The notes under the pieces are model-generated. The model did not search any database. It was not told the DNA's origin and worked only from the letters and a program-made list of their open reading frames with translations. Positions 1-64,000 of a DNA stretch of 64,000 nucleotides are shown piece after piece. Positions within the stretch are counted from its first letter, which is position 1. Each line of letters starts with the position of its first letter. The translations under genes were made by a program, and so were the position numbers. This stretch comes from a virus, in IMG/VR virus record IMGVR_UViG_3300042924_004272, positions 1 through 64,000 of that record; one strand, 5' to 3'.

Positions 1-21
1 TCTCCGGAGTGATGGCGACTT
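1..21. repeat. Terminal overlap, left copy
   Basis: Bases 1-21 match 63980-64000 at 20 of 21 positions. The mismatch is at base 20, a synonymous third codon position (Lys). The match keeps the reading frame of the giant gene, so it most likely marks the closure point of a circular or circularly permuted genome of about 63,979 bp. Confidence 0.75.
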
Positions 22-3000
22 TCCAATAGCTTTCCGCGGTCTTTGCGGTGAGACCCTGTGAATTCAAGTAACTATTCACATACTCTTTTGACGGGTCATC
101 CAACCATTTATCCATTGCTTCGGAAGCGGTTTTGCCGTTGTCAATTTCATTGACTGTCTGTTTAAGGTACTCAACAAAGTCTGGGACCAACATTTCATCG
201 ATGTCGGTGTTGGAACGATCCATCATGCTTTCAGCAAGTCTCTCAAGACTATTGCGTATTCTTAAATTATCTTTTGTCGATCTTTCTGGAAGATCTTCTT
301 TTTCAACCTTTCCTCCACCAAGTTTTTTAACATATTCACCGATGGCGTTTACCGCGGTCTTGTCGTAGAGGTTCTTCGTCCACTCTCCACCAATAGACAA
401 TCCATCACCCTTTAAAGATCCTTTTCTCTCACCCTTAATGATTTTTTCTGCAATTTCTTTGGGTAGAATTTCAGAAAGTTGCTTACCATTAAAGGTGGAA
501 TTTCCGGAAGACACTAGACCATTAGGATCAACCCTCATCCCAGCAATTGACTTACCATCTTTAATTATATCAATTGTTTTAACCTCTTTAGTTGCCCCGG
601 GGAATGAGTATGGCTCCCATTTGATCTCATCAACTTTCTTTGCCAAGTTGTAACGATCTGCTTGAGTCTCTCCACTTGTCCAACCAACCCACTTCTTTCC
701 ACGGGATATGGCATCTGCAAGTGCTCCCTTAAAGAGCCGAACGGTATACTTGTTTGGATCAGAGAATGGGGCTTCTTGTATTCTTGCTCCAAAAACTTTT
801 TTTAATGCCTCTTCAATTGCCCTTTCATTAGAAAAACCAGACGGTTCAAACCCAAATATCTTTCCATCTTGGTCATAGACAACCTTTATTTCACTGCCGT
901 TTCTTTTCTCAATTTTAACAGTCCAGTCACTAGTGTCAGGTAGTTTTTCGGTAGCATAACCACCAGAAGACCTTGCATCCTTGGCACGATCGTTTTGGAA
1001 CTCTTGGATAAAGATACCCTCAACCCCATCTGCATCCGGTCTGTCATCAAGACGCATGTGAGCAACATAGTTTGGAATATCGCTAAAATGACCAGAACGA
1101 TAAACTTGACCAGTCGAAAAATCCCCAGCAAGGGTTCTTGCCTCTTCGTTCCGCTTAACCTCTAAAGCATCTCGTTCAACCATTGCTGCGTCCCGTTCTT
1201 TTGGAGTAACGCTGCCGTCATAAACTATCTTTTGGGCTAGTTCATCTAGTAAAGGTTGATATTTATCAAATATTTCTTTTCTTTTTTGAACTTTATTTTG
1301 ATATGAGGCATCAGGCAAGGTGAGGATAATTTCCCTGTAGTTCTGTCCACCCGGTACAACTAGATCGGGACGATCATACTTTGGTTTTCCACCCATGGAT
1401 TCACTAGTTATTCCATCGAGATCGTACCGCATATTATATGGAAGTTCCCCATACTCTACTTCTTCATTGTTTTGATTTGTAAAAGTGAACTCCTCTAAAT
1501 AAGGGTCATACTCTGTTGTGAATCCATAATTTTTAGCAATTTGAGCAGTCCTTTTTTCTATATTACCTGCTTTACCACCAAGCATCACATCCTCAAATCT
1601 AACTGCACCCTCCTCTTGAAGGTATTGGTCAATCGCTGCTTTGGGGATGGATCCACCATATTGTGCCTCTAGTTGAGGCAGTGCATCCATGATACCAGAA
1701 AACCGGACTTCATCCTTCTTGATACCACCGGAATTGAGAATACCTATAATTTGAGCAGCGCTTGCCTTGTTTGGCATCTTGCCCATTAGGGTATTGCGGA
1801 GTTGGGAGTAGAATGGTTCAACCTCCGGATTCACACGGGGGATCTCCGCATTCGGCATGAAGTTCTCCTTGATCTTGCGGTAGTCGATGGGGAGTTTTTG
1901 AGCATTGGAGATGGCAAAGTCATTCACACGATCCATGCGCATTCCCATGATGACTCGATCAATGGAATCCTGTCCCCTGCGGGTCTTGCTAACCGACCTG
2001 TCGATGTTTGACCCCTTTGTGGACTCATCAAAGAGGTTGAAGATGTCGTTGATGCGATTCTTCTTGAGGAGTGCCATCTCCGGATCCACATCAAGACCCA
2101 CCTCACCCTTCTCACCCCTCTTGTGGTTCTCAAGGACATGAACGATGTCTTCCCAAAGTTTGGAAGTATCTCCACCCCACAGATTGAGTCGATTCCTACT
2201 GGGTTTTGCCCACTCGTTGATCTTGTCAAACATGCGACTCACCGAAATCGTGGTGGCAAGGAAGTTCCCGTCCTTGGTAATCCGGAATCCAAACGGCACG
2301 ACATCACGAATCTTGGGGGCTAGTGCCTTGTACTTACCAGCCTTCATTGCGGCCTGGTATTCGGCAATTATGCGAGTTCCATCCTTGCGGAGGGCAACCT
2401 CGTTGAATGCGGCAATCTTTCTCTTCAACTCCGTGGGAACGATTTCGTTTGGAAGTTCAAGGACTGCCTGTAGTTGTGATGGGCTTAATATCCCAACATA
2501 TTCATCGTCTCCAATGTGACGAACCCTGTTTGGAGACCCATCCTCAACGGCATTTGCGATAGCATCTCTAAGGACTTGACCGCGCTTCCTCGCTCTAGCT
2601 TGGATCTCACGGTTGGATAGAATCTTGGGGGTTCCGTCCGGGTTCCTAGCAATCCTTTGATCTACAGAAATTCTTGTGTTGTCCGGAAGGTTTGCGGCCG
2701 CAATCTCCGGAGCAATTTGCATCTGGTTGCCATTCTCATCCACTAGCATCCCACCCTCAATTCGGTATTGACCAACTAGAGAGTTGAGTGCTGCCGACTT
2801 GGGTACAACAATCTCATTAACGGTCTTTCCATCCTCATCCTTGATGGTAAGAACTTGCTCCTTCTGCCACAGATCAAGACCGCGGTATTTGTTTTGGAGG
2901 ATCCTGCTAGAGAGAAGTTCCGGAACGGAGATCGTAACTTCCGGACCCATTGCGGAGGTAACTTGGGACAAGGAACCATTGTAATCCCTTAATTTCCTCT

Positions 3001-5932
3001 GAAATTGACGAGTAAATGCAAGTGCCTCGGCGGAAATTGAACCACCCAAAACGCTTGAAATCCTCCCTTGGTCATCCAAGAACACTCCCTTTGCATTGAG
3101 TGCCTCTCGGAGTCTTCCAATCAAAGTGTTTTTATTGGAGGTTGCAACCCAATCAACAAACGCTTGACCTGGTGAATCGAGGTCTGCTCGGAGATTTGAG
3201 GTGTCGGAAGATAGTCCAGCAGCCTCGGATAGAATTTCCTCCTTGATGTAGTCCCTAAACTGCTCCTCTGTTGCGAATCCTGCCTTCCACTTATCCCCGC
3301 CGAGCAGGGAAGCATAGTAGTCTCCCATCCTATCGATTGTGGCATTGTCATAAATCCCCTTGGAGACTTCCGTGATGGTTCCATCCGGATTCATTATCTT
3401 TTTACCAAACAAATACTCCTCAAGCGGACCCATCATGCCCCTCACCTCCTTGAAGGTTCTCATCGCATGATTCACTTCATGAATAAGGGTGTTATGGAGG
3501 TTGTTACCAAGTTGACTCTTTACCAAGTCGGAGTTGATTACAACAGAAGGTGCTTTTACATTGGCAGGACGAAGGTGTTGGGGACTATCGGAATATGTTC
3601 CCTCCGACATGGCAAAACCACGCTGCCCCATCGCTTGCTGATAGAATGAGTTGAATTGGTTTACCGTCTCCTGTGCTTGGTTCAACCTCTGTTGATCTTG
3701 GTCACTTAAATTGGATGCCCCAGCAAGGGATTGGAGGGCATATTCAGCATTTGTAAGTGTGGAACCCCACTTGTCACGTAGGTGTTGGAGCATCTCAACC
3801 GGAGACAACAACTTTATTTCGATGTTGTTGAGTCCTGCCGCTTCCCCGGTAGTCTTTGCCTGCTCAAAGGCATCGGCTAGAGTTAGATCAATTCTGCGTT
3901 GGTACTCCCTCATCGCCTCTGGGGACATCTTTGAAACAAAGTCACGGTCTCCCTTCACCTTGTTGATTTCGGCATTGATCCCGGCAACAACATCATCTTC
4001 ACCCCTGTTTTTTGCTAGATCCGCTTGGATCTCTAGGTTCTGGATGTGACCATCAAAAGCCCCAATAACAGAGTTAAGATTACCAAACTCGTTGGCCCTG
4101 CTAATGATGTCCGGAGAAGCAGTTTTGCGGAACCTCTCAATGTCGGCATCCTCATCCGCGCGGCGTGATGCCATGTCGTCCGCCAAAAATGCATCAATCT
4201 TTCCCTTTAGGGAAACCCTTGGATCAATTGCGGTGATTGCCTTCTCACCAAGTCTAGCACTACCAATTGCTCCAACCATTGCTCCGGTTCCTGCAACCTG
4301 TCCAAGCGTTTCGGCATTCTCAATGTCTGGCAAACCAAGTGCTGTTCCAATGGCAACACCACTTGTTCCGTGGCGGGCAACAGATTCAAGTTGCCTAAAG
4401 ACCCAATCCGCTGTTCTAGCGGCATTCCTGCGCCTTGAAGTAAAGGCTGGCTTGAGGGGGCCTTTCTCAATGCCCTCCGCGGCGGCCTTTTCCGCTGCTC
4501 TTTGTGCCGCTGCTTGTGCCTTTTCGGTGCCAGGACCAAAGACAGTGCGCATGAAGTCACCGGATCGTGGATCCTGCCCAGCCCTCTCAATGATTCCAGT
4601 CCTGGAACGGAGTCCGGTTTCGTCGATCTGACGACCGATGTCTCGAGCAACCCTTCCAACCCCCTCAAGGATCATTCCTGGGCGCCGAGTCGCGGCAACG
4701 ACAGGTTCCGCAAGTTTCGTGATGAAACTATCCTCTGACCCCACCAAGAAATCGCTAAGTTTCCTTGCTGCCTTTTGAGTTACTTCCCCGGTTCCACGAA
4801 CCACGGCACCAAGACCCTCAATTGGGTTGAGACCAGCGATGGTTGGTTTGGTGAGTCCTTTGAGTCCGAGTTCAATTGACTTGTCGAAAACCTTTGAGGA
4901 TGCACCGGCAAGCGGACCGGCAAGCATGAAGGTTGGGTCTAATGGACTTAATAGATTTCCAATTAGAGCAACATTTTCGCTAGGGATGATTGATTTTTCT
5001 TTTAATTGTTGGGCTAGATCCCTTGAGAATTGTTGCCCAGGAACTCCCAACAATTCACCTAGTTTCTCGCCAGCGGTTGTTTCCGCAAGATTTGCAAGAG
5101 CAGCGGAAGTTCTTTCCGGAAACTGCTTGTAGTCTTCTTGCTCCATCTGACGCATTTGCTCACGAGCAATAGATTGCTGGAATGACTCTTCTTTTGTTTG
5201 CGGTTTTAGGTCTGTTACACCAACACCAGCAAGTCTTTCCGAAACCAACTTGCTTGCTAGACCAGTAAGACCTCCTGCCTTGAGGGTCTCAAAAGCAAAC
5301 TTTCCAGTAGGGGTCTCTTGAAGGATGTCTGTTGGGGCCGTCCCAAACATTGAACCCCTAACTGCTGCATTGATTACTTCCTCACCGGCTTGTATTGCTC
5401 CAGAAGCAGCAGACCTAGCCTCAAAGATCCCTTTCTTTGTTGCTTCCTCAAAATCCTTTTGCCTTTGTTCCGGTGTCTTTCCAGAGATGTAATTGACAGC
5501 AACATCCGGAAGGGAAAAGTCTAGATACTTTAGTGCTGCTTGCTTTTCTAGTTCCTTCCCAGCACTCGCAAGTTCCTTTGCTCCCTCAAAAACCTTTGTA
5601 CCCATTTCACCAAGACTAGAAACAAACCCTTTAGCGACTGCACCGGCTTGCTCAAGCATTGGACGAGAACGATCTGCCTCAAAAATAGTCTTTTCCTGCT
5701 CCATTGAGAGGGGTTGACCGCCAGCCTTTCTCCTTTTTAAAGACTCCGGATCGGTGTCGTACTTGCTCTCAAGTTCGTTGAGGAAAGACTTGGGTTGCTC
5801 CACGGGAGCATTCTTGTACTTGCTTTCTAACTCCCCAAGGAATCCTGTAGTTGGTTCACTTGGTTTTACCGCATCTTCCTCCTTTGGAGTTTCTTGAGAA
5901 TGCTTCTTTTCAAGTTCGTCAAGGAAGCCCAT
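1..5932 (-). CDS. Giant polyvalent virion protein, N-terminal part (runs off left edge)
   Basis: The frame is open from the ATG at 5932 to base 1 (about 1,977 codons) and has no stop in the window. It probably continues in the frame ending at 56958. Three copies of a short motif, [GS]FLxELExK[YH], lie at residues 2-10, 30-39 and 49-58. A Gly/Ala-rich hydrophobic stretch lies near residue 545. A zincin-type metal-binding motif HEVNH is at residues 818-822 (3467-3481). An N-F-M-P motif at residue 1358 (1853-1864) is the first of ten such motifs. The remainder is mixed alpha-helical sequence I cannot assign. The gene follows internal virion protein genes with a 3-base gap. Large multidomain proteins at this place in phages are usually carried in the virion and act in the host cell early. 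That role is inferred; the metalloprotease motif is seen directly. Confidence 0.85.
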   Translation of the reverse strand, partial: MGFLDELEKKHSQETPKEEDAVKPSEPTTGFLGELESKYKNAPVEQPKSFLNELESKYDTDPESLKRRKAGGQPLSMEQEKTIFEADRSRPMLEQAGAVAKGFVSSLGEMGTKVFEGAKELASAGKELEKQAALKYLDFSLPDVAVNYISGKTPEQRQKDFEEATKKGIFEARSAASGAIQAGEEVINAAVRGSMFGTAPTDILQETPTGKFAFETLKAGGLTGLASKLVSERLAGVGVTDLKPQTKEESFQQSIAREQMRQMEQEDYKQFPERTSAALANLAETTAGEKLGELLGVPGQQFSRDLAQQLKEKSIIPSENVALIGNLLSPLDPTFMLAGPLAGASSKVFDKSIELGLKGLTKPTIAGLNPIEGLGAVVRGTGEVTQKAARKLSDFLVGSEDSFITKLAEPVVAATRRPGMILEGVGRVARDIGRQIDETGLRSRTGIIERAGQDPRSGDFMRTVFGPGTEKAQAAAQRAAEKAAAEGIEKGPLKPAFTSRRRNAARTADWVFRQLESVARHGTSGVAIGTALGLPDIENAETLGQVAGTGAMVGAIGSARLGEKAITAIDPRVSLKGKIDAFLADDMASRRADEDADIERFRKTASPDIISRANEFGNLNSVIGAFDGHIQNLEIQADLAKNRGEDDVVAGINAEINKVKGDRDFVSKMSPEAMREYQRRIDLTLADAFEQAKTTGEAAGLNNIEIKLLSPVEMLQHLRDKWGSTLTNAEYALQSLAGASNLSDQDQQRLNQAQETVNQFNSFYQQAMGQRGFAMSEGTYSDSPQHLRPANVKAPSVVINSDLVKSQLGNNLHNTLIHEVNHAMRTFKEVRGMMGPLEEYLFGKKIMNPDGTITEVSKGIYDNATIDRMGDYYASLLGGDKWKAGFATEEQFRDYIKEEILSEAAGLSSDTSNLRADLDSPGQAFVDWVATSNKNTLIGRLREALNAKGVFLDDQGRISSVLGGSISAEALAFTRQFQRKLRDYNGSLSQVTSAMGPEVTISVPELLSSRILQNKYRGLDLWQKEQVLTIKDEDGKTVNEIVVPKSAALNSLVGQYRIEGGMLVDENGNQMQIAPEIAAANLPDNTRISVDQRIARNPDGTPKILSNREIQARARKRGQVLRDAIANAVEDGSPNRVRHIGDDEYVGILSPSQLQAVLELPNEIVPTELKRKIAAFNEVALRKDGTRIIAEYQAAMKAGKYKALAPKIRDVVPFGFRITKDGNFLATTISVSRMFDKINEWAKPSRNRLNLWGGDTSKLWEDIVHVLENHKRGEKGEVGLDVDPEMALLKKNRINDIFNLFDESTKGSNIDRSVSKTRRGQDSIDRVIMGMRMDRVNDFAISNAQKLPIDYRKIKENFMPNAEIPRVNPEVEPFYSQLRNTLMGKMPNKASAAQIIGILNSGGIKKDEVRFSGIMDALPQLEAQYGGSIPKAAIDQYLQEEGAVRFEDVMLGGKAGNIEKRTAQIAKNYGFTTEYDPYLEEFTFTNQNNEEVEYGELPYNMRYDLDGITSESMGGKPKYDRPDLVVPGGQNYREIILTLPDASYQNKVQKRKEIFDKYQPLLDELAQKIVYDGSVTPKERDAAMVERDALEVKRNEEARTLAGDFSTGQVYRSGHFSDIPNYVAHMRLDDRPDADGVEGIFIQEFQNDRAKDARSSGGYATEKLPDTSDWTVKIEKRNGSEIKVVYDQDGKIFGFEPSGFSNERAIEEALKKVFGARIQEAPFSDPNKYTVRLFKGALADAISRGKKWVGWTSGETQADRYNLAKKVDEIKWEPYSFPGATKEVKTIDIIKDGKSIAGMRVDPNGLVSSGNSTFNGKQLSEILPKEIAEKIIKGERKGSLKGDGLSIGGEWTKNLYDKTAVNAIGEYVKKLGGGKVEKEDLPERSTKDNLRIRNSLERLAESMMDRSNTDIDEMLVPDFVEYLKQTVNEIDNGKTASEAMDKWLDDPSKEYVNSYLNSQGLTAKTAESYWKVAITPE

Positions 5933-5935
5933 AGG

Positions 5936-7546
5936 TTATTTCTTATTTTGTAGGAGGTATAGTTCTTCGGCCCGCTTTTTCTTTGCAATAACGTCCGGAG
6001 AGTTTTTATCTTTAGCTGAATCAATATCCCTAATCAAGGAATCTAATTCATTTTTTTCTTTATTTTGTGTTTCTTGGAAACCACCAACATTGTACCCGGC
6101 TTTTTCCCAAATCCCCAAGTTTGCTTTTTTGGTGCCTTTTAATTTTGTTCTAAGGTCTTGCATGATTTGTTTTGCAACAGCGGGGTCTGTCCTCATGTTT
6201 GGGATCAATTTTTTATATCTCTCAACATCCTTGTCGGTTAGCACGCCAACTTCTCCAAAGACACCCCTTGCAAGTCCCGGTACAAGGCTATTCACCATGT
6301 TCTCGACGGATTGGGCAACGACATCATATGGATTCATTCCCCTAGCGTATCCAACAACGGGACCGGTAGATGATCCAACACTCTTTAATTTTTCTTCAAT
6401 GCTATCAAGAGTAGTATTAGCCCCCTCAATGTTGGTGAGTATTTTTAATTGATCTTGAAGTAGTGGGGCGGATGCTTTCCCTTCTTTTTCAGGCCCAAAA
6501 GTATAACTTGCTTCTCCTTTTGCATTTACGGAAACGCCAGTGGGTTTAAAGTCTTGTGGAATTTGAAGATTTGCAAGACTTCCTGTTGCTTCTTTTTTTG
6601 TTTCAGAAACATACGACCCCGGTATGAGTTTCTTTGCGGCCCTGTCGTAGTATGAATATCCTATGACGTTTCCAGAGGGATCGGTAACTGGGAATGAAAC
6701 AATCGGACTAGATGCCCTTGGTGTGGCAGCAGGTTTTGCTTCTCTATACGTTCCGTATGTTGGGAAGGATGCCGTTTGAAGTTCTGCCTTTGGGTAGAGT
6801 TCCCTAGTGTCTAGAGTCTCAACTTCGGAAAGTGTCCTTGGAACTCCACCTTGGAGTGAGTATGGAAGAGACGGGGTCGGCGCTGTCGGTGGCAATCCTT
6901 CCACGGAGGCAGTTTTATACTGATCCGGAAGCAAGGACAGATCTCTTAAAGCAGCGAATCGTTGATCCTCTTGGGTTGGTGTAGCACCTAGCGGCATGCC
7001 ATCAAACGAGACTCCACCACTCTCTGGTGGGGGTGTCATTATATCCAATTGTTGTGGTTGGAAAAAAATAGGTTTCTCTTGCCCTTCAATCCCGTCTGTA
7101 ACTGCTTCAACACGATCACTAGTCTCCTTTGGCATCCATTCACTATAATCAGCGCCGCCACCTGCCTGTTGTTTTTGCCTAGCAAGATCGAGGTGACCTT
7201 GGGATACCCCAATTTGTGCTGCCTGCATTGCTAGAGACTGTTGATGACGCAGCTCAGCACTTGCTTCCTTCCTTGCAGCACTCTCTTCGGATGCCGCCAT
7301 CTTTGCTTTCTCTAGAGCATACTTTCTCAACTCTTTCTTCTCGTCTTGGGCAGATTTGTAGGCAACTTCAATGCCTTTGCCAATTGTTGAAAGAACGTCA
7401 CCAATGCTTCCGGTTGGTTGTATATTCGCAGGTTTCCATGCAACACCACGAAAGTCTGGTGCGTATGGAGCAAGGTTGGCCAGAGAAGGAACAACAACTT
7501 GTTCCTGGGGTGCCGCTAATCCAAAACCGGAAGTATCAAATGCCAT
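5936..7546 (-). CDS. Putative internal virion protein, 536 aa
   Basis: Not recognised by sequence. Residues about 50-125 are charged and Ala/Gln/Lys-rich, with a likely long helix or coiled coil. A Pro/Ser/Thr-rich disordered middle follows (about 160-290), then a more globular C-terminal half with a Lys-rich helical end. It lies between small Ala/Gln-rich virion-like proteins and the giant polyvalent protein, 3 bases before the latter's start. Internal core or ejection proteins of podoviruses sit in this position, so I infer a role in the ejectosome or in carrying the giant protein. No catalytic motif is visible. Confidence 0.6.
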   Translation of the reverse strand: MAFDTSGFGLAAPQEQVVVPSLANLAPYAPDFRGVAWKPANIQPTGSIGDVLSTIGKGIEVAYKSAQDEKKELRKYALEKAKMAASEESAARKEASAELRHQQSLAMQAAQIGVSQGHLDLARQKQQAGGGADYSEWMPKETSDRVEAVTDGIEGQEKPIFFQPQQLDIMTPPPESGGVSFDGMPLGATPTQEDQRFAALRDLSLLPDQYKTASVEGLPPTAPTPSLPYSLQGGVPRTLSEVETLDTRELYPKAELQTASFPTYGTYREAKPAATPRASSPIVSFPVTDPSGNVIGYSYYDRAAKKLIPGSYVSETKKEATGSLANLQIPQDFKPTGVSVNAKGEASYTFGPEKEGKASAPLLQDQLKILTNIEGANTTLDSIEEKLKSVGSSTGPVVGYARGMNPYDVVAQSVENMVNSLVPGLARGVFGEVGVLTDKDVERYKKLIPNMRTDPAVAKQIMQDLRTKLKGTKKANLGIWEKAGYNVGGFQETQNKEKNELDSLIRDIDSAKDKNSPDVIAKKKRAEELYLLQNKK

Positions 7547-7558
7547 TTTCGGAAGGGA

Positions 7559-8062
7559 TTAGGATCCCCCGAAAGTGATCCCCGCCATTGAAGGCATGGT
7601 GAATTGATTCGCTAGTGAGCCAGTCTGGTTGATTGGATTCATTTGCCCCGCTGTTGTATCGGCAGGATTCATTGCGGCACCAGCCCCGGGGTTATTTGCC
7701 GCGGTATTGGGAAGGGCACTAGAAGATGCCCCAAGGTTGGAAAGAGCCTGTTGCTTTGCGTTGGCAAGGTTGAAACCACCACCAGTTGCGGCATTTCCCG
7801 CGCCTTGAGCTGCCGTCGATGCTGCGGAAGTAGCAGCGGCATCACGAACCTGTTGGAGTTGGTTTTGCTGACCCATGTATTGACCGATTGCTTGCGAGGA
7901 GGCATTTTCCATCTGTTGATTCGCTTGCTTCTGTGCAGCAATAGCAGCACGACGCTGGGCGGCACGAGCCTCGGCAGCAGCGGCTGCTTGTTGGCGTTGC
8001 ATTTCAGCAATTATCATTGCTGAGTTGTCTTGTTGGTATCCGCCTCCTCCTGATCCACCCAT
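7559..8062 (-). CDS. Ala/Gln/Gly-rich small virion-like protein, 167 aa
   Basis: Low-complexity protein. It has an N-terminal GGSGGGG tract, a long Ala/Gln/Arg-rich helix (residues about 15-60), then Ala/Asn/Gly-rich sequence with several NPxx segments near the C-terminus. It resembles the small helical internal virion proteins encoded next to tail genes in podoviruses. That likeness rests on composition and position only. Gene-free bases 8063-8143 separate it from the next upstream gene, and only a weak promoter-like sequence is visible there. Confidence 0.6.
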   Translation of the reverse strand: MGGSGGGGYQQDNSAMIIAEMQRQQAAAAAEARAAQRRAAIAAQKQANQQMENASSQAIGQYMGQQNQLQQVRDAAATSAASTAAQGAGNAATGGGFNLANAKQQALSNLGASSSALPNTAANNPGAGAAMNPADTTAGQMNPINQTGSLANQFTMPSMAGITFGGS

Positions 8063-8143
8063 GGTATTTAATTGGTTAGGGGTTAGTTGTTAAAGTTGTG
8101 ACAATTTGTAGGACAAATAATGGAATACATCAACATATAAATT

Positions 8144-8980
8144 TTAAGAAAAGTATCCAGTCGCCCCACCAGCAAGTCCACCAATTGCTGTCCCCCAACC
8201 CGGGGCAACCATTGTTCCCATGGCGGCACCACTAGCAGCTCCGGAAGCGGCATTACCCCATTGGTTTTTTGATGCTACTTGACCTAGTGAAAGTCGGTTT
8301 GCTTGATCCGTTTGAAGTGCTTGACCAAGGTTGCTGTAGAGTGAGTTTTGACCTTGCTCAAGACTCTGTTGAAGTCCACCGGCCCCACTCAAAATGTTCT
8401 GCATAAAGGCATTTGATATGTCAGCAGCACGAGCATTCTCTTGTCCTGGTAGAGACGCTACGGCCCCTGGGTCAAGTCCTACCTTGGGTCCAGGGTTGGC
8501 AGCACTCCAATTTTGACCAACTCCAGCAAGTTTCTGTTGGAGTTCAAGCCCCTGCAAGGTGTTGGCATCGAACAAACCACTTCCGTAGATGGTACTACGA
8601 GGATCGAACCCTGTTCCATACATTCCGGGGAGGGTTCTTTGTGTGAACATCTGATTGGCAAGTGCTCTCTGTCCCTCCGGACTTACCATTTGCGCCACCC
8701 TCTTGCGGGTATCTTCGGCAATTTGGAAGCCCTCCGGATCCAATGCCTTCTGCATGGCCTGCTGGTTTCTAAAATTGAGTTCCGCGGTATCCTTGGCAAT
8801 GTTGTATGCCCCCCTTTGGCCCCAAACATCAGTAGTTGCTACTGCTGGTTTGAGTTGGGACATGTACTTGAGCAAATCTGCTCTGTTCCTCATGTTTTCA
8901 GCCTGAGTCGCACTCTGTGCTGAAAGCATTGCATACATTGGCTCGCTACTAGGAGCTTGAACTTGTGGTGATCCGCCCAT
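8144..8980 (-). CDS. Putative internal virion protein with C-terminal glycine-zipper segment, 278 aa
   Basis: The first 240 residues are Gln/Asn/Ala-rich and helical. The last 40 form a small-residue hydrophobic stretch (AASGAASGAAMGTMV and AIGGLAGGATGYF) typical of glycine-zipper membrane-inserting segments. Phage DNA-ejection proteins often end this way and may insert into the host membrane. Location between tail genes and the other internal-protein genes fits that inference. The N-terminal MGGSP resembles the MGG start of the next protein. Confidence 0.6.
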   Translation of the reverse strand: MGGSPQVQAPSSEPMYAMLSAQSATQAENMRNRADLLKYMSQLKPAVATTDVWGQRGAYNIAKDTAELNFRNQQAMQKALDPEGFQIAEDTRKRVAQMVSPEGQRALANQMFTQRTLPGMYGTGFDPRSTIYGSGLFDANTLQGLELQQKLAGVGQNWSAANPGPKVGLDPGAVASLPGQENARAADISNAFMQNILSGAGGLQQSLEQGQNSLYSNLGQALQTDQANRLSLGQVASKNQWGNAASGAASGAAMGTMVAPGWGTAIGGLAGGATGYFS

Positions 8981-8982
8981 GA

Positions 8983-9369
8983 TTATGCAGGGATGTAGAG
9001 CTCACGCTCAATGCGTTTGAGTCCGAGTTTTTCCATGATGGATTGAGGGAAATTAGCACGACCGGAACACTCTGGTGTGGGAACACCAACATATCCGGAA
9101 TTGCCAGAAAACTGCAAATGCGCGCGCCAATCGGACAAGACTTGGATCACATCACTTGCCTTGGTTAGTGCTGGATGAAACGCAGGATACATGGTTGGAA
9201 TGAAAACGTGGTCTGAATAACCAAAACATATATCATTTCTATAGAATGCGTAAACATTTATTTGTGGATGTGCGACAATTTCATGATCAAATGATTTCGC
9301 AAATAATTGTAGTTTTTGAAACTCCTCGGTTCCATAGGGAACTAGTTTGTAGGTTATCTTTGGTCTCAT
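8983..9369 (-). CDS. Conserved-looking protein of unknown function, 128 aa
   Basis: Compact globular protein with mixed alpha/beta composition, many aromatic residues and no signal peptide or membrane segment. It has no clear catalytic motif. Acetyltransferase-like small proteins occur at this place in some podoviruses, but I see no acetyl-CoA motif and make no such call. It is 2 bases upstream of the 278-aa virion protein and 3 bases downstream of the glycine-linker protein, so it belongs to the same operon. Confidence 0.6.
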   Translation of the reverse strand: MRPKITYKLVPYGTEEFQKLQLFAKSFDHEIVAHPQINVYAFYRNDICFGYSDHVFIPTMYPAFHPALTKASDVIQVLSDWRAHLQFSGNSGYVGVPTPECSGRANFPQSIMEKLGLKRIERELYIPA

Positions 9370-9372
9370 AAA

Positions 9373-10152
9373 TTAGAAAATTGTGATGCTTCCTGTAGCG
9401 GGATATGTATCAAGACCACAAGTAGCATCTCCAGATATGCTAAAAGTTGCTGGCAACGAAATGGGCAAGGATGTCGTGTTGGCCGTTAAATAAACATCAC
9501 ACCCACCATCAAGAAATGCGACACCTATTTCAAGATTGCATGCTCCAACTCCACCAATTCTAGTGAGGTCTAAAGTTATAATGGGATCGGGGAAGGAACC
9601 ACCTTGTGCAGAACAATCCCCAAGGTCAAATGGTATTACAATTCCATCTGAATAACTACCACCACTCCAAGTTGCGGAAAATGATGCGTTAATTTGAGTC
9701 GCAGAACTTTCTAAATTTAGAATTTGCTTTATTGTTCCACAACCAGAACAAGCAATTGGGGGTATTGGTGGGGTGTTAAATGTGGTGATAACTACATCTC
9801 CAACGCCGGTGCCACTACTTCCATTGTCCCATCCACTTCCACCTCCAGATCCACCCCCACCACCTCCAGATCCACCACCACCACCTCCAGATCCACCCCC
9901 ACCACCTCCGGATCCATTTCCGCTTCCTCTACCCCCTCCGCCAATGCTACGACCGTTGTTAAATGCAGCATTTGCAATTATCTCTCCCCTCAAGATCGAG
10001 TCTCCACACACCACACATTCCAAACATCCACTAGCGGGACTACTTAATGGAACAGAAGAATATAGAGGCAAAACACCATCATTACCAAATGGACTAACGA
10101 ACTTGTTTGGGAAGTTCGTTATCGTTTGCGTTGCGTTCTGGATGGTAGGCAT
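9373..10152 (-). CDS. Virion protein with hexaglycine-serine linker, 259 aa
   Basis: Two regions are joined by a flexible spacer of repeated Gly6-Ser units (plus-strand CCACCACCTCCAGAT-type repeats at about 9838-9935). The N-terminal part contains CLECVVCGDS and the C-terminal part CSGCG, giving several CxxC pairs. The C-terminal half is Thr/Ser/Asp-rich beta-type sequence like fibre or decoration domains. It lies directly after the tail nozzle-like protein. A tail-tip or fibre-associated role is inferred from position. Confidence 0.65.
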   Translation of the reverse strand: MPTIQNATQTITNFPNKFVSPFGNDGVLPLYSSVPLSSPASGCLECVVCGDSILRGEIIANAAFNNGRSIGGGGRGSGNGSGGGGGGSGGGGGGSGGGGGGSGGGSGWDNGSSGTGVGDVVITTFNTPPIPPIACSGCGTIKQILNLESSATQINASFSATWSGGSYSDGIVIPFDLGDCSAQGGSFPDPIITLDLTRIGGVGACNLEIGVAFLDGGCDVYLTANTTSLPISLPATFSISGDATCGLDTYPATGSITIF

Positions 10153-10156
10153 AGTG

Positions 10157-12292
10157 TTAACAAGGGTTTTGATTTCTAAACTTGTTTGCTGCTGCGCTTG
10201 CCGCTTGTGCTGCTAGTGTAGTTGCTTTCTGCTTTGCATCTGCCAAAGAAACAAAAGACTCCGCACTAGCGGTTGCGGTGGCGGATACCCCAAGTGTTGG
10301 ACTTCCCGCAGGGCAATTTAGTGTGATTGTTTGACTCTCGGTAGCAAACCAAGATTGCTGATTTAAACTTGGTTGCTCATATGGTGTAGGCAAGAGTTCG
10401 ACCGTGTTGCTTGATCCGTCCTCATGAACAACACAAGATTTCAACTCATCTCTTTGGGGTCTTCCAACGGAAATCTCTTGCCATGGATCCATGAACATAC
10501 GAGCCGCTTCTACACCTAGTTCACCACACCATTCGATAAGAAAACTAAATGCCTTGTCCACATCCAACGAGTCCTTTGATTCGCAGGAATTTGTTAGTGG
10601 TCTCTGTACCGATTCAGTAATCACCCTACGGTATTGGTTTCTTAGGATACCATAGTTGTAGATCTCATCCGCAAGGGGTGTGTTTTCAAACTGGTAATCA
10701 CTTGTGACAGCAAGGAGTCGAGTGTTGAGGATCTGTTCATATGTTCCCTTTCCCCCTCTGTAGGAAACTCGTAGATCCACAGTTCCTCCAATTTGAGTAC
10801 AATCCAACTCACCGTACTTTATCTGCTTTAGTTCCATGCCATCACCTAGCAATGCGGTCTCTGCTTGGCAATAAATGCGATTATATTTTGTGGTGGCAGT
10901 GCCATCCGGATTTAGTTGCAGATAACTATCAATCCGTTCTGGCAAGAAGGATTCCCACAAGTGATTGAACGAACCATCATTGGTGGAAACATAGTCAACC
11001 GAAAGATGGAACAACCTCTGTTGATTCTGAACTGTCCCAGGTAACCATTCGATTGGTCTAGTACCAGTCCACACCCCATTCCATGCAGGGGTTGTTTTTG
11101 ATTGGTTCAATTCACTGGCAACTGCGTAATCGAGAACCATGGTTGCACTTGGCAATGGTTCCAAATATGGAACGGAGCAAAGGAAATAATTCTCAAATGA
11201 TGTAGCACAAATCCCGGTAGTATTTGCTGGCATCAACCTCTTGATTCTTGCCATTTCAACATCCTTAAAAAGGACTTGTGAGGTCAAGTATGCACTTGAT
11301 GCCACGTTTGCATTTACCAAACCACCTTTTGAATACCACCACATGAGACCGGCCTGAAATGCAACTGACTTCCCTGCTACACACCCAACGGTTGGATACA
11401 GAGTATTCTGGAAGTTTGCCGTCGTGATCCATTGAGACCTGTCTAGAACACCACTTGCAAGGGAGTAGGTTGATCTGTCGGTGAAAACAATGAGTCGAGT
11501 GTCGTTGTTCTGACCCACATAATCCACAAGCGCTGTTACTGTCCTTGGGAATGAAAAGTCACCCCTTCCCGCCCCCTCTGTCCTCTCAACCCAACTAAAT
11601 GGATTGCCGAGGTCGGATGCCAAAACGATGTTTCTAGCGGCAACCCAAAGTCGATTTCCGGAATATGCCATCCAATACCCAATTGGGATGTTGCTGTCTT
11701 GCGCCCCGGTTGTATTGCTTCCGTCCCAATACCCAGGAGAGTTTATGCCGTCTTGGATGATGACTACCCTGTTGGAGGGGGTCACGGTCACATCTCCACC
11801 GGAACTCAAGGTGGATGTTTGGGTTGCGACGGTAAAGACAAACTCACTGACCGAGGGGTCTAGTGAGATCCCGGTAAGTTTGTACTCATCCCAATCCCTT
11901 GGTTGCTCTAGGGGGAAGGGAGCAAAGTATACCGACCCACCGACGGCAAACAAAATATATGGCAACTCACTCTCAAATGACTGGGTTCCATCGTAGTTGT
12001 AGATTGTCTCTTGAGTTGTGGTTGTGCCACCGGAGGTGGTGTTGACTTGCGCTGCTTTAAATTGCTTGTTTGAAGCAAAGAAGCACCCGCCTTGGAGGTT
12101 TCCTGGGGGCAATGAAAGTTTCATGCCTTGACCGGGACGAGTTTGCGCCAAACCACCACGAACGGTGATGTTTACTCCCCACTTGAGTTGGTCGGCAGGA
12201 AGATTCCAAGGGTTGCGGACGCTATTGACACCACCAACCCATCCAGTAGTGACCCTTTCAACCCTTCCAGCAGTTACATTGGGTGACTTCAT
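10157..12292 (-). CDS. Putative tail nozzle / tubular protein, 711 aa
   Basis: Large beta-rich protein beginning with VGGVNSVRNPWNLP and repeating short W/Y/G-containing blades (YWMAYSGNRLWVA, RLIVFTDRSTYSL, YFLCSVPYLEP). This is the pattern of podovirus tail tubular B / nozzle proteins. A C-terminal Ala-rich helix (about residues 670-705) ends the protein. It follows the large adaptor-like tail protein by 6 bases, and the order adaptor then nozzle matches T7-like tails. Assignment rests on fold-like sequence pattern and synteny, not on a motif. Confidence 0.65.
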   Translation of the reverse strand: MKSPNVTAGRVERVTTGWVGGVNSVRNPWNLPADQLKWGVNITVRGGLAQTRPGQGMKLSLPPGNLQGGCFFASNKQFKAAQVNTTSGGTTTTQETIYNYDGTQSFESELPYILFAVGGSVYFAPFPLEQPRDWDEYKLTGISLDPSVSEFVFTVATQTSTLSSGGDVTVTPSNRVVIIQDGINSPGYWDGSNTTGAQDSNIPIGYWMAYSGNRLWVAARNIVLASDLGNPFSWVERTEGAGRGDFSFPRTVTALVDYVGQNNDTRLIVFTDRSTYSLASGVLDRSQWITTANFQNTLYPTVGCVAGKSVAFQAGLMWWYSKGGLVNANVASSAYLTSQVLFKDVEMARIKRLMPANTTGICATSFENYFLCSVPYLEPLPSATMVLDYAVASELNQSKTTPAWNGVWTGTRPIEWLPGTVQNQQRLFHLSVDYVSTNDGSFNHLWESFLPERIDSYLQLNPDGTATTKYNRIYCQAETALLGDGMELKQIKYGELDCTQIGGTVDLRVSYRGGKGTYEQILNTRLLAVTSDYQFENTPLADEIYNYGILRNQYRRVITESVQRPLTNSCESKDSLDVDKAFSFLIEWCGELGVEAARMFMDPWQEISVGRPQRDELKSCVVHEDGSSNTVELLPTPYEQPSLNQQSWFATESQTITLNCPAGSPTLGVSATATASAESFVSLADAKQKATTLAAQAASAAANKFRNQNPC

Positions 12293-12298
12293 GGGAGG

Positions 12299-15200
12299 TT
12301 AAAACATTACTGGATCTGTGCCATCCCCATAAGTCAAATTATTGATTTGTGGGGGGTTAAAGGCATGACCTTCCATGCTGTTCTGTTGGTTCTTCAAGTA
12401 GTTTAGGGCCATGCCCCAATACCTTTGCGCCTGCTCCAAGAAATCTTTGTCCTCAAGATCAACGGCATGCACCGCGGCAATGATTGCCCTCTCTTGCTCC
12501 ACCGGAATGTAGTCGTACAGACTATTAATCTTGGGGGCGCGGACACGATAGATGATTCTAGCCCAAGCACAAGGTTTCCCAATACGAACCCTGCGATACA
12601 TGGGGTTCACTTCGTCCGGATGGTATTGTCCGATTAGTGCCATGTCATTGCTGCGGCCGTAGTCATATGCATATAGGCTCACATAACCCTCTGTTTTGGG
12701 TTTTTCAACATGATACACTGCCTTCACAAGGGTGAGATCCTTGACGGCGTCTAGAAAGAAAGTACTAGAAGTGGTATCCCCTACGTTCTGGTAGGAAATT
12801 CTACCACTTGTGCTATTTGTGTTTTGGGAATGGGAAAGGGTGTCGTACAGTTCGATCTCCGTTTTACTTATGAAACGCGTGAAATATGGAGTCCCAGCGG
12901 TTAAGGCAGTGGGAAGGGTGTCGTCACTATTTGCTCGAGGTATGACTTCCGTTCCAGTGTCAAAAAAGACATTTGCAAAAGTAATTTTAGTTGAGGGAGA
13001 AACTGTGAAGTCTCGGACAATATTCAATGCCAACCTTCCAATACCAAGAGTAGTAAAGGTAACTTGAACATTATTTAAAAATACCTCTAGGTTTGACTCA
13101 ACTATTCTAACTGTGTAGTCGGTTCCAGCAACTAGGGGGGATGGCAATGTGCCTGTAGAAGTGAATCTAACAATTTCATCATTCGATAGGTATTGGATGT
13201 TGGGGACAGCGAGTTGGTTGTTGTATGGAACTGCAGTTACAACATCCTCAATCGCATAGTATGTTTGACCAACACCAAGTGCCAAGACTTGAATCAATCC
13301 GGTTGTTCCGGACCCTTGAGCGTTCACTAGACTATTAAAAATTTGTGCCGTTGTGTCTGTGCTCCTCCTTATATAATAAGGTGTGACCGAATCGATTGCG
13401 GGGGAAGTAGTCGGCAAGAGATAGTCGGATGCAAAGTAAATTTCAGTTCCTGTAGGAGTTGCCGAAAAATCACCCGTCCATACATCCGTAAAATCAACGG
13501 CAAAAGAACGAGCTATGACAACATAGAAAGTACCTGAGCCAAGGGAGGTAATGTTTACTGGCGTGAAATCGTTCTCAACAACGGTGAATCCTGTTGATGA
13601 CAATGGCGCTTCCGCGCGGTACGACCTTCCGGAAATAAGAGGGGCTGGCATTACACCAGTACTTGCGAACTCCACAAATGCGCCAGTTGATGGGATGAGA
13701 GTAACAGTTGGAGCAGAGGAATACCCGGTTCCTTGTGAAACAACATTGATTGCCGTCACAATCCCCCCCTCTACGACTGTGGTTGCTGATGCTCCGGTTC
13801 CCCCACCACCGGAAAGACTTACAGCAGGAGCATTAGTGTATCCACTACCACCATTTGTTATGGTATACGAGGTTACAAAACTAGTTGTAAGCGTTGATGT
13901 GGCAGCGGCATTGCTACCGACTCCTGTGATTATAACTCTAGGTGGGAATTGATACCCGGTTCCTGGGTTATCGATCACAATGTTGGTGACGGTATTTGCG
14001 CTTGTTAGAGCATGCGCAGTGCATCCGGTTCCAACCGGATCCAAAACCAAGGAGGTGACTTGACCACCACTAACAATGGCATGTGCTGCAGCACCAAATC
14101 CACCACCACTTTGAATAACGACGGTAGGAGCAGAAGTGTATCCGCTTCCCCCACTAACTTGAGTGAAGGATGTGATTTTTCCACCAGCGATGTTTGCCGT
14201 GTAGACCGCAACGGTTGTGGGGTTCCCACCAACAAATGAAACTGAAGGGGTTGAGACATATCCGGTTCCACCCGTGCTGTCAAAAGTCACGGCAGGAGGT
14301 GTTGTGTATCCGGTTCCTGCATTCGTGACATTAATATCCGAAACTATACCAACGACATTTGCAACTGCTGTTGCTCCTACTCCTGTGGCCGGTGACAAAC
14401 CTACTCCGTCTGCTTGGATATTGCTAGTTCTTCCCGTGACAGCCGTGGCAGGAATCAATTTATTCAAAGAATTCTGTCCACTACCGGAAGTGGTAAAGCA
14501 TATTGGATTTGTTCCGGTTTGTGCATCTTGACCTGTGGTGTGCAGAGTCACAGCCTTGGGGTCGATCACATAAACATAATAGTTTTGACCGGATACCAAT
14601 GGTTCTGGGAGGTTCCCACCATTTGAGTATGCTTGAACGATGTCCCCGGTGTTATAGAAATGGGGAATCGTGAATGTGAGTTTGGTAATCGCAGCAATGT
14701 TTTTCCTTAAAAAAGCACTAAAAGATCCTGCTGTTCCGGTAAGGTAAATTGGATTTTTATTTGCTTGAGCATCCGCAAGAGTTGAAAAAATCTGCAGGTT
14801 GGTAGAGTCCAAAGCATTTGCAAAATATGTTGCCCCACTAACCAAAGGAGTTGGAAGCACGGCACCACTAAAGGAGATCTCATTGCCAACATTCAATGAA
14901 ATGGAGGGAGTGCTACTTAGTTCGATGCTAGATATGACATTGGCACTCCTAGAGTCAGTTAGTCTTAAAGTTCCGGAACCAACAATACTAGACAATGAAA
15001 TCGGATACTGACCACTTTGAGCATAAAGTGGGTCGTTATAAAGTTGTATGGTGGTGGGATTAACAACTCCAACAAAGTATTGGTTTGAGTCTGTAATCCC
15101 GGTTGGGGTTGTTCCACTAACTGTGGATAGAATCATCCCTTGACCGGAATCCAATTGGTGAGGAGTTGCGGAGGTGAACTCATTGATTGGGGAGACAGCG

Positions 15201-15751
15201 ACCTCCCTAGTGGCAATAGTGTTGCCATCCGGGGCAATACTACCCATTGCAAAGTCACTAATACTATGGATTGGGATCGTGAGTCCATCCAACCCAAGTC
15301 CATTTTCTGTTTGAGATCGCAAATCGCGATTCCATTGATCTGTTCCAATTATGCGAATAGTCCCGCCGACATCCGCATCACTTTCGGCAACAGCAATAAC
15401 TTGAGATGGTTGCCGAATGTCCATTTGGGTAGCGACAACACCTCGATCATCCCAGGCCCAATCGACGGTATTGTATACACCACCCTTGTTGACATGGTAT
15501 TGGAACAGTCTTCCCCTAAAATAGGTAGGAGAACCATCAACGTTGATGGCTAGAGGGACTTCTACATCCCTCGGCAAGGTTACGGTCACGCCATCCCAAC
15601 CCGTGCAAACATCAACTTCACGGTTAGTGTGGAACCAATGCCCACTTTCCATGAGTGCTTGAACGGCTTGCGTGAGTTTCCGGAATACCTTGGCTTGGTC
15701 AATAGTTCCAAGAATCTCAGCCGCCTCATCAAAAATTTCTGAGACGAACAT
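12299..15751 (-). CDS. Large tail adaptor-like protein with inserted repeat arrays, 1150 aa
   Basis: The N-terminus (FVSEIFDEAAEILGT..., residues 1-180) and the C-terminus (about 1000-1150, ending in a helical segment with EQAQRYWGMALNYLKNQQNS) look like the two halves of a podovirus gatekeeper/tail tubular A type adaptor. Between them lie two repeat classes. One is several modules of about 60-75 residues with the core LPxPLvxGxxYyV. The other is a central block (about 430-650) of GSGYTxAPxV / GGGGTGA units. Such repeats are common in surface-exposed phage beta domains. The fusion makes this far larger than the usual roughly 200-residue adaptor. An alternative is a pure tail fibre protein. 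Confidence 0.65.
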   Translation of the reverse strand: MFVSEIFDEAAEILGTIDQAKVFRKLTQAVQALMESGHWFHTNREVDVCTGWDGVTVTLPRDVEVPLAINVDGSPTYFRGRLFQYHVNKGGVYNTVDWAWDDRGVVATQMDIRQPSQVIAVAESDADVGGTIRIIGTDQWNRDLRSQTENGLGLDGLTIPIHSISDFAMGSIAPDGNTIATREVAVSPINEFTSATPHQLDSGQGMILSTVSGTTPTGITDSNQYFVGVVNPTTIQLYNDPLYAQSGQYPISLSSIVGSGTLRLTDSRSANVISSIELSSTPSISLNVGNEISFSGAVLPTPLVSGATYFANALDSTNLQIFSTLADAQANKNPIYLTGTAGSFSAFLRKNIAAITKLTFTIPHFYNTGDIVQAYSNGGNLPEPLVSGQNYYVYVIDPKAVTLHTTGQDAQTGTNPICFTTSGSGQNSLNKLIPATAVTGRTSNIQADGVGLSPATGVGATAVANVVGIVSDINVTNAGTGYTTPPAVTFDSTGGTGYVSTPSVSFVGGNPTTVAVYTANIAGGKITSFTQVSGGSGYTSAPTVVIQSGGGFGAAAHAIVSGGQVTSLVLDPVGTGCTAHALTSANTVTNIVIDNPGTGYQFPPRVIITGVGSNAAATSTLTTSFVTSYTITNGGSGYTNAPAVSLSGGGGTGASATTVVEGGIVTAINVVSQGTGYSSAPTVTLIPSTGAFVEFASTGVMPAPLISGRSYRAEAPLSSTGFTVVENDFTPVNITSLGSGTFYVVIARSFAVDFTDVWTGDFSATPTGTEIYFASDYLLPTTSPAIDSVTPYYIRRSTDTTAQIFNSLVNAQGSGTTGLIQVLALGVGQTYYAIEDVVTAVPYNNQLAVPNIQYLSNDEIVRFTSTGTLPSPLVAGTDYTVRIVESNLEVFLNNVQVTFTTLGIGRLALNIVRDFTVSPSTKITFANVFFDTGTEVIPRANSDDTLPTALTAGTPYFTRFISKTEIELYDTLSHSQNTNSTSGRISYQNVGDTTSSTFFLDAVKDLTLVKAVYHVEKPKTEGYVSLYAYDYGRSNDMALIGQYHPDEVNPMYRRVRIGKPCAWARIIYRVRAPKINSLYDYIPVEQERAIIAAVHAVDLEDKDFLEQAQRYWGMALNYLKNQQNSMEGHAFNPPQINNLTYGDGTDPVMF

Positions 15752-15764
15752 AGTTTTTTAGTTT

Positions 15765-16115
15765 TTAGCGACCGCGGTTGCTTAGTTCTTGAGCGAAATT
15801 TGCAAGATCCTGCTCATCCGCAGATGCCATATCGGCCGGCGGCATTTCTGTTCCTGCTTCTTCCGGTGCAGGAACCTCTTGAGATGCCATTGCCTCTGCA
15901 TTTACCTTGCCGGCCGCTTGATCAAGCGCCCCTGCGAGTTGAATCACGAGTTGATGGATGGCATCGAATGCTTCCTTGGGAAGTTGCACCATGACGGAAC
16001 CACCATCAGTGGGAGCTCCAATATCGGTTGGAGGCATCATATCGGTCGGTTCACTCATGGGAGCTGGTTTAGGGAGGGATTCTCCCGTGGGAGGCATGGA
16101 GGTGTCAGTAGGCAT
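15765..16115 (-). CDS. Pro/Ala/Glu-rich small protein, 116 aa
   Basis: Not recognised. The N-terminal 40 residues are disordered, with repeated PPTD/PTD motifs, followed by a helix (AFDAIHQLVIQLAGALDQAAGKVNAEAM) and an acidic Met/Ala-rich tail. It lies between the acidic 128-aa protein and the tail adaptor. An accessory structural or assembly role is the most that position allows. Confidence 0.6.
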   Translation of the reverse strand: MPTDTSMPPTGESLPKPAPMSEPTDMMPPTDIGAPTDGGSVMVQLPKEAFDAIHQLVIQLAGALDQAAGKVNAEAMASQEVPAPEEAGTEMPPADMASADEQDLANFAQELSNRGR

Positions 16116-16119
16116 GGGA

Positions 16120-16506
16120 TTAATCGTCGTCGTTTGAGTTTTCTTCAGACGCTGCTTCTAGTCCCTTCTCGATGGCGTCCTCATCGTCAGGTTCGACCTC
16201 CTTGGTCTCATAAGTTTCGGAATCACCGGATGGTTTAAGTCCATGAATCTCAAGTTCAATGCAGTAGTTGGTTGAAGTCTCCCCCTGGCGATCAACTTTT
16301 TCTGTCCGTTCCATGACTTTTTTGAAATGGATAATTGCCGTGCCTTCTTTGGGGAGGTTTTTCAAACCCTCTGGTGCATGGGAAAAATAAAGTGAGGGAT
16401 AGTGGACTTTGTCCTCCATTTCCTCTTGCTTGTAGGATTCCATCGATGACTTCTCACCGAGATCGTGAAAACCATCCGGAAGTGTGACTTTAGTTGAGTA
16501 TGGCAT
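16120..16506 (-). CDS. Acidic-tailed small structural-module protein, 128 aa
   Basis: Globular first 90 residues (MPYSTKVTLPDGFHDLGEKS..., then a beta segment YPSLYFSHAPEGLKNLP). The C-terminus is strongly acidic (EVEPDDEDAIEKGLEAASEENSNDDD). Similar small acidic-tailed proteins are common beside phage head and tail genes, but the function is not established. It starts 12 bases after the fibre-like gene's stop. Confidence 0.6.
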   Translation of the reverse strand: MPYSTKVTLPDGFHDLGEKSSMESYKQEEMEDKVHYPSLYFSHAPEGLKNLPKEGTAIIHFKKVMERTEKVDRQGETSTNYCIELEIHGLKPSGDSETYETKEVEPDDEDAIEKGLEAASEENSNDDD

Positions 16507-16518
16507 GATATTTAAAGG

Positions 16519-17724
16519 TTAACGGACTCTGCGGGCACGGATTGTTCCTCTTCCTGTAATTGAGCTCAATCCTCCATTAGCAAACCCAATCAAATAAACA
16601 ATTGTGCTTGTTGATAGTGATAGACGAACTTCCGGTGAGGCAAAGATTTGAGTTTGAGTCGCCGCATTTCCAGCATGAACAACAAATTGAGAATAGGTGT
16701 CTAGTGCTCCAAGGGTTGCGGATGTCGTGGTAATGCCACCCTGCAATGTAAAGGTAGTACTGTTCGTTGTCGTGTAGGTAAGGTTTACATTGCCTGAAAC
16801 ATCCCAATCACCAGCGGATAGTGTGATTGAAGTGATGTTTGTCACAACATTCTGGGTCAAAGAAGTTCCAGCGGTGTTTTGACTAAGAATGTATTCGCCA
16901 ACATATCCTGCAGTGGCAGAGTCATTGGTGTTCGTCCCTATGTGATCAATAGTCCATGCCGGGGAACCCGCGTTTTGGGTTAGAAGTCTACCAGTGGCCC
17001 CAGCGGCAAGGTATCCGGTTGCTCCAGCTGCCGTCTGATAGGGAATGGATCCCGTGGCTCCAGCTGAAAGGTTGGTTGCGGATGATGCATTTCCAGTGAC
17101 TGTTCCAGTCAAATTGCCAATCACGTTTCCAGTGACGCTTCCAGTAACGTTACCAACAACATTTCCAGTAAATTGCGTGGCAGAAATAGTCCCAGCGGCA
17201 AAGTTGCCACTACTATCACGAAGAACAATCGTACTAGCGCTATTTAAAGCGGTTGCCGTGGTATTGGCGTTTGGAATAACACCAGCAATTTGAGTGGAGG
17301 GAAGAGTCACACCAGCTACAAAAGTCCCAGCACCAATGTTTGAGGCAACGATTCCGGTGGGGTTATTGATTACTGGCGCGGTAAGAGTCTTGTTGGTGAG
17401 GGTTTGGACACCATTTAATGTGACTTCAGGTGGGAAGGTTGAATTGAATGCACGGATTGCATAGCAAAGGAGTCCCTCACCTTCTTCTCTAGGCAACCAA
17501 CTAATCTCCGCGGGAGAAGTAACCGGATCGCAAGGGATGTTCCAAACGATACGGCCGTTGACTACGGTCTTTGTGATTGCGGGGGATGTTCCGTAGAGTG
17601 CGTTGACCAGGTTGTCGATCAACGAAGGAACCGACTCGTGGGAAATGTTGGGGTACGGAATGTCTTGACGGCAAGCGTGACCATACGTGTCACCATTATA
17701 GGAGGAATTACAATCGCAGCTCAT
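16519..17724 (-). CDS. Tail fibre-like protein, 401 aa
   Basis: Residues 1-130 include a Cys-rich start (MSCDCNSS). Then come the fibre hallmark VTLNGVQTLTNKTLTAPVINNPTG, a VTGxVxGN repeat array (GNVTGSVTGNVIGNLTGTVTGN, about residues 185-215) and SAGATG / AAGATG repeats. The C-terminal 150 residues are Thr/Ser/Asn-rich beta sequence. The TLTNKTLxxP motif and these triplet-like repeats are typical of trimeric beta-helical phage fibres. Role inferred: receptor binding. Confidence 0.75.
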   Translation of the reverse strand: MSCDCNSSYNGDTYGHACRQDIPYPNISHESVPSLIDNLVNALYGTSPAITKTVVNGRIVWNIPCDPVTSPAEISWLPREEGEGLLCYAIRAFNSTFPPEVTLNGVQTLTNKTLTAPVINNPTGIVASNIGAGTFVAGVTLPSTQIAGVIPNANTTATALNSASTIVLRDSSGNFAAGTISATQFTGNVVGNVTGSVTGNVIGNLTGTVTGNASSATNLSAGATGSIPYQTAAGATGYLAAGATGRLLTQNAGSPAWTIDHIGTNTNDSATAGYVGEYILSQNTAGTSLTQNVVTNITSITLSAGDWDVSGNVNLTYTTTNSTTFTLQGGITTTSATLGALDTYSQFVVHAGNAATQTQIFASPEVRLSLSTSTIVYLIGFANGGLSSITGRGTIRARRVR

Positions 17725-17773
17725 GAGTTAAGAAAGTAGGGTGCGTAGGACAAGGTGTAAAGATGAAAATGAC

Positions 17774-18055
17774 TTAATGTAGAAGATTTTCCAACACTTT
17801 TATCATGGCCTCATCAATCAAATCTCCACAATCATGGACTGCACCCTCCTCCAAATCCGGGCAGCGGGCATGAATGATTTCATGAGAGATACAATTGAGG
17901 AGGGATCCCTTTGCCTTCCTGCGAACTACAATCCTCCGATCCTCATAGATGCAAACGGCATCATCGAGGACGCCATTGGTGCTCCCTGGGTTACCAAACT
18001 CTATAGTCCAGGTCTTTCCGGCAATTTGCAGACTGACTTTTTTCTTTTTGGGCAT
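17774..18055 (-). CDS. Small HExxH metallopeptidase-like protein, 93 aa
   Basis: Contains a zincin-type motif SHEIIHARCPDLEEGAVHDCG (HEIIH at about residues 58-62), preceded by a basic beta region. Very small Hxx-type metallopeptidase-like proteins are frequent in phage genomes and their function is mostly unknown. It has a 54-base overlap with the 3' end of the upstream HNH gene in another frame, which suggests the HNH gene was inserted here. No secretion signal. Confidence 0.65.
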   Translation of the reverse strand: MPKKKKVSLQIAGKTWTIEFGNPGSTNGVLDDAVCIYEDRRIVVRRKAKGSLLNCISHEIIHARCPDLEEGAVHDCGDLIDEAMIKVLENLLH

Positions 18056-18444
18056 GGGATTAGTCCCTCATGTATCATTGTGTGACAATTTGAGCAAACC
18101 AAAACACATTTTTTTGCCTCCTCTAGTAGGTTTTTCATACTAGAGTGCCTTCTAGTGGAGATTGAAAATGACTTTTTAGAGGCATCAACATGATGGAAGT
18201 GCAACGCTCCCATGCACTTATCGAAACCACAAGATTCGCACTTCCCTCCCCTAATTTCTTTTATAAGAGCACTGTTTGTTTTCCTTTTTTTACTCCTATA
18301 TTCCTTCTTTTTCTTTGCCGAGGTGTTGTTTACATAAACAGCAACGGTTGCCTTTGAACACTTTAACTTTTCACTTATTTTATCGTAACTAAAACCCCTT
18401 TCTTTAAGGGCAAGAATTTTTTGTTTTAGGGTAAGTTTCGGCAT
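18001..18444 (-). CDS. HNH homing-type endonuclease with helix-turn-helix, 147 aa
   Basis: N-terminal helix-turn-helix (SYDKISEKLKCSKATVAVYV, residues about 19-38) and a basic linker. A zinc-ribbon HNH module follows: CESCG, then LHFHHVD, then CSNCH and MIHEG. This is the free-standing HNH endonuclease organisation. It sits between the fibre module and the lysis cassette and overlaps the downstream gene by 55 bases, typical of a mobile gene. The DNA here is A/T-rich compared with its neighbours. Confidence 0.85.
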   Translation of the reverse strand: MPKLTLKQKILALKERGFSYDKISEKLKCSKATVAVYVNNTSAKKKKEYRSKKRKTNSALIKEIRGGKCESCGFDKCMGALHFHHVDASKKSFSISTRRHSSMKNLLEEAKKCVLVCSNCHTMIHEGLIPCPKRKKSVCKLPERPGL

Positions 18445-18447
18445 GAG

Positions 18448-18681
18448 TTAATCTTCTGTTTTTTCATACCCTTGATTAACTTCATCAAGGTTTTCGCATG
18501 CCCACTTCTCTATTTGCCCTTTTAAAGCGAATTGGTTGCCATTTAGCACTTCTGCTCGGTAAGTCTCACCATCCTCCACCCAATTCACAAACACTGCCAC
18601 ATTGGCATTGTCTAAAAATTCAGTAATGAAGGTGATTGCCCTAGAAATTACCTCAACATATTTTTCTTGTTTTTGAGGCAT
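18448..18681 (-). CDS. Unknown small protein, 77 aa
   Basis: Mixed alpha/beta small protein (helix VEVISRAITFITEFLDNANVAVFVNW, then beta-strands, acidic end). No motif recognised. It lies directly after the endolysin gene (13 bases) and before the HNH gene, so it is co-transcribed with the lysis cassette. No membrane segment or signal peptide. Confidence 0.6.
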   Translation of the reverse strand: MPQKQEKYVEVISRAITFITEFLDNANVAVFVNWVEDGETYRAEVLNGNQFALKGQIEKWACENLDEVNQGYEKTED

Positions 18682-18694
18682 GGTATTTAGACCT

Positions 18695-19144
18695 CTAGAC
18701 GATTGTTTTTCCGGAGGCTACTCTCTCCCTCAATTGAGTGAGTGTGTATGGAACCCGGTATTGGACATGGGGCTCGTCTAGAATCGATTTCCAATTGCCT
18801 CCCCACTCCAAGGAAGGGAACTTCTCAACGATTTTACCGATATGAGAATAGAATGGACTTTCCCCAAGGTATTTCCCGTTGGCAAATAAACCCAGATCGA
18901 GTGCCAGGCCGAAATTGTGATTGCTTTGTCCACCCTTGGCATTCGTCACTTTTGGCCCTGGTGTTGTTCTCCCTTTTGAGTACAAAGCATCCTGTTCCGC
19001 CCAAGTACGGTTACCGGAAATCACTTTAACTTCTATTCCCTTTTCTTGAAAATATTTTTTACACTCAATCAAGAAGTCCCTCATCACTGGTTGCACTTTC
19101 GGCAACAGTGTCGCAATGTTTTTCTCTGAGCGCTCGTCAATCAT
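18695..19144 (-). CDS. Endolysin, M15 (VanY/T5-type) peptidase, 149 aa
   Basis: Cleaves peptidoglycan stem peptides at lysis. The M15 zinc-peptidase signatures are present: SGNRTWAEQDALYSKGRT, then GGQSNHNFGLALDLG (His and Asp zinc ligands), then EWGGNW and the C-terminal EPHVQ (third zinc ligand). The length of 149 residues fits single-domain L-alanyl-D-glutamate / D,D-carboxypeptidase endolysins such as the T5 enzyme. No signal peptide, so it needs a holin. The ATG overlaps the upstream holin-like gene's stop (ATGA). Confidence 0.92.
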   Translation of the reverse strand: MIDERSEKNIATLLPKVQPVMRDFLIECKKYFQEKGIEVKVISGNRTWAEQDALYSKGRTTPGPKVTNAKGGQSNHNFGLALDLGLFANGKYLGESPFYSHIGKIVEKFPSLEWGGNWKSILDEPHVQYRVPYTLTQLRERVASGKTIV

Positions 19145-19362
19145 GAGGTCTTTTCGGCAAATCTTTGCACAAACTTAGTTGTAGCAACAGCGCCAATTGC
19201 GACTTCCAACAAACGAGAAAGATCCGGGGGAATGTCTTCTCCGGTAATGAACCAACGTGCAACAACGGCAACCAAAAGACCTAGTACAAGGAAGAAACCA
19301 ATGCGAGTTGCCGAAGCACTTCCATCCGGAGCATTGATGACATTACGAAGGAAACTCTTCAT
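19141..19362 (-). CDS. Holin-like membrane protein, 73 aa
   Basis: One clear transmembrane segment (IGFFLVLGLLVAVVARWFI, about residues 20-40), with a second weak hydrophobic segment LLEVAIGAVATTKFV. The pattern is like small phage holins encoded just before endolysins. The ATG at 19362 overlaps the spanin stop (ATGA); a TTG at 19377 is the alternative start. Two holin-like genes flank the spanin, so one may be the holin and the other an antiholin. Confidence 0.7.
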   Translation of the reverse strand: MKSFLRNVINAPDGSASATRIGFFLVLGLLVAVVARWFITGEDIPPDLSRLLEVAIGAVATTKFVQRFAEKTS

Positions 19363-19745
19363 ACCAATAATTTCCAACTAGTTTTGATGCCCACATAAAC
19401 CACTACACATAAAATGCCAGAAATTGAAATCAAACGCCAAGTCCACAACTCTTTAAGGGCTTTGATTTGTTTCTCATGCCAGTAAGCGGCATCGTTCTGT
19501 GCCTTTGCAAGATCCTTGGATTGCTGATCAACTTGCGCTTGGTAAGTGTTTACTGCGGAGATTACGTCTTTAATCGCCGCACTTCCTGCGGAGTTTGTAA
19601 TATGCGGCTTGAGCTTCTCAATGCTGGTCTTAACTCCAACTACTGATGGCGCAGTATATTGAGCCTTTTCTTTGGAAGCACACCCTAAAGTCGTAAGGCT
19701 AAATGCTAAAGTCGTAAGGGCAAACGCTAAAGTCGTATGCTTCAT
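19359..19745 (-). CDS. Unimolecular spanin (u-spanin) candidate, 128 aa
   Basis: Starts MKHTTLAFALTTLAFSLTTLGC, a lipoprotein-like signal ending in T-L-G-C. A periplasmic helical region follows (Gln/Lys-rich, about 40-90). A C-terminal transmembrane segment (LISISGILCVVVYVGI) ends the protein. N-terminal lipid anchor plus C-terminal membrane helix in about 130 residues is the architecture of the T1-type u-spanin that fuses inner and outer membranes of Gram-negative hosts. The lipobox is not the strict L-[AST]-[GA]-C form. The ATG at 19745 overlaps the upstream holin stop. The signal peptide DNA is a 21-bp tandem repeat. Confidence 0.75.
   Translation of the reverse strand: MKHTTLAFALTTLAFSLTTLGCASKEKAQYTAPSVVGVKTSIEKLKPHITNSAGSAAIKDVISAVNTYQAQVDQQSKDLAKAQNDAAYWHEKQIKALKELWTWRLISISGILCVVVYVGIKTSWKLLV
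19685..19740. repeat. 21-bp tandem repeat, 2.7 copies, inside the spanin signal peptide
   Basis: Units at 19685-19705, 19706-19726 and 19727-19740 share the core CTAAAGTCGTA. They encode the repeated hydrophobic TTLAF[AS]L of the signal peptide, so the signal sequence appears to have grown by tandem duplication. Confidence 0.85.
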
Positions 19746-19933
19746 TTCTTGAATGATTTCAACGCCCCGATTCCTGAAAAGATTGCTATGATTGCGCCGA
19801 CAAAAGAAACAATCAATGTCATGTTTTGGAGCCACACATGGGTAGTGTTAAAGAATGAAATAATCAAGGTTAGCAAAGACACAATTGCGCTGGTTGAACC
19901 GACATCAGAAGCTGGAGATGGGTTATTGTCCAT
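19742..19933 (-). CDS. Holin, two transmembrane segments, 63 aa
   Basis: Begins MDNNPSPASDVGSTSA. Two hydrophobic helices follow (AIVSLLTLIISFF and MTLIVSFVGAIIAIFSGIGAL), separated by a short loop, and the protein ends in a Lys-rich tail (KSFKK). This is the class II holin pattern. It heads the lysis cassette and overlaps the u-spanin start (ATGA at 19742-19745). The ATG at 19933 is chosen because the longer frame starts inside the preceding gene. Confidence 0.8.
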   Translation of the reverse strand: MDNNPSPASDVGSTSAIVSLLTLIISFFNTTHVWLQNMTLIVSFVGAIIAIFSGIGALKSFKK

Positions 19934-20309
19934 TTGAAATGTACTCCCATGCGGCAATGAGACCATCACGCAAATCATTGGGGAGGGTTTCGGACGAGAT
20001 TGCAAATGTCCTCTGTCCCTCTTGTGCGGTTACGGAAACAGCGGCGTTGAGTGATTGTCTGAAAGTTTGGACGGCATCTGGATCAGGCTCCTCACCTTTC
20101 ACCTTTTCGGTAGTATCAACCTTGCCGCCATCCTCAATAACAACTTGGGAAACGGCCTCCCCCTCGTTGACTTGAGTGCCGAGCCAAGCAAGGAGGTCGT
20201 CAGATACGGATTCAAAGGGAGTGGAGACAAGGTTTACTTGCTCGCAAGCGGCATAGATTCCCCTTGTAAAGTATCTTTTAAGTCCAGAGTTAGAGAAGAT
20301 AAGTGTCAT
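19923..20309 (-). CDS. Unknown protein upstream of lysis cassette, 128 aa
   Basis: Soluble mixed protein with an acidic middle (EDGGKVDTTEKVKGEEPDPD). No recognised motif. It overlaps the holin start by 11 bases, so it is in the same operon. Position between virion surface proteins and lysis genes does not decide the role. Confidence 0.6.
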   Translation of the reverse strand: MTLIFSNSGLKRYFTRGIYAACEQVNLVSTPFESVSDDLLAWLGTQVNEGEAVSQVVIEDGGKVDTTEKVKGEEPDPDAVQTFRQSLNAAVSVTAQEGQRTFAISSETLPNDLRDGLIAAWEYISNGQ

Positions 20310-20321
20310 GGTAGTTTTTGG

Positions 20322-21209
20322 TTAGCCAGCAATGATCATTGCGTTTTGAATAATAACATTTATTTCGCTTGAAAAAACTGGAGCGTTTGAATTAACAACA
20401 ACGGCATCTAGCCAGTTCAATGTATTTGGCCCAGATGTCGTAGGGCCACCAGTTAGTGAAGAGCCAACAATGGTTGGACGATTAATATCACTCCCATAAA
20501 ATGCCGTAATAGTTCCTGCTCCATTAGAAACAACTCCAATTGTACCACCAAAAGAACCTGCTGGGGAGGTGGGAAAGTCAAACCAAGCACTTGTTGAATA
20601 AGTTGTTCCATTGTGACAAAATATTCTAAATTGGTCTTTAAGACATCCATCTGCACAAAAATCAATATCTGTAACTTCAATTCCAAACCCACGATTAGTC
20701 AATGCATTTGCATTTGCAACCGCAGGAACTCCACCATTTCCACCCATATATACTCTTAAATATGTGTTATTCAAAGTAGTGGGACTAGAACTAAATGTAC
20801 CATTATAAGACCTATACCCTATTTTTAGCATAAACCCTAGCCTTTTTGAAAAATCAATTCCGTTGGGGAGGGTGACAAAGTTAGGATATATTGCTGTAGG
20901 CTGTCTATAAAGTGATGCTCTAGCATATGAAGAGGCGGCGGCGTTTTCTGGTATACCCACGTTTACATAATATCCATTTGTATTAACGGATACCGTCCCT
21001 CCACCAGCGGTTCCAGTAGAAGGAACTGGAAGTGGACTAAAGCACCGACCGATATTAAAAAACGGCTCGTCGTCAACCAGCGTCCGAGACATGAGCGAAC
21101 TCGCAGATGCCGCAGTCTGATTCGGCGCAGTATTAGCCGTTCCGTTCAGCGTCTGATTCTGCGAAAATGTATTCGCTGTTTCTGTGAGAGATTGACGAAT
21201 GATTGCCAT
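20322..21209 (-). CDS. Putative virion surface / fibre protein, 295 aa
   Basis: Ser/Thr/Asn/Gly-rich beta-type sequence. It starts MAIIRQSLTETANTF and includes SLMSRTLVDDEPFF followed by long beta segments with few charged residues. One CADGC pair is present. This composition, and its place after the capsid gene, suggest an external fibre or decoration protein. No family recognised. Confidence 0.6.
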   Translation of the reverse strand: MAIIRQSLTETANTFSQNQTLNGTANTAPNQTAASASSLMSRTLVDDEPFFNIGRCFSPLPVPSTGTAGGGTVSVNTNGYYVNVGIPENAAASSYARASLYRQPTAIYPNFVTLPNGIDFSKRLGFMLKIGYRSYNGTFSSSPTTLNNTYLRVYMGGNGGVPAVANANALTNRGFGIEVTDIDFCADGCLKDQFRIFCHNGTTYSTSAWFDFPTSPAGSFGGTIGVVSNGAGTITAFYGSDINRPTIVGSSLTGGPTTSGPNTLNWLDAVVVNSNAPVFSSEINVIIQNAMIIAG

Positions 21210-21213
21210 AGTA

Positions 21214-22011
21214 TTAGGCTCCGATTGTTACTTCTGCCACGCTTCCTGCGGCGGCAAAGATCCCACGATGCTCAAGCCCAACCTCATTGGGGTTAGCGAT
21301 GTAGGTGTCTCCTGCATTTAGGAGATATGTAAAGTTGGTTGAAGAAACGGCAGTTGTTCCAAGCCCAATGCGAAGGATTGCGGGACCAACATTGTAGATG
21401 GCGAGCATTTGCCTTGGTATGCTTCCCGCAACGATTAGAGTATCAGCATTTGCCGTAAAGTCGCTACGAGTAGCTGTAGTTGCCCTTGTAATATTGACGC
21501 TACCAATCGTGTTGCTACCAGTAGGAAGAGGTGTGCTAAAAATGGTAGAACTATTACCACTCAAATTATAATTGATGGTAAGCGGCCCCGTAAATCCAAT
21601 CTGAGATGAAAACCTAATGGATTTTAATCCAGAAACATCAATTATGCCTAGCGTTGCAGTTGCGGCGACAAGAGTGCTTGATTGTGTTCCACTTGGAAGT
21701 GAAGTATAATTAACAGGAGAAAAAGTTGTTGCATCAACAGATCCCGAAACTCCTACGAGACCACTCAGCGATGAGCCAGGTATTTGAAAAGCAAGCACTC
21801 CGTATCCAGTTGTATCAATAACAAGAGGAACGGAACTTGTTACATTTCCACTACCAGAGACAGATGAAAGCTTCACTCCACCAATCACGTTGCTACCAGT
21901 TGGAAGTGAGCCTGCAATTGTTACTGGGATACCTTCCGCAAGCTGCGTAAGCACAGAAGCGCGGAAATTAGCGGTTGATAGATTGGAGGTGATTTGTGGA
22001 AATTGCGGCAT
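21214..22011 (-). CDS. Putative virion surface protein, 265 aa
   Basis: Starts MPQFPQITSNLSTANF. It is nearly free of charged residues and is rich in Ser/Thr/Gly/Val/Ile. It contains the repeated motif LPTGSNxIGxVxxxx (twice, about residues 35-52 and 155-172), so it holds at least two related beta domains. It is the first gene after the capsid gene and its downstream hairpin, as expected for a decoration or fibre protein. Confidence 0.6.
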   Translation of the reverse strand: MPQFPQITSNLSTANFRASVLTQLAEGIPVTIAGSLPTGSNVIGGVKLSSVSGSGNVTSSVPLVIDTTGYGVLAFQIPGSSLSGLVGVSGSVDATTFSPVNYTSLPSGTQSSTLVAATATLGIIDVSGLKSIRFSSQIGFTGPLTINYNLSGNSSTIFSTPLPTGSNTIGSVNITRATTATRSDFTANADTLIVAGSIPRQMLAIYNVGPAILRIGLGTTAVSSTNFTYLLNAGDTYIANPNEVGLEHRGIFAAAGSVAEVTIGA

Positions 22012-22046
22012 GGTCTTGAAAGGTTGATGTTTTTATATGCAGTTGA

Positions 22047-22082
22047 GGTGAGTGATGCAAGTTTTATCTTACATCACCCACC
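22047..22082 (-). terminator. Strong hairpin after the major capsid gene
   Basis: An 11-bp stem (22047-22057 with 22072-22082, one G-U pair on the minus-strand RNA) closes a 14-base loop 17 bases past the capsid stop. No uridine run follows, so it may be an mRNA-stabilising or partial terminator hairpin that lowers expression of downstream genes. Confidence 0.6.
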
Positions 22083-22098
22083 GATAACTACCTACGTA

Positions 22099-23307
22099 TT
22101 ACAGACCAGTCGTAACCGTGCTGCAGGGCAGGGCCTGACCGTCAAACGGGCAGCGCCTAAACAGAACCGCAACCACGTTCTGCGGGCGGATCGGCTGGAT
22201 CGCACGCTGAATCTGGTAGATATGCTGACCGAAGTCACCATACAGGTTGCAATCGTTGTCGCGGAAGTAGGTCCACTCCAGTTCACCCATCGCAAGTTGC
22301 GGGGCGAAACGGAAGGTGCCCTCACCCACGTACTGTTCAGGGATGAGGCGCTTGAATGCCTCACCAGCGATGACGAACCCAACCTCGTAAAGTGCGTTCA
22401 CCCAGGAAGGGTTGCGGCGTTGACCGAAACCATTCGTGACGGCTGAGGCAACGATGGGGTTGACAAGCACAAGGTTGCCAGAACCATCAAAACCAGTTGC
22501 ACGGAGGGGTTGCTGATCGATGCCGAAGGCGAAACCGCGGTATCCCATGAACTGGTAACCGGAGATCGACTCCTCACCGAGCTTGAACGAACCAGCGGTT
22601 AGATAGAGGAGATCCTCCTTCACGTCCGCATCGTTACGGATGGCCTCAATGGCATCCACACCAAGAAGAACTTGGAAGAACTCTCCGTCCTTTGAAGCAA
22701 AGGGTTCGGCAAGCATCTCCTCGCGGAGGAAGCTACCGATACGATAGAGAGTGCCAAAGTTCAGGGGACTGTCGGGGAGACGGTTGGCAAACTTGGTGTT
22801 AATCTGCTGCATGTCACCCGTCAGGTTGGCGTTGAAAGTAGTCGTGCTAGAGCACACATACTTGATTCCGGACTGAATCAGGTACTGATAACGAATATCA
22901 GCATTGATTAGTTGGAGGATTGTCTTCTCAAGCGAAACCTGGGCCTGAAGGTAGGAACCCTTGAAGGCCGTACGGGCTTGCTTGACGCAGACACGCGGAC
23001 CAGCACCACGGAGGGTGGCGAGCTGGAAGCTGTACTCGGTCGAACCAACGCGATCCGGGGTGGCTCCGATTCCACACATCTCGATGTCGGGAGTGAAGAT
23101 GGGAGCAGCCAGAGAGGCATTAGGAACGGCCATTTCCTCAACGACGGAACGCACAACGTCGGAGACGTTGGGGAGAGTTCCACCATCGATGGAGTTGATA
23201 TATGGGCTCTTGCGGGCAAGAACCTTTGCGATTTGACCAATGATACGGTTGGTATCTTTGGAGGCAAAGTTCTGAACTGTTGCCAATGGGATACAATCTG
23301 AAGCCAT
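22099..23307 (-). CDS. Major capsid protein (inferred), 402 aa
   Basis: Size (402 aa) and balanced alpha/beta composition fit an HK97-fold capsid protein. It lies after the scaffold-like gene, though separated by the glycosylation cassette, and has the longest leader in the genome plus a strong hairpin behind it, as expected for the most expressed gene. An N-terminal helical region with DTNRIIGQIAKVLARKSPY and a late beta segment GVDAIEAIRNDADV are typical of such proteins. I see no diagnostic motif, so the call rests on position, size and flanking signals. Confidence 0.7.
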   Translation of the reverse strand: MASDCIPLATVQNFASKDTNRIIGQIAKVLARKSPYINSIDGGTLPNVSDVVRSVVEEMAVPNASLAAPIFTPDIEMCGIGATPDRVGSTEYSFQLATLRGAGPRVCVKQARTAFKGSYLQAQVSLEKTILQLINADIRYQYLIQSGIKYVCSSTTTFNANLTGDMQQINTKFANRLPDSPLNFGTLYRIGSFLREEMLAEPFASKDGEFFQVLLGVDAIEAIRNDADVKEDLLYLTAGSFKLGEESISGYQFMGYRGFAFGIDQQPLRATGFDGSGNLVLVNPIVASAVTNGFGQRRNPSWVNALYEVGFVIAGEAFKRLIPEQYVGEGTFRFAPQLAMGELEWTYFRDNDCNLYGDFGQHIYQIQRAIQPIRPQNVVAVLFRRCPFDGQALPCSTVTTGL

Positions 23308-23537
23308 GGGGTTTTTGTTTTTGTTTCCCTCTAGTTGCCCCTACAAGTTTTTGGAGTGACAACCACAGAGTTGGACGGCAACCGCGTGCGGTTACGATCC
23401 GAAGTTTGGTTTTGTGTCACTTCCCGGCACGCTGGAAGTTTTGTTTGCGGCCTGTATTAGCGGGTCTTGTGGCTCCCGTTAAAGCCACCGTCATGCGGAG
23501 ACGGCACACCGAGTTGCGTGAACTATTAATGATTTTT
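23308..23537 (-). promoter_or_regulatory. Structured 230-base leader upstream of the capsid gene
   Basis: Gene-free. It contains three inverted repeats: AACCGC-N2-GCGGTT (23380-23393), GTGGCT-N8-AGCCAC (23469-23488) and CCGTC-N7-GACGG (23488-23504). The last two are adjacent and could stack. No clear -35/-10 pair and no Shine-Dalgarno sequence; an A-rich stretch precedes the ATG. It probably acts as a 5' UTR controlling capsid expression. Confidence 0.5.
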
Positions 23538-24131
23538 TTATTTAGTGTCAATAGTTTTTTTCAAAACAAATTCAATAAATGCTTCAACACCTTTTTCTCG
23601 GTCGAAAGTTTGATCAACTCGTGTTCCGATTGTGTAGTCGTAATTTGTATCCACAAGTCTGCAAATCTCAATGTGATGCTCATCGAAATTATTTAATAAC
23701 CAATCCGGAAGTAGAACATGGTTTGGGGCGGGGGATCCTTTTTGCCACATGGAGAATGTGCTCTTGTGGTCCGGATTATACCGAGACGGCCAAATCATCC
23801 CCTCATAAAGTTCCCAGGACGGGATAGTCACAACCACATAACCTCCCGGTTTCAAGATCTTCATCCAAGATTTGAGCGCCTCAACTGGGTCATGCATATG
23901 CTCTAGGCATTGGGAGGCATGAACGAAATCAAAGGTGTTTTCTAGAAAATACTCATGGATCCTATTGGCATCTCCGTCTTGAACATCGAAACCAACCACG
24001 CCTTCCACTTGTATTAAGTCATCCCCAGCACCAATATCGATTCCCTTGCCTTGAAAAATTTTACTCCAAATGGAACTTTCTGCTGTACTAGTTAGTCTGC
24101 GACTCATTGCTTTGGAGGATTCTTGGCACAT
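23538..24131 (-). CDS. SAM-dependent methyltransferase (type 11-like), 197 aa
   Basis: Class I methyltransferase signatures are present: motif I KGIDIGAGDD, then VVGFDV, then FDFVHASQCLEHMHDP (the C-L-E-H post-motif) and ILKPGGYVVVTIP. Such enzymes commonly methylate sugars or lipid-linked glycans. It ends a run of four glycosyltransferase-like genes, so a sugar O-methyltransferase or capping role is likely. It is the last gene before the capsid leader. Confidence 0.85.
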   Translation of the reverse strand: MCQESSKAMSRRLTSTAESSIWSKIFQGKGIDIGAGDDLIQVEGVVGFDVQDGDANRIHEYFLENTFDFVHASQCLEHMHDPVEALKSWMKILKPGGYVVVTIPSWELYEGMIWPSRYNPDHKSTFSMWQKGSPAPNHVLLPDWLLNNFDEHHIEICRLVDTNYDYTIGTRVDQTFDREKGVEAFIEFVLKKTIDTK

Positions 24132-24135
24132 AGGA

Positions 24136-24720
24136 TTAATTTTTGTTTTTGATTAGATCCTGGTACTTGTCTCGATGGAAGATGACAGCATCACCCCTAA
24201 TCATGCTTCTTTCTTTTGGGAATCTATGGGGAGTAGCAACTCCATTTTTATCGTATTTCCCATAACTGTGTTGGATTAGTGGCGACCATTCAATTAAATT
24301 TGAAAGATTTCGCAACATCCACATATCCCATCCATGACCATGCAATTCTCCCCCTATGTCTTTTGGGATGATCTCAAATGCTCTTGGCCCATAGACTCCT
24401 ATGCCACCGATGATGTCAAACGGGTAGTTCTTGTCGCTAGAAAGCATGAATTGCTTGCAACACAGACTGTATTTTTCCTCTATGCGGTCTAACCAACCTG
24501 CACAAAGTGGGATGGAGTCCGGTTCTAACCAGAAAAATGGTTTTCCATCCATTATTTTTGCCGCTTGATGGAATGCATAGTTGTTTCTTGCTGGATACTC
24601 TTCCGTTTCATCGATTGCTGGGATTACAAGCACTTCTGTTCCGTCCAAACGCTTGATGTGTTCAACAAGGTTGTTGACTTCCTTGTTTTGCCGTTCCGCG
24701 GCCACGATTACTGCTTTCAT
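24136..24720 (-). CDS. GT-A-type glycosyltransferase-like protein, 194 aa
   Basis: Starts MKAVIVAAERQNKEVNNLV, a Rossmann-like beta-alpha unit. Then come RNNYAFHQAAKIMDGKPFFWLEPDSIPLCAGWLD, where EPDS occupies the DXD metal-binding place, and GGIGVYGPRAFEI, as in GT-A enzymes. The 4-base overlap with the upstream gene (ATGA) shows it is translationally coupled. Substrate unknown. Confidence 0.7.
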   Translation of the reverse strand: MKAVIVAAERQNKEVNNLVEHIKRLDGTEVLVIPAIDETEEYPARNNYAFHQAAKIMDGKPFFWLEPDSIPLCAGWLDRIEEKYSLCCKQFMLSSDKNYPFDIIGGIGVYGPRAFEIIPKDIGGELHGHGWDMWMLRNLSNLIEWSPLIQHSYGKYDKNGVATPHRFPKERSMIRGDAVIFHRDKYQDLIKNKN

Positions 24721-25442
24721 TTCGGTAAAGATTCAAAGTCAATGTTCCCATTGACGCAATAAACTGCTTCTGGGTATAAAATCATGCTGTTTGGAGCATG
24801 CTCATAGACTTCCTGAACCAAGGGAACCCTTAACCCAGCGGCAATCCAATATGCACTTGACTGGTTTCCAACGTACAACTTGCAGGCAGCGATTGCTTTT
24901 GCGACTTCTAGGCAATCCTTGGTTAGATGGCGGTGGATCCTACCAAATGAATGCTCAAAATCAGAATGTTCTTCGTCGGTTCCAATAAAAATCGCATCAT
25001 TTCCGTATCGTTCCATGATTTTTGACCACGGAAACTTCTCATTCCTATATCGGTGAGACCGATTTATGATCACCTTGCCATTAAATCTATCATCTGGTTC
25101 AACACTTAACCAGGGGCCATCAATTTCCATATGACCAGTATGTCTATCCACGACATTTAGGTATCTGGCCTGTGAATCCATCAAGGTTATATGGTCCTGA
25201 TAGCACTCCCTCCAATTGGTTGTGTCGTAATCAATTACACAATTGGGTGGGAAATTTAATTCGGAGGGTATCCCTTGACTGTCTAGCAATGGTTTTAACG
25301 AGTCGTATTTAAACCCAGTCATTGGCGCTCCCCAAGAGGCATCTGTAACAAAAATCCTAGTCGCCTCCAACTTCCGATATATTGGAATGAAGGCTATGAT
25401 GTCACCAATGTGTCCTTGGTGGTGGACGGTTACTTGTCTCAT
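24717..25442 (-). CDS. GT-B glycosyltransferase, heptosyltransferase (GT9)-like, 241 aa
   Basis: N-terminal HHQGHIGDIIAFIPIYRKL matches the GDxxxxxPxxxxL start of family 9 heptosyltransferases. Near the C-terminus, YVGNQSSAYWIAAGLRVPLVQEV matches the donor-site VGxxSxxxxxAxxxxVP segment. At 241 aa it is shorter than bacterial GT9 enzymes (about 330 aa). It is part of the cassette between scaffold and capsid genes. Acceptor unknown. Confidence 0.75.
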   Translation of the reverse strand: MRQVTVHHQGHIGDIIAFIPIYRKLEATRIFVTDASWGAPMTGFKYDSLKPLLDSQGIPSELNFPPNCVIDYDTTNWRECYQDHITLMDSQARYLNVVDRHTGHMEIDGPWLSVEPDDRFNGKVIINRSHRYRNEKFPWSKIMERYGNDAIFIGTDEEHSDFEHSFGRIHRHLTKDCLEVAKAIAACKLYVGNQSSAYWIAAGLRVPLVQEVYEHAPNSMILYPEAVYCVNGNIDFESLPK

Positions 25443-25471
25443 GGGAGGTAGAATTTATTTTTAGGTCAATA

Positions 25472-25487
25472 TGTTCCACGTGGAACA
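25472..25487. promoter_or_regulatory. parS-like centromere palindrome
   Basis: TGTTCCACGTGGAACA is a perfect 16-base palindrome in a 45-base gap between two genes. It matches the well-known ParB-binding parS consensus of bacterial chromosomes (TGTT[CT]CACGTG[AG]AACA). No ParA or ParB gene is seen in the window, so host ParB may bind it. Alternatively it is an operator of similar shape. Confidence 0.65.
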
Positions 25488-26051
25488 TTAACCAGCAATC
25501 TTTTCCGCCATCTGCTGTGACTTTGTCTTCTCTTCGTCCTTGCCGGGATGAAACAAACTAGAAAAGTCCGGTGAAAAGAAGGTTTCTTTTACGATATTTG
25601 ACTCAGGAACCGGAACCCCATCATTGAGTATTGATTCATTGATGAAGTTCCGGATTACCTGTTCCGCTTTATCCGCAGTCGCATAAAAAATATACGACTT
25701 TTCCCCCGCCACCAGTTGCAATGGGTGCAACACCTCGTTCTCTTCAGCTTCCTTCGGAGAAAAACCTAAATTTAAAACATCGTAGTCACTCATCCATCCT
25801 CCACCGACGGCATGCAGGGCACACCATCGAGAGAACCGTGACATAACCGGTGCAGTCATCTTTTCAACTTTGAGCATTTTCCCAACCAATTCCCTAAATA
25901 AAGGACTTGATGATGTGTGGGTCTTATTGAGCATGACGCATTCCCACCCGTTGTTTTCCCAGGATCCCTTCCAAAGGTTGGCACAAGAGAACTCCTCCCT
26001 CTGTTCAACTGATGGAATTGCCTCGTAATAAGAGTAAATTTTCTTTTGCAT
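25488..26051 (-). CDS. DXD-type glycosyltransferase-like protein, 187 aa
   Basis: Begins MQKKIYSYYEAI. It contains RFSRWCALHAVGGGWMSDYDVLNLGF. The arrangement R-W-x-A-L-x-x-x-G-G-x-W-x-D-x-D is the core of capsular/Och1-like DXD-sugar transferases that use a nucleotide sugar and Mn2+. It starts at the last base of the upstream stop (TAATG) and is followed by the parS-like palindrome. Confidence 0.75.
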   Translation of the reverse strand: MQKKIYSYYEAIPSVEQREEFSCANLWKGSWENNGWECVMLNKTHTSSSPLFRELVGKMLKVEKMTAPVMSRFSRWCALHAVGGGWMSDYDVLNLGFSPKEAEENEVLHPLQLVAGEKSYIFYATADKAEQVIRNFINESILNDGVPVPESNIVKETFFSPDFSSLFHPGKDEEKTKSQQMAEKIAG

Positions 26052-27055
26052 TAGTATGTTTTGTATCCCACATGAAACACTGGAAGTCCAATATCAACAT
26101 GAGGTTGGTGACCACTTGCTAGTGCCCTCCTGCAGAATGCAACATCTTCTCCGGAGTCTTTTGTGGGGAGGAAGTAATCGAACTTGTAACTAGAATTGTT
26201 GGGGGTCTCTAGTTCCGGATGCTTTTCCCTAATGTCTTCAAACACCTTTCGGTGAACAAGCATGCATCCGGTAGCAACCCATTCGACGGGGACAACAGCG
26301 TCCTCGTATACTTTTGCTCTAGGAGCAAGTTTAAGGTCACTGCACATGATTGCACCACCCTCTTGCCGCCCAAAGTAGGCACCACCAACAAGGGTCTTGT
26401 TGCTGCCAATCAATCTGGCTAGAACATTCCTTTGCAGAACGTTATCTTGGAGGTTTCTTGCGGCCGCCACCCAATTTTTCATCCAACCCGGTCTGCCAAT
26501 GCAAGGGATGATGTCATCGTCAACCATGAGCAACCATCGAGCATCCGTGTCCAAGAACTTTTGTGCCAGGACGTTTCTTGCATGGTAGATCATGGCATCC
26601 CCAATGGACATATCGAAACGGATTTTGTCCCTACCGTAGTCGAGCGCCATCGATAGAAGGGCAAAGGCAGTAACCGGGTTCGTAGTCTTGTAGCAGGGGA
26701 ACCCTACCATGATGTCTCTGCCCTCAAACTCGCAACGATAGGATGGCAGTCCTTCCGGTGACCTAGACTCAATAATGGGAGTTTTAGACCCCTTCTTGAT
26801 CTTTGTAGGGGTCTTTATGATCAACTTGGGAGGTGGCTCCTCAACCTTGGGTTCCTCCTCAATTTGAATTTCCTCAATTGAGGCATCAAAACTCTGCTCC
26901 TCCACAACTTCTTCCACAACGGGTTGGACCGGTTGAACGCCGCGAACTTCACCACCCATGCTTTGGGGTGGCATGATTGGGGTTCCCATGGGATTTACCG
27001 ACCCCAGTGCGTTAGTTGTGACGGTGACTAGGGGGGTTACGATTGGGTCTGGCAT
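26051..27055 (-). CDS. GT-A glycosyltransferase with disordered N-terminal extension, 334 aa
   Basis: Residues 1-110 are Pro/Glu/Val-rich and disordered (EEVVEEQSFDASIEEIQIEEEPKVEEPPPK). A GT-A-like domain follows: FPCYKTTNPVTAFALLSMA, then ARNVLAQKFLDTDARWLLMVDDDI with a D-D-D metal site. VEWVATGCMLVHRKVFE and DSGEDVAFCRRA carry the usual acidic catalytic region. It lies 3 bases after the scaffold-like gene. The acidic extension could tether it to the assembling capsid; that is inference. Confidence 0.75.
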   Translation of the reverse strand: MPDPIVTPLVTVTTNALGSVNPMGTPIMPPQSMGGEVRGVQPVQPVVEEVVEEQSFDASIEEIQIEEEPKVEEPPPKLIIKTPTKIKKGSKTPIIESRSPEGLPSYRCEFEGRDIMVGFPCYKTTNPVTAFALLSMALDYGRDKIRFDMSIGDAMIYHARNVLAQKFLDTDARWLLMVDDDIIPCIGRPGWMKNWVAAARNLQDNVLQRNVLARLIGSNKTLVGGAYFGRQEGGAIMCSDLKLAPRAKVYEDAVVPVEWVATGCMLVHRKVFEDIREKHPELETPNNSSYKFDYFLPTKDSGEDVAFCRRALASGHQPHVDIGLPVFHVGYKTY

Positions 27056-27058
27056 ATA

Positions 27059-28354
27059 CTAGAAACCACTTGCCTCGTCGAGACCAAGATCAATTGCATC
27101 CGAGGCACTCATCTTGATGCGGTCGGAAACACTGCTGGTTGTTTTGGCGTTTGATGGGGTTGGGTTTGCCTTTGGCATGCGCCCGGCATTCTTGAGTGCT
27201 GTCAACTCCTTGGAGAGTGCATCAACCTTGCTTTGTAGTGCGGCACGGGTCTCCTGCTCATGGCGTAATTGATTCACGGCAACATGGAATCCGGATGCGG
27301 CAGCAGCGACATCAGCACGCTGTTGTGGCGTCTGTGGCCACAAGGCAGCATTAAACTTGCTAGAGAGATCATCAACCATCGCATTGTGCTTGAGGATCTC
27401 TTGCTGTGCTTCCGGGGTATCGTTGGGGTTGACTTCCTTGTACTGTGCCCACGGAATGTCTTTGGTGATTTCAGCGGTGTGCTTGTAGATTTCCTCGTTG
27501 GTCTTTTGGAAGTTCTCAACAAGTTCTGTCTGGCGGCGCTGCAGGAACTCATCACGCTTTTCAGCGGTATCTCCAATCTCCTTCTCACGACCCTCCTTGA
27601 GGTCGATCACATTGACCAAGTCACGCTTCAAGCGTTCGGCGTCAGTGAGGGGGAGTTTGTCGATTGCCTGCTTTTTCCACCACTCCTGGGAGATCTTGTC
27701 CGGACCACCAGCTTCTTCAATCGACTTGATGACATCATCACTAGCACCGTTCTTTTTGAGGATGCCATAGATGTTTTCCTTTGCCGTAGCAATAGGTTGG
27801 TCATACTTGCTCTTGAATTCCGGATCGTTCTCCGTATCAAAGATCGCACGGAACTTTTTGAGTTCCTCATAATCATCCGGAGTTTGAGTCGGTCGTTGCT
27901 CAAGTTCGGAAACCTTTTGACGGAGTTGTTCCGCTTCAAGTGCCTGCTTCTTGTAGTTGGTTGCCGTCTCCTGCAGTTTCTTCCAGTTGTTCTGGTTTGC
28001 TTCAGAGAGGTTGCGGGGTTGGGGGATTGAGGAAATCTCCGGATCAATCTCAACCTCCGGTGTTTTTTCAACCGGAGTCGATTCAACAACTGGTTCCGGA
28101 ATTACTTCTTTTGTTTGCTCTTGAACAGCGGGAGGTTCATCAATGGAATCAAGAGTTACCTCCTTGTCAATGTCATCCGGTTCGTCCGGAGTCTCCGGAG
28201 GAGTCGGTTGTTCTGTTTCCTCAGCGGCATCGAGTAGCGAGTCGATGAGGGAGTCTGTTGATTCATCGATGCGGTCGGCATCGAGGGATGGTGAACCTAG
28301 CCTGCTGTTGGCAGGGTTGATTTCTGGTACTACGTTGTCGTTATCGTTTGACAT
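27059..28354 (-). CDS. Scaffold-like protein, 431 aa
   Basis: Acidic, Pro/Glu-rich disordered N-terminal 125 residues are followed by long coiled coil (NWKKLQETATNYKKQALEAEQLRQKVSELEQ). Charged helices follow, then an Ala/Gln helix (residues about 350-395) and the end SASDAIDLGLDEASGF. Composition, size and position between portal and capsid genes fit a podovirus scaffolding protein. No protease motif, so it is not a protease-scaffold fusion. Confidence 0.75.
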   Translation of the reverse strand: MSNDNDNVVPEINPANSRLGSPSLDADRIDESTDSLIDSLLDAAEETEQPTPPETPDEPDDIDKEVTLDSIDEPPAVQEQTKEVIPEPVVESTPVEKTPEVEIDPEISSIPQPRNLSEANQNNWKKLQETATNYKKQALEAEQLRQKVSELEQRPTQTPDDYEELKKFRAIFDTENDPEFKSKYDQPIATAKENIYGILKKNGASDDVIKSIEEAGGPDKISQEWWKKQAIDKLPLTDAERLKRDLVNVIDLKEGREKEIGDTAEKRDEFLQRRQTELVENFQKTNEEIYKHTAEITKDIPWAQYKEVNPNDTPEAQQEILKHNAMVDDLSSKFNAALWPQTPQQRADVAAAASGFHVAVNQLRHEQETRAALQSKVDALSKELTALKNAGRMPKANPTPSNAKTTSSVSDRIKMSASDAIDLGLDEASGF

Positions 28355-28357
28355 AAA

Positions 28358-28603
28358 TTACATTGAGACGAATGAAGCAGTAGATGCGTCATCTTGTTTT
28401 GAAATTGGTGCGGCCATCTCTTGGATCCTCCTAATGGCAAGGAGGAAACCTTCTTTGTATGCACCACGGAGGGCGACACCCTCCACCTTTGAGTCAACCT
28501 CAACAGAATAGGTCGGAACCAATTCCTCCAAGTGATTGACTAGATTGTTGTTACTAATGTTTAGGTACTCCCTAAATCTAACTGCGTCTGTTTGTGTCCA
28601 CAT
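28358..28603 (-). CDS. Unknown small head-module protein, 81 aa
   Basis: Short soluble protein (MWTQTDAVRFREYLN...) predicted helical, with RRIQEMAAPISKQDD near the end. It lies 3 bases upstream of the scaffold-like gene. Similar small proteins occur between portal and scaffold in podoviruses, but the function is not known. Confidence 0.6.
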   Translation of the reverse strand: MWTQTDAVRFREYLNISNNNLVNHLEELVPTYSVEVDSKVEGVALRGAYKEGFLLAIRRIQEMAAPISKQDDASTASFVSM

Positions 28604-28611
28604 AAATTATT

Positions 28612-29172
28612 TTACAGATCCCTCATCGCTTCTTCAGCGGTGATATTAAAAATGCTTTTTTTAGGGCTGACTTTTGCTTTAACACCCTTGAATTCACTTC
28701 CAGTTGCATCACGGTCATATCGAACAGCGTCTATTGAAGTGTTCTGTTGGATTCCTGTTGGAGACACCATTCCCTTAATTTCTGTTCCAAGGATAGGATC
28801 AAAGGTTTTCTCTGTACTCTTAATCATCATTGGCTGCATCTTTTCAACAACCATTTCGTCAGGAGTGCCACCAAGATATTTAATCATTTTATCGTCCATG
28901 GCATTTAGTTTTTCTTTGATTGCTGGAATGGGGAAATCTACTTTCTTGTCAGCCTCAAGAAATCCGATAGCCGCTTTCTTTCCAGCATTAACAGCGGGGT
29001 CAATAACACCTTTCTTTAGGTCATTGTATACCCCCTTGATCTCTTTTACTCCTTCACCAGGGGAAACGATGCCTTGGTCAGACATCCCCTGTTTATAGAT
29101 GCGTTCCGCGTTTTGTTCCTCCGTTAGATTGGCAGGAATTGATTGTTGTTGAGGTAAGTTTGCTCCGCCCAT
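28612..29172 (-). CDS. Unknown head-module protein, 186 aa
   Basis: Starts MGGANLPQQQ, a start shared in style with other virion proteins here (MGG). The middle is helical and Lys-rich and the end (residues about 110-186) is beta-rich. No recognised domain. Between portal and scaffold genes, so probably an accessory virion or assembly protein. Confidence 0.6.
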   Translation of the reverse strand: MGGANLPQQQSIPANLTEEQNAERIYKQGMSDQGIVSPGEGVKEIKGVYNDLKKGVIDPAVNAGKKAAIGFLEADKKVDFPIPAIKEKLNAMDDKMIKYLGGTPDEMVVEKMQPMMIKSTEKTFDPILGTEIKGMVSPTGIQQNTSIDAVRYDRDATGSEFKGVKAKVSPKKSIFNITAEEAMRDL

Positions 29173-29191
29173 GGTAGTAGTTGGTTAAGTG

Positions 29192-31585
29192 TTATCCTGC
29201 TGTTGGTGGTTTGGGGGGAGTGGCAACGGATTGCACAATCCCGGGTTGTGAGGGTTCTTTAAAGTTTCCACCAAACTCTGGCATTGAAGGTCCACGCCTC
29301 CCAACAATGGGAGCATTTGCGGCAGGCATCACATCCGTTGGGATGTTCTGAACCTGTCCCGCGGTAAGGTGTTTCACTGCTTGGTTCATCGCTTTCTTGA
29401 ATGGTCCTGTAGTCTGACCAGCGGCACCCTTTGCCTCCGCCTGCTTGATATGACCAGCATAGTGCTCAATTGCAGCCTGCAGCACACCCATGAGTTCCGG
29501 AGTGATGGATCCAGGTGGTGCCTGCTCAATGATTGGGAACAACTTCTGAGTCATGGTCTGGAGGTGAACAACATCATTATCTCTTGGTGAGACTGGGATC
29601 TGTTGACCTGCCATGATGGACTGCAACTCAATGACCTGCTGACGAGTTGCCTCAATCGCAAGCGCCTCAACTTGATCCTTCGGAAGCACAAGTGAATTTG
29701 CTTTTGCCTGCCCAATCTTGGTCGAAAGATCCAGTTTGATGAGTTCGTCCTGGTTGATGTTCTGGTTGCCAGCATACCTCTGGACGATCATATCCAGCAT
29801 CTGTTGGTCTTGGATCGTGGTGTCTGATAGGAGTTCCGAGGCAGGACTATATGCCATGAGAAGGATGTCGGAAGGGGGGAGGTTCCTCTCCAACATGTTC
29901 AAGCAGCATCCAACCGCTTCCTCATCGAGATGTTCATCAATTTCAAAAGGAACCAAGAATGATGGGAGTTCCATACCGGAACGATCAAAGGCATCGACGA
30001 TTTCCCTACGGGCCCAAATAGCGGAAGGGTTCTTGAGACGGACAAGTCTAAGCATTCCGTGGAGATCGGCGGCAGCCTTCACATGCTCCGGATGGCAAAT
30101 GCCCCTCTGCATCCTCTCAACACCCTTGGAGTATTGGCGGGCCCAACGCATGAGGATACCTTGACGGAGTTGGTTTTCAATCGCGGCAACTCGGTTGATT
30201 TCGGAAGCGGTTCTCTTTCCTCCTTGGTTGGAATCGGTAACTTGACCGGGTAAGAAGGTTCCGACTTGAATTTCAGCAAGTCCGGAGACGAATTGATCTA
30301 ATTTCAAGAAGTCATCAACATCTGCTGGGACTTGTTGTGCAATCACTTCGTACCCGTCGGAAATGTATGCGATGGGGTGGGCAACCGTCAAAGGAGCAGC
30401 GTCTGGACGGGCATTCGGTCCCTTCTTGAGAAGCAGGAGTCCGTTGAGGTAGACGTTGTCGATGACAAGGTTGCGCGCCTTCTCAATGGCAACGTGGGTG
30501 TTGTAGAGGTCACGACCAGCACCGCGGGATGACATCAAGTTTCCGGATCCCACTTCAACCGAAAAGAGTGCCAAGCACTCCGACATGGTATTGTATCGGT
30601 CTACTTGGGTACAAATTTCGTTTCCGGACTTGTCGTCGAACAAGTACCGGGAAATCTTTCCATGGGGTTCCTTGACAAAAATCTCACCTAGTTCCACATA
30701 CTTCGCATCGTTCTCATAACTGGCACCATAAGAACCCTCACGTACCCAATCTTCGTATCGACGTGCGTCATCATCTGCGTCCAGAGTGCGTCCAGCAGGA
30801 ATTGCATTGTTGATAGACTCGATGAGGTTCTTGATATGCCATCCCGCCAACGCGGATATTTCAGGTTTCTCAAGCACCGGAAGCAATTCGGCGATTTGAT
30901 AGCGACGTTTACGAGCCCAGATAGGTGTTGCATCAGTTACTTGTGGGGTTTCAATTGAAAAGAAAGTGTAGTCCTGGCGGAGGAACTCCGGTTTCCAGTC
31001 ACGGAGGTCGTCCCAAACCCATCCACAGAACCCAAAACAAGTGTTCTCATGAACGGTTTGTGCAAGCAGATCATCATGCCCCTTCCAACCTCGGATGCAT
31101 TTCGTGATCTCCTCACGGAAAATCTTCGACTTGTTCTCCGCATCGACGGTCTCTAAAGGGTATTTTGAAAACGTAAGGGTTGGGGAGGTCTCAATGATTT
31201 CACGGAAAGGTGGTTGGATCCTTGTGACCATGGTAGAGAGGAACCCGGTAGGACGGTTGCTCCTCCAATTCTGACCCATGCTCTCCAACTTCTTGTTGTT
31301 GTAGGGTTGCTCAAGGTTGAGTTTCTTTTGGATGAGTTGGTTCTTCTTGTTCCTCTCAACATTCTGCTGCTTGAGACGACGATAGGCACTGTGGGCCTGA
31401 CGGGAATCCTTGAACGTCCTCCTAACCTGAAGTGTTTTAGGGTCAACCGTGTCGTTGTTGCTGTTGTCAGCATCAACCACGTTGAGATCTAAAATTTTAG
31501 GTTTGGTACTGTCCTCAATACGCGGAGCCTTGTGTGCAAAGGTATCCGTGATTCTAGGAGGAAGTGGTTTAATGTCTGATGCCAT
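29192..31585 (-). CDS. Portal protein, 797 aa
   Basis: Forms the dodecameric DNA channel at the capsid vertex. Evidence is the size, the place after terminase and before scaffold and capsid, and portal-like features. These are a basic N-terminal helix (YRRLKQQNVERNKKNQLIQKKLN), a long alpha/beta body, the segment GGKRTASEINRVAAIENQLRQGILMRWARQYSKGVERMQ (the long stem helix) and a Gln/Pro-rich C-terminal barrel-like tail. A GRRGPSMPEF end follows. The length is typical of podovirus-type portals with barrels. No specific motif exists for this family, so certainty comes from context. Confidence 0.8.
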   Translation of the reverse strand: MASDIKPLPPRITDTFAHKAPRIEDSTKPKILDLNVVDADNSNNDTVDPKTLQVRRTFKDSRQAHSAYRRLKQQNVERNKKNQLIQKKLNLEQPYNNKKLESMGQNWRSNRPTGFLSTMVTRIQPPFREIIETSPTLTFSKYPLETVDAENKSKIFREEITKCIRGWKGHDDLLAQTVHENTCFGFCGWVWDDLRDWKPEFLRQDYTFFSIETPQVTDATPIWARKRRYQIAELLPVLEKPEISALAGWHIKNLIESINNAIPAGRTLDADDDARRYEDWVREGSYGASYENDAKYVELGEIFVKEPHGKISRYLFDDKSGNEICTQVDRYNTMSECLALFSVEVGSGNLMSSRGAGRDLYNTHVAIEKARNLVIDNVYLNGLLLLKKGPNARPDAAPLTVAHPIAYISDGYEVIAQQVPADVDDFLKLDQFVSGLAEIQVGTFLPGQVTDSNQGGKRTASEINRVAAIENQLRQGILMRWARQYSKGVERMQRGICHPEHVKAAADLHGMLRLVRLKNPSAIWARREIVDAFDRSGMELPSFLVPFEIDEHLDEEAVGCCLNMLERNLPPSDILLMAYSPASELLSDTTIQDQQMLDMIVQRYAGNQNINQDELIKLDLSTKIGQAKANSLVLPKDQVEALAIEATRQQVIELQSIMAGQQIPVSPRDNDVVHLQTMTQKLFPIIEQAPPGSITPELMGVLQAAIEHYAGHIKQAEAKGAAGQTTGPFKKAMNQAVKHLTAGQVQNIPTDVMPAANAPIVGRRGPSMPEFGGNFKEPSQPGIVQSVATPPKPPTAG

Positions 31586-31589
31586 AGTC

Positions 31590-32192
31590 TTACGTTAGCC
31601 AGCAATTAGTAGGCAAATTTCCGGAAGATGCAAGTTTTTCTTTATCAATGAACACCGCGGTACGGTTGTCGTGACGCAAGAGGGAGCATCCCCCTAGTTT
31701 TTTTGCGTTTGAAGTCTCTCTTGCTTGCCGTACTGCCGCGCATGCTCGGTCTGCGGCATTGATGCATGAACCACACCCACTTCTCCAAGCAGCATTGTTT
31801 GGGCACTGGGCACATATTGCTGCCCTTCTTTCCGCCTCTTGATCTTGAACCAAGGTGTATGGTTCCATGGATCTGAGCAAATTGTTAGCCCAGGTTGAGA
31901 TGTCTTGTAGCAACTCAGCAGATCTAGTGACTGCCTCCCAATGACCGACATTAATCGTCACCGAATCGACTCCATGACAGAATGTTGGCCAATTACCACA
32001 GATGTAGTTGTTGACATCACCCTTCACATCCCCAAGGGGCAACGAGTTGTTGGCACGGTGTTCCTCAACGACTTTATACAAATCGTTGAGAGAATCTCCG
32101 GTTAGTTTGACATCACTTTGGAAGTAATGCCAACTACCGGGAGGAATCATTCCTTCAATGGGTTTTGCCATTTCACTTTTACAACTATCCAT
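31590..32192 (-). CDS. Cys-rich protein of unknown function, 200 aa
   Basis: The C-terminal third has CAQCP, then CGSC, CAAVRQA and GGC, enough ligands for one or two zinc sites. The N-terminal part is globular (GSWHYFQSDVKLTGDSLNDLYKVVEEHR). It lies directly upstream of the portal gene. ATG at 32192 (MDSCKSE) is chosen; another start at MAKPIEG (32171) is possible. A promoter-like pair TTAACA-N17-TATACA ends 3 bases before this ATG, which would give a very short leader. Confidence 0.65.
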   Translation of the reverse strand: MDSCKSEMAKPIEGMIPPGSWHYFQSDVKLTGDSLNDLYKVVEEHRANNSLPLGDVKGDVNNYICGNWPTFCHGVDSVTINVGHWEAVTRSAELLQDISTWANNLLRSMEPYTLVQDQEAERRAAICAQCPNNAAWRSGCGSCINAADRACAAVRQARETSNAKKLGGCSLLRHDNRTAVFIDKEKLASSGNLPTNCWLT

Positions 32193-32273
32193 TCTTGTAT
32201 AACAACGCAAGTAAAAATTGTTAAAAACCCCAATGCGTTTTATTAACAGGCATCCTGTTTCAAATTTGTGGTC

Positions 32274-32338
32274 TTAACTCGGCATTTGTTGCGAATTATA
32301 CCCTTTTTGGCACATTAACTCGACTTTTGTTGCGAATT
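32274..32338. repeat. 24-base direct repeat, two copies
   Basis: Copies at 32274-32297 and 32315-32338 share TTAACTCG and GTTGCGAATT blocks (22 of 24 identical), 41 bases apart (about four helical turns). One copy overlaps the TATAAT box. Likely a regulator-binding site. Confidence 0.75.
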
Positions 32339-32367
32339 GGCAAAAATGTTACCGATAGGGTATAGTA

Positions 32368-32401
32368 ACTCTAGCCGCGACTCTAGCCGCGACTCTAGCC
32401 G
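32368..32401. repeat. 12-bp tandem repeat, 2.8 copies
   Basis: ACTCTAGCCGCG repeated at 32368-32379 and 32380-32391, then 32392-32401 (10 bases). Lies upstream of the head promoter candidates. Confidence 0.85.
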
Positions 32402-32531
32402 TTCTTACAAAACATCTGCACGATACACACGGCAAGTGTAGTGTGCAATGTCAGTTATAGCTTCCGTTACCGGCCTTTATGTCCGCTAAAGGAAACCATC
32501 CTCTCATAGGGGAAGTTATAAGCACGGGATA

Positions 32532-32587
32532 AACCTCATAAGATCCCTAATTATGCTATAACCTCATAAGATCCCTAATTATGCTAT
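32532..32587. repeat. 28-bp perfect tandem repeat, two copies
   Basis: Two identical 28-base units (32532-32559, 32560-32587) starting AACCTCATAAG, followed by a partial third. The core CTTATGAGGTT (minus strand) also occurs at about 36204 in the other large intergenic region, so it may be a shared protein-binding site. Confidence 0.8.
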
Positions 32588-32615
32588 AACCTAATTCCTG
32601 CGAATTTGGGGGTAT

Positions 32616-32708
32616 TAAAAAGGTCGGGGGAGGATCAGGTCGCTACTACTCCCAACTAGGCCAGCACAAAGCTACCCGCCAGTTTCGCCCCTCATTGCCT
32701 CCCCCGAC
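32616..32708 (-). ncRNA. Candidate structured small RNA / terminator
   Basis: A perfect 11-bp stem (32698-32708 with 32623-32633) closes a 64-base internal region. That region holds an inner hairpin around GGC..AGC-TTTGT-GCT..GCC. On the minus strand the 3' side is followed at once by CTTTTTAAT, as in intrinsic terminators. It lies downstream of the tRNA cluster. It could be a phage small RNA ending in its own terminator or only the terminator of the terminase-tRNA transcript. No known RNA family recognised. Confidence 0.5.
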
Positions 32709-32713
32709 TATAA

Positions 32714-32837
32714 TGCCCATTGGAGTCCTTACGGCGTGTCCTTTGGGCAGGGGTTCACCGAAGATTCCCCCGAAGTTTTCACCGAAATAAAAGAACACAT
32801 GGGGTGAGATAGCTGGTCTGCGGGAAGCCCCCCATGT
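32714..32837. other. Further inverted repeats in non-coding region
   Basis: Between the candidate RNA and the tRNA-Trp there is a TGCCCA/TGGGCA stem (32714-32719 with 32744-32749) and an 8-bp ACATGGGG/CCCCATGT stem (32797-32804 with 32830-32837). A repeated TTCACCGAA is also present. No open frame of note. Confidence 0.5.
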
Positions 32838-32847
32838 CTACTTAGAT

Positions 32848-32923
32848 TGGCACAGCCCCTCCGAATCGAACGGAGCCAGCAAGATTTGGAGTCTCGCTCG
32901 CCTGCCTTGGTACATTGGACTGC
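32848..32923 (-). tRNA. tRNA-Trp (anticodon CCA)
   Basis: Acceptor stem GCAGTCC/GGGCTGT (two wobble pairs), anticodon loop CTCCAAA, T arm CTCCG-TTCGATT-CGGAG, discriminator G and an encoded CCA (32848-32850). The D stem is weak, with G-U pairs. The anticodon loop is identical to bacterial tRNA-Trp. Confidence 0.75.
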
Positions 32924-32966
32924 AATTGAGTTATCAAGGATTCCTTTACAACTGGCAAGAAAAAAA

Positions 32967-33037
32967 CTGCCGAACTAGGACTCGAACCTAGACAAGATCC
33001 TCCAAAGGGATCGGTGCTACCATTACACCATTCGGCA
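32967..33037 (-). tRNA. tRNA-Gln (anticodon TTG)
   Basis: Acceptor TGCCGAA/TTCGGCA with discriminator G, anticodon stem GATCC/GGATC around loop CTTTGGA, and T arm CTAGG-TTCGAGT-CCTAG. The U1-A72 pair is characteristic of tRNA-Gln. CCA is not encoded. Confidence 0.85.
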
Positions 33038-33074
33038 AAAACTGAATTGTTACCGTTACACTACAAGGTATTCA

Positions 33075-33148
33075 TGGTGACGGGTGCGAGAGTCGAACTC
33101 GCATCTCGACCGTATGAGAGTCGAATCCTACCGTTAGACGAACCCGTG
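33075..33148 (-). tRNA. tRNA with CAT anticodon (Met, possibly initiator-like)
   Basis: Acceptor CACGGGT/ACCCGTC, anticodon stem CGACT/GGTCG around loop CTCATAC, T arm GCGAG-TTCGACT-CTCGC, discriminator A and an encoded CCA. The first acceptor pair is a C-C mismatch; an unpaired 1:72 position is a mark of bacterial initiator tRNAs. An Ile2 (lysidine-modified) identity is the other possibility. It starts 22 bases after the terminase stop. Confidence 0.8.
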
Positions 33149-33170
33149 GTATTCATAAAAACTATAACCG

Positions 33171-35051
33171 CTACTCCGACATGTCAACAAATGACATCAC
33201 ATCGACAAGACTCTGCAACTTCCTTTCGCGGATCCTTTTTTCCTTTGGTTTGTTTGTCACCATGTCGGCCGCTACCCCTGACCTTTGTCGCATGAGGTAG
33301 ACAAGCAGTGAGAGGGAGTCCAATGCATCCGGAGACTTGCTGCGGGTTCTCTTGACGTAGTCCGCCTTTGATTCAACTCTAACTAGTCCCTGCCCCCTCT
33401 GCTTGTAGCGCCGGGAGGTTGCCTGCCTCACCAACTCTTCCGTCCTAAATCCCGGGGAGATCTTGAGGTATCCAAACTCCAAGTACTTGGCCAAGCCAAA
33501 CAAGAGTTCGGTGACAACTCCATGGTAGAGTTCATTCGCCTTCTTGCTGTCATCACCAAGCACATGGGTATCGGTGGCGGCCCAGGAGTAGTTCACCCCC
33601 ATCGTCTCTTTACCAAAAAGAGTGCAGAGGGCATCATGAATGCCCGCCCCGTTTCCTGTACGATCGACACACAACCAGTTCGGCGTGATCTTCATCTGCC
33701 CACAGAACTTCATTATTGCCGTGGTCTGCTCAAGTGTTGCGTTCTTTGGGAAGGTGATCTGTGAGTCTAGTTGGAGTACGGTTCTGGGGGATGGGAAGTT
33801 TTCAAATCTACCGGACTGCGGGGTCCACCCATCCGACAACCCAAACCTTCCATAGGAGCACACCACGCTGTCGTTGCCCTCAAGTGCCAAGTCAAATGCC
33901 GCCAAAGGGACTACAGGTCCGATAAATCGTACAATACCTAGACTATTGTCCAGCATATGAGGCGTCATGACCGACATGGCAATTCCCTCCTCGGGGAACC
34001 AACCCCTTGCCATCGTGAAATATTCCGGTGTCTGTCCCCTACCAGCGTAGTTCATGAACCCCTCGTATGACTGAAGCCCTGGGTAGACCATCTTCTTTTG
34101 GATGACGTTTTCACATTTGTTGGCATCGATCCGGAGGACATGAAACCCATCCTTGCTCTCCCACTCAAAGTCCTGTTCACAATCGATTGAGTTCCACCCC
34201 CTCTTTGGTTCGCATCTACGACCAAATTCGCTGGTCCTATCCTTGGGGTTGGATGCCCCAAAGATCTTGATGAGACCCTTGTGACCAATGTCATCCATAG
34301 ATGAGGCAATGTTATTGACGCCTTCCCACACCCCACCAGGGACTTCTTCCGCTTCGTCCAAGATAACCCGGATACGAGAGAGACGGCCAAACCTTGGGTG
34401 GGGTTTTCCAAACCGTGGCGCTGGGTGGAACCCACGTAGTGTACCTGCTCCGGAGTCACCCTTGGGGATAGCGACGAGATGGATACCTTGCTTGGTGTCC
34501 TCGTTGGCTTGAATAGATGTCACCAACGCTTCTCCCTTTGCAAACTCCGGTTTTACAAGTGCTTGCCTATGGAAGTTCTTGATGTGCGCATAGATGTTTC
34601 TCTCCGCGTGCTCCCTGGTCAAAGAGATCACCTTCATTGCGGTGTAGTAGGGGTCCCGTAACCAGTCCAAATAGAACCATGCCGCGCCATTAAAAGACTT
34701 ACCCATGGCTCCCGCACCTTGAATGAGGTTCTTGTCGTACTTGAAAAGGATCCTCCAAGTATCTTGAGCCGACTGTGGTCTCCAGTCGTACACCTCCGGA
34801 CCCCAAAGGATTGTTGCGGCCGCCTCAAACTGGTTCTTGTCCAAGAGGTGTTGGACAAACTGGAGGACGATTGTCTTTGCCTTGGGTAAGTCAATCGTCA
34901 TGCTCGTTGCGGATGCCGTGGCATTATCAAGGATATATGACGCGGCATAGAGTAGTCCCCTATCCTCGTCCTTATCCGCCTCCTTGCGGATGGCCATTGC
35001 CAACTTGAGTGCGTGACTTACGTTACGGGCTGGGGTCTGTACTTGGGACAT
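33171..35051 (-). CDS. terL: Terminase large subunit
   Basis: ATP-driven DNA packaging motor and headful or cos nuclease. Walker A is QGAGAMGKS. Walker B is RIRVILDEAEE (D-E catalytic pair). Motif III is KIFGASNPKD. The nuclease domain begins with AAFDLALEGNDSVV (first Asp), continues WLCVDRTGNGAG and ends with the late Asp in PDALDSLSLL. Length of 626 aa fits. The ATG at 35051 (MSQVQTP) is preferred; an upstream ATG at 35102 would add 17 residues lying wholly inside the TerS gene. It overlaps TerS by 29 bases. The tRNA genes follow on the same strand. Confidence 0.93.
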   Translation of the reverse strand: MSQVQTPARNVSHALKLAMAIRKEADKDEDRGLLYAASYILDNATASATSMTIDLPKAKTIVLQFVQHLLDKNQFEAAATILWGPEVYDWRPQSAQDTWRILFKYDKNLIQGAGAMGKSFNGAAWFYLDWLRDPYYTAMKVISLTREHAERNIYAHIKNFHRQALVKPEFAKGEALVTSIQANEDTKQGIHLVAIPKGDSGAGTLRGFHPAPRFGKPHPRFGRLSRIRVILDEAEEVPGGVWEGVNNIASSMDDIGHKGLIKIFGASNPKDRTSEFGRRCEPKRGWNSIDCEQDFEWESKDGFHVLRIDANKCENVIQKKMVYPGLQSYEGFMNYAGRGQTPEYFTMARGWFPEEGIAMSVMTPHMLDNSLGIVRFIGPVVPLAAFDLALEGNDSVVCSYGRFGLSDGWTPQSGRFENFPSPRTVLQLDSQITFPKNATLEQTTAIMKFCGQMKITPNWLCVDRTGNGAGIHDALCTLFGKETMGVNYSWAATDTHVLGDDSKKANELYHGVVTELLFGLAKYLEFGYLKISPGFRTEELVRQATSRRYKQRGQGLVRVESKADYVKRTRSKSPDALDSLSLLVYLMRQRSGVAADMVTNKPKEKRIRERKLQSLVDVMSFVDMSE

Positions 35052-35544
35052 GATCGTTGAGCGCCGGGACTTCATCCTCGGCATCCGGTATGAGAACGGC
35101 ATCTAGAACACCATCACCATCGATGGTCTTTGACTCTCGATCCCGTACTGTGAAATTCAATTTGAGGTCTGCTCCTCCGGTGAGGTGGATGTTTTCCGCC
35201 AGTTCTCCTGCGAGTTTGCAATCCAACTGCATGGCCGCCAACTTGTCATAGGTCTCCTCAACACCGTTTGCCTTGTTCACAACCTTGGTGGGTACAACCC
35301 CCTCAATCATGAGACGCAACACCTCCCTCTTTCGAGAGATGGTTGAAACACTTCTGGTAGAAACCTCTGTTTTGAGTTCGGCAATACGAGAGACAATCTC
35401 CGGTCGTGTCATCAAGCGGCAACCGTAAGATGCCGGGTTCTTTGCATCCGGTTGGATCTTGTTGTATGCCGAGGTTGGGGTATCCCCCGATTCCACAATT
35501 AATTGGCAGAACTTCTCGTGGGTGAGGTTTTGGAGTGCTGGCAT
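35023..35544 (-). CDS. terS: Terminase small subunit (likely)
   Basis: Starts MPALQNLTHEKFCQLIVESGDTPTSAYNKI, a helix-turn-helix-like DNA-binding region as in phage TerS proteins. A long helical oligomerisation part (residues about 55-120) and an acidic tail follow. It lies immediately upstream of TerL with overlap, which is the standard order. An ATG at 35577 would add 11 residues (MGGYYYPPLLP) encoded by a GC-rich hairpin; I judge that part non-coding. Upstream bases hold a G-quadruplex-capable tract that may be part of the packaging site. Confidence 0.8.
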   Translation of the reverse strand: MPALQNLTHEKFCQLIVESGDTPTSAYNKIQPDAKNPASYGCRLMTRPEIVSRIAELKTEVSTRSVSTISRKREVLRLMIEGVVPTKVVNKANGVEETYDKLAAMQLDCKLAGELAENIHLTGGADLKLNFTVRDRESKTIDGDGVLDAVLIPDAEDEVPALNDHVPSTDPSP

Positions 35545-35553
35545 AGGTAGTAG

Positions 35554-35576
35554 CGGGGGGTAGTAGTACCCCCCCA
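35554..35576. repeat. GC hairpin at the terS start
   Basis: GGGGGGTA-GTAG-TACCCCCC inverted repeat directly upstream of the chosen terS ATG. A related GGTAGTAGTAGTACC palindrome lies at 35697-35711. The two flank an A/T-rich segment. Confidence 0.7.
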
Positions 35577-35662
35577 TGACTTACAACGCAAGAGAAGATT
35601 TTGAAAAAAGAAATTTTCTAAAAATTTTTGGGACTCCTTTAAGACGCCAGCCGCCGCGGCCG

Positions 35663-35696
35663 CCCCCCTCACCCGGTCCCCTACCCCCTCCCCCCC
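35663..35696 (-). other. G-quadruplex-capable tract upstream of terS
   Basis: On the minus (coding) strand five G runs of 7, 5, 4, 3 and 6 are separated by loops of 1 to 3 bases. This satisfies the canonical four-run G-quadruplex pattern. It lies about 120 bases upstream of the terS start. Confidence 0.8.
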
Positions 35697-36340
35697 GGTA
35701 GTAGTAGTACCCCACCCCCCTCCTCTTTCTAGATGCCGGCCTCCCCAGGGGCTCGGTCCGAGTTGCCAGTGAACAACGACCCATTGAGTCATGTAACCAT
35801 GAGGTCATGCTACCAAGGCTATTGGTACACTTAACAATGGTATCATGGTATCAATCAATCACTTACGCATGGTCTAACTTACTTTTGGTTCAATAACGCT
35901 TCAATTGCATATGACAGAGATTATCTGTAGTTATTGATTATTATCTCTTTCGATAAGAGTAACCGGGATGCAAAGACAACTAACCAAACATAGGAAATTC
36001 ATTTAATGTGCTGTTAGCATGCCGGTAATTGATCAATGCAACCATGATACCATGCAACAATTAACATGGCATATAACTACATGGGATCATGGAATCACGA
36101 CTAGACCTCGAGGACGGGAGCGAGCGTAGCGAGCGAGTTACTTTGACGGCCGGCATCTCTGTAGAAGTGAAAGAGACAGGCACAGAATCGAGGTTGAGTT
36201 ACTCTTATGAGGTTTTATACCATGCAACCATGGTTCCATGTTACCAGGATGCCTTGTAACTCTTTTGAGGGGATCCCCGGATTAGACTCCAGTCCACATT
36301 TCACCGGAGGGGATTAGACTAAAACCTCGATAAAGACCCC

Positions 36341-36669
36341 AAGTGGGCATCAAGTGGACACAAGTGGGGACAAGTGGAGTTGGTTTTGACAACCCCACTC
36401 CACCTCCAATGCCCACCGGTGCTTGATCTAGAGGTTTCCAAGTGGTGAAGTGGGGTTATTTTTAATAATTTAGTAGAAGAAGAATATATATATAGGGAAA
36501 GCGCCAACCCACCGTGCTCCGTCTTCCCGTGCCTCCCCGCCACCACGGTATGAAAACAACCCCTATGAACCCCTATCCCCACTTCTTGCGTTGTATTGTG
36601 TTTCATGTAAGCAACTTACAATAAGTGGGGTTTTGGGAAGGGGTTCCTTCAAGTGGGGTTCCCCCACTT
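36341..36669. repeat. AAGTGG(GG) iteron cluster
   Basis: AAGTGG starts at 36341, 36352, 36362, 36372, 36440, 36448, 36623 and 36651. Inverted copies CCCCACTT lie at 36577 and 36662. The first four are spaced by 10 to 11 bases, one helical turn. Another inverted copy lies at 37119, just before the next gene. This is the pattern of iterons bound by a replication initiator. Confidence 0.7.
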
Positions 36670-36725
36670 AACAATAACAATAATCACATTATATTGTAAC
36701 CATGGTGCCATGTTACAATGAAACA

Positions 36726-37115
36726 CTATCCTTTGTAATTACTAGGCATTGTTAGGTCAATTTCCGGGTAATCGAATGCCGAGATCTTATGGGTAACCTT
36801 AATTCTGGGGCGGCGTTGACGTTGCCAAGATTGTGGACTTCTCCAATGTTCTCGACCCATAACATCATAATGGCAGAACCGATAACCATCCTCTCTAACA
36901 TCACCATATTTCCTAACCCTAGCAAATATCACCGGATGTTTTTTGATGTGTTTGTATTTCTTGTGATAGTATTCAAGTGCCCTAATTCTTCCTTTTTCTT
37001 TTTGAAGTTTATGCGCGATTGGACTTCTCCAGTGCTCTCTTCCGGTCTTGTCGTAATGATCAAAGATGAAACCATCTTCACGGAGGTCTCCATACTTGTG
37101 TGTTGTTGTTTCCAT
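36726..37115 (-). CDS. Protein with duplicated YGDxREDG..HYDxxGREHWRSP motif, 129 aa
   Basis: Two copies of a roughly 25-residue motif (YGDLREDGFIFDHYD... and YGDVREDGYRFCHYD..., each ending GREHWRSP) are separated by a basic helical stretch. Such short repeats resemble DNA-binding modules found beside phage HNH endonucleases, but no nuclease motif is present here. The ATG at 37115 (METTTHK) is chosen over 37220. An AAGTGGGG iteron copy sits directly before it, so it may bind the neighbouring origin-like region. That is inference. Confidence 0.65.
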   Translation of the reverse strand: METTTHKYGDLREDGFIFDHYDKTGREHWRSPIAHKLQKEKGRIRALEYYHKKYKHIKKHPVIFARVRKYGDVREDGYRFCHYDVMGREHWRSPQSWQRQRRPRIKVTHKISAFDYPEIDLTMPSNYKG

Positions 37116-37134
37116 AAGACCCCACTTACTACAT

Positions 37135-37413
37135 TTATTGAGGTAAAGAGTCAACACTCTTCCTAGACTTTGGATTGAGTGCTGCAAAGGCAATCCCACG
37201 GTAAAACCCAGTGCAATCATGAGTTGCCCTGTCGGTTTCTATGAATTGAAGGACCCTCCGGAGTCTTTCAACCTCTGCCTGTGATGCGTTTAGTTCACGT
37301 TCCAGTTCTCTGGATAAAGCGTAAGCGTCCTGATGCTTTTTTAGCAGTTCCTTTGGTTGCGGTGGGCAATGCCGAAACTCAATGGCATCAGTTCGTGGTG
37401 TGTCGGCGGTCAT
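37135..37413 (-). CDS. Small TPRTDA-type phage protein, 92 aa
   Basis: Begins MTADTPRTDAIEFR and continues with a coiled coil (LSRELERELNASQAEVERLRRVL). Proteins with a TPRTDA start and a coiled coil are frequent in uncultured phage genomes; function unknown. The same TDTPRTDA motif occurs in the gene at 37606-37968, so the two may be paralogues. Starts within the stop of the 60-aa gene (4-base overlap). Confidence 0.65.
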   Translation of the reverse strand: MTADTPRTDAIEFRHCPPQPKELLKKHQDAYALSRELERELNASQAEVERLRRVLQFIETDRATHDCTGFYRGIAFAALNPKSRKSVDSLPQ

Positions 37414-37592
37414 TGGTTTATTTCAAGTTCAAATCCAAGTTCTTCCAGCACACCCCAGAACTTGAGGCAGAGATTTTGAGTGGATTCCAGTTGTTCCTTT
37501 AGCCTCTCGACCTCTGCCTCTGCTTTCTCTGCTCGCTCCTGCTCTTCTTGAACTGACTTCTGTCCGCGAGGTGTGTTAATGTCTAGGTTCAT
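37410..37592 (-). CDS. Small coiled-coil protein, 60 aa
   Basis: Almost wholly helical (EEQERAEKAEAEVERLKEQLESTQNLC). Function unknown. Its ATG lies at the end of the 47-base repeat that is also found before the HNH gene at 42450. Confidence 0.55.
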   Translation of the reverse strand: MNLDINTPRGQKSVQEEQERAEKAEAEVERLKEQLESTQNLCLKFWGVLEELGFELEINQ

Positions 37593-37636
37593 AGGTTGTC
37601 TTCGTCTAGGTCTGGTTCGATGTGTGGTTTAATTTT
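37590..37636. repeat. 47-base dispersed repeat, copy 1
   Basis: 43 of 47 bases identical to 42448-42494. Both copies end exactly at a start codon on the minus strand and encode KPHIEPDxDEDNL followed by a stop overlapping that ATG. Confidence 0.9.
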
Positions 37637-37968
37637 CTTTTTATCTTTTTTATTTCTGTAAGAAGGTAACTTAAACATTCAATGGTAAGAACATCTCGTA
37701 TTTTTGCTAACTCATTTTCTTCAATGTGTTTGTCGTTTCGTTCAAGCCAGTACAAATGTTCTTCAATTTTATCAAGGTCTCTTTGGTTTTCTTCTTCTTG
37801 ATTTAGAACTTGCCATCCCTTTCCTTCTCTAAAAATCATCGTGGTGTTGGGATCTAGTTTGGGAATTTCGGTTGTCATTTGTTGGTTAACGGCATCCGTG
37901 CGTGGTGTGTCTGTCTGTTCCATCCATCCTGGTTCGGTGGATCCGTGCTGGTATTTTGCTGTGCTCAT
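37606..37968 (-). CDS. TDTPRTDA-containing protein, 120 aa
   Basis: Contains TDTPRTDAVNQQ (about residues 19-30), then a globular segment and a Lys/Glu-rich helical end. The last codons include ATA AAA AAG, the classical A-AAA-AAG slippery heptamer. A -1 shift there would replace the last residues by a tail ending KPHIEPDLDEDNL and stop at the next gene's ATG. Shift not proven. Function unknown. Confidence 0.65.
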   Translation of the reverse strand: MSTAKYQHGSTEPGWMEQTDTPRTDAVNQQMTTEIPKLDPNTTMIFREGKGWQVLNQEEENQRDLDKIEEHLYWLERNDKHIEENELAKIRDVLTIECLSYLLTEIKKIKRKLNHTSNQT

Positions 37969-38171
37969 TAATCTAGGTTTAAGTTGTGACCATCAATCTC
38001 CGCGTTGAGATCCTCAATGAGTGCATCCAAAGTTGGCATTAGATCATCCTTGCGCATGCGGCTCATATGCTCTCGGAACCTCCATACAACGAGTTTCCAG
38101 TCCATCCCCTGGATGGCATCAAGATGCTCTTGTTCTTCTTCCGGTAGTTTGAATTCAAGTGTTGCTTTCAT
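37968..38171 (-). CDS. Unknown small acidic protein, 67 aa
   Basis: Helical, acidic (MKATLEFKLPEEEQEHLDAIQGMDWKLVVWRFREHMSRM...). It resembles small phage proteins that begin with a beta strand and a charged helix, but I do not recognise it. Its stop shares a base with the start of the next gene. Confidence 0.6.
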   Translation of the reverse strand: MKATLEFKLPEEEQEHLDAIQGMDWKLVVWRFREHMSRMRKDDLMPTLDALIEDLNAEIDGHNLNLD

Positions 38172-38180
38172 GGTATTGTG

Positions 38181-38468
38181 TTATTTGCGTTTATTGCGTT
38201 TCTCTCCGTACTCTCCAAAGTAACTGGATGACATGTGCCACCCACGGCATTCGTCGCAGAAGTAGGTTCGCAGGAAACTGGTGTTCCCACTGCCCTTCCG
38301 GAGGATTGCCCTTGCCCCGTTCTTTGCCGATCCCTCCGAGGTGAAGACAACCTTGCCACACGGTCCACGTTCCCTCTGGACAATTTTCGGCGCCGGGGGA
38401 GGTGTGAATTGTGTCTTGGAGTTGAACAACCCCAATTCCTTGAGAATATCGTCGACCCTATTCTTCAT
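38181..38468 (-). CDS. Small zinc-binding-like protein, 95 aa
   Basis: The C-terminal part FLRTYFCDECRGWHMSSSYFGE has a C-x-x-C-x-x-x-H metal-site pattern, also seen in small host zinc-ribbon proteins. The N-terminus (MKNRVDDILKELGLF) is helical. ATG at 38468 chosen; the longer frame starts inside the upstream gene. Function unknown. Confidence 0.65.
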   Translation of the reverse strand: MKNRVDDILKELGLFNSKTQFTPPPAPKIVQRERGPCGKVVFTSEGSAKNGARAILRKGSGNTSFLRTYFCDECRGWHMSSSYFGEYGEKRNKRK

Positions 38469-38649
38469 GGCTATCCTCCAAAATCTTTTTGAGAATCTCT
38501 GAGCGTTCCAACTTGTGATGGTTCCCCCTAATGATGATTGGCCGCCCATTGTGAAGACCAAGACCAAGGTCAATGAAACCAGTGCGCAGTTGTGGATCGT
38601 CCTCCACCGGATTCCACATGGGTTTTGGCAATCTCCAGTCGTTGCTCAT
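38458..38649 (-). CDS. Unknown small protein, 63 aa
   Basis: MSNDWRLPKPMWNPVEDDPQ..., basic middle with GRPIIIRGNHHKLERSEILKK. Overlaps both neighbours (4 and 11 bases), so it is translationally coupled. Function not recognised. Confidence 0.55.
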   Translation of the reverse strand: MSNDWRLPKPMWNPVEDDPQLRTGFIDLGLGLHNGRPIIIRGNHHKLERSEILKKILEDSHEE

Positions 38650-38858
38650 ATGATTACTCCGGTTGAATGGGAAAAATTTGACAACTTTTTCTTCCAGGCG
38701 CTTGCCTTCTGCTCTGTTTTGTATGCCCGGATGTCGTCGAGGATCATCTTTGCCCGCGGTGTTGAGATCCGGATCTCCTCAAGGTCATGACGCCTTGCCA
38801 TTTTGAGGTTGGTCTCCATGAGGGTTTCAATCGTTTCGATGATTTGATGGGAAGTCAT
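38646..38858 (-). CDS. Unknown small helical protein, 70 aa
   Basis: Begins MTSHQIIETIETLMETNLKMARRHDLEEIRI. Charged helices and no motif. ATG at 38858 lies 4 bases after the upstream stop; the longer frame is rejected for that reason. Confidence 0.55.
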   Translation of the reverse strand: MTSHQIIETIETLMETNLKMARRHDLEEIRISTPRAKMILDDIRAYKTEQKASAWKKKLSNFSHSTGVII

Positions 38859-38862
38859 GCGA

Positions 38863-39081
38863 TTAAATGGTTGCGGTTTTGTAAACCAATTCACGGTCAC
38901 CCATCTGCTCATCTAGGGTCTCAATCACCTCGTACCAACAACCCGTGAAATCTGGGTTGAATTGGTTCTGTTTGAAGTAATCTTCAACCTTGAACTGTGC
39001 TTCATTGAGTGTTGCGGTGTATCCAATCCAATCCCTGCCATCCTCGTAGCAGAAATAAATGTCGAATGCGTGTGAGTACAT
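38863..39081 (-). CDS. Unknown small protein, 72 aa
   Basis: Compact alpha/beta protein rich in aromatic residues (AFDIYFCYEDGRDWIGYTATLNEAQFKVEDYF). No recognised family. Second gene of the operon driven by the promoter at 39261-39289. Confidence 0.6.
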   Translation of the reverse strand: MYSHAFDIYFCYEDGRDWIGYTATLNEAQFKVEDYFKQNQFNPDFTGCWYEVIETLDEQMGDRELVYKTATI

Positions 39082-39098
39082 ATGCGTGTGTTTGGTGA

Positions 39099-39221
39099 TT
39101 ACTTGGACTTGGACTCTTTCTTGATGAGGGTATCGATCTCTTTGACGGTTTTCTTGAGCCAGGCAACTTTCTCCGGTGAGAGAGGTTTGTGATTGGCTAG
39201 GACTTTGTTGAGGTTTCTCAT
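39099..39221 (-). CDS. Tiny Lys-rich protein, 40 aa
   Basis: MRNLNKVLANHKPLSPEKVAWLKKT..., ending KKESKSK. Helical and basic. It is the first frame after the promoter (predicted start about 33 bases upstream) and fits the gene spacing. Function unknown. Confidence 0.55.
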   Translation of the reverse strand: MRNLNKVLANHKPLSPEKVAWLKKTVKEIDTLIKKESKSK

Positions 39222-39260
39222 TGGTTTGGTTGGTTGGGGTTGTTGTTACTGTCTGGAATG

Positions 39261-39289
39261 AAAATACCCAACCTAGTTTGGTTTGGCAA
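39261..39289 (-). promoter_or_regulatory. Sigma-70-like promoter with operator half-sites (copy 1)
   Basis: TTGCCA (39289-39284), 17-base spacer, TATTTT (39266-39261), with A-tracts directly upstream like an UP element. The spacer and -10 hold an imperfect inverted repeat: ATACCCAA and TTTGGTTT separated by 5. It closely matches the promoter at 54782-54810. Drives the small-gene operon below 39221. Confidence 0.75.
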
Positions 39290-39315
39290 TATATTTTTTA
39301 ACTTTTTTTTACCCC

Positions 39316-39361
39316 AATAAAAAGGACTCCGGATGCCCATTTGTAGGACACCCGGAGCCTT
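39316..39361 (-). terminator. Intrinsic terminator after the replication operon
   Basis: On the minus strand GGCTCCGG pairs with CCGGAGTCC (one bulge) around a 19-base loop, followed by TTTTTATT. It lies between the primase-helicase stop and the promoter at 39289, so it separates two transcription units. Confidence 0.85.
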
Positions 39362-39397
39362 CTGTTACACACTACTATACACCGACTACCGACAATT

Positions 39398-41593
39398 CTA
39401 GAACGGTTCTTCCACCGGAGAGGTCTGCCCAGTGAACACGAACCTATATCGATTCACACCATCCTTGAGTCTCTTCCCAATCAATTCCGGAACCATCTTT
39501 TGATCCATGCATTTCTTGAGGGATCGACCGATATTCTCAACCTTGAATGTGCTCATGTTGGCCGGTCCACCCATTGCGGCCGTGAGTTCCGTCATGAGAT
39601 CGGTTGAGGATAGTTCTAGTTCGACTAGACCCTCATCCCTCTTTGCAGCAAACCACTTGTGGAGGATCTCCACAAAGATGGATTCCCTTGTCTCACTCTG
39701 TGCCTGGTGGACGAGTTCGGCATGGTGAAATGACCGTACACCAAACCGCTTGTACACCGGATCCATGATGTCCGGTGGGCATGGACGGTTGAGCAACCAA
39801 TTGAGGAAGTATGGAAGTTCCTTCCGGATCCTTGCCTCGTTCTCGTAGTTGTTGCCGAAGAAGTGAGGTCGGTATCCATTGCGGAGTTTGAACAACATGA
39901 TCTTGTCGCGGATGGTTCCATCGAGCGCCGGGAGGATCTTGAGTGACTCCGGATCGGTGTTGCATGTCACAACCACACGACCAACGAAGGGAAGTTCGAT
40001 GGCATCCCTGAACTTTGGTTGATACAACTGGGATGGATTGGCGGCCATCTGCTTGAGTGCCTTTGTGAAGAGTTGCCTTGTCTTGTGGTCACCCTCGGTT
40101 GCGGCATCGTCGCAACGCCACAAGGCATTCTCTCCACCGGCCTTGTTGAAGGTGGTCTCCCCCATGAGGAGTGCCTCCGCATCCACGGAACCATTGAGTG
40201 CCTCACCAATGATGCACTTGTTGAGGAAAGTCTTTCCGGTGTGTGCCTCCCCCGCAATGATGATCACTTGACCAGGAAGAGGTTTACCATGAAGCGCCGA
40301 CTCGTAGAACCTCCGGAACCAGCAGAGGAAGTATTCATGGGCAGCAATGCCATCTTGATCCCCATCGAATGCGTTGTGCATGAAGTCAAAGAGCCAAGGG
40401 AAATCCTTTGGGTCTCCGGTTTGCGCAGGTGCCATTGCCTTCTTGCTGGATATGTTTAGATACCTTTCAGAAGCAATATCCACCACCTCATTGGGATTAA
40501 ACAGAATAGGAACCGCTGCGGTGACCCTCCGTGATGTCTGGACATGAATGAGTACACGCTCAACCGGGGTTACCATTTGCCCGCGGATGGTTTGATCGGA
40601 AACTCCAGCACCCTTTAGATGCATACGAGCATCCTCTTTGGCAAGGTTGACCCAACCATCACCACCATGCTTGGTCCAATATGTCTTGCCATCGAAGTAG
40701 AACATCTGTGCTGCCCTTCCGGTTGCTTCCTGCTCATATTCGGCAACGAATGGTGCCCCAAGTATACTCTTCCATGATGCGAAGGATCTGCCATCTCGAT
40801 CCGAGAAGATCGTCATGCCATCCTCACGAACAACAGCACCAAGTCTTGGGGTGTCATCCAACCAGAACAATGGTTGCTTGCTACCTATGACGAAAGGAGT
40901 CGCGGCACGACCGGGGAACTGCTTCTCCACCTCATCAGCAATCTTGTCGATTGGAATGCTTGGTGAGTCGGTGACCTTGATTACTGCCCGTTCCGCGGCG
41001 TTGACCATGCAGAGTTCAAGGAGATTGTTTGGCAACCGCATGTCCCCATTGGGAAATGATGTTGCTGGAAACTGCCCCCAATTGTCTCCCATCTCAAAGT
41101 ACTGGGTGGACTTGAGGGATGCCTTGTCTAGTCCTGGTAGAGCAGCATAAATGCCGACCCTCTTGTCTAGTTCCTTGAGGAACTCTTCAGTGACCTCCGG
41201 ATTGGTGACACAAACAGGGGATTCAAACTCCCAAATGAGTCTTGTCTTCCCAGGTGTGAAAGTCTGGTGGACCCAAGTGGGGAGGAACTTCACCCTCTTG
41301 TCTAGAGAGTCAACCATGTCCCATGCCTTGGAGGAATCATAGTCTCCAATGATACCATGCAACCATTTTGCTGGGTTGTCCTTCTTCACTCGTAGTGAGG
41401 GATTGAGACCCTCATAGGGAGAAATGAAGTGACCTTGGGTCTTGATGTCGGACGACCAGATTGAGTACTGCTCCTTGGTCATTCCCTGCAGCACTTGGTC
41501 ATTGACTCTTGGGTTGATAATCCCTGATAGGGACATCGCTGAGATTTCCGTGATGGTTTCTGATTTTAGGTTTGGTAGTGAGTATAGTTTCAT
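39398..41593 (-). CDS. Primase-helicase (AEP-like plus SF3/D5-type ATPase), 731 aa
   Basis: N-terminal half has HGIIGDYDSSKAW, a D-x-D pair as in archaeo-eukaryotic-type primases (about residues 80-90). The C-terminal half has Walker A IIIAGEAHTGKT, Walker B-like ALWRCDDAA and sensor-1-like GRVVVTCNTDPESLKI, as in phage superfamily 3 / D5-family helicases. It would prime and unwind at the fork together with the family A polymerase upstream. Followed by a terminator. Confidence 0.85.
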   Translation of the reverse strand: MKLYSLPNLKSETITEISAMSLSGIINPRVNDQVLQGMTKEQYSIWSSDIKTQGHFISPYEGLNPSLRVKKDNPAKWLHGIIGDYDSSKAWDMVDSLDKRVKFLPTWVHQTFTPGKTRLIWEFESPVCVTNPEVTEEFLKELDKRVGIYAALPGLDKASLKSTQYFEMGDNWGQFPATSFPNGDMRLPNNLLELCMVNAAERAVIKVTDSPSIPIDKIADEVEKQFPGRAATPFVIGSKQPLFWLDDTPRLGAVVREDGMTIFSDRDGRSFASWKSILGAPFVAEYEQEATGRAAQMFYFDGKTYWTKHGGDGWVNLAKEDARMHLKGAGVSDQTIRGQMVTPVERVLIHVQTSRRVTAAVPILFNPNEVVDIASERYLNISSKKAMAPAQTGDPKDFPWLFDFMHNAFDGDQDGIAAHEYFLCWFRRFYESALHGKPLPGQVIIIAGEAHTGKTFLNKCIIGEALNGSVDAEALLMGETTFNKAGGENALWRCDDAATEGDHKTRQLFTKALKQMAANPSQLYQPKFRDAIELPFVGRVVVTCNTDPESLKILPALDGTIRDKIMLFKLRNGYRPHFFGNNYENEARIRKELPYFLNWLLNRPCPPDIMDPVYKRFGVRSFHHAELVHQAQSETRESIFVEILHKWFAAKRDEGLVELELSSTDLMTELTAAMGGPANMSTFKVENIGRSLKKCMDQKMVPELIGKRLKDGVNRYRFVFTGQTSPVEEPF

Positions 41594-41605
41594 ATGTGTG
41601 TGTGT

Positions 41606-41899
41606 TTAGACTAGCGATACCGACTTGACTCCTGCTTCTTCCAAAGACTTCTGGCAATCACAACAGACTCGATGGTGTGTGATGAATGCCATTGCTCCCC
41701 TTGCCTTGTCCCCCGCCTTCATGATTGCATCAACTTCCGCATGGTGTGGTTGTTGACAGATTGACTTGCACTTCTCATACCCCTCGCCCGGTTCCCTTGG
41801 GCAGGTCTCTTGGGGGTTTTGGCAATCATTGGAGCCCACGAAGATGGAGTGATCCTCCGTGACCAGCAAGCAAATTACCTTTTTCTTTGCGCAACTCAT
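41606..41899 (-). CDS. dCMP / cytidine deaminase-like enzyme, 97 aa
   Basis: Zinc-dependent deaminase motifs: PHHAEVDAI (H-A-E) and RVCCDCQKSL (C-x-x-C; the usual P of PCxxC is replaced by C). Extra Cys/His residues (CPREPGEGYEKCKSICQQPHH) resemble the second zinc site of T4-type dCMP deaminases. Supplies dUMP for dTTP. Short for the family (about 120-190). Its ATG overlaps the HNH gene stop. Confidence 0.82.
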   Translation of the reverse strand: MSCAKKKVICLLVTEDHSIFVGSNDCQNPQETCPREPGEGYEKCKSICQQPHHAEVDAIMKAGDKARGAMAFITHHRVCCDCQKSLEEAGVKSVSLV

Positions 41900-42450
41900 G
41901 GTTTTTGAATCAATTCATTCAAGTAATTTATACTAATTATTCGTAAAATATCTTCACCCCATTCATTCATCGCATTGTTCACGCAGCAGGCAACAACCCG
42001 AACGTTTTGTGGCATGTAACCCTTGGTTGAGTCGATTCTGTCAATCGAAGGTGCGAACGGATTGCGTTTAAACTTTTTTGTAGCACTAAAAGGAATACCA
42101 GTTAATGAACAACTAGCATTTGGAAAATCAATTAATAACTTTGGGTATGTTAAGCAAAACTCTACTTGGTTTTTTTTAGCCCTTTTCTTTGCTTCATCGA
42201 AACAAGTTCTTAATGCTTTTCTATACCAAGAATTCATTCGGAATTGTTCATCGTCAAAATTAAATTTTTGTAGGTTTTGTAACTCTTTAACTTGTTGTTT
42301 TAATTTTTTATTCTCATCCCTAATTTTATAGGTTTCTAGGCACAAAAGTTGATTGTTGTTATCTAATCTATAACATTCAAATAAAAATTGTTCCCTAGAA
42401 AACGAGGAATGACGTTTTTCAAACGCTTTAAATACGTCTTGTTCTATCAT
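41896..42450 (-). CDS. HNH/His-Me-type endonuclease with coiled coil, 184 aa
   Basis: N-terminal helical and coiled-coil region (IRDENKKLKQQVKELQNL), then CSLTGIPFS and PSIDRIDSTKGYMPQNVRVVACCVNNAMNEWG. This is the core S-I-D-R-I-D...G-Y...N-V-R-x-V...N-x-x-x-N of phage HNH endonucleases. The DNA is clearly A/T-richer than the flanking polymerase gene, so it was probably acquired by homing. ATG at 42450 is directly after the 47-base repeat. Confidence 0.85.
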   Translation of the reverse strand: MIEQDVFKAFEKRHSSFSREQFLFECYRLDNNNQLLCLETYKIRDENKKLKQQVKELQNLQKFNFDDEQFRMNSWYRKALRTCFDEAKKRAKKNQVEFCLTYPKLLIDFPNASCSLTGIPFSATKKFKRNPFAPSIDRIDSTKGYMPQNVRVVACCVNNAMNEWGEDILRIISINYLNELIQKP

Positions 42451-42491
42451 AGGTTGTCCTCGTCTGGATCTGGTTCGATGTGTGGTTTCAT
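42447..42491 (-). CDS. Possible 14-codon coupling ORF
   Basis: Encodes MKPHIEPDPDEDNL. The ATG overlaps the DNA polymerase TGA and its own TGA overlaps the HNH ATG, giving a stop-start relay. The same peptide tail (one change) is found in copy 1 at 37590-37636. Whether it is translated is unknown. Confidence 0.35.
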   Translation of the reverse strand: MKPHIEPDPDEDNL

Positions 42492-42494
42492 TTT
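42448..42494. repeat. 47-base dispersed repeat, copy 2
   Basis: Match to 37590-37636 with four mismatches. Lies between DNA polymerase and the HNH gene, so it may mark a recombination or insertion junction. Confidence 0.9.
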
Positions 42495-44242
42495 TTGTAC
42501 ACTGGTGATAGGGATCCCTCCGCTGCGAGGGGAAGACCGTCCGCCCACTCCGGTGGGGTAGACATGATGTTGAGGATTGCTTGGAGGTAACCCTCCGCTT
42601 GATCCAATGGCACGAGGCACACGACTTCATCGTGAATCCTCATGAGGATTGGGATTCCCTCCCCCTCAATCCGTAGGCAGCAATCCATGAAAATATCTCT
42701 TGCGACTGCCTGAACAACATTTTCACAGATGACTCCACCCCACACACCGAGACGGAGCATCTTGCCTTGCCGCGGAATCATTGCCGTTAGACCCCCATGA
42801 TCCACGGATACTGCTTTATATGTGAGTTTGCGACCGGATGGCAGTGGGAATGTTGCGTCAGGATCGTTTGCCGTGGTTGCGGTTTCCCGAAGGTTTGCCT
42901 CAAGATCCTTCCAGAACTTTGTGACCTTGGGGTTCTTTGTTCTGTAGAGGTTCACGAGTCTCTGTGCCTCCACATCCGTTACCGCGGCAACCGTGGTGAA
43001 CTTCTTTGCCCCCATGCCATAGCCGAGGCCAAGCGCAAGTTGCTTGATTGTAAAACGTAGCTTTGGATCCACCTCCTTGAGAGACCCCTCCTTGTTGAAG
43101 AGTCCCCATGCCCTTGCTTGTGCCTCGTACAGATCGGATGACTCGCGGATGTACTTGAGCATCTTTGTGTCGTTTGCCAACCAATGAAGAACCCGGGGTT
43201 CAATCTGTGACAAGTCAACGATGGCGAAGGTAAATCCCTCCGGTGCCTTGATCTTGCTACGGATATCCACACCACAAACCTCCGACCGCGGGATATTCTG
43301 AAGGTTGATGCCACCCGAACCGGAATCCCTTCCAGTGTGAGCGCCGAAGAACTTGAGTTCATACGGCATCCACCCATCCGGTTTGACGCGTTGCAGCATC
43401 GTTTGGATGGTTGCTAGATGCTTGGACCCCCTCCGATATGACCGGACTGCCTTGATCCAGGGATACTTATCCGCATACTCGTCCTCCCACTTGTCCGCTT
43501 CCGGATCATCCTTGGCAAATGACTTGGGAGATGGAATGCCCTGCTTGGCACACTCAGCACGGATTGCCAGAATGGAGGTGATCTTGTCGTCGTCCTTCCA
43601 AGGGATGGCAACTTGTGCCTCCCATAAGTGGAGTTCCAATTGCTCCTTTGCTGCCATGAGACTTTGAATATCTAGGGGTACACCCCTCTGACACATCTGC
43701 CGTGTGAGTTGGGAAATGCTCCTCTCACTCTCCGGAAAGAGGTGACCATACTTCTGGAATAACTGGAGGCAATAGCGAGAGTCATCGAGGGCATACTTCT
43801 TCACCTCCTCATGGAAAAACATATCCATCTCCTCCCATCTCTTGCCCTTCATGTTGTCACGGACATCTTTGGAGAGTTTCACGCCGAGGAGTTCCGCGGA
43901 TGACTCCTTGAGTGACCTGGGACTTCCTAGATATGCAGCCATGTCAGCAGTGCATACCCACTCCTTGATCTCAATGTTTTCCGGGGCATGTCCCAATTCT
44001 TGGAGTCGTTCAACTACCATCGAATCGAATCCCACGTTGTGAGAGATCCAAGTCACCTCCGGACCGGTGATGAGTGACCAATCAAAATCCTTTGGGTGAC
44101 CCACATATTCTATCCCCGTGTCTGTGACGATGGACAGAAGGTATAAGTCTGCCTGCGGATGCCGCAAGTAATGCCACGTTCCAAGTTCTCCAATGGAGAT
44201 CTCCTTGTCGTAGTAGGTTTCAGTATCGAGTGCTACAATCAT
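42488..44242 (-). CDS. DNA polymerase I family (family A), 584 aa
   Basis: Begins MIVALDTETYYD, the D-x-E exonuclease motif I. The polymerase motifs are motif A FAIVDLSQIEPRVLHWLA, motif B KLRFTIKQLALGLGYGMGAKKF and motif C LMRIHDEVVCLVP (H-D-E). About 585 residues is normal for podovirus replicative polymerases. The ATG at 44242 is chosen because the longer frame adds a non-homologous lead. Replication partner of the primase-helicase. Confidence 0.95.
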   Translation of the reverse strand: MIVALDTETYYDKEISIGELGTWHYLRHPQADLYLLSIVTDTGIEYVGHPKDFDWSLITGPEVTWISHNVGFDSMVVERLQELGHAPENIEIKEWVCTADMAAYLGSPRSLKESSAELLGVKLSKDVRDNMKGKRWEEMDMFFHEEVKKYALDDSRYCLQLFQKYGHLFPESERSISQLTRQMCQRGVPLDIQSLMAAKEQLELHLWEAQVAIPWKDDDKITSILAIRAECAKQGIPSPKSFAKDDPEADKWEDEYADKYPWIKAVRSYRRGSKHLATIQTMLQRVKPDGWMPYELKFFGAHTGRDSGSGGINLQNIPRSEVCGVDIRSKIKAPEGFTFAIVDLSQIEPRVLHWLANDTKMLKYIRESSDLYEAQARAWGLFNKEGSLKEVDPKLRFTIKQLALGLGYGMGAKKFTTVAAVTDVEAQRLVNLYRTKNPKVTKFWKDLEANLRETATTANDPDATFPLPSGRKLTYKAVSVDHGGLTAMIPRQGKMLRLGVWGGVICENVVQAVARDIFMDCCLRIEGEGIPILMRIHDEVVCLVPLDQAEGYLQAILNIMSTPPEWADGLPLAAEGSLSPVYKK

Positions 44243-44294
44243 ATGTGAAAGGAAATGGGGGGTGAGGAACAACCTCCCCACCCCCCGATTTCAC

Positions 44295-45050
44295 TTACAG
44301 ACCAGCGAGTCCCTTAAAGAGCTCCGTCTGGTCTGGGGTATTCTTGCCGAGGAACCTACCCACGGGAACATACCACGAATTATTGGCACCCTTCCGGAGT
44401 TCGGAAGAGACCTCATACCGACCGGAGTAGAGAGCACCCTTTAGGAGGTAGTCCCCATCCGTGATCAACTGCTTGGCAAGCGAGGTGTACGCACTAGACG
44501 CAACCGTGTAGATGCCCATTGCGTAACGGTTCTTCCCATCGGAATAAGGGAAGTACTCAATGAACTGCTCGTCCATGTCCTCCGGTGCCTGAACCGCAAG
44601 ACGGATGTCTGCGATGTCTTGGAACCAAGGAAGTTCATCCTTGAGGTCATAGTTGGTGGTTCCACCAAGTGTGCGAACCTCCGCGGAGGTGTTTGCCTTG
44701 CGAGGGATCTGGTCAGTGCCAAACTCCACCTTCTCCTGGTAGTACTTCTTCAGGCGGAGGGGAACCATGCGAACCGAATTGCCGAGGTTGACCAACTGCT
44801 CAAACACAAATGTGCCGGGAGCAAAGTCATCCCCCAGCTTGCCAGACTTCTGAGCAAGGTTGAGGCGAGGAACCTTGAGGTCATGCGCAGTGATCTCACC
44901 TTCAATGCAACCATGGATGATGGCTACGGGTACGGACAGCGCAGCGGAGTTGTCTTCAGAGACCATCACTGGTGTTGCCAGTTCGATCTGCTGTGCGGGT
45001 TGCTCCATTGGAGCAGTGTTTTTCTTGGGTGTTAGGTTTAGCGTTGCCAT
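44295..45050 (-). CDS. Candidate ssDNA-binding protein, 251 aa
   Basis: No firm family motif. A soluble beta-rich body (HDLKVPRLNLAQKSGKLGDDFAPGTFVFEQL) with many aromatic residues and no membrane segment lies between polymerase and RecB-like nuclease genes. Phages with family A polymerases often encode an SSB-like protein there. Called by context only. Confidence 0.5.
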   Translation of the reverse strand: MATLNLTPKKNTAPMEQPAQQIELATPVMVSEDNSAALSVPVAIIHGCIEGEITAHDLKVPRLNLAQKSGKLGDDFAPGTFVFEQLVNLGNSVRMVPLRLKKYYQEKVEFGTDQIPRKANTSAEVRTLGGTTNYDLKDELPWFQDIADIRLAVQAPEDMDEQFIEYFPYSDGKNRYAMGIYTVASSAYTSLAKQLITDGDYLLKGALYSGRYEVSSELRKGANNSWYVPVGRFLGKNTPDQTELFKGLAGL

Positions 45051-45085
45051 ATAGGTCTTGGATTTTTGGGTTTTTGGTTTGTTGT

Positions 45086-46222
45086 TTACTGACGGATTGC
45101 TTTCAAGAGGTGGATTACTCCCTCCTCCTTGAGCGCCCCCTTGTCACGGAGTCGGTCTTCAAGGGCATGTTTGGCATTTGCCTTCTGTCCCTTGTCCGCC
45201 TTATCCGCAACTATTCTCTCTAGTCCCACAACACTCACACGAGTGCATGCTCCTAGAAATTCTTCAAAAGACATCATGTCGGACACCGCGGCGAATCCCA
45301 ATAGGGGTGATTCTATTGTGCGTGGTGTCTTGCGTTGGTCTAGTCTGTATCCGGTGATTTCAGCCCCTTCTTCAAGCGCCTGACGGAGTAATTCTTTCTT
45401 CACATCGTCCGCCCACCCAGAAAGGAGATTGGCAAGTTTTAGCAACTTTGCCTTGTCCTCCGGAGTGCCATCCATCGAAATGTTGGAAGGTACATCGAAC
45501 CCCGCCTTCTTTCCGATAACGAGTGCTTTTCCTGCGAGTGCCTTACAAGATCCTTGGAAAGCACAGTAGTCGCATACTCCCTCTACTGGATTGAACTCCT
45601 TACCGGCTAGTTCTTTTGCTCTTGCAATTATCGTCCCCAACCGAAGTTGGAGTGCAGGAACATCAGTTCTTTTAAATTCAGCAACTGAGACTTCCTGGCG
45701 GCGAGGTAAAACGAGATAGAATTGGATCCGTTGGATCTCTGGGAATTTTTGGAAACTTCCAAGCGCATAAGCCGCAGCTTGAGAGTTAGTCTCACAATCT
45801 TCCACAGCCCCAAACCCTGTTTTCCAGTCGAACATGCAAGCATCACCGTCAGAATATATGTCCAAGAGATCAGACGTTCCAAAAGTGCTGTGATCACCAA
45901 GATCAACCTCAAGAAAAACCTCTTGATGAGTAGCCACGAGATTAGCGGAAGACTGGCGAGCTCCTCGGATGTCAGAAAGAAAGTCGAGGCATACTTCTGC
46001 GAGTTGTTGCTCTGTTGGGTCGATGAGGAGACCGGGGTTCCCCCTTTCGATTGCCGTGTGGATGCGAGTACCCGCTTCTGCAATTGGGTTGGTGCCGCCT
46101 TTGCCTTTGTAACTGGGGCATGCTTCAAAGTTTTTGAGGCTGCTCGGCGAGTGTTCTGCGTGTGGGCGCGTTTCTGGATCGACATGTGTTTGTATGGTTT
46201 GGGTTTTTGGGTTTGTTGGCAT
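45086..46222 (-). CDS. PD-(D/E)XK nuclease, RecB/Cas4-like, 378 aa
   Basis: Has EHSPSSLKNFEACPSYKGK (start of the domain), AGTRIHTAIERG, then GTSDLLDIYSDGDACMFDWKTG, the D...D-x-K catalytic pattern. A C-terminal iron-sulphur-like cysteine set follows (GVCDYCAFQGSCKAL). This is the RecB-family exonuclease arrangement used for recombination or end processing in phages. It lies upstream of the SSB candidate. Confidence 0.85.
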   Translation of the reverse strand: MPTNPKTQTIQTHVDPETRPHAEHSPSSLKNFEACPSYKGKGGTNPIAEAGTRIHTAIERGNPGLLIDPTEQQLAEVCLDFLSDIRGARQSSANLVATHQEVFLEVDLGDHSTFGTSDLLDIYSDGDACMFDWKTGFGAVEDCETNSQAAAYALGSFQKFPEIQRIQFYLVLPRRQEVSVAEFKRTDVPALQLRLGTIIARAKELAGKEFNPVEGVCDYCAFQGSCKALAGKALVIGKKAGFDVPSNISMDGTPEDKAKLLKLANLLSGWADDVKKELLRQALEEGAEITGYRLDQRKTPRTIESPLLGFAAVSDMMSFEEFLGACTRVSVVGLERIVADKADKGQKANAKHALEDRLRDKGALKEEGVIHLLKAIRQ

Positions 46223-46255
46223 GAACGGTATTGATAGATCCCAATCTGCTTGGGG

Positions 46256-46441
46256 TCAATAGGAATTTTGATTTTCTTTTTTGGGTCTTCCGCCCTTCTT
46301 TCCATTTGCAATACAAGCGATGCGCTTTGCATCACTTGATGCGCTTCCACCCTTCTTTCCGATTGATGCGAAGTATTCTCGCACTTTGGGATGGATGTTG
46401 TTGTCCTCGCTTTTGAAGACCTGCTTTAAGTTTTTGAACAT
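46256..46441 (-). CDS. Small KGG-motif protein, 61 aa
   Basis: Contains SIGKKGGSASSDAKRIACIANGKKGGRPKKE, two GKKGG motifs as in KGG/stress-related small basic proteins. Likely nucleic-acid binding; role unknown. Fits tightly between the nuclease and helicase genes. Confidence 0.65.
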   Translation of the reverse strand: MFKNLKQVFKSEDNNIHPKVREYFASIGKKGGSASSDAKRIACIANGKKGGRPKKENQNSY

Positions 46442-46459
46442 GGTTTGTTGGTTGTTGCT

Positions 46460-47800
46460 CTAGGCACCGAATGCGGAGACCCACTCCCCATCATTCATTG
46501 CCCGGATATTCTGACATTTTGTTTCTGCGATTTTGTATACGCGTTCCTCCACCGTTCCCTCAGCGAAGCAAATTCTTTGTATGACCGGAGATTTTGTACC
46601 GAAACGGCTTGCCCTGCCAAGCATTTGTATCATCGTCTCCGCATGGTAGGTTGGGCAGATAAAGGACATCCGGGGTTTACCTCCCACAATGTCGTGGAGA
46701 TCAATGGCAGCACTACCGGCTTGAGACTGTAGGATGATACATTGCGACCGTGCTTCCATGAAGTCTTGCAATGCTTTTTCACGACCCTTGGTATCCCTCC
46801 CATCGAAAAGTCCACAGTTGATCCCATCCACGGAAAGCAGTTGTTGGAGGGCATCGATGGAGTTCACGAAGTTGAGGAACACTGGGCAGTAGAGACCTCC
46901 CTCCACTGCGGAAGCAATCTCCCTTGCAAGAGTTGGCAACTTGAGAAGTTCCGCCTCCTGCCGATCCCTCATGAGTTCGACAGCACCTGGGACTGCATCC
47001 TCGTGGCGGATGAGATCCTCATCCCGGGTTTGTTCTAGCATCCGGAGTGCCTCCGCAACGACTCCGGTCTGTGGACGGGATCCAATGTCCCAAAGTTCCA
47101 CTTCAATGGTTTCCTCTGGCATGAATTCCGTGACCTCCTCACGCCTCACTCGGACCCCATAGTTCTTGAGGTGATTGTGGAGTCTACCCACCACTTCCTT
47201 GCGGAAGGTATTCTTGAAATAAAGATTGTTGTACCCAAATGGTGACTTGCCACAACCGTTCCGGAGGCACCAGGGATAGTAATCCTTGAGTGTATGCATT
47301 CCAGTGATGAACCCCAATGCCTTTAGTTTAAGTGGGCTATCGGCAACGGTTGCCGACAAGCAGAGGGGGAAGGTGTCCTTGCATTGTCCGGTTCCAATGA
47401 GGAGTTGGGAGTTGAGGGAGGTGAGTCCCCCAGCATCCTGGCACTCATCAAAAATCACGATTGTCGGTTCCTTGGGATGCCACTGGTAGGTGACTCCCCT
47501 CGCCTTGATCTTTGTGACCATGTCCTTGTAGTGCCTTCCTGAAGTGAACTTCTGGTACGAGTCCACGGCAAGGCAACGATCCTTTAGGCCGAAGTCCCCA
47601 ACTGCCTTCTCCCACTTGTGCCTAGAGACAGCACGGCATATGACAATAAATGGGGCCTTACCAAATCGCTGCACAGTCCCCAAGGAGTGCATTGTCTTCC
47701 CAAGTCCAGTGTCGGACAGGTCAACAGCACATTGGTTCTTCAAGAGACTGTCGCAGAGACTATCCACGGCAGTCTTTTGGTATGACCGGAGTTCGATCAC
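46460..47800 (-). CDS. SF2 (SNF2/DEAD-like) helicase, 446 aa
   Basis: Motif I SDTGLGKT, motif II IVIFDECQDAGG (D-E-C-Q), motif III LSATVA and C-terminal motif VI region MIQMLGRASRFG with the arginine finger. These are the superfamily 2 signatures; SNF2-like phage helicases act in replication or recombination. Start codon is GTG at 47800, overlapping the stop of the small gene upstream (GTGA). Confidence 0.9.
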   Translation of the reverse strand: MIELRSYQKTAVDSLCDSLLKNQCAVDLSDTGLGKTMHSLGTVQRFGKAPFIVICRAVSRHKWEKAVGDFGLKDRCLAVDSYQKFTSGRHYKDMVTKIKARGVTYQWHPKEPTIVIFDECQDAGGLTSLNSQLLIGTGQCKDTFPLCLSATVADSPLKLKALGFITGMHTLKDYYPWCLRNGCGKSPFGYNNLYFKNTFRKEVVGRLHNHLKNYGVRVRREEVTEFMPEETIEVELWDIGSRPQTGVVAEALRMLEQTRDEDLIRHEDAVPGAVELMRDRQEAELLKLPTLAREIASAVEGGLYCPVFLNFVNSIDALQQLLSVDGINCGLFDGRDTKGREKALQDFMEARSQCIILQSQAGSAAIDLHDIVGGKPRMSFICPTYHAETMIQMLGRASRFGTKSPVIQRICFAEGTVEERVYKIAETKCQNIRAMNDGEWVSAFGA

Positions 47801-47973
47801 TGGTAGGTGTAGGTACTCTTGGCTCCCTTCTTCTGCTGAAGGGTTCCGCGGATTCCATGCTTTTTCATCTTTTCAAGTGTCTCACGGAACTTTTTCCGAT
47901 CCACTGGTCTCTCCCCATCTCCCTTGCCAGCACCGGTACTTAATTCCGACTTTTTCATGAAGTCGGTTTTCAT
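47797..47973 (-). CDS. Small basic protein, 58 aa
   Basis: MKTDFMKKSELSTGAGKGDG..., Lys/Arg-rich, ending KGAKSTYTYQ. Overlaps the helicase GTG by 4 bases and starts inside the stop of the next upstream gene (ATGA). Tight coupling supports that it is real. A second ATG at 47958 is possible. Function unknown; perhaps helicase-associated. Confidence 0.65.
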   Translation of the reverse strand: MKTDFMKKSELSTGAGKGDGERPVDRKKFRETLEKMKKHGIRGTLQQKKGAKSTYTYQ

Positions 47974-48206
47974 CGTTTAGAGGAACGGGAACCAATGCAT
48001 GCCCACTTCTTACGGGATAGACGGAGGGGTGAATTGGGGTCTTTTGCGGCCGCGGGATGGTCTTTCATTTGACCAGCGCTACGAGCACAGTATGAATCTC
48101 CCTTGGCAGTACCGGGGGAAATTGAATATCCCTTGGCACCATACCGGATGGTATTTTTCTTTCCGGTCTTTGGGTTGGTTACAACTTTTTTAAATTTTTT
48201 TTCCAT
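47970..48206 (-). CDS. Small conserved-type phage protein with KKWACxGSRS end, 78 aa
   Basis: Contains NTIRYGAKGYSISPGTAKGDSYCARSAGQMK and ends SRKKWACIGSRSSKR. I recall this small basic family in many phages, without known function. Overlaps the next gene by 4 bases. Confidence 0.65.
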   Translation of the reverse strand: MEKKFKKVVTNPKTGKKNTIRYGAKGYSISPGTAKGDSYCARSAGQMKDHPAAAKDPNSPLRLSRKKWACIGSRSSKR

Positions 48207-48218
48207 TACTTTATATTT

Positions 48219-48377
48219 TTAGATCCCCCACCTAGTGGAGGGGTAACCCTTAAAACCCTTTGCAAGTTTGAGTTTGAGTTTGGATGAATCCCGGTTTTCA
48301 ACAAGCCGCCAAAACTTGAAGGCATCAATGTTTTCTCCCAGGGAGTTGATATATCCGATTAGTGGTATGTGGTTCAT
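48219..48377 (-). CDS. Tiny protein, 52 aa
   Basis: MNHIPLIGYINSLGENIDAFKF... with a C-terminal Lys/Leu-rich stretch. ATG overlaps the kinase stop (ATGA at 48374-48377), which supports translation. No motif recognised. Confidence 0.55.
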   Translation of the reverse strand: MNHIPLIGYINSLGENIDAFKFWRLVENRDSSKLKLKLAKGFKGYPSTRWGI

Positions 48378-49012
48378 AGTAGTTCTGCGATTTGGGTTTC
48401 TAGTTCGTAGATAGATCCGTTGTTAAGGATGCAGTTATCGAATTCAAGGATTTGACCCTCACTCTTGTGTCTTGAGAGTGGGATGGGGTCATGATCGCGG
48501 AGCACCCTAAAGACACGCCCTCCTGCCTCTTTTATTGCCTTCACCTCGTTTGGGAACCTTGCGTCATCGATGACGACGGACTTGGAAATATCGAGATGTT
48601 TTTGGACAGTGTGCATGGTGAGATCAACCCAAAAGTTATTGGATAGGAACTCCCTACCCCACTCTGTCCCTAAAGTTTGCATACAAAACCGGGGAGTCTT
48701 TCCTGCCAACTCATCACAAGCGGATTCTTTAAGGGACCCATCGAGCATCTCATGGATTCTAGCATGCTCTATTCCCGCCTCAAACAAGAGTGCACGGAGC
48801 ATTGATTTTATGCCACTGGCAAACCGGAGTTTCACAAACCCGTGGTTTCTCTCAATGATGTTCCCAACCGTTGTCTTTCCAGAACCGGCCGCGCCGATTA
48901 GACCAATGAGTTTTGGTTTGTTTAACTGCCTCTTAAGGTCTTGAATCTCCTCCTTGAGGGTTCGGATGAGAAGCATGTTGTCGTTGTATACCGACGAAAT
49001 TTCTTGAACCAT
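48374..49012 (-). CDS. Deoxynucleoside monophosphate kinase-like, 212 aa
   Basis: N-terminal coiled coil (SVYNDNMLLIRTLKEEIQDLKRQLNK), then the P-loop LIGLIGAAGSGKTTVG. Kinase features follow: WVDLTMHTVQ, VVIDDARFPNEVKAIKEAGGRVFRV (D-D-x-R-F-x-N-E, as in T4-type dNMP kinases). Phosphorylates dNMPs for phage DNA synthesis. The ATG at 49012 (MVQEISS) immediately follows the stop of the 58-aa gene; the longer frame is rejected. Confidence 0.85.
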   Translation of the reverse strand: MVQEISSVYNDNMLLIRTLKEEIQDLKRQLNKPKLIGLIGAAGSGKTTVGNIIERNHGFVKLRFASGIKSMLRALLFEAGIEHARIHEMLDGSLKESACDELAGKTPRFCMQTLGTEWGREFLSNNFWVDLTMHTVQKHLDISKSVVIDDARFPNEVKAIKEAGGRVFRVLRDHDPIPLSRHKSEGQILEFDNCILNNGSIYELETQIAELL

Positions 49013-49013
49013 A

Positions 49014-49190
49014 TCAATTGTCCTTCTTGCGGGTTGAAAGCATGTTTCGTCGAATGAGATCAAGACGCTGCGGATTTGCTTTCTTTCCCATCTCATCTGC
49101 CTGGGGAAGCGCATGGGATCGTGCCGCCATTGCTTTTTCCGATCCTTTGATGGGTTTGGAAACCCTCTTGTATGCATGCTTTGACTTCAT
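49014..49190 (-). CDS. Small basic protein, 58 aa
   Basis: MKSKHAYKRVSKPIKGSEKAM..., ending LIRRNMLSTRKKDN. Basic and helical. The stop is one base before the kinase ATG, so probably coupled. Function unknown. Confidence 0.6.
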   Translation of the reverse strand: MKSKHAYKRVSKPIKGSEKAMAARSHALPQADEMGKKANPQRLDLIRRNMLSTRKKDN

Positions 49191-49252
49191 TTTAGTTTTG
49201 GTTTGGTTCTATGGGTCTCAGGAGATTTGATGATTTTGGCAGCAGATTGAGG

Positions 49253-49283
49253 AACCCCCTCCCGCTTTCGACGGGAGAGGGAC
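49253..49283 (-). terminator. Hairpin, possible terminator
   Basis: CTCCCG-N7-CGGGAG stem extended by flanking C/G bases, just past the stop at 49302 and before the 58-aa gene at 49190. No long T run follows on the minus strand, so termination is uncertain. Confidence 0.4.
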
Positions 49284-49301
49284 TCGTTTGCTAAGGGAAA
49301 A

Positions 49302-49631
49302 CTAAACTTTCTCTTCTCCTGTTGCATCTGCTTCCGCCTTTGCCGCGGTCGCTGCCTCCGGATTGTCACGAAGAGCAATGTGCTCATGGAGTTTGAGACT
49401 CAAGAGCAACTCATAGGTGAGTCGTTTGGTCACCTCGATGAGGCGCTGAATGACCTCCTCGTGGGTGACCTTGTCTAGGTCGATCGTGTTCTCTTCTGAG
49501 GGAGGTGGCAGATCGGTTTGTTCGGCAGCAGGGGTTGAGGAGGCATCCGATACAGGCTGTTGGGTCTGCTCGGCGGGAGAAGATTCCGGGTTTAGTGGAA
49601 TCACGTTTTCGGGTTGGTTGGTGTCTGACAT
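49302..49631 (-). CDS. Acidic protein with helical core, 109 aa
   Basis: Disordered Pro/Ser/Glu-rich N-terminal half (residues 1-50), then the helical EEVIQRLIEVTKRLTYELLLSLKLHEHIAL and an Ala/Glu tail. No recognised family. Its start lies 4 bases after the upstream tiny gene. Confidence 0.6.
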   Translation of the reverse strand: MSDTNQPENVIPLNPESSPAEQTQQPVSDASSTPAAEQTDLPPPSEENTIDLDKVTHEEVIQRLIEVTKRLTYELLLSLKLHEHIALRDNPEAATAAKAEADATGEEKV

Positions 49632-49634
49632 AAA

Positions 49635-49730
49635 TTAAAGTCTTCTGTTGTGGATCCAAACGATGAACACAAAGTAAGCGATACACCCAAATAACAGGGC
49701 AAAATCGATTGTGGAACTTGGACCCTCCAT
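49635..49730 (-). CDS. Tiny single-span membrane protein, 31 aa
   Basis: MEGPSSTIDFALLFGCIAYFVFIVW... followed by HNRRL: a single hydrophobic helix (residues about 8-26) with a basic end, inside-out orientation likely. Spacing to both neighbours is 2 to 3 bases. Function unknown; too small for a standard holin. Confidence 0.5.
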   Translation of the reverse strand: MEGPSSTIDFALLFGCIAYFVFIVWIHNRRL

Positions 49731-49732
49731 GA

Positions 49733-49882
49733 TTACTTGCGCTTTTTGGGTTTGGGTACGATGACTTTCTTTTGTTTCGGCATCGAAACATTGAGCATCT
49801 TTTTTGGTTTCTTTGAGGACGCATCAAGACCGACCCGGATTTCCGGGGAACCGACCTTGAGGTATGAGTTGGTTTTAGCCAT
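49733..49882 (-). CDS. Small Lys-rich protein, 49 aa
   Basis: MAKTNSYLKVGSPEIRVGLDASSKKPKK..., ending PKPKKRK. Basic tail suggests nucleic-acid binding. Fits between the resolvase and the 31-aa gene. Confidence 0.55.
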   Translation of the reverse strand: MAKTNSYLKVGSPEIRVGLDASSKKPKKMLNVSMPKQKKVIVPKPKKRK

Positions 49883-49889
49883 CTATGTT

Positions 49890-50390
49890 TTAGGTGTTGT
49901 GGGTTAGTGCAGAGACGGTATGTCCATGCAAAGCTATCAAAGCAGCATCTGCTGCTGCCCTTGGAAGGGTTTTCTTATCTGTGAAAAACTCCGCCAAAGC
50001 AAGTTCATGAAGATGCTTTTTGCGTTGTGGGTAGGTGAGGACTTGCCACCGTGGAGTCATGAGCCGGTAAGGTTTCATCCAGGACTGCGGGGTAACTTGG
50101 TTCACCTCAACCCCTCGACCCTCTAGGTATCCTACGATGTACCTGTAGTTGGCAAAGAGGGTAGCAACGGAAGAACCGGACTGGTTCTTTCCAGCAAACT
50201 TTGGAACCCTCTCAATCCAGATGTCGGCAACATTTGAGTCATCGACGATCATGTTGAGGTAGGCACCAAGTTCTGCATCCTCCTGTGGCATTGGATCCAC
50301 TGCCTTGAGGGTGCCATCATGATTTAGCATCACAATGGCTCCCCCCTTTCCTGGGTCAATTCCGTAAATCATGCGTGTGCTGTTTCGCAT
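49890..50390 (-). CDS. RuvC-like Holliday junction resolvase, 166 aa
   Basis: RNase H-fold motifs: MIYGIDPGKGGAI (first Asp), IWIERVPKF (Glu) and the C-terminal DAALIALHG with acidic residues upstream (AAADAAL). Length and motifs match RuvC-type resolvases of phages that resolve branched DNA before packaging. An internal ATG (MIYGIDPG, 50372) is an alternative start. Confidence 0.85.
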   Translation of the reverse strand: MRNSTRMIYGIDPGKGGAIVMLNHDGTLKAVDPMPQEDAELGAYLNMIVDDSNVADIWIERVPKFAGKNQSGSSVATLFANYRYIVGYLEGRGVEVNQVTPQSWMKPYRLMTPRWQVLTYPQRKKHLHELALAEFFTDKKTLPRAAADAALIALHGHTVSALTHNT

Positions 50391-50401
50391 ATGGAAGATA
50401 A

Positions 50402-52633
50402 TTAGCCAATCTCTTTTGGTTCGTCAACCTCTAATTCTTGCCTCACGGCAATGGACAGAGGTTTGTGGAGGTTGATCCCTTGTTCTAACTTCCGTTCACG
50501 CCTCGCCGCCCAAGTCTCAAGAGACTCCTCATCTGACAAGGTTGGGGTTGGCCAAGACCTTGGATCTCCATTGCCATGCATCTGTGCTTGCAACTGGAGG
50601 TCAGTTTGATGTTTCCGACCGTCTGGTTTCTTGAAGAACTTCCCGTTGAATGTCTCCGGATCTACCGTCTCCGGTGCCATAACCGTTGTGGGAGTGGACC
50701 ACTCTTGTTGAGCAATTCTACCGACTTGATTGGGTAGTTGTTCTTGACCCCCATCTCTACGGGGTTGATTAGACATATTATGGTCAGACTCCATTGGGGT
50801 TGCCCAATCTTGGTTGACTTGTTCGGATAGTTTTCCAGTATTCATGGCTGCACCCCAATGCCCCTTTGGATCCATTTTAGATAGATCCCTTGTTGGGGTA
50901 ATTATGTCCATGCAATTTGGGGTTGCCCAACTACTAGGAGCAGATCCGGTCGATGAGGATTCGGAAGGCTCGCTCACAAGACTGGGGGACGACTCCGTTT
51001 CCAAGCATTCGGAGTTCTGATGCACGATCGCAATTGGATTCGTACAAAGAGGGTTGACCCATCCGATTGGAAGACCCATTAGGGCCTCGACCCACCTTGG
51101 ATTTAATTTTGCCGTCGACTTGACTTGAGGAACCTTCTGACTCTCGTGGATAAACTCCCCAAGAGTCGCTAGTCCATTCTCCACCCTGTCCGCGTTGCTC
51201 GGAGCATTCGGAGTGCTCTTGTAATCCGTTGTCCGTGGTGTTGGGAACTCCTGCACTTGTACTTGCAGCGGCATGCTGAACGACTCCGGAAGTCTCTCCA
51301 TCCTCGCCTTGAAAGTCTCGATGTTCTCGTCGTTGGACGATGCCCTTGGAGTGCTCCATGTTTTGAATGCCTCCATGGTCTCCGGATCCACTTGCTCCCT
51401 GAGATTGCATGGGTTGGTTCTCCCAGGACGCATCTCCGTGATGTACCTCTTGAGTGCCTCCGGAGACCGTGGTGGCAACGTGTCCATTGTGTTGGGGGTT
51501 GCCCAAGAAGGATTGGTTCCTTTGATCTCCTCCGCAAACACTTGATCCACCGTTAGACATTGGGTTTTTGCTTTCTCCCCCGTCACAAGACCCTTCACCA
51601 CTTGACGATGAGGAATAGCTCCCCGGTCGTGAGTCCCCGGAGCAAAAGTCTGCCAATTTCTTTGGGATTGCTCCTCCGACAACCCTTGGTGGTTCCCACT
51701 GGTATTGGCGCTGTCCGGGTCGGCTTGGCCATGCATGAGTGCCATTGTACCAAGAGGTATCGTGACACGATTGTAGTTTGATCCCCCCAATGTGTTGTGC
51801 GCCTCTTGTGCTGTCATCGTCGGCCACATCGCTTCCCCGGAACGGGACTTCTTGCCCTTCTCCCGTGTTCTCTCCCCCACGATGGCAGGATGATTGCTCA
51901 ACCCCTGTTGACCATAGTTCGCTTGATTGGAGATCTTGTCCGCTTCCGCTGTTGTCGGTGTGGGCCATGCCCCCATTCCGGTCTCCACATCCCGTAGTTG
52001 CTTTCGGTGAGCATCCCTGTCTGGCGATGCTGCGCCATTGGCGTCGGAAGTCTGCGCTGTCGGCCAAGTCGTTACGGACTCCAAGGATGAAGACACGCTT
52101 GCGCCTGTGCGGAGCGCCGCACTCTGACGCTGAGACCACTGTTGCCTCTGCGTGGTAACCCACCCTTTCCAACTCTCGGAGGACATGGAGCAGAACCGGG
52201 GTTCCCGCAGGGTCTCTCCATCCTTCTCCCGCGAGTTTGGAACTAAGGATTCCTTCCACGTTTTCAAGGAAAACAAATCCTGGGAGTCCAAGTCGGACGA
52301 GACCGTCGAGGATGTAGGGGAAGAGATGCCTTGGGTCTTCATCGCCTGCTCGGCGGCCTGCACTTGAAAAAGGTTGACAGGGAAAGCCGCCTGAAAGGAT
52401 GTCCACCTTTCCGTAAAATTCTTCCCAAGGGAGGGTTTTAAGATTCGTCCACACAGGAGCTGACTCCATGAGTCCCGCTTCCATGAGGCTAACCACGTTC
52501 GAGACGGCGAAGGACTCGATTTCCGAAACAAGGACTGTGCGCACATCTCCGATTGCTCTTTTAAGTCCGAGATCAATGCCTCCGTATCCGAAGCAGAGGG
52601 AAGCGTGTGTAAGGGTTTTGGTAGTATCCACAT
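50402..52633 (-). CDS. W[AP]TP-repeat protein overlapping the Dcm gene, 743 aa
   Basis: Long frame starting ATG at 52633, two bases upstream of the methyltransferase GTG. It overlaps that gene over its whole length and runs 532 bases further. It has a coherent repeat, W[APS]TP or FPTP followed by T/N and D (WPTAQTSDANG, WPTPTTAEAD, WATPNTMD, FPTPRTTDY, WATPNCMD, WPTPTLSD), and LNPRWVEALMGLPIGW (about residue 545). An N-terminal half has WKRDSWSQLLCGRILKPSLGKNFTERWTSF. This repeat and the LNPxxVExLMGxPxGW segment recur in a family I recall from phage methyltransferase loci, so the frame is likely real. Function unknown. Confidence 0.7.
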   Translation of the reverse strand: MWILPKPLHTLPSASDTEALISDLKEQSEMCAQSLFRKSSPSPSRTWLASWKRDSWSQLLCGRILKPSLGKNFTERWTSFQAAFPVNLFQVQAAEQAMKTQGISSPTSSTVSSDLDSQDLFSLKTWKESLVPNSREKDGETLREPRFCSMSSESWKGWVTTQRQQWSQRQSAALRTGASVSSSLESVTTWPTAQTSDANGAASPDRDAHRKQLRDVETGMGAWPTPTTAEADKISNQANYGQQGLSNHPAIVGERTREKGKKSRSGEAMWPTMTAQEAHNTLGGSNYNRVTIPLGTMALMHGQADPDSANTSGNHQGLSEEQSQRNWQTFAPGTHDRGAIPHRQVVKGLVTGEKAKTQCLTVDQVFAEEIKGTNPSWATPNTMDTLPPRSPEALKRYITEMRPGRTNPCNLREQVDPETMEAFKTWSTPRASSNDENIETFKARMERLPESFSMPLQVQVQEFPTPRTTDYKSTPNAPSNADRVENGLATLGEFIHESQKVPQVKSTAKLNPRWVEALMGLPIGWVNPLCTNPIAIVHQNSECLETESSPSLVSEPSESSSTGSAPSSWATPNCMDIITPTRDLSKMDPKGHWGAAMNTGKLSEQVNQDWATPMESDHNMSNQPRRDGGQEQLPNQVGRIAQQEWSTPTTVMAPETVDPETFNGKFFKKPDGRKHQTDLQLQAQMHGNGDPRSWPTPTLSDEESLETWAARRERKLEQGINLHKPLSIAVRQELEVDEPKEIG
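50934..52631 (-). CDS. dcm: C5 cytosine-specific DNA methyltransferase, 565 aa
   Basis: Motif I HASLCFGYGGIDLGL, motif IV GGFPCQPFSSAG with the catalytic Cys, motif VI VFLENVEGI, motif VIII RRKRVFILG, and motif X near the end (MLGNGVVPQ). The region between VIII and X (about residues 190-540) is a Gly/Ser/Gln/Asn-rich low-complexity stretch instead of a normal target-recognition domain. This matches the frame shared with the W[AP]TP protein. Start is GTG at 52631. It would methylate cytosine in phage DNA, for example to evade host restriction. Confidence 0.9.
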   Translation of the reverse strand: MDTTKTLTHASLCFGYGGIDLGLKRAIGDVRTVLVSEIESFAVSNVVSLMEAGLMESAPVWTNLKTLPWEEFYGKVDILSGGFPCQPFSSAGRRAGDEDPRHLFPYILDGLVRLGLPGFVFLENVEGILSSKLAGEGWRDPAGTPVLLHVLRELERVGYHAEATVVSASECGAPHRRKRVFILGVRNDLADSADFRRQWRSIARQGCSPKATTGCGDRNGGMAHTDNSGSGQDLQSSELWSTGVEQSSCHRGGENTGEGQEVPFRGSDVADDDSTRGAQHIGGIKLQSCHDTSWYNGTHAWPSRPGQRQYQWEPPRVVGGAIPKKLADFCSGDSRPGSYSSSSSGEGSCDGGESKNPMSNGGSSVCGGDQRNQSFLGNPQHNGHVATTVSGGTQEVHHGDASWENQPMQSQGASGSGDHGGIQNMEHSKGIVQRREHRDFQGEDGETSGVVQHAAASTSAGVPNTTDNGLQEHSECSEQRGQGGEWTSDSWGVYPRESEGSSSQVDGKIKSKVGRGPNGSSNRMGQPSLYESNCDRASELRMLGNGVVPQSCERAFRILIDRICS

Positions 52634-52644
52634 TTTTAATAGGG

Positions 52645-52872
52645 TTAGGGGTTTTGTAGGTTTGGGTTGTCTGCGGTTGGGTCTGTTAGTCTATGAAGCT
52701 GCGAGCAGCATCCATCACATCCGTGAATGCCATCGCCATCTTTTAGGTTTGGGTCTCTAGGATCCGGGTGACCAACCCCATGAGGGCAGTTCAACTCCCA
52801 GTACCCATATATCCGTTTTGTTGCGGTCCATCCCTTGGGGATGGTTGGTGGTTTCCATTGTGTGTTTGGCAT
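52645..52872 (-). CDS. Small His/Cys protein, 75 aa
   Basis: Contains NCPHGVGHPDPRDPNLKDGDGIHGCDGCC: CPHGVGHP and a CxxCC pair, probably metal-binding. Similar small HGVGHP proteins are frequent in phages; function unknown. ATG at 52872 (MPNTQWK) is preferred to the upstream frame. It precedes the dual-coding locus by 11 bases. Confidence 0.65.
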   Translation of the reverse strand: MPNTQWKPPTIPKGWTATKRIYGYWELNCPHGVGHPDPRDPNLKDGDGIHGCDGCCSQLHRLTDPTADNPNLQNP

Positions 52873-52907
52873 AAAATCGAAAACTAAAGCTAATCCCGTT
52901 TGGTTGT

Positions 52908-53273
52908 CTAGATAAAAGTTTCTTTGGGTTCTTGACTCGCTAGAAGGACTGCCTGGGCACACACCCTTGCTTCATCGCTCTCAAAGCGATAGGCAAGGCA
53001 ACTTGGACAGATCGGCGCTTGCTCACGGACGATAGAGTCACATCCCTCGCAGATCTTGAAATCATGCGGCCGTGCTGTGATGATCTTTGCGAGTTGCAAC
53101 CGGGATTCCATGACATTTTTAGCCGGTGGTTCCGGAAACTTGATCTCCGTGGTGTCTTGCTCAATGAAGTCCTCCATTGAGCCCATCAATGCCTTGGCAA
53201 ATGATGCGATCATTTTGTCTTTCTCTTCAGGGGATATGTCGGGAGCACCAGAGTCCATTTGTTCCTTTTCCAT
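52908..53273 (-). CDS. Zinc-ribbon protein, 121 aa
   Basis: CEGCDSIVREQAPICPSCLAYRF gives two C-x-x-C knuckles of a zinc ribbon (about residues 75-97). N-terminal region is acidic and helical, with EEKDKMIASFAKALMGSMEDFIEQD. The ATG at 53273 is inside the upstream gene (47-base overlap). Function unknown; zinc ribbons of this kind bind nucleic acid or protein. Confidence 0.65.
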   Translation of the reverse strand: MEKEQMDSGAPDISPEEKDKMIASFAKALMGSMEDFIEQDTTEIKFPEPPAKNVMESRLQLAKIITARPHDFKICEGCDSIVREQAPICPSCLAYRFESDEARVCAQAVLLASQEPKETFI

Positions 53274-53427
53274 TGGGGTGACCACACTGCCAGGTGATCC
53301 GTTTATCGTCGGGTGAAAAAACAATGGCAGCACATTGGGCAGGATTATATGCCTCTCCATTGGGGTTACGAGCAAAAACTCCATACCGGAATCTTTTGCA
53401 TGCCGTCTTGGTCTTGGGTTGCCTCAT
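53227..53427 (-). CDS. Small Cys/His protein, 66 aa
   Basis: MRQPKTKTACKRFRYGVFARNPNGEAYN..., then CAAIV, WQCGHPNGKGTNGLWCSRH. Two Cys/His pairs (CGH, CSRH) suggest a zinc site. ATG at 53427; the longer frame is rejected because it lacks start context and runs into the next gene. Overlaps the zinc-ribbon gene. A GC hairpin region (53428-53460) lies between it and the DUF932 gene. Confidence 0.6.
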   Translation of the reverse strand: MRQPKTKTACKRFRYGVFARNPNGEAYNPAQCAAIVFSPDDKRITWQCGHPNGKGTNGLWCSRHIP

Positions 53428-53470
53428 AAGGGGTTTGGGGATCCCCCGGAGGGGACCCCCATTGTTTCCT

Positions 53471-54313
53471 TTAGACAGAGAGGACGGCATCTTGCAGGGA
53501 TCGGAATGCCTCGTAACGGTCTCCAAGACGCCCCTCCTTGGTGTCCACGGCGAGATCCCAGAGGTTCCGGTTGATGTCATTCGTCCGGTTGAAGTTCCCA
53601 AGACCCCTCATCCGACGGCGGCCATTGATGATCCCACCGCGGATTGCGGACTCCTGCACCCTGTTGAAGACCTTCCAGAGGTCATTGCCCTTGTCCTCCT
53701 GACGACGGGTGATGTCCATCTGTTCGGCAACCTGAGCCAGTCGTTCCGGTTCGGCCCCTGGGAGACGGATTGCGGCGGCCATGTGGGAGAACTTGTAGGT
53801 GTCTTGCTCAGACAACTCGTGCTCCATCATGCCACGGGCGGAGAGAACAACCTCCGGAAGCATCTTGCGAGTGGTGTCAGCACCCTCAAGGAGTTGGGAT
53901 TGGAGTGTGTCCCTATCACCAAGGTGACGGACGGAGACCGACTGGAAGGTGCGGCCAACCATGAGTCCGTTGGAACAAATGAGACGGAAGAGTCCGGCAA
54001 TGAACTTGAATGCGGCCGTGCCGTCATTCGCATTGGACAAGGTGATGGTGGGGATGAGTCCACCGATCTCTCCCAAGTCTCGATGCATCATCACCGCTTG
54101 GTGACGAGCATATGGGGCACGGGCAACTTGCCTAACCCGTGCGGTCTTGGCCGACATGAGTTCCCATCCATTGGACAGGAGCATATCGACGGCATTTCCG
54201 GTGGAGAACGGAACGAAACGCTCCGAGGTGGTGTCGTTGTACCGGCTCTTGGTAAAGAAGGCGGGGGACAGGGTGACGGGTGACTTGGTGTTCGTGACGA
54301 TGTTGGTGTACAT
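53471..54313 (-). CDS. DUF932-type protein, 280 aa
   Basis: Contains GNAVDMLLSNGWELMSAKTARVR, QAVMMHRD, LIPTITLSNANDGTAAFKFIAGLFRLICSNGLMVG. This is the conserved core of the DUF932 family found in plasmids and phages, of unknown but probably DNA-associated function. Rich in basic residues near the end (RRRMRGLGNFNRTNDINR). Placement among early small genes fits. Confidence 0.75.
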   Translation of the reverse strand: MYTNIVTNTKSPVTLSPAFFTKSRYNDTTSERFVPFSTGNAVDMLLSNGWELMSAKTARVRQVARAPYARHQAVMMHRDLGEIGGLIPTITLSNANDGTAAFKFIAGLFRLICSNGLMVGRTFQSVSVRHLGDRDTLQSQLLEGADTTRKMLPEVVLSARGMMEHELSEQDTYKFSHMAAAIRLPGAEPERLAQVAEQMDITRRQEDKGNDLWKVFNRVQESAIRGGIINGRRRMRGLGNFNRTNDINRNLWDLAVDTKEGRLGDRYEAFRSLQDAVLSV

Positions 54314-54345
54314 GGCGTGTTGGTGTGTTTTGGGTTTACTGCGGA

Positions 54346-54534
54346 TTAGAATTTGATGGTTTTACCGACTGCTGGATGAGACCGGATGGCATCATCACAG
54401 ATGTTCCGGAGGCGTGACTCAAGTGTGTCCAACGCTTCCGCCGAAACTTGAGTGAAGGGATGGTGTGGACGAAGCATCTTTGCCCTTTCGAGGAGGTACT
54501 TCTTGACGAGGGAACGGGTGATGAGTGAGCTCAT
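54346..54534 (-). CDS. Small helical protein with HPxxGKT end, 62 aa
   Basis: MSSLITRSLVKKYLLERAKMLRPHHPFTQVSAEALDTLES..., ending AIRSHPAVGKTIKF. Histone-like or AbrB-like small DNA-binding folds have a similar helical, basic look, but I do not claim one. ATG at 54534, 2 bases after the upstream stop. An upstream ATG at 54561 would overlap that gene. Confidence 0.6.
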   Translation of the reverse strand: MSSLITRSLVKKYLLERAKMLRPHHPFTQVSAEALDTLESRLRNICDDAIRSHPAVGKTIKF

Positions 54535-54536
54535 GA

Positions 54537-54713
54537 TTATGCCTCGTCCTTGAGTGCCCATACTTGGAAGTAGGAGACATCCTTGAGTGCTTCCTCAAGG
54601 AGGAAGATTGTGTTCTTGATCTCACTGGGAGTGAGTGCTGGGTTGTGCGTCGCATATGCGAGGCTACGGACTGCCGACTGTAGTTTCTGAGAAATCTTGT
54701 CGAAGTCTCCCAT
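54537..54713 (-). CDS. Small helical protein, 58 aa
   Basis: MGDFDKISQKLQSAVRSLAYATHNPALTP..., then helix SEIKNTIFLLEEALKDV. First frame after the promoter at 54782-54810 (leader about 64 bases). The ATG at 54713 is chosen, since the longer frame crosses the predicted transcription start. Function unknown. Confidence 0.6.
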   Translation of the reverse strand: MGDFDKISQKLQSAVRSLAYATHNPALTPSEIKNTIFLLEEALKDVSYFQVWALKDEA

Positions 54714-54781
54714 TGGTAGTGTGGTTTTGTTTGGCACGGTGTTGGTGTGTTGGTTGGTGTTGTGTCTCATCGACAAATGAG

Positions 54782-54810
54782 AAGATACCCAACCGACTTG
54801 GGTATGGCAA
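54782..54810 (-). promoter_or_regulatory. Sigma-70-like promoter with perfect operator (copy 2)
   Basis: TTGCCA (54810-54805), 17-base spacer, TATCTT (54787-54782), A/T tracts upstream. The spacer and -10 contain ATACCCAA-N5-TTGGGTAT, a perfect 8-base inverted repeat (54785-54805). Matches copy 1 at 39261-39289 in -35, spacing, A-tracts and operator. A repressor bound here would block RNA polymerase. Confidence 0.8.
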
Positions 54811-54869
54811 TAGGTTTTTTTAATTTTTTTTTACCTACCCCTAGAACCCCATAAACACTTGCTCTAGGA

Positions 54870-55121
54870 TCAATCCAACTTTTCCCACTTCCCCAAATCG
54901 CACTCCGCGGAACGAAAAAGTGCCTTGGCATTGAGAAAGCACCCACAGGCATTGCATCTGTTGTGGACAGCGTCATACATCTCGCATTGCCGACATGCCG
55001 CCATGCGGCCGGAAATCTCTTCCGCGGTGACGTTCGGTTGACCGGAAGCAATCGCTGCCACTTCCTTCATCACCGATTTCCCAAATCGTTTCGCTAGTTC
55101 GGTTGTGGAGTGTTTAGACAT
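54870..55121 (-). CDS. Small Cys-rich protein, 83 aa
   Basis: CRQCEMYDAVHNRCNACGCFLNAKALFRSAECDLGKWEKL: four Cys pairs (CxxC, CxxCGC, C) in the pattern C-x2-C-x8-9-C-x2-C-G-C-x-L-x-x-K-x10-C-x-x-x-K-W. This is a recurring small zinc-binding phage/host family of unknown function. The N-terminal half is basic and helical. Overlaps the next gene by 28 bases. Confidence 0.7.
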   Translation of the reverse strand: MSKHSTTELAKRFGKSVMKEVAAIASGQPNVTAEEISGRMAACRQCEMYDAVHNRCNACGCFLNAKALFRSAECDLGKWEKLD

Positions 55122-55489
55122 TTTTCAACAGCGTCCGCTGCCTCCGATACCCAACGATTGTGATCTTCCCAGTCTATCCCCATGGCTTCACACACAATCT
55201 TCTCAACTTGAGTTGCGACGGCATGTTGCTTGAAATATGGAGCATCTTCAAGTTCACCAGGTTCCGATGCATCCGGGTTGCAGAGATCCCATGCTGAAAC
55301 ATCCATCTCATCAACCCCATCATGCCTGCACAACCATGCCTCTACAAATTCATGAAGCGCCACAAGAAAACTTCCGTTCTCGTTGTCATACGAGGTTGAG
55401 GTAATCTTGAGTTTGCCATCCTTCTCGTACCAATCGCCATGTGTGACGTAGCGATTGTCCTCCGGTTTGATGAACTCAATGGTGATCAT
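55094..55489 (-). CDS. Small HExxE-type metal protein, 131 aa
   Basis: Contains VALHEFVEAWLCRHDGV (H-E-F-V-E), a metallopeptidase-like helix, then acidic EPGELEDAPYFKQHAVATQVEKI. It lies directly downstream of the ATP-grasp gene (4-base overlap). Similar small HExxE proteins of phages have no known activity. Confidence 0.65.
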   Translation of the reverse strand: MITIEFIKPEDNRYVTHGDWYEKDGKLKITSTSYDNENGSFLVALHEFVEAWLCRHDGVDEMDVSAWDLCNPDASEPGELEDAPYFKQHAVATQVEKIVCEAMGIDWEDHNRWVSEAADAVEKCLNTPQPN

Positions 55490-56784
55490 TCGTCGGAATC
55501 GAACATATTGAGTCCGAGTTCATCAAGTTTCTCGCACTCCTCCTTGATGGAGTCGATGGCACTCATTTTTGCCTCAAGGTAGTATCCGGTGACTTGCTCC
55601 GCATTTGCGACGGCATCATCCAATGCTTCCTGCAGGGTATTTCCGAGACCAATGACAGCACCAACCTCCGGAAGTCCACAAGATTGCGGGATTGAGTAGT
55701 ACGTCCCGTCGATGCAAGTGGCATTGCGGAGTTTAACCCGGTCACGGAGTTCCGGGGGGAACAAGATAGGTTGCCACCCCTTGTCTGCCCAGGAGGAGTG
55801 GAGCATGATTTCAGCCCCATACTTGGCAGTTGCCTCCGGTTCGATGACGATGCCGTTGGCACCGGCCCAGACACATTCGGCCAGATTGGAGTATTGCTCC
55901 TGGTAGAGTTCGTTGGGGGGTGAGGGGGCCCTAGCACAGAGATCGATCATATACGGATCCATGTCTTCCCCTATCCTTACCTCCGTGGACATGAACCCCC
56001 GCCAGTTATAGGCAGCGAAAACTGGTTTCATGAGGGTGTTGAACCTCGTCACAACCTCCGGTATGTCGTCGTACTTCTTGAAGATGGAGGCAAACCCCAC
56101 ATCCTTTATTTCGATACCGGAGATGGTGTGCTGTGGGTAGTGTGCCTGCCCTTGGTCATCCGTGATGACCCAGCAGTCGGTTCCTACCTCAACCCGGTCA
56201 CGGAGTGCCTCCTCTACCGTGAACTCAATCGAATGCTTGAAGGCGCCGAGGTTGAACTCCACCTCATCGAGTTTGGGTTCCACCTCCTTGTAGTTGGCGG
56301 AATAAAAGGTCTCAAAGGTGCCACGATACTTGTCAATTTTCACATAAACATCCTCGTTCTCTTTGAGGAATGCTCGGAGGTTTGCCATGCCCTTGATGTG
56401 GGTGTACTTGCCAACCGGAAGGTCAAGCGCCTTGAGGATTTCCTTCATGCCCTCACGCTTTAGTTCTAGGCATTCTCCGGTACGGGAGCCCCAAACCTTC
56501 TTGCCCATCTTCTCAAGCATCTCTTGCTCGTGTCCAAAGTAGATGTCTGGGAAGACAAAGAGATCCACCTCATCAAAGTGGGGGCCATAGATCGAATCCA
56601 CCACCTCAATCCCCTCTAGTCCGGTTCCGATCATGCCGAGGTTCATCTTGGCAAAGGCACACTCCCAGGGGACGTAGTAGTAGACCTTCTTGTAGGTTTT
56701 CGCCAATTTGATTGCGATCTCCACAAAGAGACCGTTGTCCACTACTAGGGCAACAACATCTTTTGGATCCTTGATCTCGGCCAT
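55486..56784 (-). CDS. ATP-grasp ligase-like protein, 432 aa
   Basis: ATP-grasp features: an N-terminal Rossmann-like domain (VVALVVDNGLFVEIAIKLAK), then VYVKIDKYRGTFETF (ATP-binding Lys), VEVGTDCWVITDD, and the metal-binding segment FMSTEVRIGEDMDPYMIDLCARAPSPPNE (E...D...R/N). The end carries GVxxxxGYYLE-like elements similar to glycinamide ribonucleotide synthetases. A carboxylate-amine or peptide ligation is likely; substrate unknown. It follows the small gene at 56787 by 2 bases. Confidence 0.78.
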   Translation of the reverse strand: MAEIKDPKDVVALVVDNGLFVEIAIKLAKTYKKVYYYVPWECAFAKMNLGMIGTGLEGIEVVDSIYGPHFDEVDLFVFPDIYFGHEQEMLEKMGKKVWGSRTGECLELKREGMKEILKALDLPVGKYTHIKGMANLRAFLKENEDVYVKIDKYRGTFETFYSANYKEVEPKLDEVEFNLGAFKHSIEFTVEEALRDRVEVGTDCWVITDDQGQAHYPQHTISGIEIKDVGFASIFKKYDDIPEVVTRFNTLMKPVFAAYNWRGFMSTEVRIGEDMDPYMIDLCARAPSPPNELYQEQYSNLAECVWAGANGIVIEPEATAKYGAEIMLHSSWADKGWQPILFPPELRDRVKLRNATCIDGTYYSIPQSCGLPEVGAVIGLGNTLQEALDDAVANAEQVTGYYLEAKMSAIDSIKEECEKLDELGLNMFDSDE

Positions 56785-56786
56785 GA

Positions 56787-56924
56787 CTATTTACCCTTGG
56801 ACTTTGCCTTCCGCTGCGTGGCATAGGCAATCGCAAGCGCCTGCTTTTTAGGTTTACCGGCTTTAAGTTCGGTCTTTAGGTTCCGGACAAAGCAGTTTTG
56901 GGATGAGCATACACGAAGTGGCAT
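56787..56924 (-). CDS. Small basic protein, 45 aa
   Basis: MPLRVCSSQNCFVRNLKTELKAGKPKKQALAIAY..., ending RKAKSKGK. Contains a KAGKPKKQALAIAYATQRKAK segment common in small phage proteins. It starts 33 bases after the giant gene's stop. Leader holds ACCTCCT before ATG, not a Shine-Dalgarno sequence. Function unknown. Confidence 0.65.
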   Translation of the reverse strand: MPLRVCSSQNCFVRNLKTELKAGKPKKQALAIAYATQRKAKSKGK

Positions 56925-56957
56925 AGGAGGTATTTGTCTTATTTTTTATTGCAAAAA

Positions 56958-59900
56958 TCAAGGGTTAATCATGACTGGTTCTATTTTAAGGTCTTTGAGT
57001 ACATCCGACACTCGATCCAATAGAGGAAGAACCGTCTGTAGGGGTTGAGTTTGCACCACTCCTGCCTTGTTACGGATTCTAGGGTCACTAGTGAGTTCAT
57101 CAACATTGTAAATGTTGTTGAGGAAACCGATTGGGCGACCTGGGACTTGCCATCCATAGGAGTCATGGAAACTACTAGCGAATGGTTGTGCATTCTTTTT
57201 AACTTCAAACAATGCAACTACAGACCCAAATTTAAGGTCAAAGAATCGATCGTCAGCAAGATCCCGGGCAATGTCTTTTGGAAGGAGACCAATTTTCTCC
57301 AATTCTTTCGCTGACACCGGGTGCCTTTTCCTCTCCAATTGAACCAAGTAGGGGGCAGTATCTTGGAAATTCAATTGTTTTGCATACACCGCATTTTTAA
57401 ATGAATTCCAATTCTGTATGTTTGCCCACTTCTCTTTTGTGGGTTTGGAAAGACTTGCCGCAGTACTTTTGGTAATTGCGTCGCTAATCGACTTTATTTG
57501 TGCGTCAAGATCCCTTTTGGTTAAGATTTTTGCCTTAACCGCTGCCTCCATACTTTCCACATATCCCTTCTGTCCGGTTGGATTCTTGAGATGATTGATA
57601 GGACTTTGAAGGGTAGGAGCAACAAGAAGACTATCCGTTCCTTGTTTTTCCATTTCTTGATTTGCTCGGAGCATGAAACGATCTGCCGTATCTTCAGTGG
57701 TGAATGCCCAAATTCCAGTATCTTGAAGATAAATGAACCCAGGACCACCTTGTCCTTTGACACTCAATTGTTGTTTTGCTCCTGTTGGACCCACATAGAG
57801 TTCTCCAATACCCATACGGTCACAAGGGAGGGCAATAATTGGTTGGTCTTGATGGTCTTCAAGATTCACGCCTGGTGCAGGCATGAAGTTTGCCATCATT
57901 TGTTTTGTGAACTTGAATGGTTTAGATTTATCTTTAGGGAATGTGAACCCCTCATTATCTACCGTGGGTTGCTCACTCTTCGGCATGAACTGAACTCCAT
58001 ACTTGGTCATGAAACGAGGATCCTGTGGAGATGTGAACACTGGGTTCTTTGCCATCACGAGACCACCGATCTGAATGACTCGATCCGCATTGACCACTGG
58101 GTTCCCAGTCTTGCGATCATAAAACCATGAGTTCTTAAATGGATTCATGCCGACCTGAATGTAGGTGGGGTCACTCATTGCTGCCTCTGCTTCCTTCCTT
58201 GCTGCCTCCGGAGTAGTTGCCTCCCACTTTCCTACCATACGAGCATATGAAGTCTTGTTCTTCTCCCCAGTCGCAATGTCCATGGACACCGATGGGTTGG
58301 TGACAAACTCAACATCATTGGCGATGGCAACGGATTCGTATCCCTTGATCCTACCGAGTTTTTGTTCCTTGGCATCATGGACAGATGCAACCCAAACCCC
58401 ATAGTCCTTGTATGCCGGGATGTCTAATCGGAGTCCTACCAAGTCTCCATCCTTGAGATTCTCATTTGCTTTACCAATATCTGCAACTTTGTCCTCATTT
58501 AGTGCCATCTCCATCTCCTCCCTCGTAGCGGGTTTTGGAACCTCATCCATCTGACGGTAGGGCATGTACTTTCGGATGACCTTGAATAAGTCTTTCTGGT
58601 CAATCTCACCCTTCTGGTACTTCTTAACTGCATCAACTACCTCTGGGGTGCGTTTGGTGACATTTCGGTATGCGGTTTCCATGTCCTCCCCCCTCTTGGT
58701 AGCAGGCATGAAGTAAACCGTGGCATCCGTCTTTGTGGATTTTGGAACCTCTGAAAGTTCAACCAATGTGCGGTCACCTTGTTCGGTGATCTTATCCACC
58801 TTGTATTTACCGGAAACTAGGACTTCTTTTTGATCCACTAGGGAACGATCTTCCATGCCTTCAAAAATCTTATCATATGGAATTCTAAAACCCTTAGTTG
58901 CTCCCTTGATTTTGTATGTGATTGGAAGGTCTTCCAAGGACTCGTTTCCTAGAGGTTCCCAAATTGCCCTTTGTGCTTCCACATCTGTCTCTAGGTTGTT
59001 CTCACTAAAGGAAGAAAAACTAGGACCGGTAGATTCGTTTGCCAATTCAACAATGGAACCCTCTTTCACGTCCTCATGTTTCTGGAAACCTAGTCTCCAG
59101 AGATCCATTGGTTCTGGAAGTGCTCGATCAGCCAATTTCGACATTGCTGCGGTATCCCAAGACATGTTTGTCATCACATGGTCTTGAAGCATTCCAATTT
59201 GTTTTTTGGTAAGTGTTGAAAACTCTTCCTCACCCCTCTTGGCAGCAGGCATGAACCTAATGTCCTGCTTGCTAGTATCAAATCGCTGCGAGAGAGGGAT
59301 TAGCTTGCCTTCGTTGTCGTAGGTTGCGGGGTCTGCGGATTTAATGCGAGACGGATCTGTGACTGCGTAGATATCTGCCCACTTATCTGCTTGATGGTAA
59401 TCTGCATCAGTAATCTTGAGGTATGCCCTAATAAGCGTGTCCCCATAGGCAGGGGGATATCCCTTTGCCTTCATTTTCTCTAACAGTTCCTTGCCTGTGT
59501 CAGTTGTCTTGGCAAACCAAGCAGAAGGTCGAGGGAAGTTTGCATTAAGTCCCCCTGCTGATGCAGACCTACCCAGATCAAATGCATCACCTTCTAGTTT
59601 TTTAGCAGTAGTACGATGCTCAACAATTCCAGTAGAATACCCCGCCTTCCTCGCCGCATCATCAACTAGCCTCTGCGCCTCCTCCATGTCGCCTGACTCA
59701 ATAGCCTTAGCATGTGCCTCGTCTAGTCTGGCAGAAGGCATGAAGTTGATGTTCGCTTGAGTGACATCAAACCTCTTTGATGGAGGGATGACCTGACCAG
59801 AGATTGTAGTTGTCTCCGGTTCAATCGATTTGATCTTGGTCGGATCAAAGACGGCAATGTTGTCCGGAGTGCTGCTTCCTTGCCCATCCTCACGGACATA

Positions 59901-62900
59901 AAACCCATCATATCCGGATTCTTGCATCCACCTAGTAATGGAGGGCATTTCAAGAATGGCATAGTTCTTGTCTTTAGCAAACGATAGCAAGGAATCCAAG
60001 TCATCCCAAGTAAAACGACCATGGGGACCTTCCTTACCTCCCTCAATGACTTCAAAATACTCTTGGTTGTACCTATCCAAACCAAAGTCACGGAACCATT
60101 CTTCAAACTTGGAAAAGTGCTCCGGATTAGCCGCATCAAAAAGGTTAGAGGCATTCGTGGCAACCTCACGGATTGGTTTTTGTCCTCCCTCTGTGAACAT
60201 CCCAGCAACCCTTCTTTCTTGTGCCATGAAAGTCATTTCTTGTTCTGGCACATTCCCCATCATGTGAGGTTTATCACCGATCATTGCCTTGTAACCAAAG
60301 ATATTGTACCCAGCATCCCTTGCTGTCTGGTGGATGATCTCCCTCTCCGCTTCCGTGTCACCCTTGGCATACGCTTCCATGTAACCAGAATCCCTTGCAG
60401 GCATGAATTGTGGACCCTGGTATCCCTCAAACATGGGACCAAAGACATTGCGTACAAGATCCCGTGGGATGCCGTTTCCAATGATCTTGATGCCGAGGTT
60501 TTGGTCAAGTGGGAGTGGGAATGAGTCAGGAAGTCCGGACATGCGAGCCTTTGCCCTTGCTGTGACTCGTTTGAAGATTCCCCCTGGGAGAAGAATGCGG
60601 TCAACATTCGCAGGTGTTGCTTTAAATGTGAAGGCGGGCTCATTGGCCATGCGATAATCAAAGACACCGCGGAGTCCCCCACCCGGGAAGAGGATGGGTT
60701 CCGGAACATTGAAAGGATCGATGCCGTCTGCTCGTAGGGTGGAGATGAGATAGTTGTTCTCCGGATCCTTCTTACCCCTAATTGGTGCATCCGGAAGATC
60801 CTCAATGATGTCTTGAACAACCTCGTACCAGGATGGGCCCTTTACTTTGACAGGTTCCGGCAACTCACCATCCATGATGGCACGGAGTAGGTAGCGCTTG
60901 CGGTCGGTCGGTGCTCCGTACTCATGGGCATTGTAGATACCCTCGTCAAAGGTATATCCAAGACGATCAAGGGTTGCCTTGATGATGTCTAGTGCCTTCT
61001 GATCCTTGCCAGTTGCATACTCCTTGACATTCTCAAGGGTAAAATAATTTGGGGTGATAAGATCAATGCCATTAGCGATGGCATTTGCGCTACGGATGTC
61101 TAAATCAGACTCTATACCCCCTTGGGTGGTTGCTTTAAGTGCCGAGTAGTTTTTACAAACCGGAGATGCGTGGATGTAATCGGAATCTTTAAATTGATTG
61201 AAGTCAACTTGGGTAACATCTCCCACGGTGACATGATCACCAAATGCCGCGGCATAGGCGGCAGCAATTTGAGGATTATATTCAACGGCATGAGTGTTCT
61301 GGATCAACCCTTCAAGTCCCGCGGCATGGAGACCACCGCCAGCAAATAAAGCAAGTGACTTGGGGCCACGAGGGAAAATGAGATTTAACTCCCTCTTAAA
61401 ACCCTCATCCCTCTGCGTCGATGGCATGAAGTTGATGCCATCATATTGATTTAACTGCTCTAGAGGGATTGGTTCTGATGCAACTCGTCCAACCTCTGGA
61501 AGATCCTCTGTGCCTCCTCGTTGAGGGAACCTAGCAAGGAGTCCCTCCCTTCCGGGTTTTCCGGATCGGAGGTACTGGTTGACTTGGGCGTCAGTGAGAG
61601 ATTCTGCAGGGGTTTGTCCATAGAGTTGGGTGAATTCTTCTAAAGTAATCCCGGCCTTGGCAAGGAGTTTTTGTTCCTTTTGTGGTGTGAGATCATATCC
61701 GGTTCCAGAGATGCTGTAGGCAATTGTAGCAACCGAAACGGGTTTGCCAACCACATTTTCAAGGCTCTTTAGGGTCTGACCAGAGGTGTAGGTGTCATCC
61801 GCAAGGATGATTTGAGTGCCTTCCGGAGGGGTTTCCCCACTCCAGGTGTGGATTGTCCTTGCCCTCTGATCCGCGGTTGCTCCGGTGTTGTGTGCTGTCG
61901 AAACCTTAAACAGACTGCTCCAGATTGGGTATCCCAACTCAACGCTCAATTGCTTGGCTAGAGCAAGGGGAAGGGCATTCATCGAATCGGTTTCACGAGT
62001 GATCACTGGGAGGATTACCACCGGCTCGTTGGGGTCAACCTGGTCACGGATCCTTTGCACCATGGCGGGGGATACAAGTTTCTTGACGATCTGGAACGCG
62101 GAATCAGCATCCCCCTTGTATTTTGCGTCCTCAAACCCGGGTTCTTCCTTGAGTTTTCCAAGTCTCACACCCGCTTGAACATTGGCCGGCATGAAGTTGA
62201 TGCCCCCATATTGATTGGTGGTTGGTCTCTCTAGACTAAGATCATGAACAGGTGGTCTTCCAGCAACCTCATTAATCCTGTTTTCAAGCACCTTGCTATA
62301 GTACCTGTTTTTCCGCATCTGTTCTTCAACCTCGGCGATCTGTTCTGCAATCTTTGCGGCAACTGCCTCGTCCCCACCGTCAGAAGTCCCGTTCAATTTA
62401 GATAGTTTATTCCTAAGTTTATTAAACTCATCGTGAACTTTACTAAACTCATCAAAGATTTTTGCTCTCTCTTCCATCTTTTGCTTTTCTCTGGCCTCAT
62501 TGATTTTAGCCTCATTAGCGATTGACCAAGTTGCATCCATGACAGATGCGGCCATGCTTTCGGTATCAAAACCAAATAAATTTTTGACTAGGTTGACCAG
62601 ACTGTCCCACATCGATGACTCAACTCCATCTCCCTTTAGGGATTTAAGCATCGTTTGAAATTGTTTGCTAGACCAAGTCTGTGCAACAAACTCATGGAGA
62701 TTGGCCAAACCATAGTCACCACCTTTCTTGGTAGTCTTGTCCGGACTAGAAGAGGCAATTCCTTTAACTTTTCTAAGTTTATCCTTGCCCTCAACTTTTA
62801 ATTCAATGAATTGATCTCCGGGTTCATATGTGGTTCCGACCCGGTTTGGGCGGGATGAAGAGCTATACTCAGATTTACCAAGATTCCTAAAAGCATTTAC

Positions 62901-64000
62901 GCTGCTAGGATCAATGTCTATAACAGACTTATTATCATTATTGATACTAAGTTTGTGTTGAATTCCCGCTTTTTCTAGAAGTTGTGACACTTCATTCAAC
63001 CCCTTTGGATTGTAGTGGTATGTTTGATACCCACCATCTTCTGTCTTCTGGAATGTATGCCAAGTTGGGAATCCGACCTTAATCTCTTTCCCTCCGAGGT
63101 ATTTTGCACTTACTCCCAACTGATCTAGGGCACTTCGATAGAGGTTAATCAATCGTTTGATGCCAGAAGGGGTGTTTGGATTATCTAGTGCCTGTTGCAG
63201 TGCATCATTATAGTCCTTTCCTGTCTTGCCCTCGGCTCCTGGCACATACTTGTAAATCTCATCCGCTGTCAAGGTATGCGCGGTTTCATGAATCATGGTC
63301 TGTATCTTAACCGGAGATCCCTTTGGCAAATGAACAGAACCTCGAGACCTGTATGCCCTGCCCAAACCACCCTTAACCATACCCTTTTCAGTCGGCTTGA
63401 CTATGTCCTTGTCAAGTTGTGGGAAATCCAATTCAGAAAGTTTTTCCGCAACACTAATCCAAGTATCACTAAGATTTAATGGGTTATTCTCATCTTTTGC
63501 CTTCTGGATTAGGTCTTGCAGAACTTGTCGGACTGGTTTTTCAAACAGATCGTCCGCTTTAAATGTGTTGTAGAGAGTATCTACATTTATAGTGCCTTTA
63601 AGTTGTCCGGATGCTTGAATTGTTTTCCTTTCATTGATGGAATCAATGATCTCTCCCCGGGTTGCGCCATCCGGAATAGAAAGACCATAGTATTCCGCAA
63701 GTTTAGAAAGTGACTCCTTACCAAAAGACTCCAAACTAGTTCCACTAGACACTAGACTTGCGGTAAGTTCCGCGCCTTCCGGTGCGGCAGGCGTGACTTC
63801 AAGTGATTTTCTTTTGGGTGTGTAATCCGCGGATACAGTTTCATCTTGTTTTGGGGAGTACTTACCCAAAACTTTAAATGCCTTGGTAATGGCACCCTTG
63901 AACTTCTCCTCATTGTATTCACCTCTAGCGCGGGAAGGCATGAAGTTGGCTTGCCCTGCGGTACGAACAACTCGTTCCATCTCCGGAGTGATGGCGACCT
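56958..64000 (-). CDS. Giant polyvalent virion protein, C-terminal part
   Basis: Open from the right edge to the stop at 56958; numbering here starts at the Met at 63980. Domains in order: zincin HETAH (231-235); phosphoribosyltransferase about 610-780 with IILADDTYTSGQT; C5 DNA methyltransferase about 868-1190 (LFAGGGLHAAGL, catalytic SPVCKNYS, ENV, DRKRY, GNGIP); ADP-ribosyltransferase-like domains about 1195-1390 (GYDGFYVRED, NIAVFDPTKIKSI) and 1416-1570; an ExxE/STS-type ART about 1580-1750 (FSSFSENN, QKEVLVSGKYKV); an unassigned domain 1760-1995 and a C-terminal domain. F-M-P motifs sit at 13, 596, 851, 1192, 1413, 1576, 1757, 1998 and 2032, mostly between domains. These are hallmarks of phage polyvalent proteins delivered with the DNA. 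It probably joins the frame ending at base 1. Confidence 0.85.
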   Translation of the reverse strand, partial: VAITPEMERVVRTAGQANFMPSRARGEYNEEKFKGAITKAFKVLGKYSPKQDETVSADYTPKRKSLEVTPAAPEGAELTASLVSSGTSLESFGKESLSKLAEYYGLSIPDGATRGEIIDSINERKTIQASGQLKGTINVDTLYNTFKADDLFEKPVRQVLQDLIQKAKDENNPLNLSDTWISVAEKLSELDFPQLDKDIVKPTEKGMVKGGLGRAYRSRGSVHLPKGSPVKIQTMIHETAHTLTADEIYKYVPGAEGKTGKDYNDALQQALDNPNTPSGIKRLINLYRSALDQLGVSAKYLGGKEIKVGFPTWHTFQKTEDGGYQTYHYNPKGLNEVSQLLEKAGIQHKLSINNDNKSVIDIDPSSVNAFRNLGKSEYSSSSRPNRVGTTYEPGDQFIELKVEGKDKLRKVKGIASSSPDKTTKKGGDYGLANLHEFVAQTWSSKQFQTMLKSLKGDGVESSMWDSLVNLVKNLFGFDTESMAASVMDATWSIANEAKINEAREKQKMEERAKIFDEFSKVHDEFNKLRNKLSKLNGTSDGGDEAVAAKIAEQIAEVEEQMRKNRYYSKVLENRINEVAGRPPVHDLSLERPTTNQYGGINFMPANVQAGVRLGKLKEEPGFEDAKYKGDADSAFQIVKKLVSPAMVQRIRDQVDPNEPVVILPVITRETDSMNALPLALAKQLSVELGYPIWSSLFKVSTAHNTGATADQRARTIHTWSGETPPEGTQIILADDTYTSGQTLKSLENVVGKPVSVATIAYSISGTGYDLTPQKEQKLLAKAGITLEEFTQLYGQTPAESLTDAQVNQYLRSGKPGREGLLARFPQRGGTEDLPEVGRVASEPIPLEQLNQYDGINFMPSTQRDEGFKRELNLIFPRGPKSLALFAGGGLHAAGLEGLIQNTHAVEYNPQIAAAYAAAFGDHVTVGDVTQVDFNQFKDSDYIHASPVCKNYSALKATTQGGIESDLDIRSANAIANGIDLITPNYFTLENVKEYATGKDQKALDIIKATLDRLGYTFDEGIYNAHEYGAPTDRKRYLLRAIMDGELPEPVKVKGPSWYEVVQDIIEDLPDAPIRGKKDPENNYLISTLRADGIDPFNVPEPILFPGGGLRGVFDYRMANEPAFTFKATPANVDRILLPGGIFKRVTARAKARMSGLPDSFPLPLDQNLGIKIIGNGIPRDLVRNVFGPMFEGYQGPQFMPARDSGYMEAYAKGDTEAEREIIHQTARDAGYNIFGYKAMIGDKPHMMGNVPEQEMTFMAQERRVAGMFTEGGQKPIREVATNASNLFDAANPEHFSKFEEWFRDFGLDRYNQEYFEVIEGGKEGPHGRFTWDDLDSLLSFAKDKNYAILEMPSITRWMQESGYDGFYVREDGQGSSTPDNIAVFDPTKIKSIEPETTTISGQVIPPSKRFDVTQANINFMPSARLDEAHAKAIESGDMEEAQRLVDDAARKAGYSTGIVEHRTTAKKLEGDAFDLGRSASAGGLNANFPRPSAWFAKTTDTGKELLEKMKAKGYPPAYGDTLIRAYLKITDADYHQADKWADIYAVTDPSRIKSADPATYDNEGKLIPLSQRFDTSKQDIRFMPAAKRGEEEFSTLTKKQIGMLQDHVMTNMSWDTAAMSKLADRALPEPMDLWRLGFQKHEDVKEGSIVELANESTGPSFSSFSENNLETDVEAQRAIWEPLGNESLEDLPITYKIKGATKGFRIPYDKIFEGMEDRSLVDQKEVLVSGKYKVDKITEQGDRTLVELSEVPKSTKTDATVYFMPATKRGEDMETAYRNVTKRTPEVVDAVKKYQKGEIDQKDLFKVIRKYMPYRQMDEVPKPATREEMEMALNEDKVADIGKANENLKDGDLVGLRLDIPAYKDYGVWVASVHDAKEQKLGRIKGYESVAIANDVEFVTNPSVSMDIATGEKNKTSYARMVGKWEATTPEAARKEAEAAMSDPTYIQVGMNPFKNSWFYDRKTGNPVVNADRVIQIGGLVMAKNPVFTSPQDPRFMTKYGVQFMPKSEQPTVDNEGFTFPKDKSKPFKFTKQMMANFMPAPGVNLEDHQDQPIIALPCDRMGIGELYVGPTGAKQQLSVKGQGGPGFIYLQDTGIWAFTTEDTADRFMLRANQEMEKQGTDSLLVAPTLQSPINHLKNPTGQKGYVESMEAAVKAKILTKRDLDAQIKSISDAITKSTAASLSKPTKEKWANIQNWNSFKNAVYAKQLNFQDTAPYLVQLERKRHPVSAKELEKIGLLPKDIARDLADDRFFDLKFGSVVALFEVKKNAQPFASSFHDSYGWQVPGRPIGFLNNIYNVDELTSDPRIRNKAGVVQTQPLQTVLPLLDRVSDVLKDLKIEPVMINP
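63980..64000. repeat. Terminal overlap, right copy
   Basis: Matches bases 1-21 with one mismatch (63999 C against base 20 T). In both copies the minus strand reads in frame as K-V-A-I-T-P-E, so the overlap continues the giant gene. Confidence 0.75.

Follow-up and report, generated by a model that had tools for sequence, protein, structure and literature searches.

A phage DNA (cytosine-5) methyltransferase probably divided between two overlapping reading frames

DNA (cytosine-5) methyltransferases (C5-MTases) made of two polypeptides have a characterised precedent in M.EcoHK31I, which recognises YGGCCR and in which the large subunit carries motifs I-VIII and X and the small subunit carries only motif IX (PMC3404938). 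The target-recognition domain (TRD) of this enzyme was placed in the large subunit in the same paper, and the small gene is reported to lie inside the large one in another frame (Lee et al. 1995). In M.AquI the catalytic motifs I-VIII are likewise separated from the part holding motif IX and the recognition region is split off, but motifs IX and X are both on the small subunit. The multispecific phage C5-MTases (SPR, SPbeta, phi3T, H2 and M.phiBssHII) are instead single chains read in one frame, with tandem recognition modules between motifs VIII and IX, measured specificities and, in M.phiBssHII, modules at separated sites (PMC8936443); their modules are exchangeable. A second protein read out of frame within a phage methylase gene is represented by the ShiLan element, in which an HNH endonuclease lies out of frame in a phage methylase (PMC11855218). 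Here we examine a 64,000-nucleotide stretch of a virus (IMG/VR record IMGVR_UViG_3300042924_004272, positions 1 to 64,000; hereafter the window) in which a C5-MTase frame and a longer frame encoding W.TP repeats occupy the same 1.7 kb. The original prediction held that both frames are genuine, that they start two bases apart, that the low-complexity part of the methyltransferase over the repeats looks as if shaped by the other frame, that such full-length dual coding is rare and that the repeat protein is of unknown function. Our analysis confirms the observation. The interpretation is supported only in part, since the repeat protein is probably not a separate protein but the missing portion of the same enzyme, the arrangement recurs in many viral contigs and in isolate phages and prophages, and a nested split C5-MTase has already been characterised.

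Two open frames from one ATGTG

On the minus strand, an ATG frame of 743 codons (beta, 50402-52633) and a GTG frame of 565 codons (alpha, 50934-52631) begin at a single ATGTG (52629-52633), with the ATG of beta at 52633 and the GTG of alpha at 52631, and no clear Shine-Dalgarno sequence upstream. The shorter frame lies entirely inside the longer. Alpha carries C5-MTase motif I (FGYGG, 52578-52592), motif IV with the catalytic cysteine (GGFPCQPFS, 52365-52391), motif VI (ENVEG, 52251-52265), motif VIII (GAPHRRKRVF, 52089-52118) and, at its very end, motif X (LRMLGNGVVPQ, 50982-51014). It belongs to phrog_363 and matches PF00145 (E 1.7e-31), but only over profile positions 3-167 of 324, and its TIGR00675 score of 97.6 bits falls below the cut-off of 100.65; the catalytic motifs of a C5-MTase are therefore present in this chain, but a TRD, motif IX and motif X are not found together in it. 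Between motifs VIII and X lies a low-complexity linker with one conserved island, WPSRPGQRQYQWEPPRVV (51678-51731). Beta has an N-terminal signature, WKGWVTTQRQQWSQR (52127-52171), read out of frame within the catalytic domain of alpha and conserved at 85-100% in its columns, followed by six W.TP modules (51110-52066) that overlap the linker of alpha, a motif-IX-like segment, KLNPRWVEALMGLPIGW (residues 509-525, 51059-51109), and four further modules (50402-50929). The ten repeats, of the form W/F-x-T-x, begin at W190, W223, W270, W377, W426 and F463 and then at W569, W610, W645 and W694. The last four lie downstream of the stop codon of alpha and are single-coded, a feature that the original prediction did not point out.

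Beta returned no match in Pfam or NCBIfam, and a beta profile searched against the PDB and Pfam gave nothing convincing, but beta matches phrog_1008 (E 9.2e-15), a family labelled "DNA methyltransferase". The phrog_1008 profile also picks up motif X of alpha (profile 292-319), and phrog_10223 picks up, weakly (E 0.1-0.2), LNPRWVE of beta followed at the expected distance by motif X of alpha, which suggests that in other phages the two pieces sit in one chain.

To identify relatives, we searched viral contigs with each frame. Alpha alone as query found seven contigs, and the alpha of one relative (locus L002; L-numbers denote the loci compared) found 25, partly the same; loci recovered with alpha alone also carry an open beta. 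A 10-residue beta pattern from the motif WVTxQRxEYSxR matched 404 viral-contig stretches, of which 390 were confirmed as relatives with a beta profile, so the family is common; 80 of these were kept and read. In the 111 loci where both parts could be identified, the relation is the same +1 frame in every one, with starts two bases apart in most. The LNPxWVE motif is in beta in about 100 of these loci and in alpha in none, whereas GNGVVP of motif X is in alpha in 103 and in beta in four. Sixty of 82 distinct loci have ATGTG and most of the others an equivalent such as ATGACATGG. AUGUG can start both frames in E. coli (PMC9841429), and the shared start is thus a plausible dual initiation site, although this is an inference and many loci, including the window, lack a clear Shine-Dalgarno sequence.

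The nested +1 overlap is present in isolate phages of Paenibacillus, such as Bloom and Shelly, and of Lactobacillus/Lacticaseibacillus, Bacteroides, Salmonella, Burkholderia and Xanthomonas, in a Klebsiella phage-plasmid record and in phage C75C1, as well as in Paenibacillus, Lihuaxuella, Sphingobacterium and other bacterial genomes, and recurs in phages and prophages of Bacillota, Bacteroidota and Pseudomonadota. In L125-L127 and L131, however, the openness of the +1 frame alone is only modestly significant. Database records usually annotate only one of the two frames, or treat beta as hypothetical or as a second methyltransferase. Paenibacillus phage records annotate both, that of phage Shelly with the note "g55 internal gene", whereas the record of Pseudomonas phage PMG1 (L123) annotates only the beta frame, ending LNPAHSRWLMGLPPEW, and leaves the fully open catalytic alpha frame without a gene. 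Literature searches restricted to open-access papers found no description of the phage arrangement.

Selection on both frames

One frame full of stops in relatives had been named beforehand as the outcome that would refute dual coding, and we did not find it: in 33 non-redundant relatives neither frame holds a stop. When the synonymous codons of alpha were permuted, with protein and codon usage kept, beta was expected to have 5.9 stops per locus on average; with those of beta permuted, alpha was expected to have 13.8; and the third frame averages 19.6. For the window alone, the corresponding permutations gave 4.5 stops in beta, with only 2 of 500 as open as observed, and 24 stops in alpha, with none of 500 as open. 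Beta proteins are also more alike than alpha dictates (identity 0.296 against 0.216 +/- 0.007 expected). By contrast, canonical single-chain C5-MTases (L156-L161) have 12-28 stops in the same frame, although one of them, the dcm gene of Enterococcus gallinarum plasmid pEG002 (L156, 1474-2826), which has an in-frame motif IX, nevertheless has an open +1 run of 182 codons, more than any of 300 synonymous permutations. The window itself provides a further control. A 2340-aa ORF (56958-63980, minus strand) contains at residues 876-1182 (60435-61355) a second C5-MTase-like domain with full PF00145 (4-321) in one frame, SPVCKNYS at the motif IV position and other frames full of stops, plus a weak Phage_L5_gp82 match. 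The phage thus appears to encode two cytosine methyltransferase-like proteins, and a deoxynucleoside monophosphate kinase (PF21448, phrog_139; 48374-49177, minus strand) lies near the overlapping pair, as in phages that handle unusual nucleotides.

To determine which frame carries constraint along the overlap, isolated substitutions in 28 independent pairs of close relatives, all distinct loci, were sorted by their effect in each frame and compared with opportunity. Over the catalytic domain, changes that alter only beta are frequent (2.49 times expectation) and those that alter only alpha are rare (0.63). Over the variable zone this reverses (0.78 and 2.35; log2 ratio -1.56, 95% interval -2.06 to -1.05), which agrees with the original prediction that the repeat-overlapping part of alpha is shaped by the other frame. 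Over LNPxWVExLMGLPxGW the contrast is extreme (0.14 and 3.29), and downstream, over motif X, alpha is again the constrained frame (2.61 and 0.61). Even in the catalytic zone beta is constrained, since beta-changing substitutions stand at 2.49 against 7.06 for those silent in both frames. Alignments were made on alpha proteins, which works against finding constraint on beta, and neighbouring genes with a made-up +1 frame show no such constraint (3.15 for changes in that frame against 1.88 for silent ones). Selection thus runs alpha, beta, alpha along the DNA, in exactly the order of catalytic domain, recognition domain plus motif IX, and motif X of a C5-MTase.

A split-enzyme model and its alternatives

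These findings lead us to favor a model, to which we assign a probability of about 0.85, in which the overlap encodes one split C5-MTase as two polypeptides. In this model alpha supplies motifs I-VIII and X, that is, the M.HhaI-type large domain that binds AdoMet and holds the catalytic cysteine, joined by a disordered linker that mainly needs to stay open. Beta would supply an N-terminal helical part that docks on alpha, an array of W.TP...L..QV modules and motif IX, that is, the small, DNA-reading domain. One initiation site would probably feed both chains, which would assemble into an active enzyme. Our analysis establishes that both frames are coding, that constraint passes from alpha to beta and back to alpha, that the IX-like motif is only in beta and motif X in alpha, that alpha is predicted to fold as a large domain only, that natural single-chain homologues hold the same parts in one frame, and that modules are shuffled between loci; the production of the two proteins, their docking and complex formation, catalytic activity, what is methylated and what each module does are inferred.

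Several lines of evidence support the idea that beta is the missing part of the same enzyme. The AlphaFold model of a compact alpha homologue (L079) matches M.HhaI at Z 20.5 over 197 of 327 residues, with the linker at pLDDT below 50, and corresponds to a large domain without the small one. Beta alone folds poorly: a model of the L079 beta built from 58 sequences had a mean pLDDT of 56 and no usable fold. LNPxWVExLMGLP resembles canonical motif IX (RRLTPRECARLMGF in the canonical enzymes L157 and L160), and a matrix made from six canonical sequences has its best window exactly on LNPxW in 60 of 72 beta proteins. No HMM comparison is significant, however; the C-terminal IX-X segments of three single-frame forms did not match PF00145, and the one searched against the PDB matched no methyltransferase there. 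The assignment of motif IX in beta therefore rests on pattern, position and single-frame homologues rather than on proven homology. The strongest argument comes from these natural single-chain forms, which have motifs I-VIII, W.TP repeats, LNPDWVECLMGFP (or LSAAFAEWMMMLP) and motif X in one frame. A 419-aa protein from a Pelosinus MAG (L150) reads I-VIII, three WPTP repeats, LNPDWVECLMGFPIGW and then motif X. Gordonia phage Gudmit (L130, 1284-2669) also has PTP repeats, LSAAFAEWMMMLPAGW and motif X in frame with the catalytic part, but it appears intermediate, with PTP repeats in both frames, as if an indel had moved the beta tail into alpha. Brevibacillus and Alicyclobacillus homologues (L133 and L154) are staggered, with IX and X both on beta. 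The same enzyme therefore exists nested, staggered and fused. In four loci (L003, L004, L023 and L050) alpha closes early and beta runs into motif X, as after a single indel, an explanation that is not proven; L050 has a run of nine C in a module, and assembly error, phase variation or decay could each account for these cases. In L066 (alpha ORF 2991-4712) alpha carries an insertion of roughly 150 residues between the region overlapping the motif IX of beta and motif X, beyond the beta stop.

Each repeat unit consists of W.TP...D, a variable loop of roughly 10-40 residues and then L..QV. Because the shared W.TP motif otherwise chained everything together, units were clustered without it: 321 units from 83 loci fall into 91 families at 50% identity, of which 29 occur in several loci, in changing order and number, with 1-8 units before motif IX; the compact loci L079 and L104 have one or two each. 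Fifty-two unit pairs are more alike than their catalytic domains by over 0.15, for example 100% against 63%. The window has six units before motif IX and four after, and units after IX occur in only 7 of 83 loci. Such mosaic exchange is how the TRDs of multispecific Bacillus phage methyltransferases behave. We therefore think it somewhat more likely than not that each unit is a recognition cassette, in which case a chain with about ten would methylate several sequences and protect the phage from several host restriction enzymes.

Other readings of the locus are possible but less likely. That alpha is a complete methyltransferase and beta an overprinted protein with an unrelated role, for example in anti-restriction or DNA binding, would fit the absence of Pfam, NCBIfam and PDB matches for beta and the fact that overprinting of new proteins is common in viruses. 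We consider it unlikely, since alpha has no motif IX in any of the 111 loci and models as a large domain without the small one, constraint moves to beta exactly where C5-MTases have their TRD and motif IX, and single-chain homologues contain the beta repeats and the IX motif between VIII and X. It is similarly unlikely that the N-terminal overlap is passive and that only the C-terminal half of beta and the ends of alpha matter, with beta started internally. In Paenibacillus phages the nested gene is annotated as starting about 200 nt inside alpha, and the N-terminal zone of beta is less constrained than the rest, but in this subfamily the beta start is fixed at ATGTG or an equivalent next to that of alpha, and the N-domain columns (SLxxRSKP and W..WVT.QR.EYS.R) are conserved beyond what alpha imposes.

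A single polypeptide made by two programmed frameshifts, from alpha into beta after motif VIII and back before motif X, would account for the alternation of functional motifs along the DNA, but we regard it as very unlikely. Beta keeps its own start next to that of alpha in essentially all relatives and is constrained across the catalytic zone too (W..WV..QR..YS.R is 85-100% conserved), and alpha stays open through the whole variable zone; a double shift needs neither. Finally, overlapping frames of a G+C-balanced coding sequence can stay open by chance, as 0.4% of permutations do for the window alone, but a chance frame or annotation artefact is refuted by the absence of stops from both frames in 33 diverged loci, by the substitution pattern and by the neighbouring-gene control, and it is at odds with the stops in canonical single-chain enzymes and in the second C5-MTase-like domain of this phage.

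If the split-enzyme model is correct, a large group of phage C5-MTases is mis-annotated: the chain called Dcm lacks its DNA-reading part, which lies unannotated or is called hypothetical in the other frame, and cloning "the gene" with recoded codons would destroy the enzyme. The locus would be among the clearest cases of long same-strand dual coding, because the two frames take turns in carrying the functional domains of one enzyme, and the survival of nested, staggered and single-frame versions makes the origin of split enzymes testable. The modules would offer many natural candidates for new m5C specificities. Our data further raise the possibility, which we judge about as likely as not, of a multispecific methyltransferase whose catalytic and recognition subunits are read in two frames from one ambiguous start, with about ten exchangeable cassettes that must stay open in both frames and even continue past the end of the catalytic gene, and which would represent a widespread, unrecognised phage strategy for evading many restriction enzymes at once.

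Relation to described methyltransferases

The ShiLan element is an inserted homing element, whereas here the second frame overlaps the whole methylase and, in our model, supplies enzyme parts. The two proteins of the window belong to phrog_363 and phrog_1008, but the phage records that annotate both describe no split enzyme. As in the multispecific phage C5-MTases, several exchangeable modules lie between motifs VIII and IX, but here they are in a second frame and on a second chain, and their role in recognition is inferred. The layout of the window is not that of M.AquI, because motif X is on alpha; motifs IX and X lie together on beta only in L133 and L154. In its distribution of motifs the locus corresponds to M.EcoHK31I, with a chain that has I-VIII and X but not IX and, read in another frame of the same DNA, a chain that alone holds the IX-like motif, LNPRWVEALMGLP. 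The constraint over the variable zone lies on beta, pointing to a TRD there rather than on the large chain, where it was placed in M.EcoHK31I, although this inference is from substitutions alone. A nested split C5-MTase is thus already known; what differs here is the ATGTG start shared with alpha, the array of putative recognition modules on beta, a beta that is longer than alpha and continues past its stop, and the breadth of the arrangement in phages.
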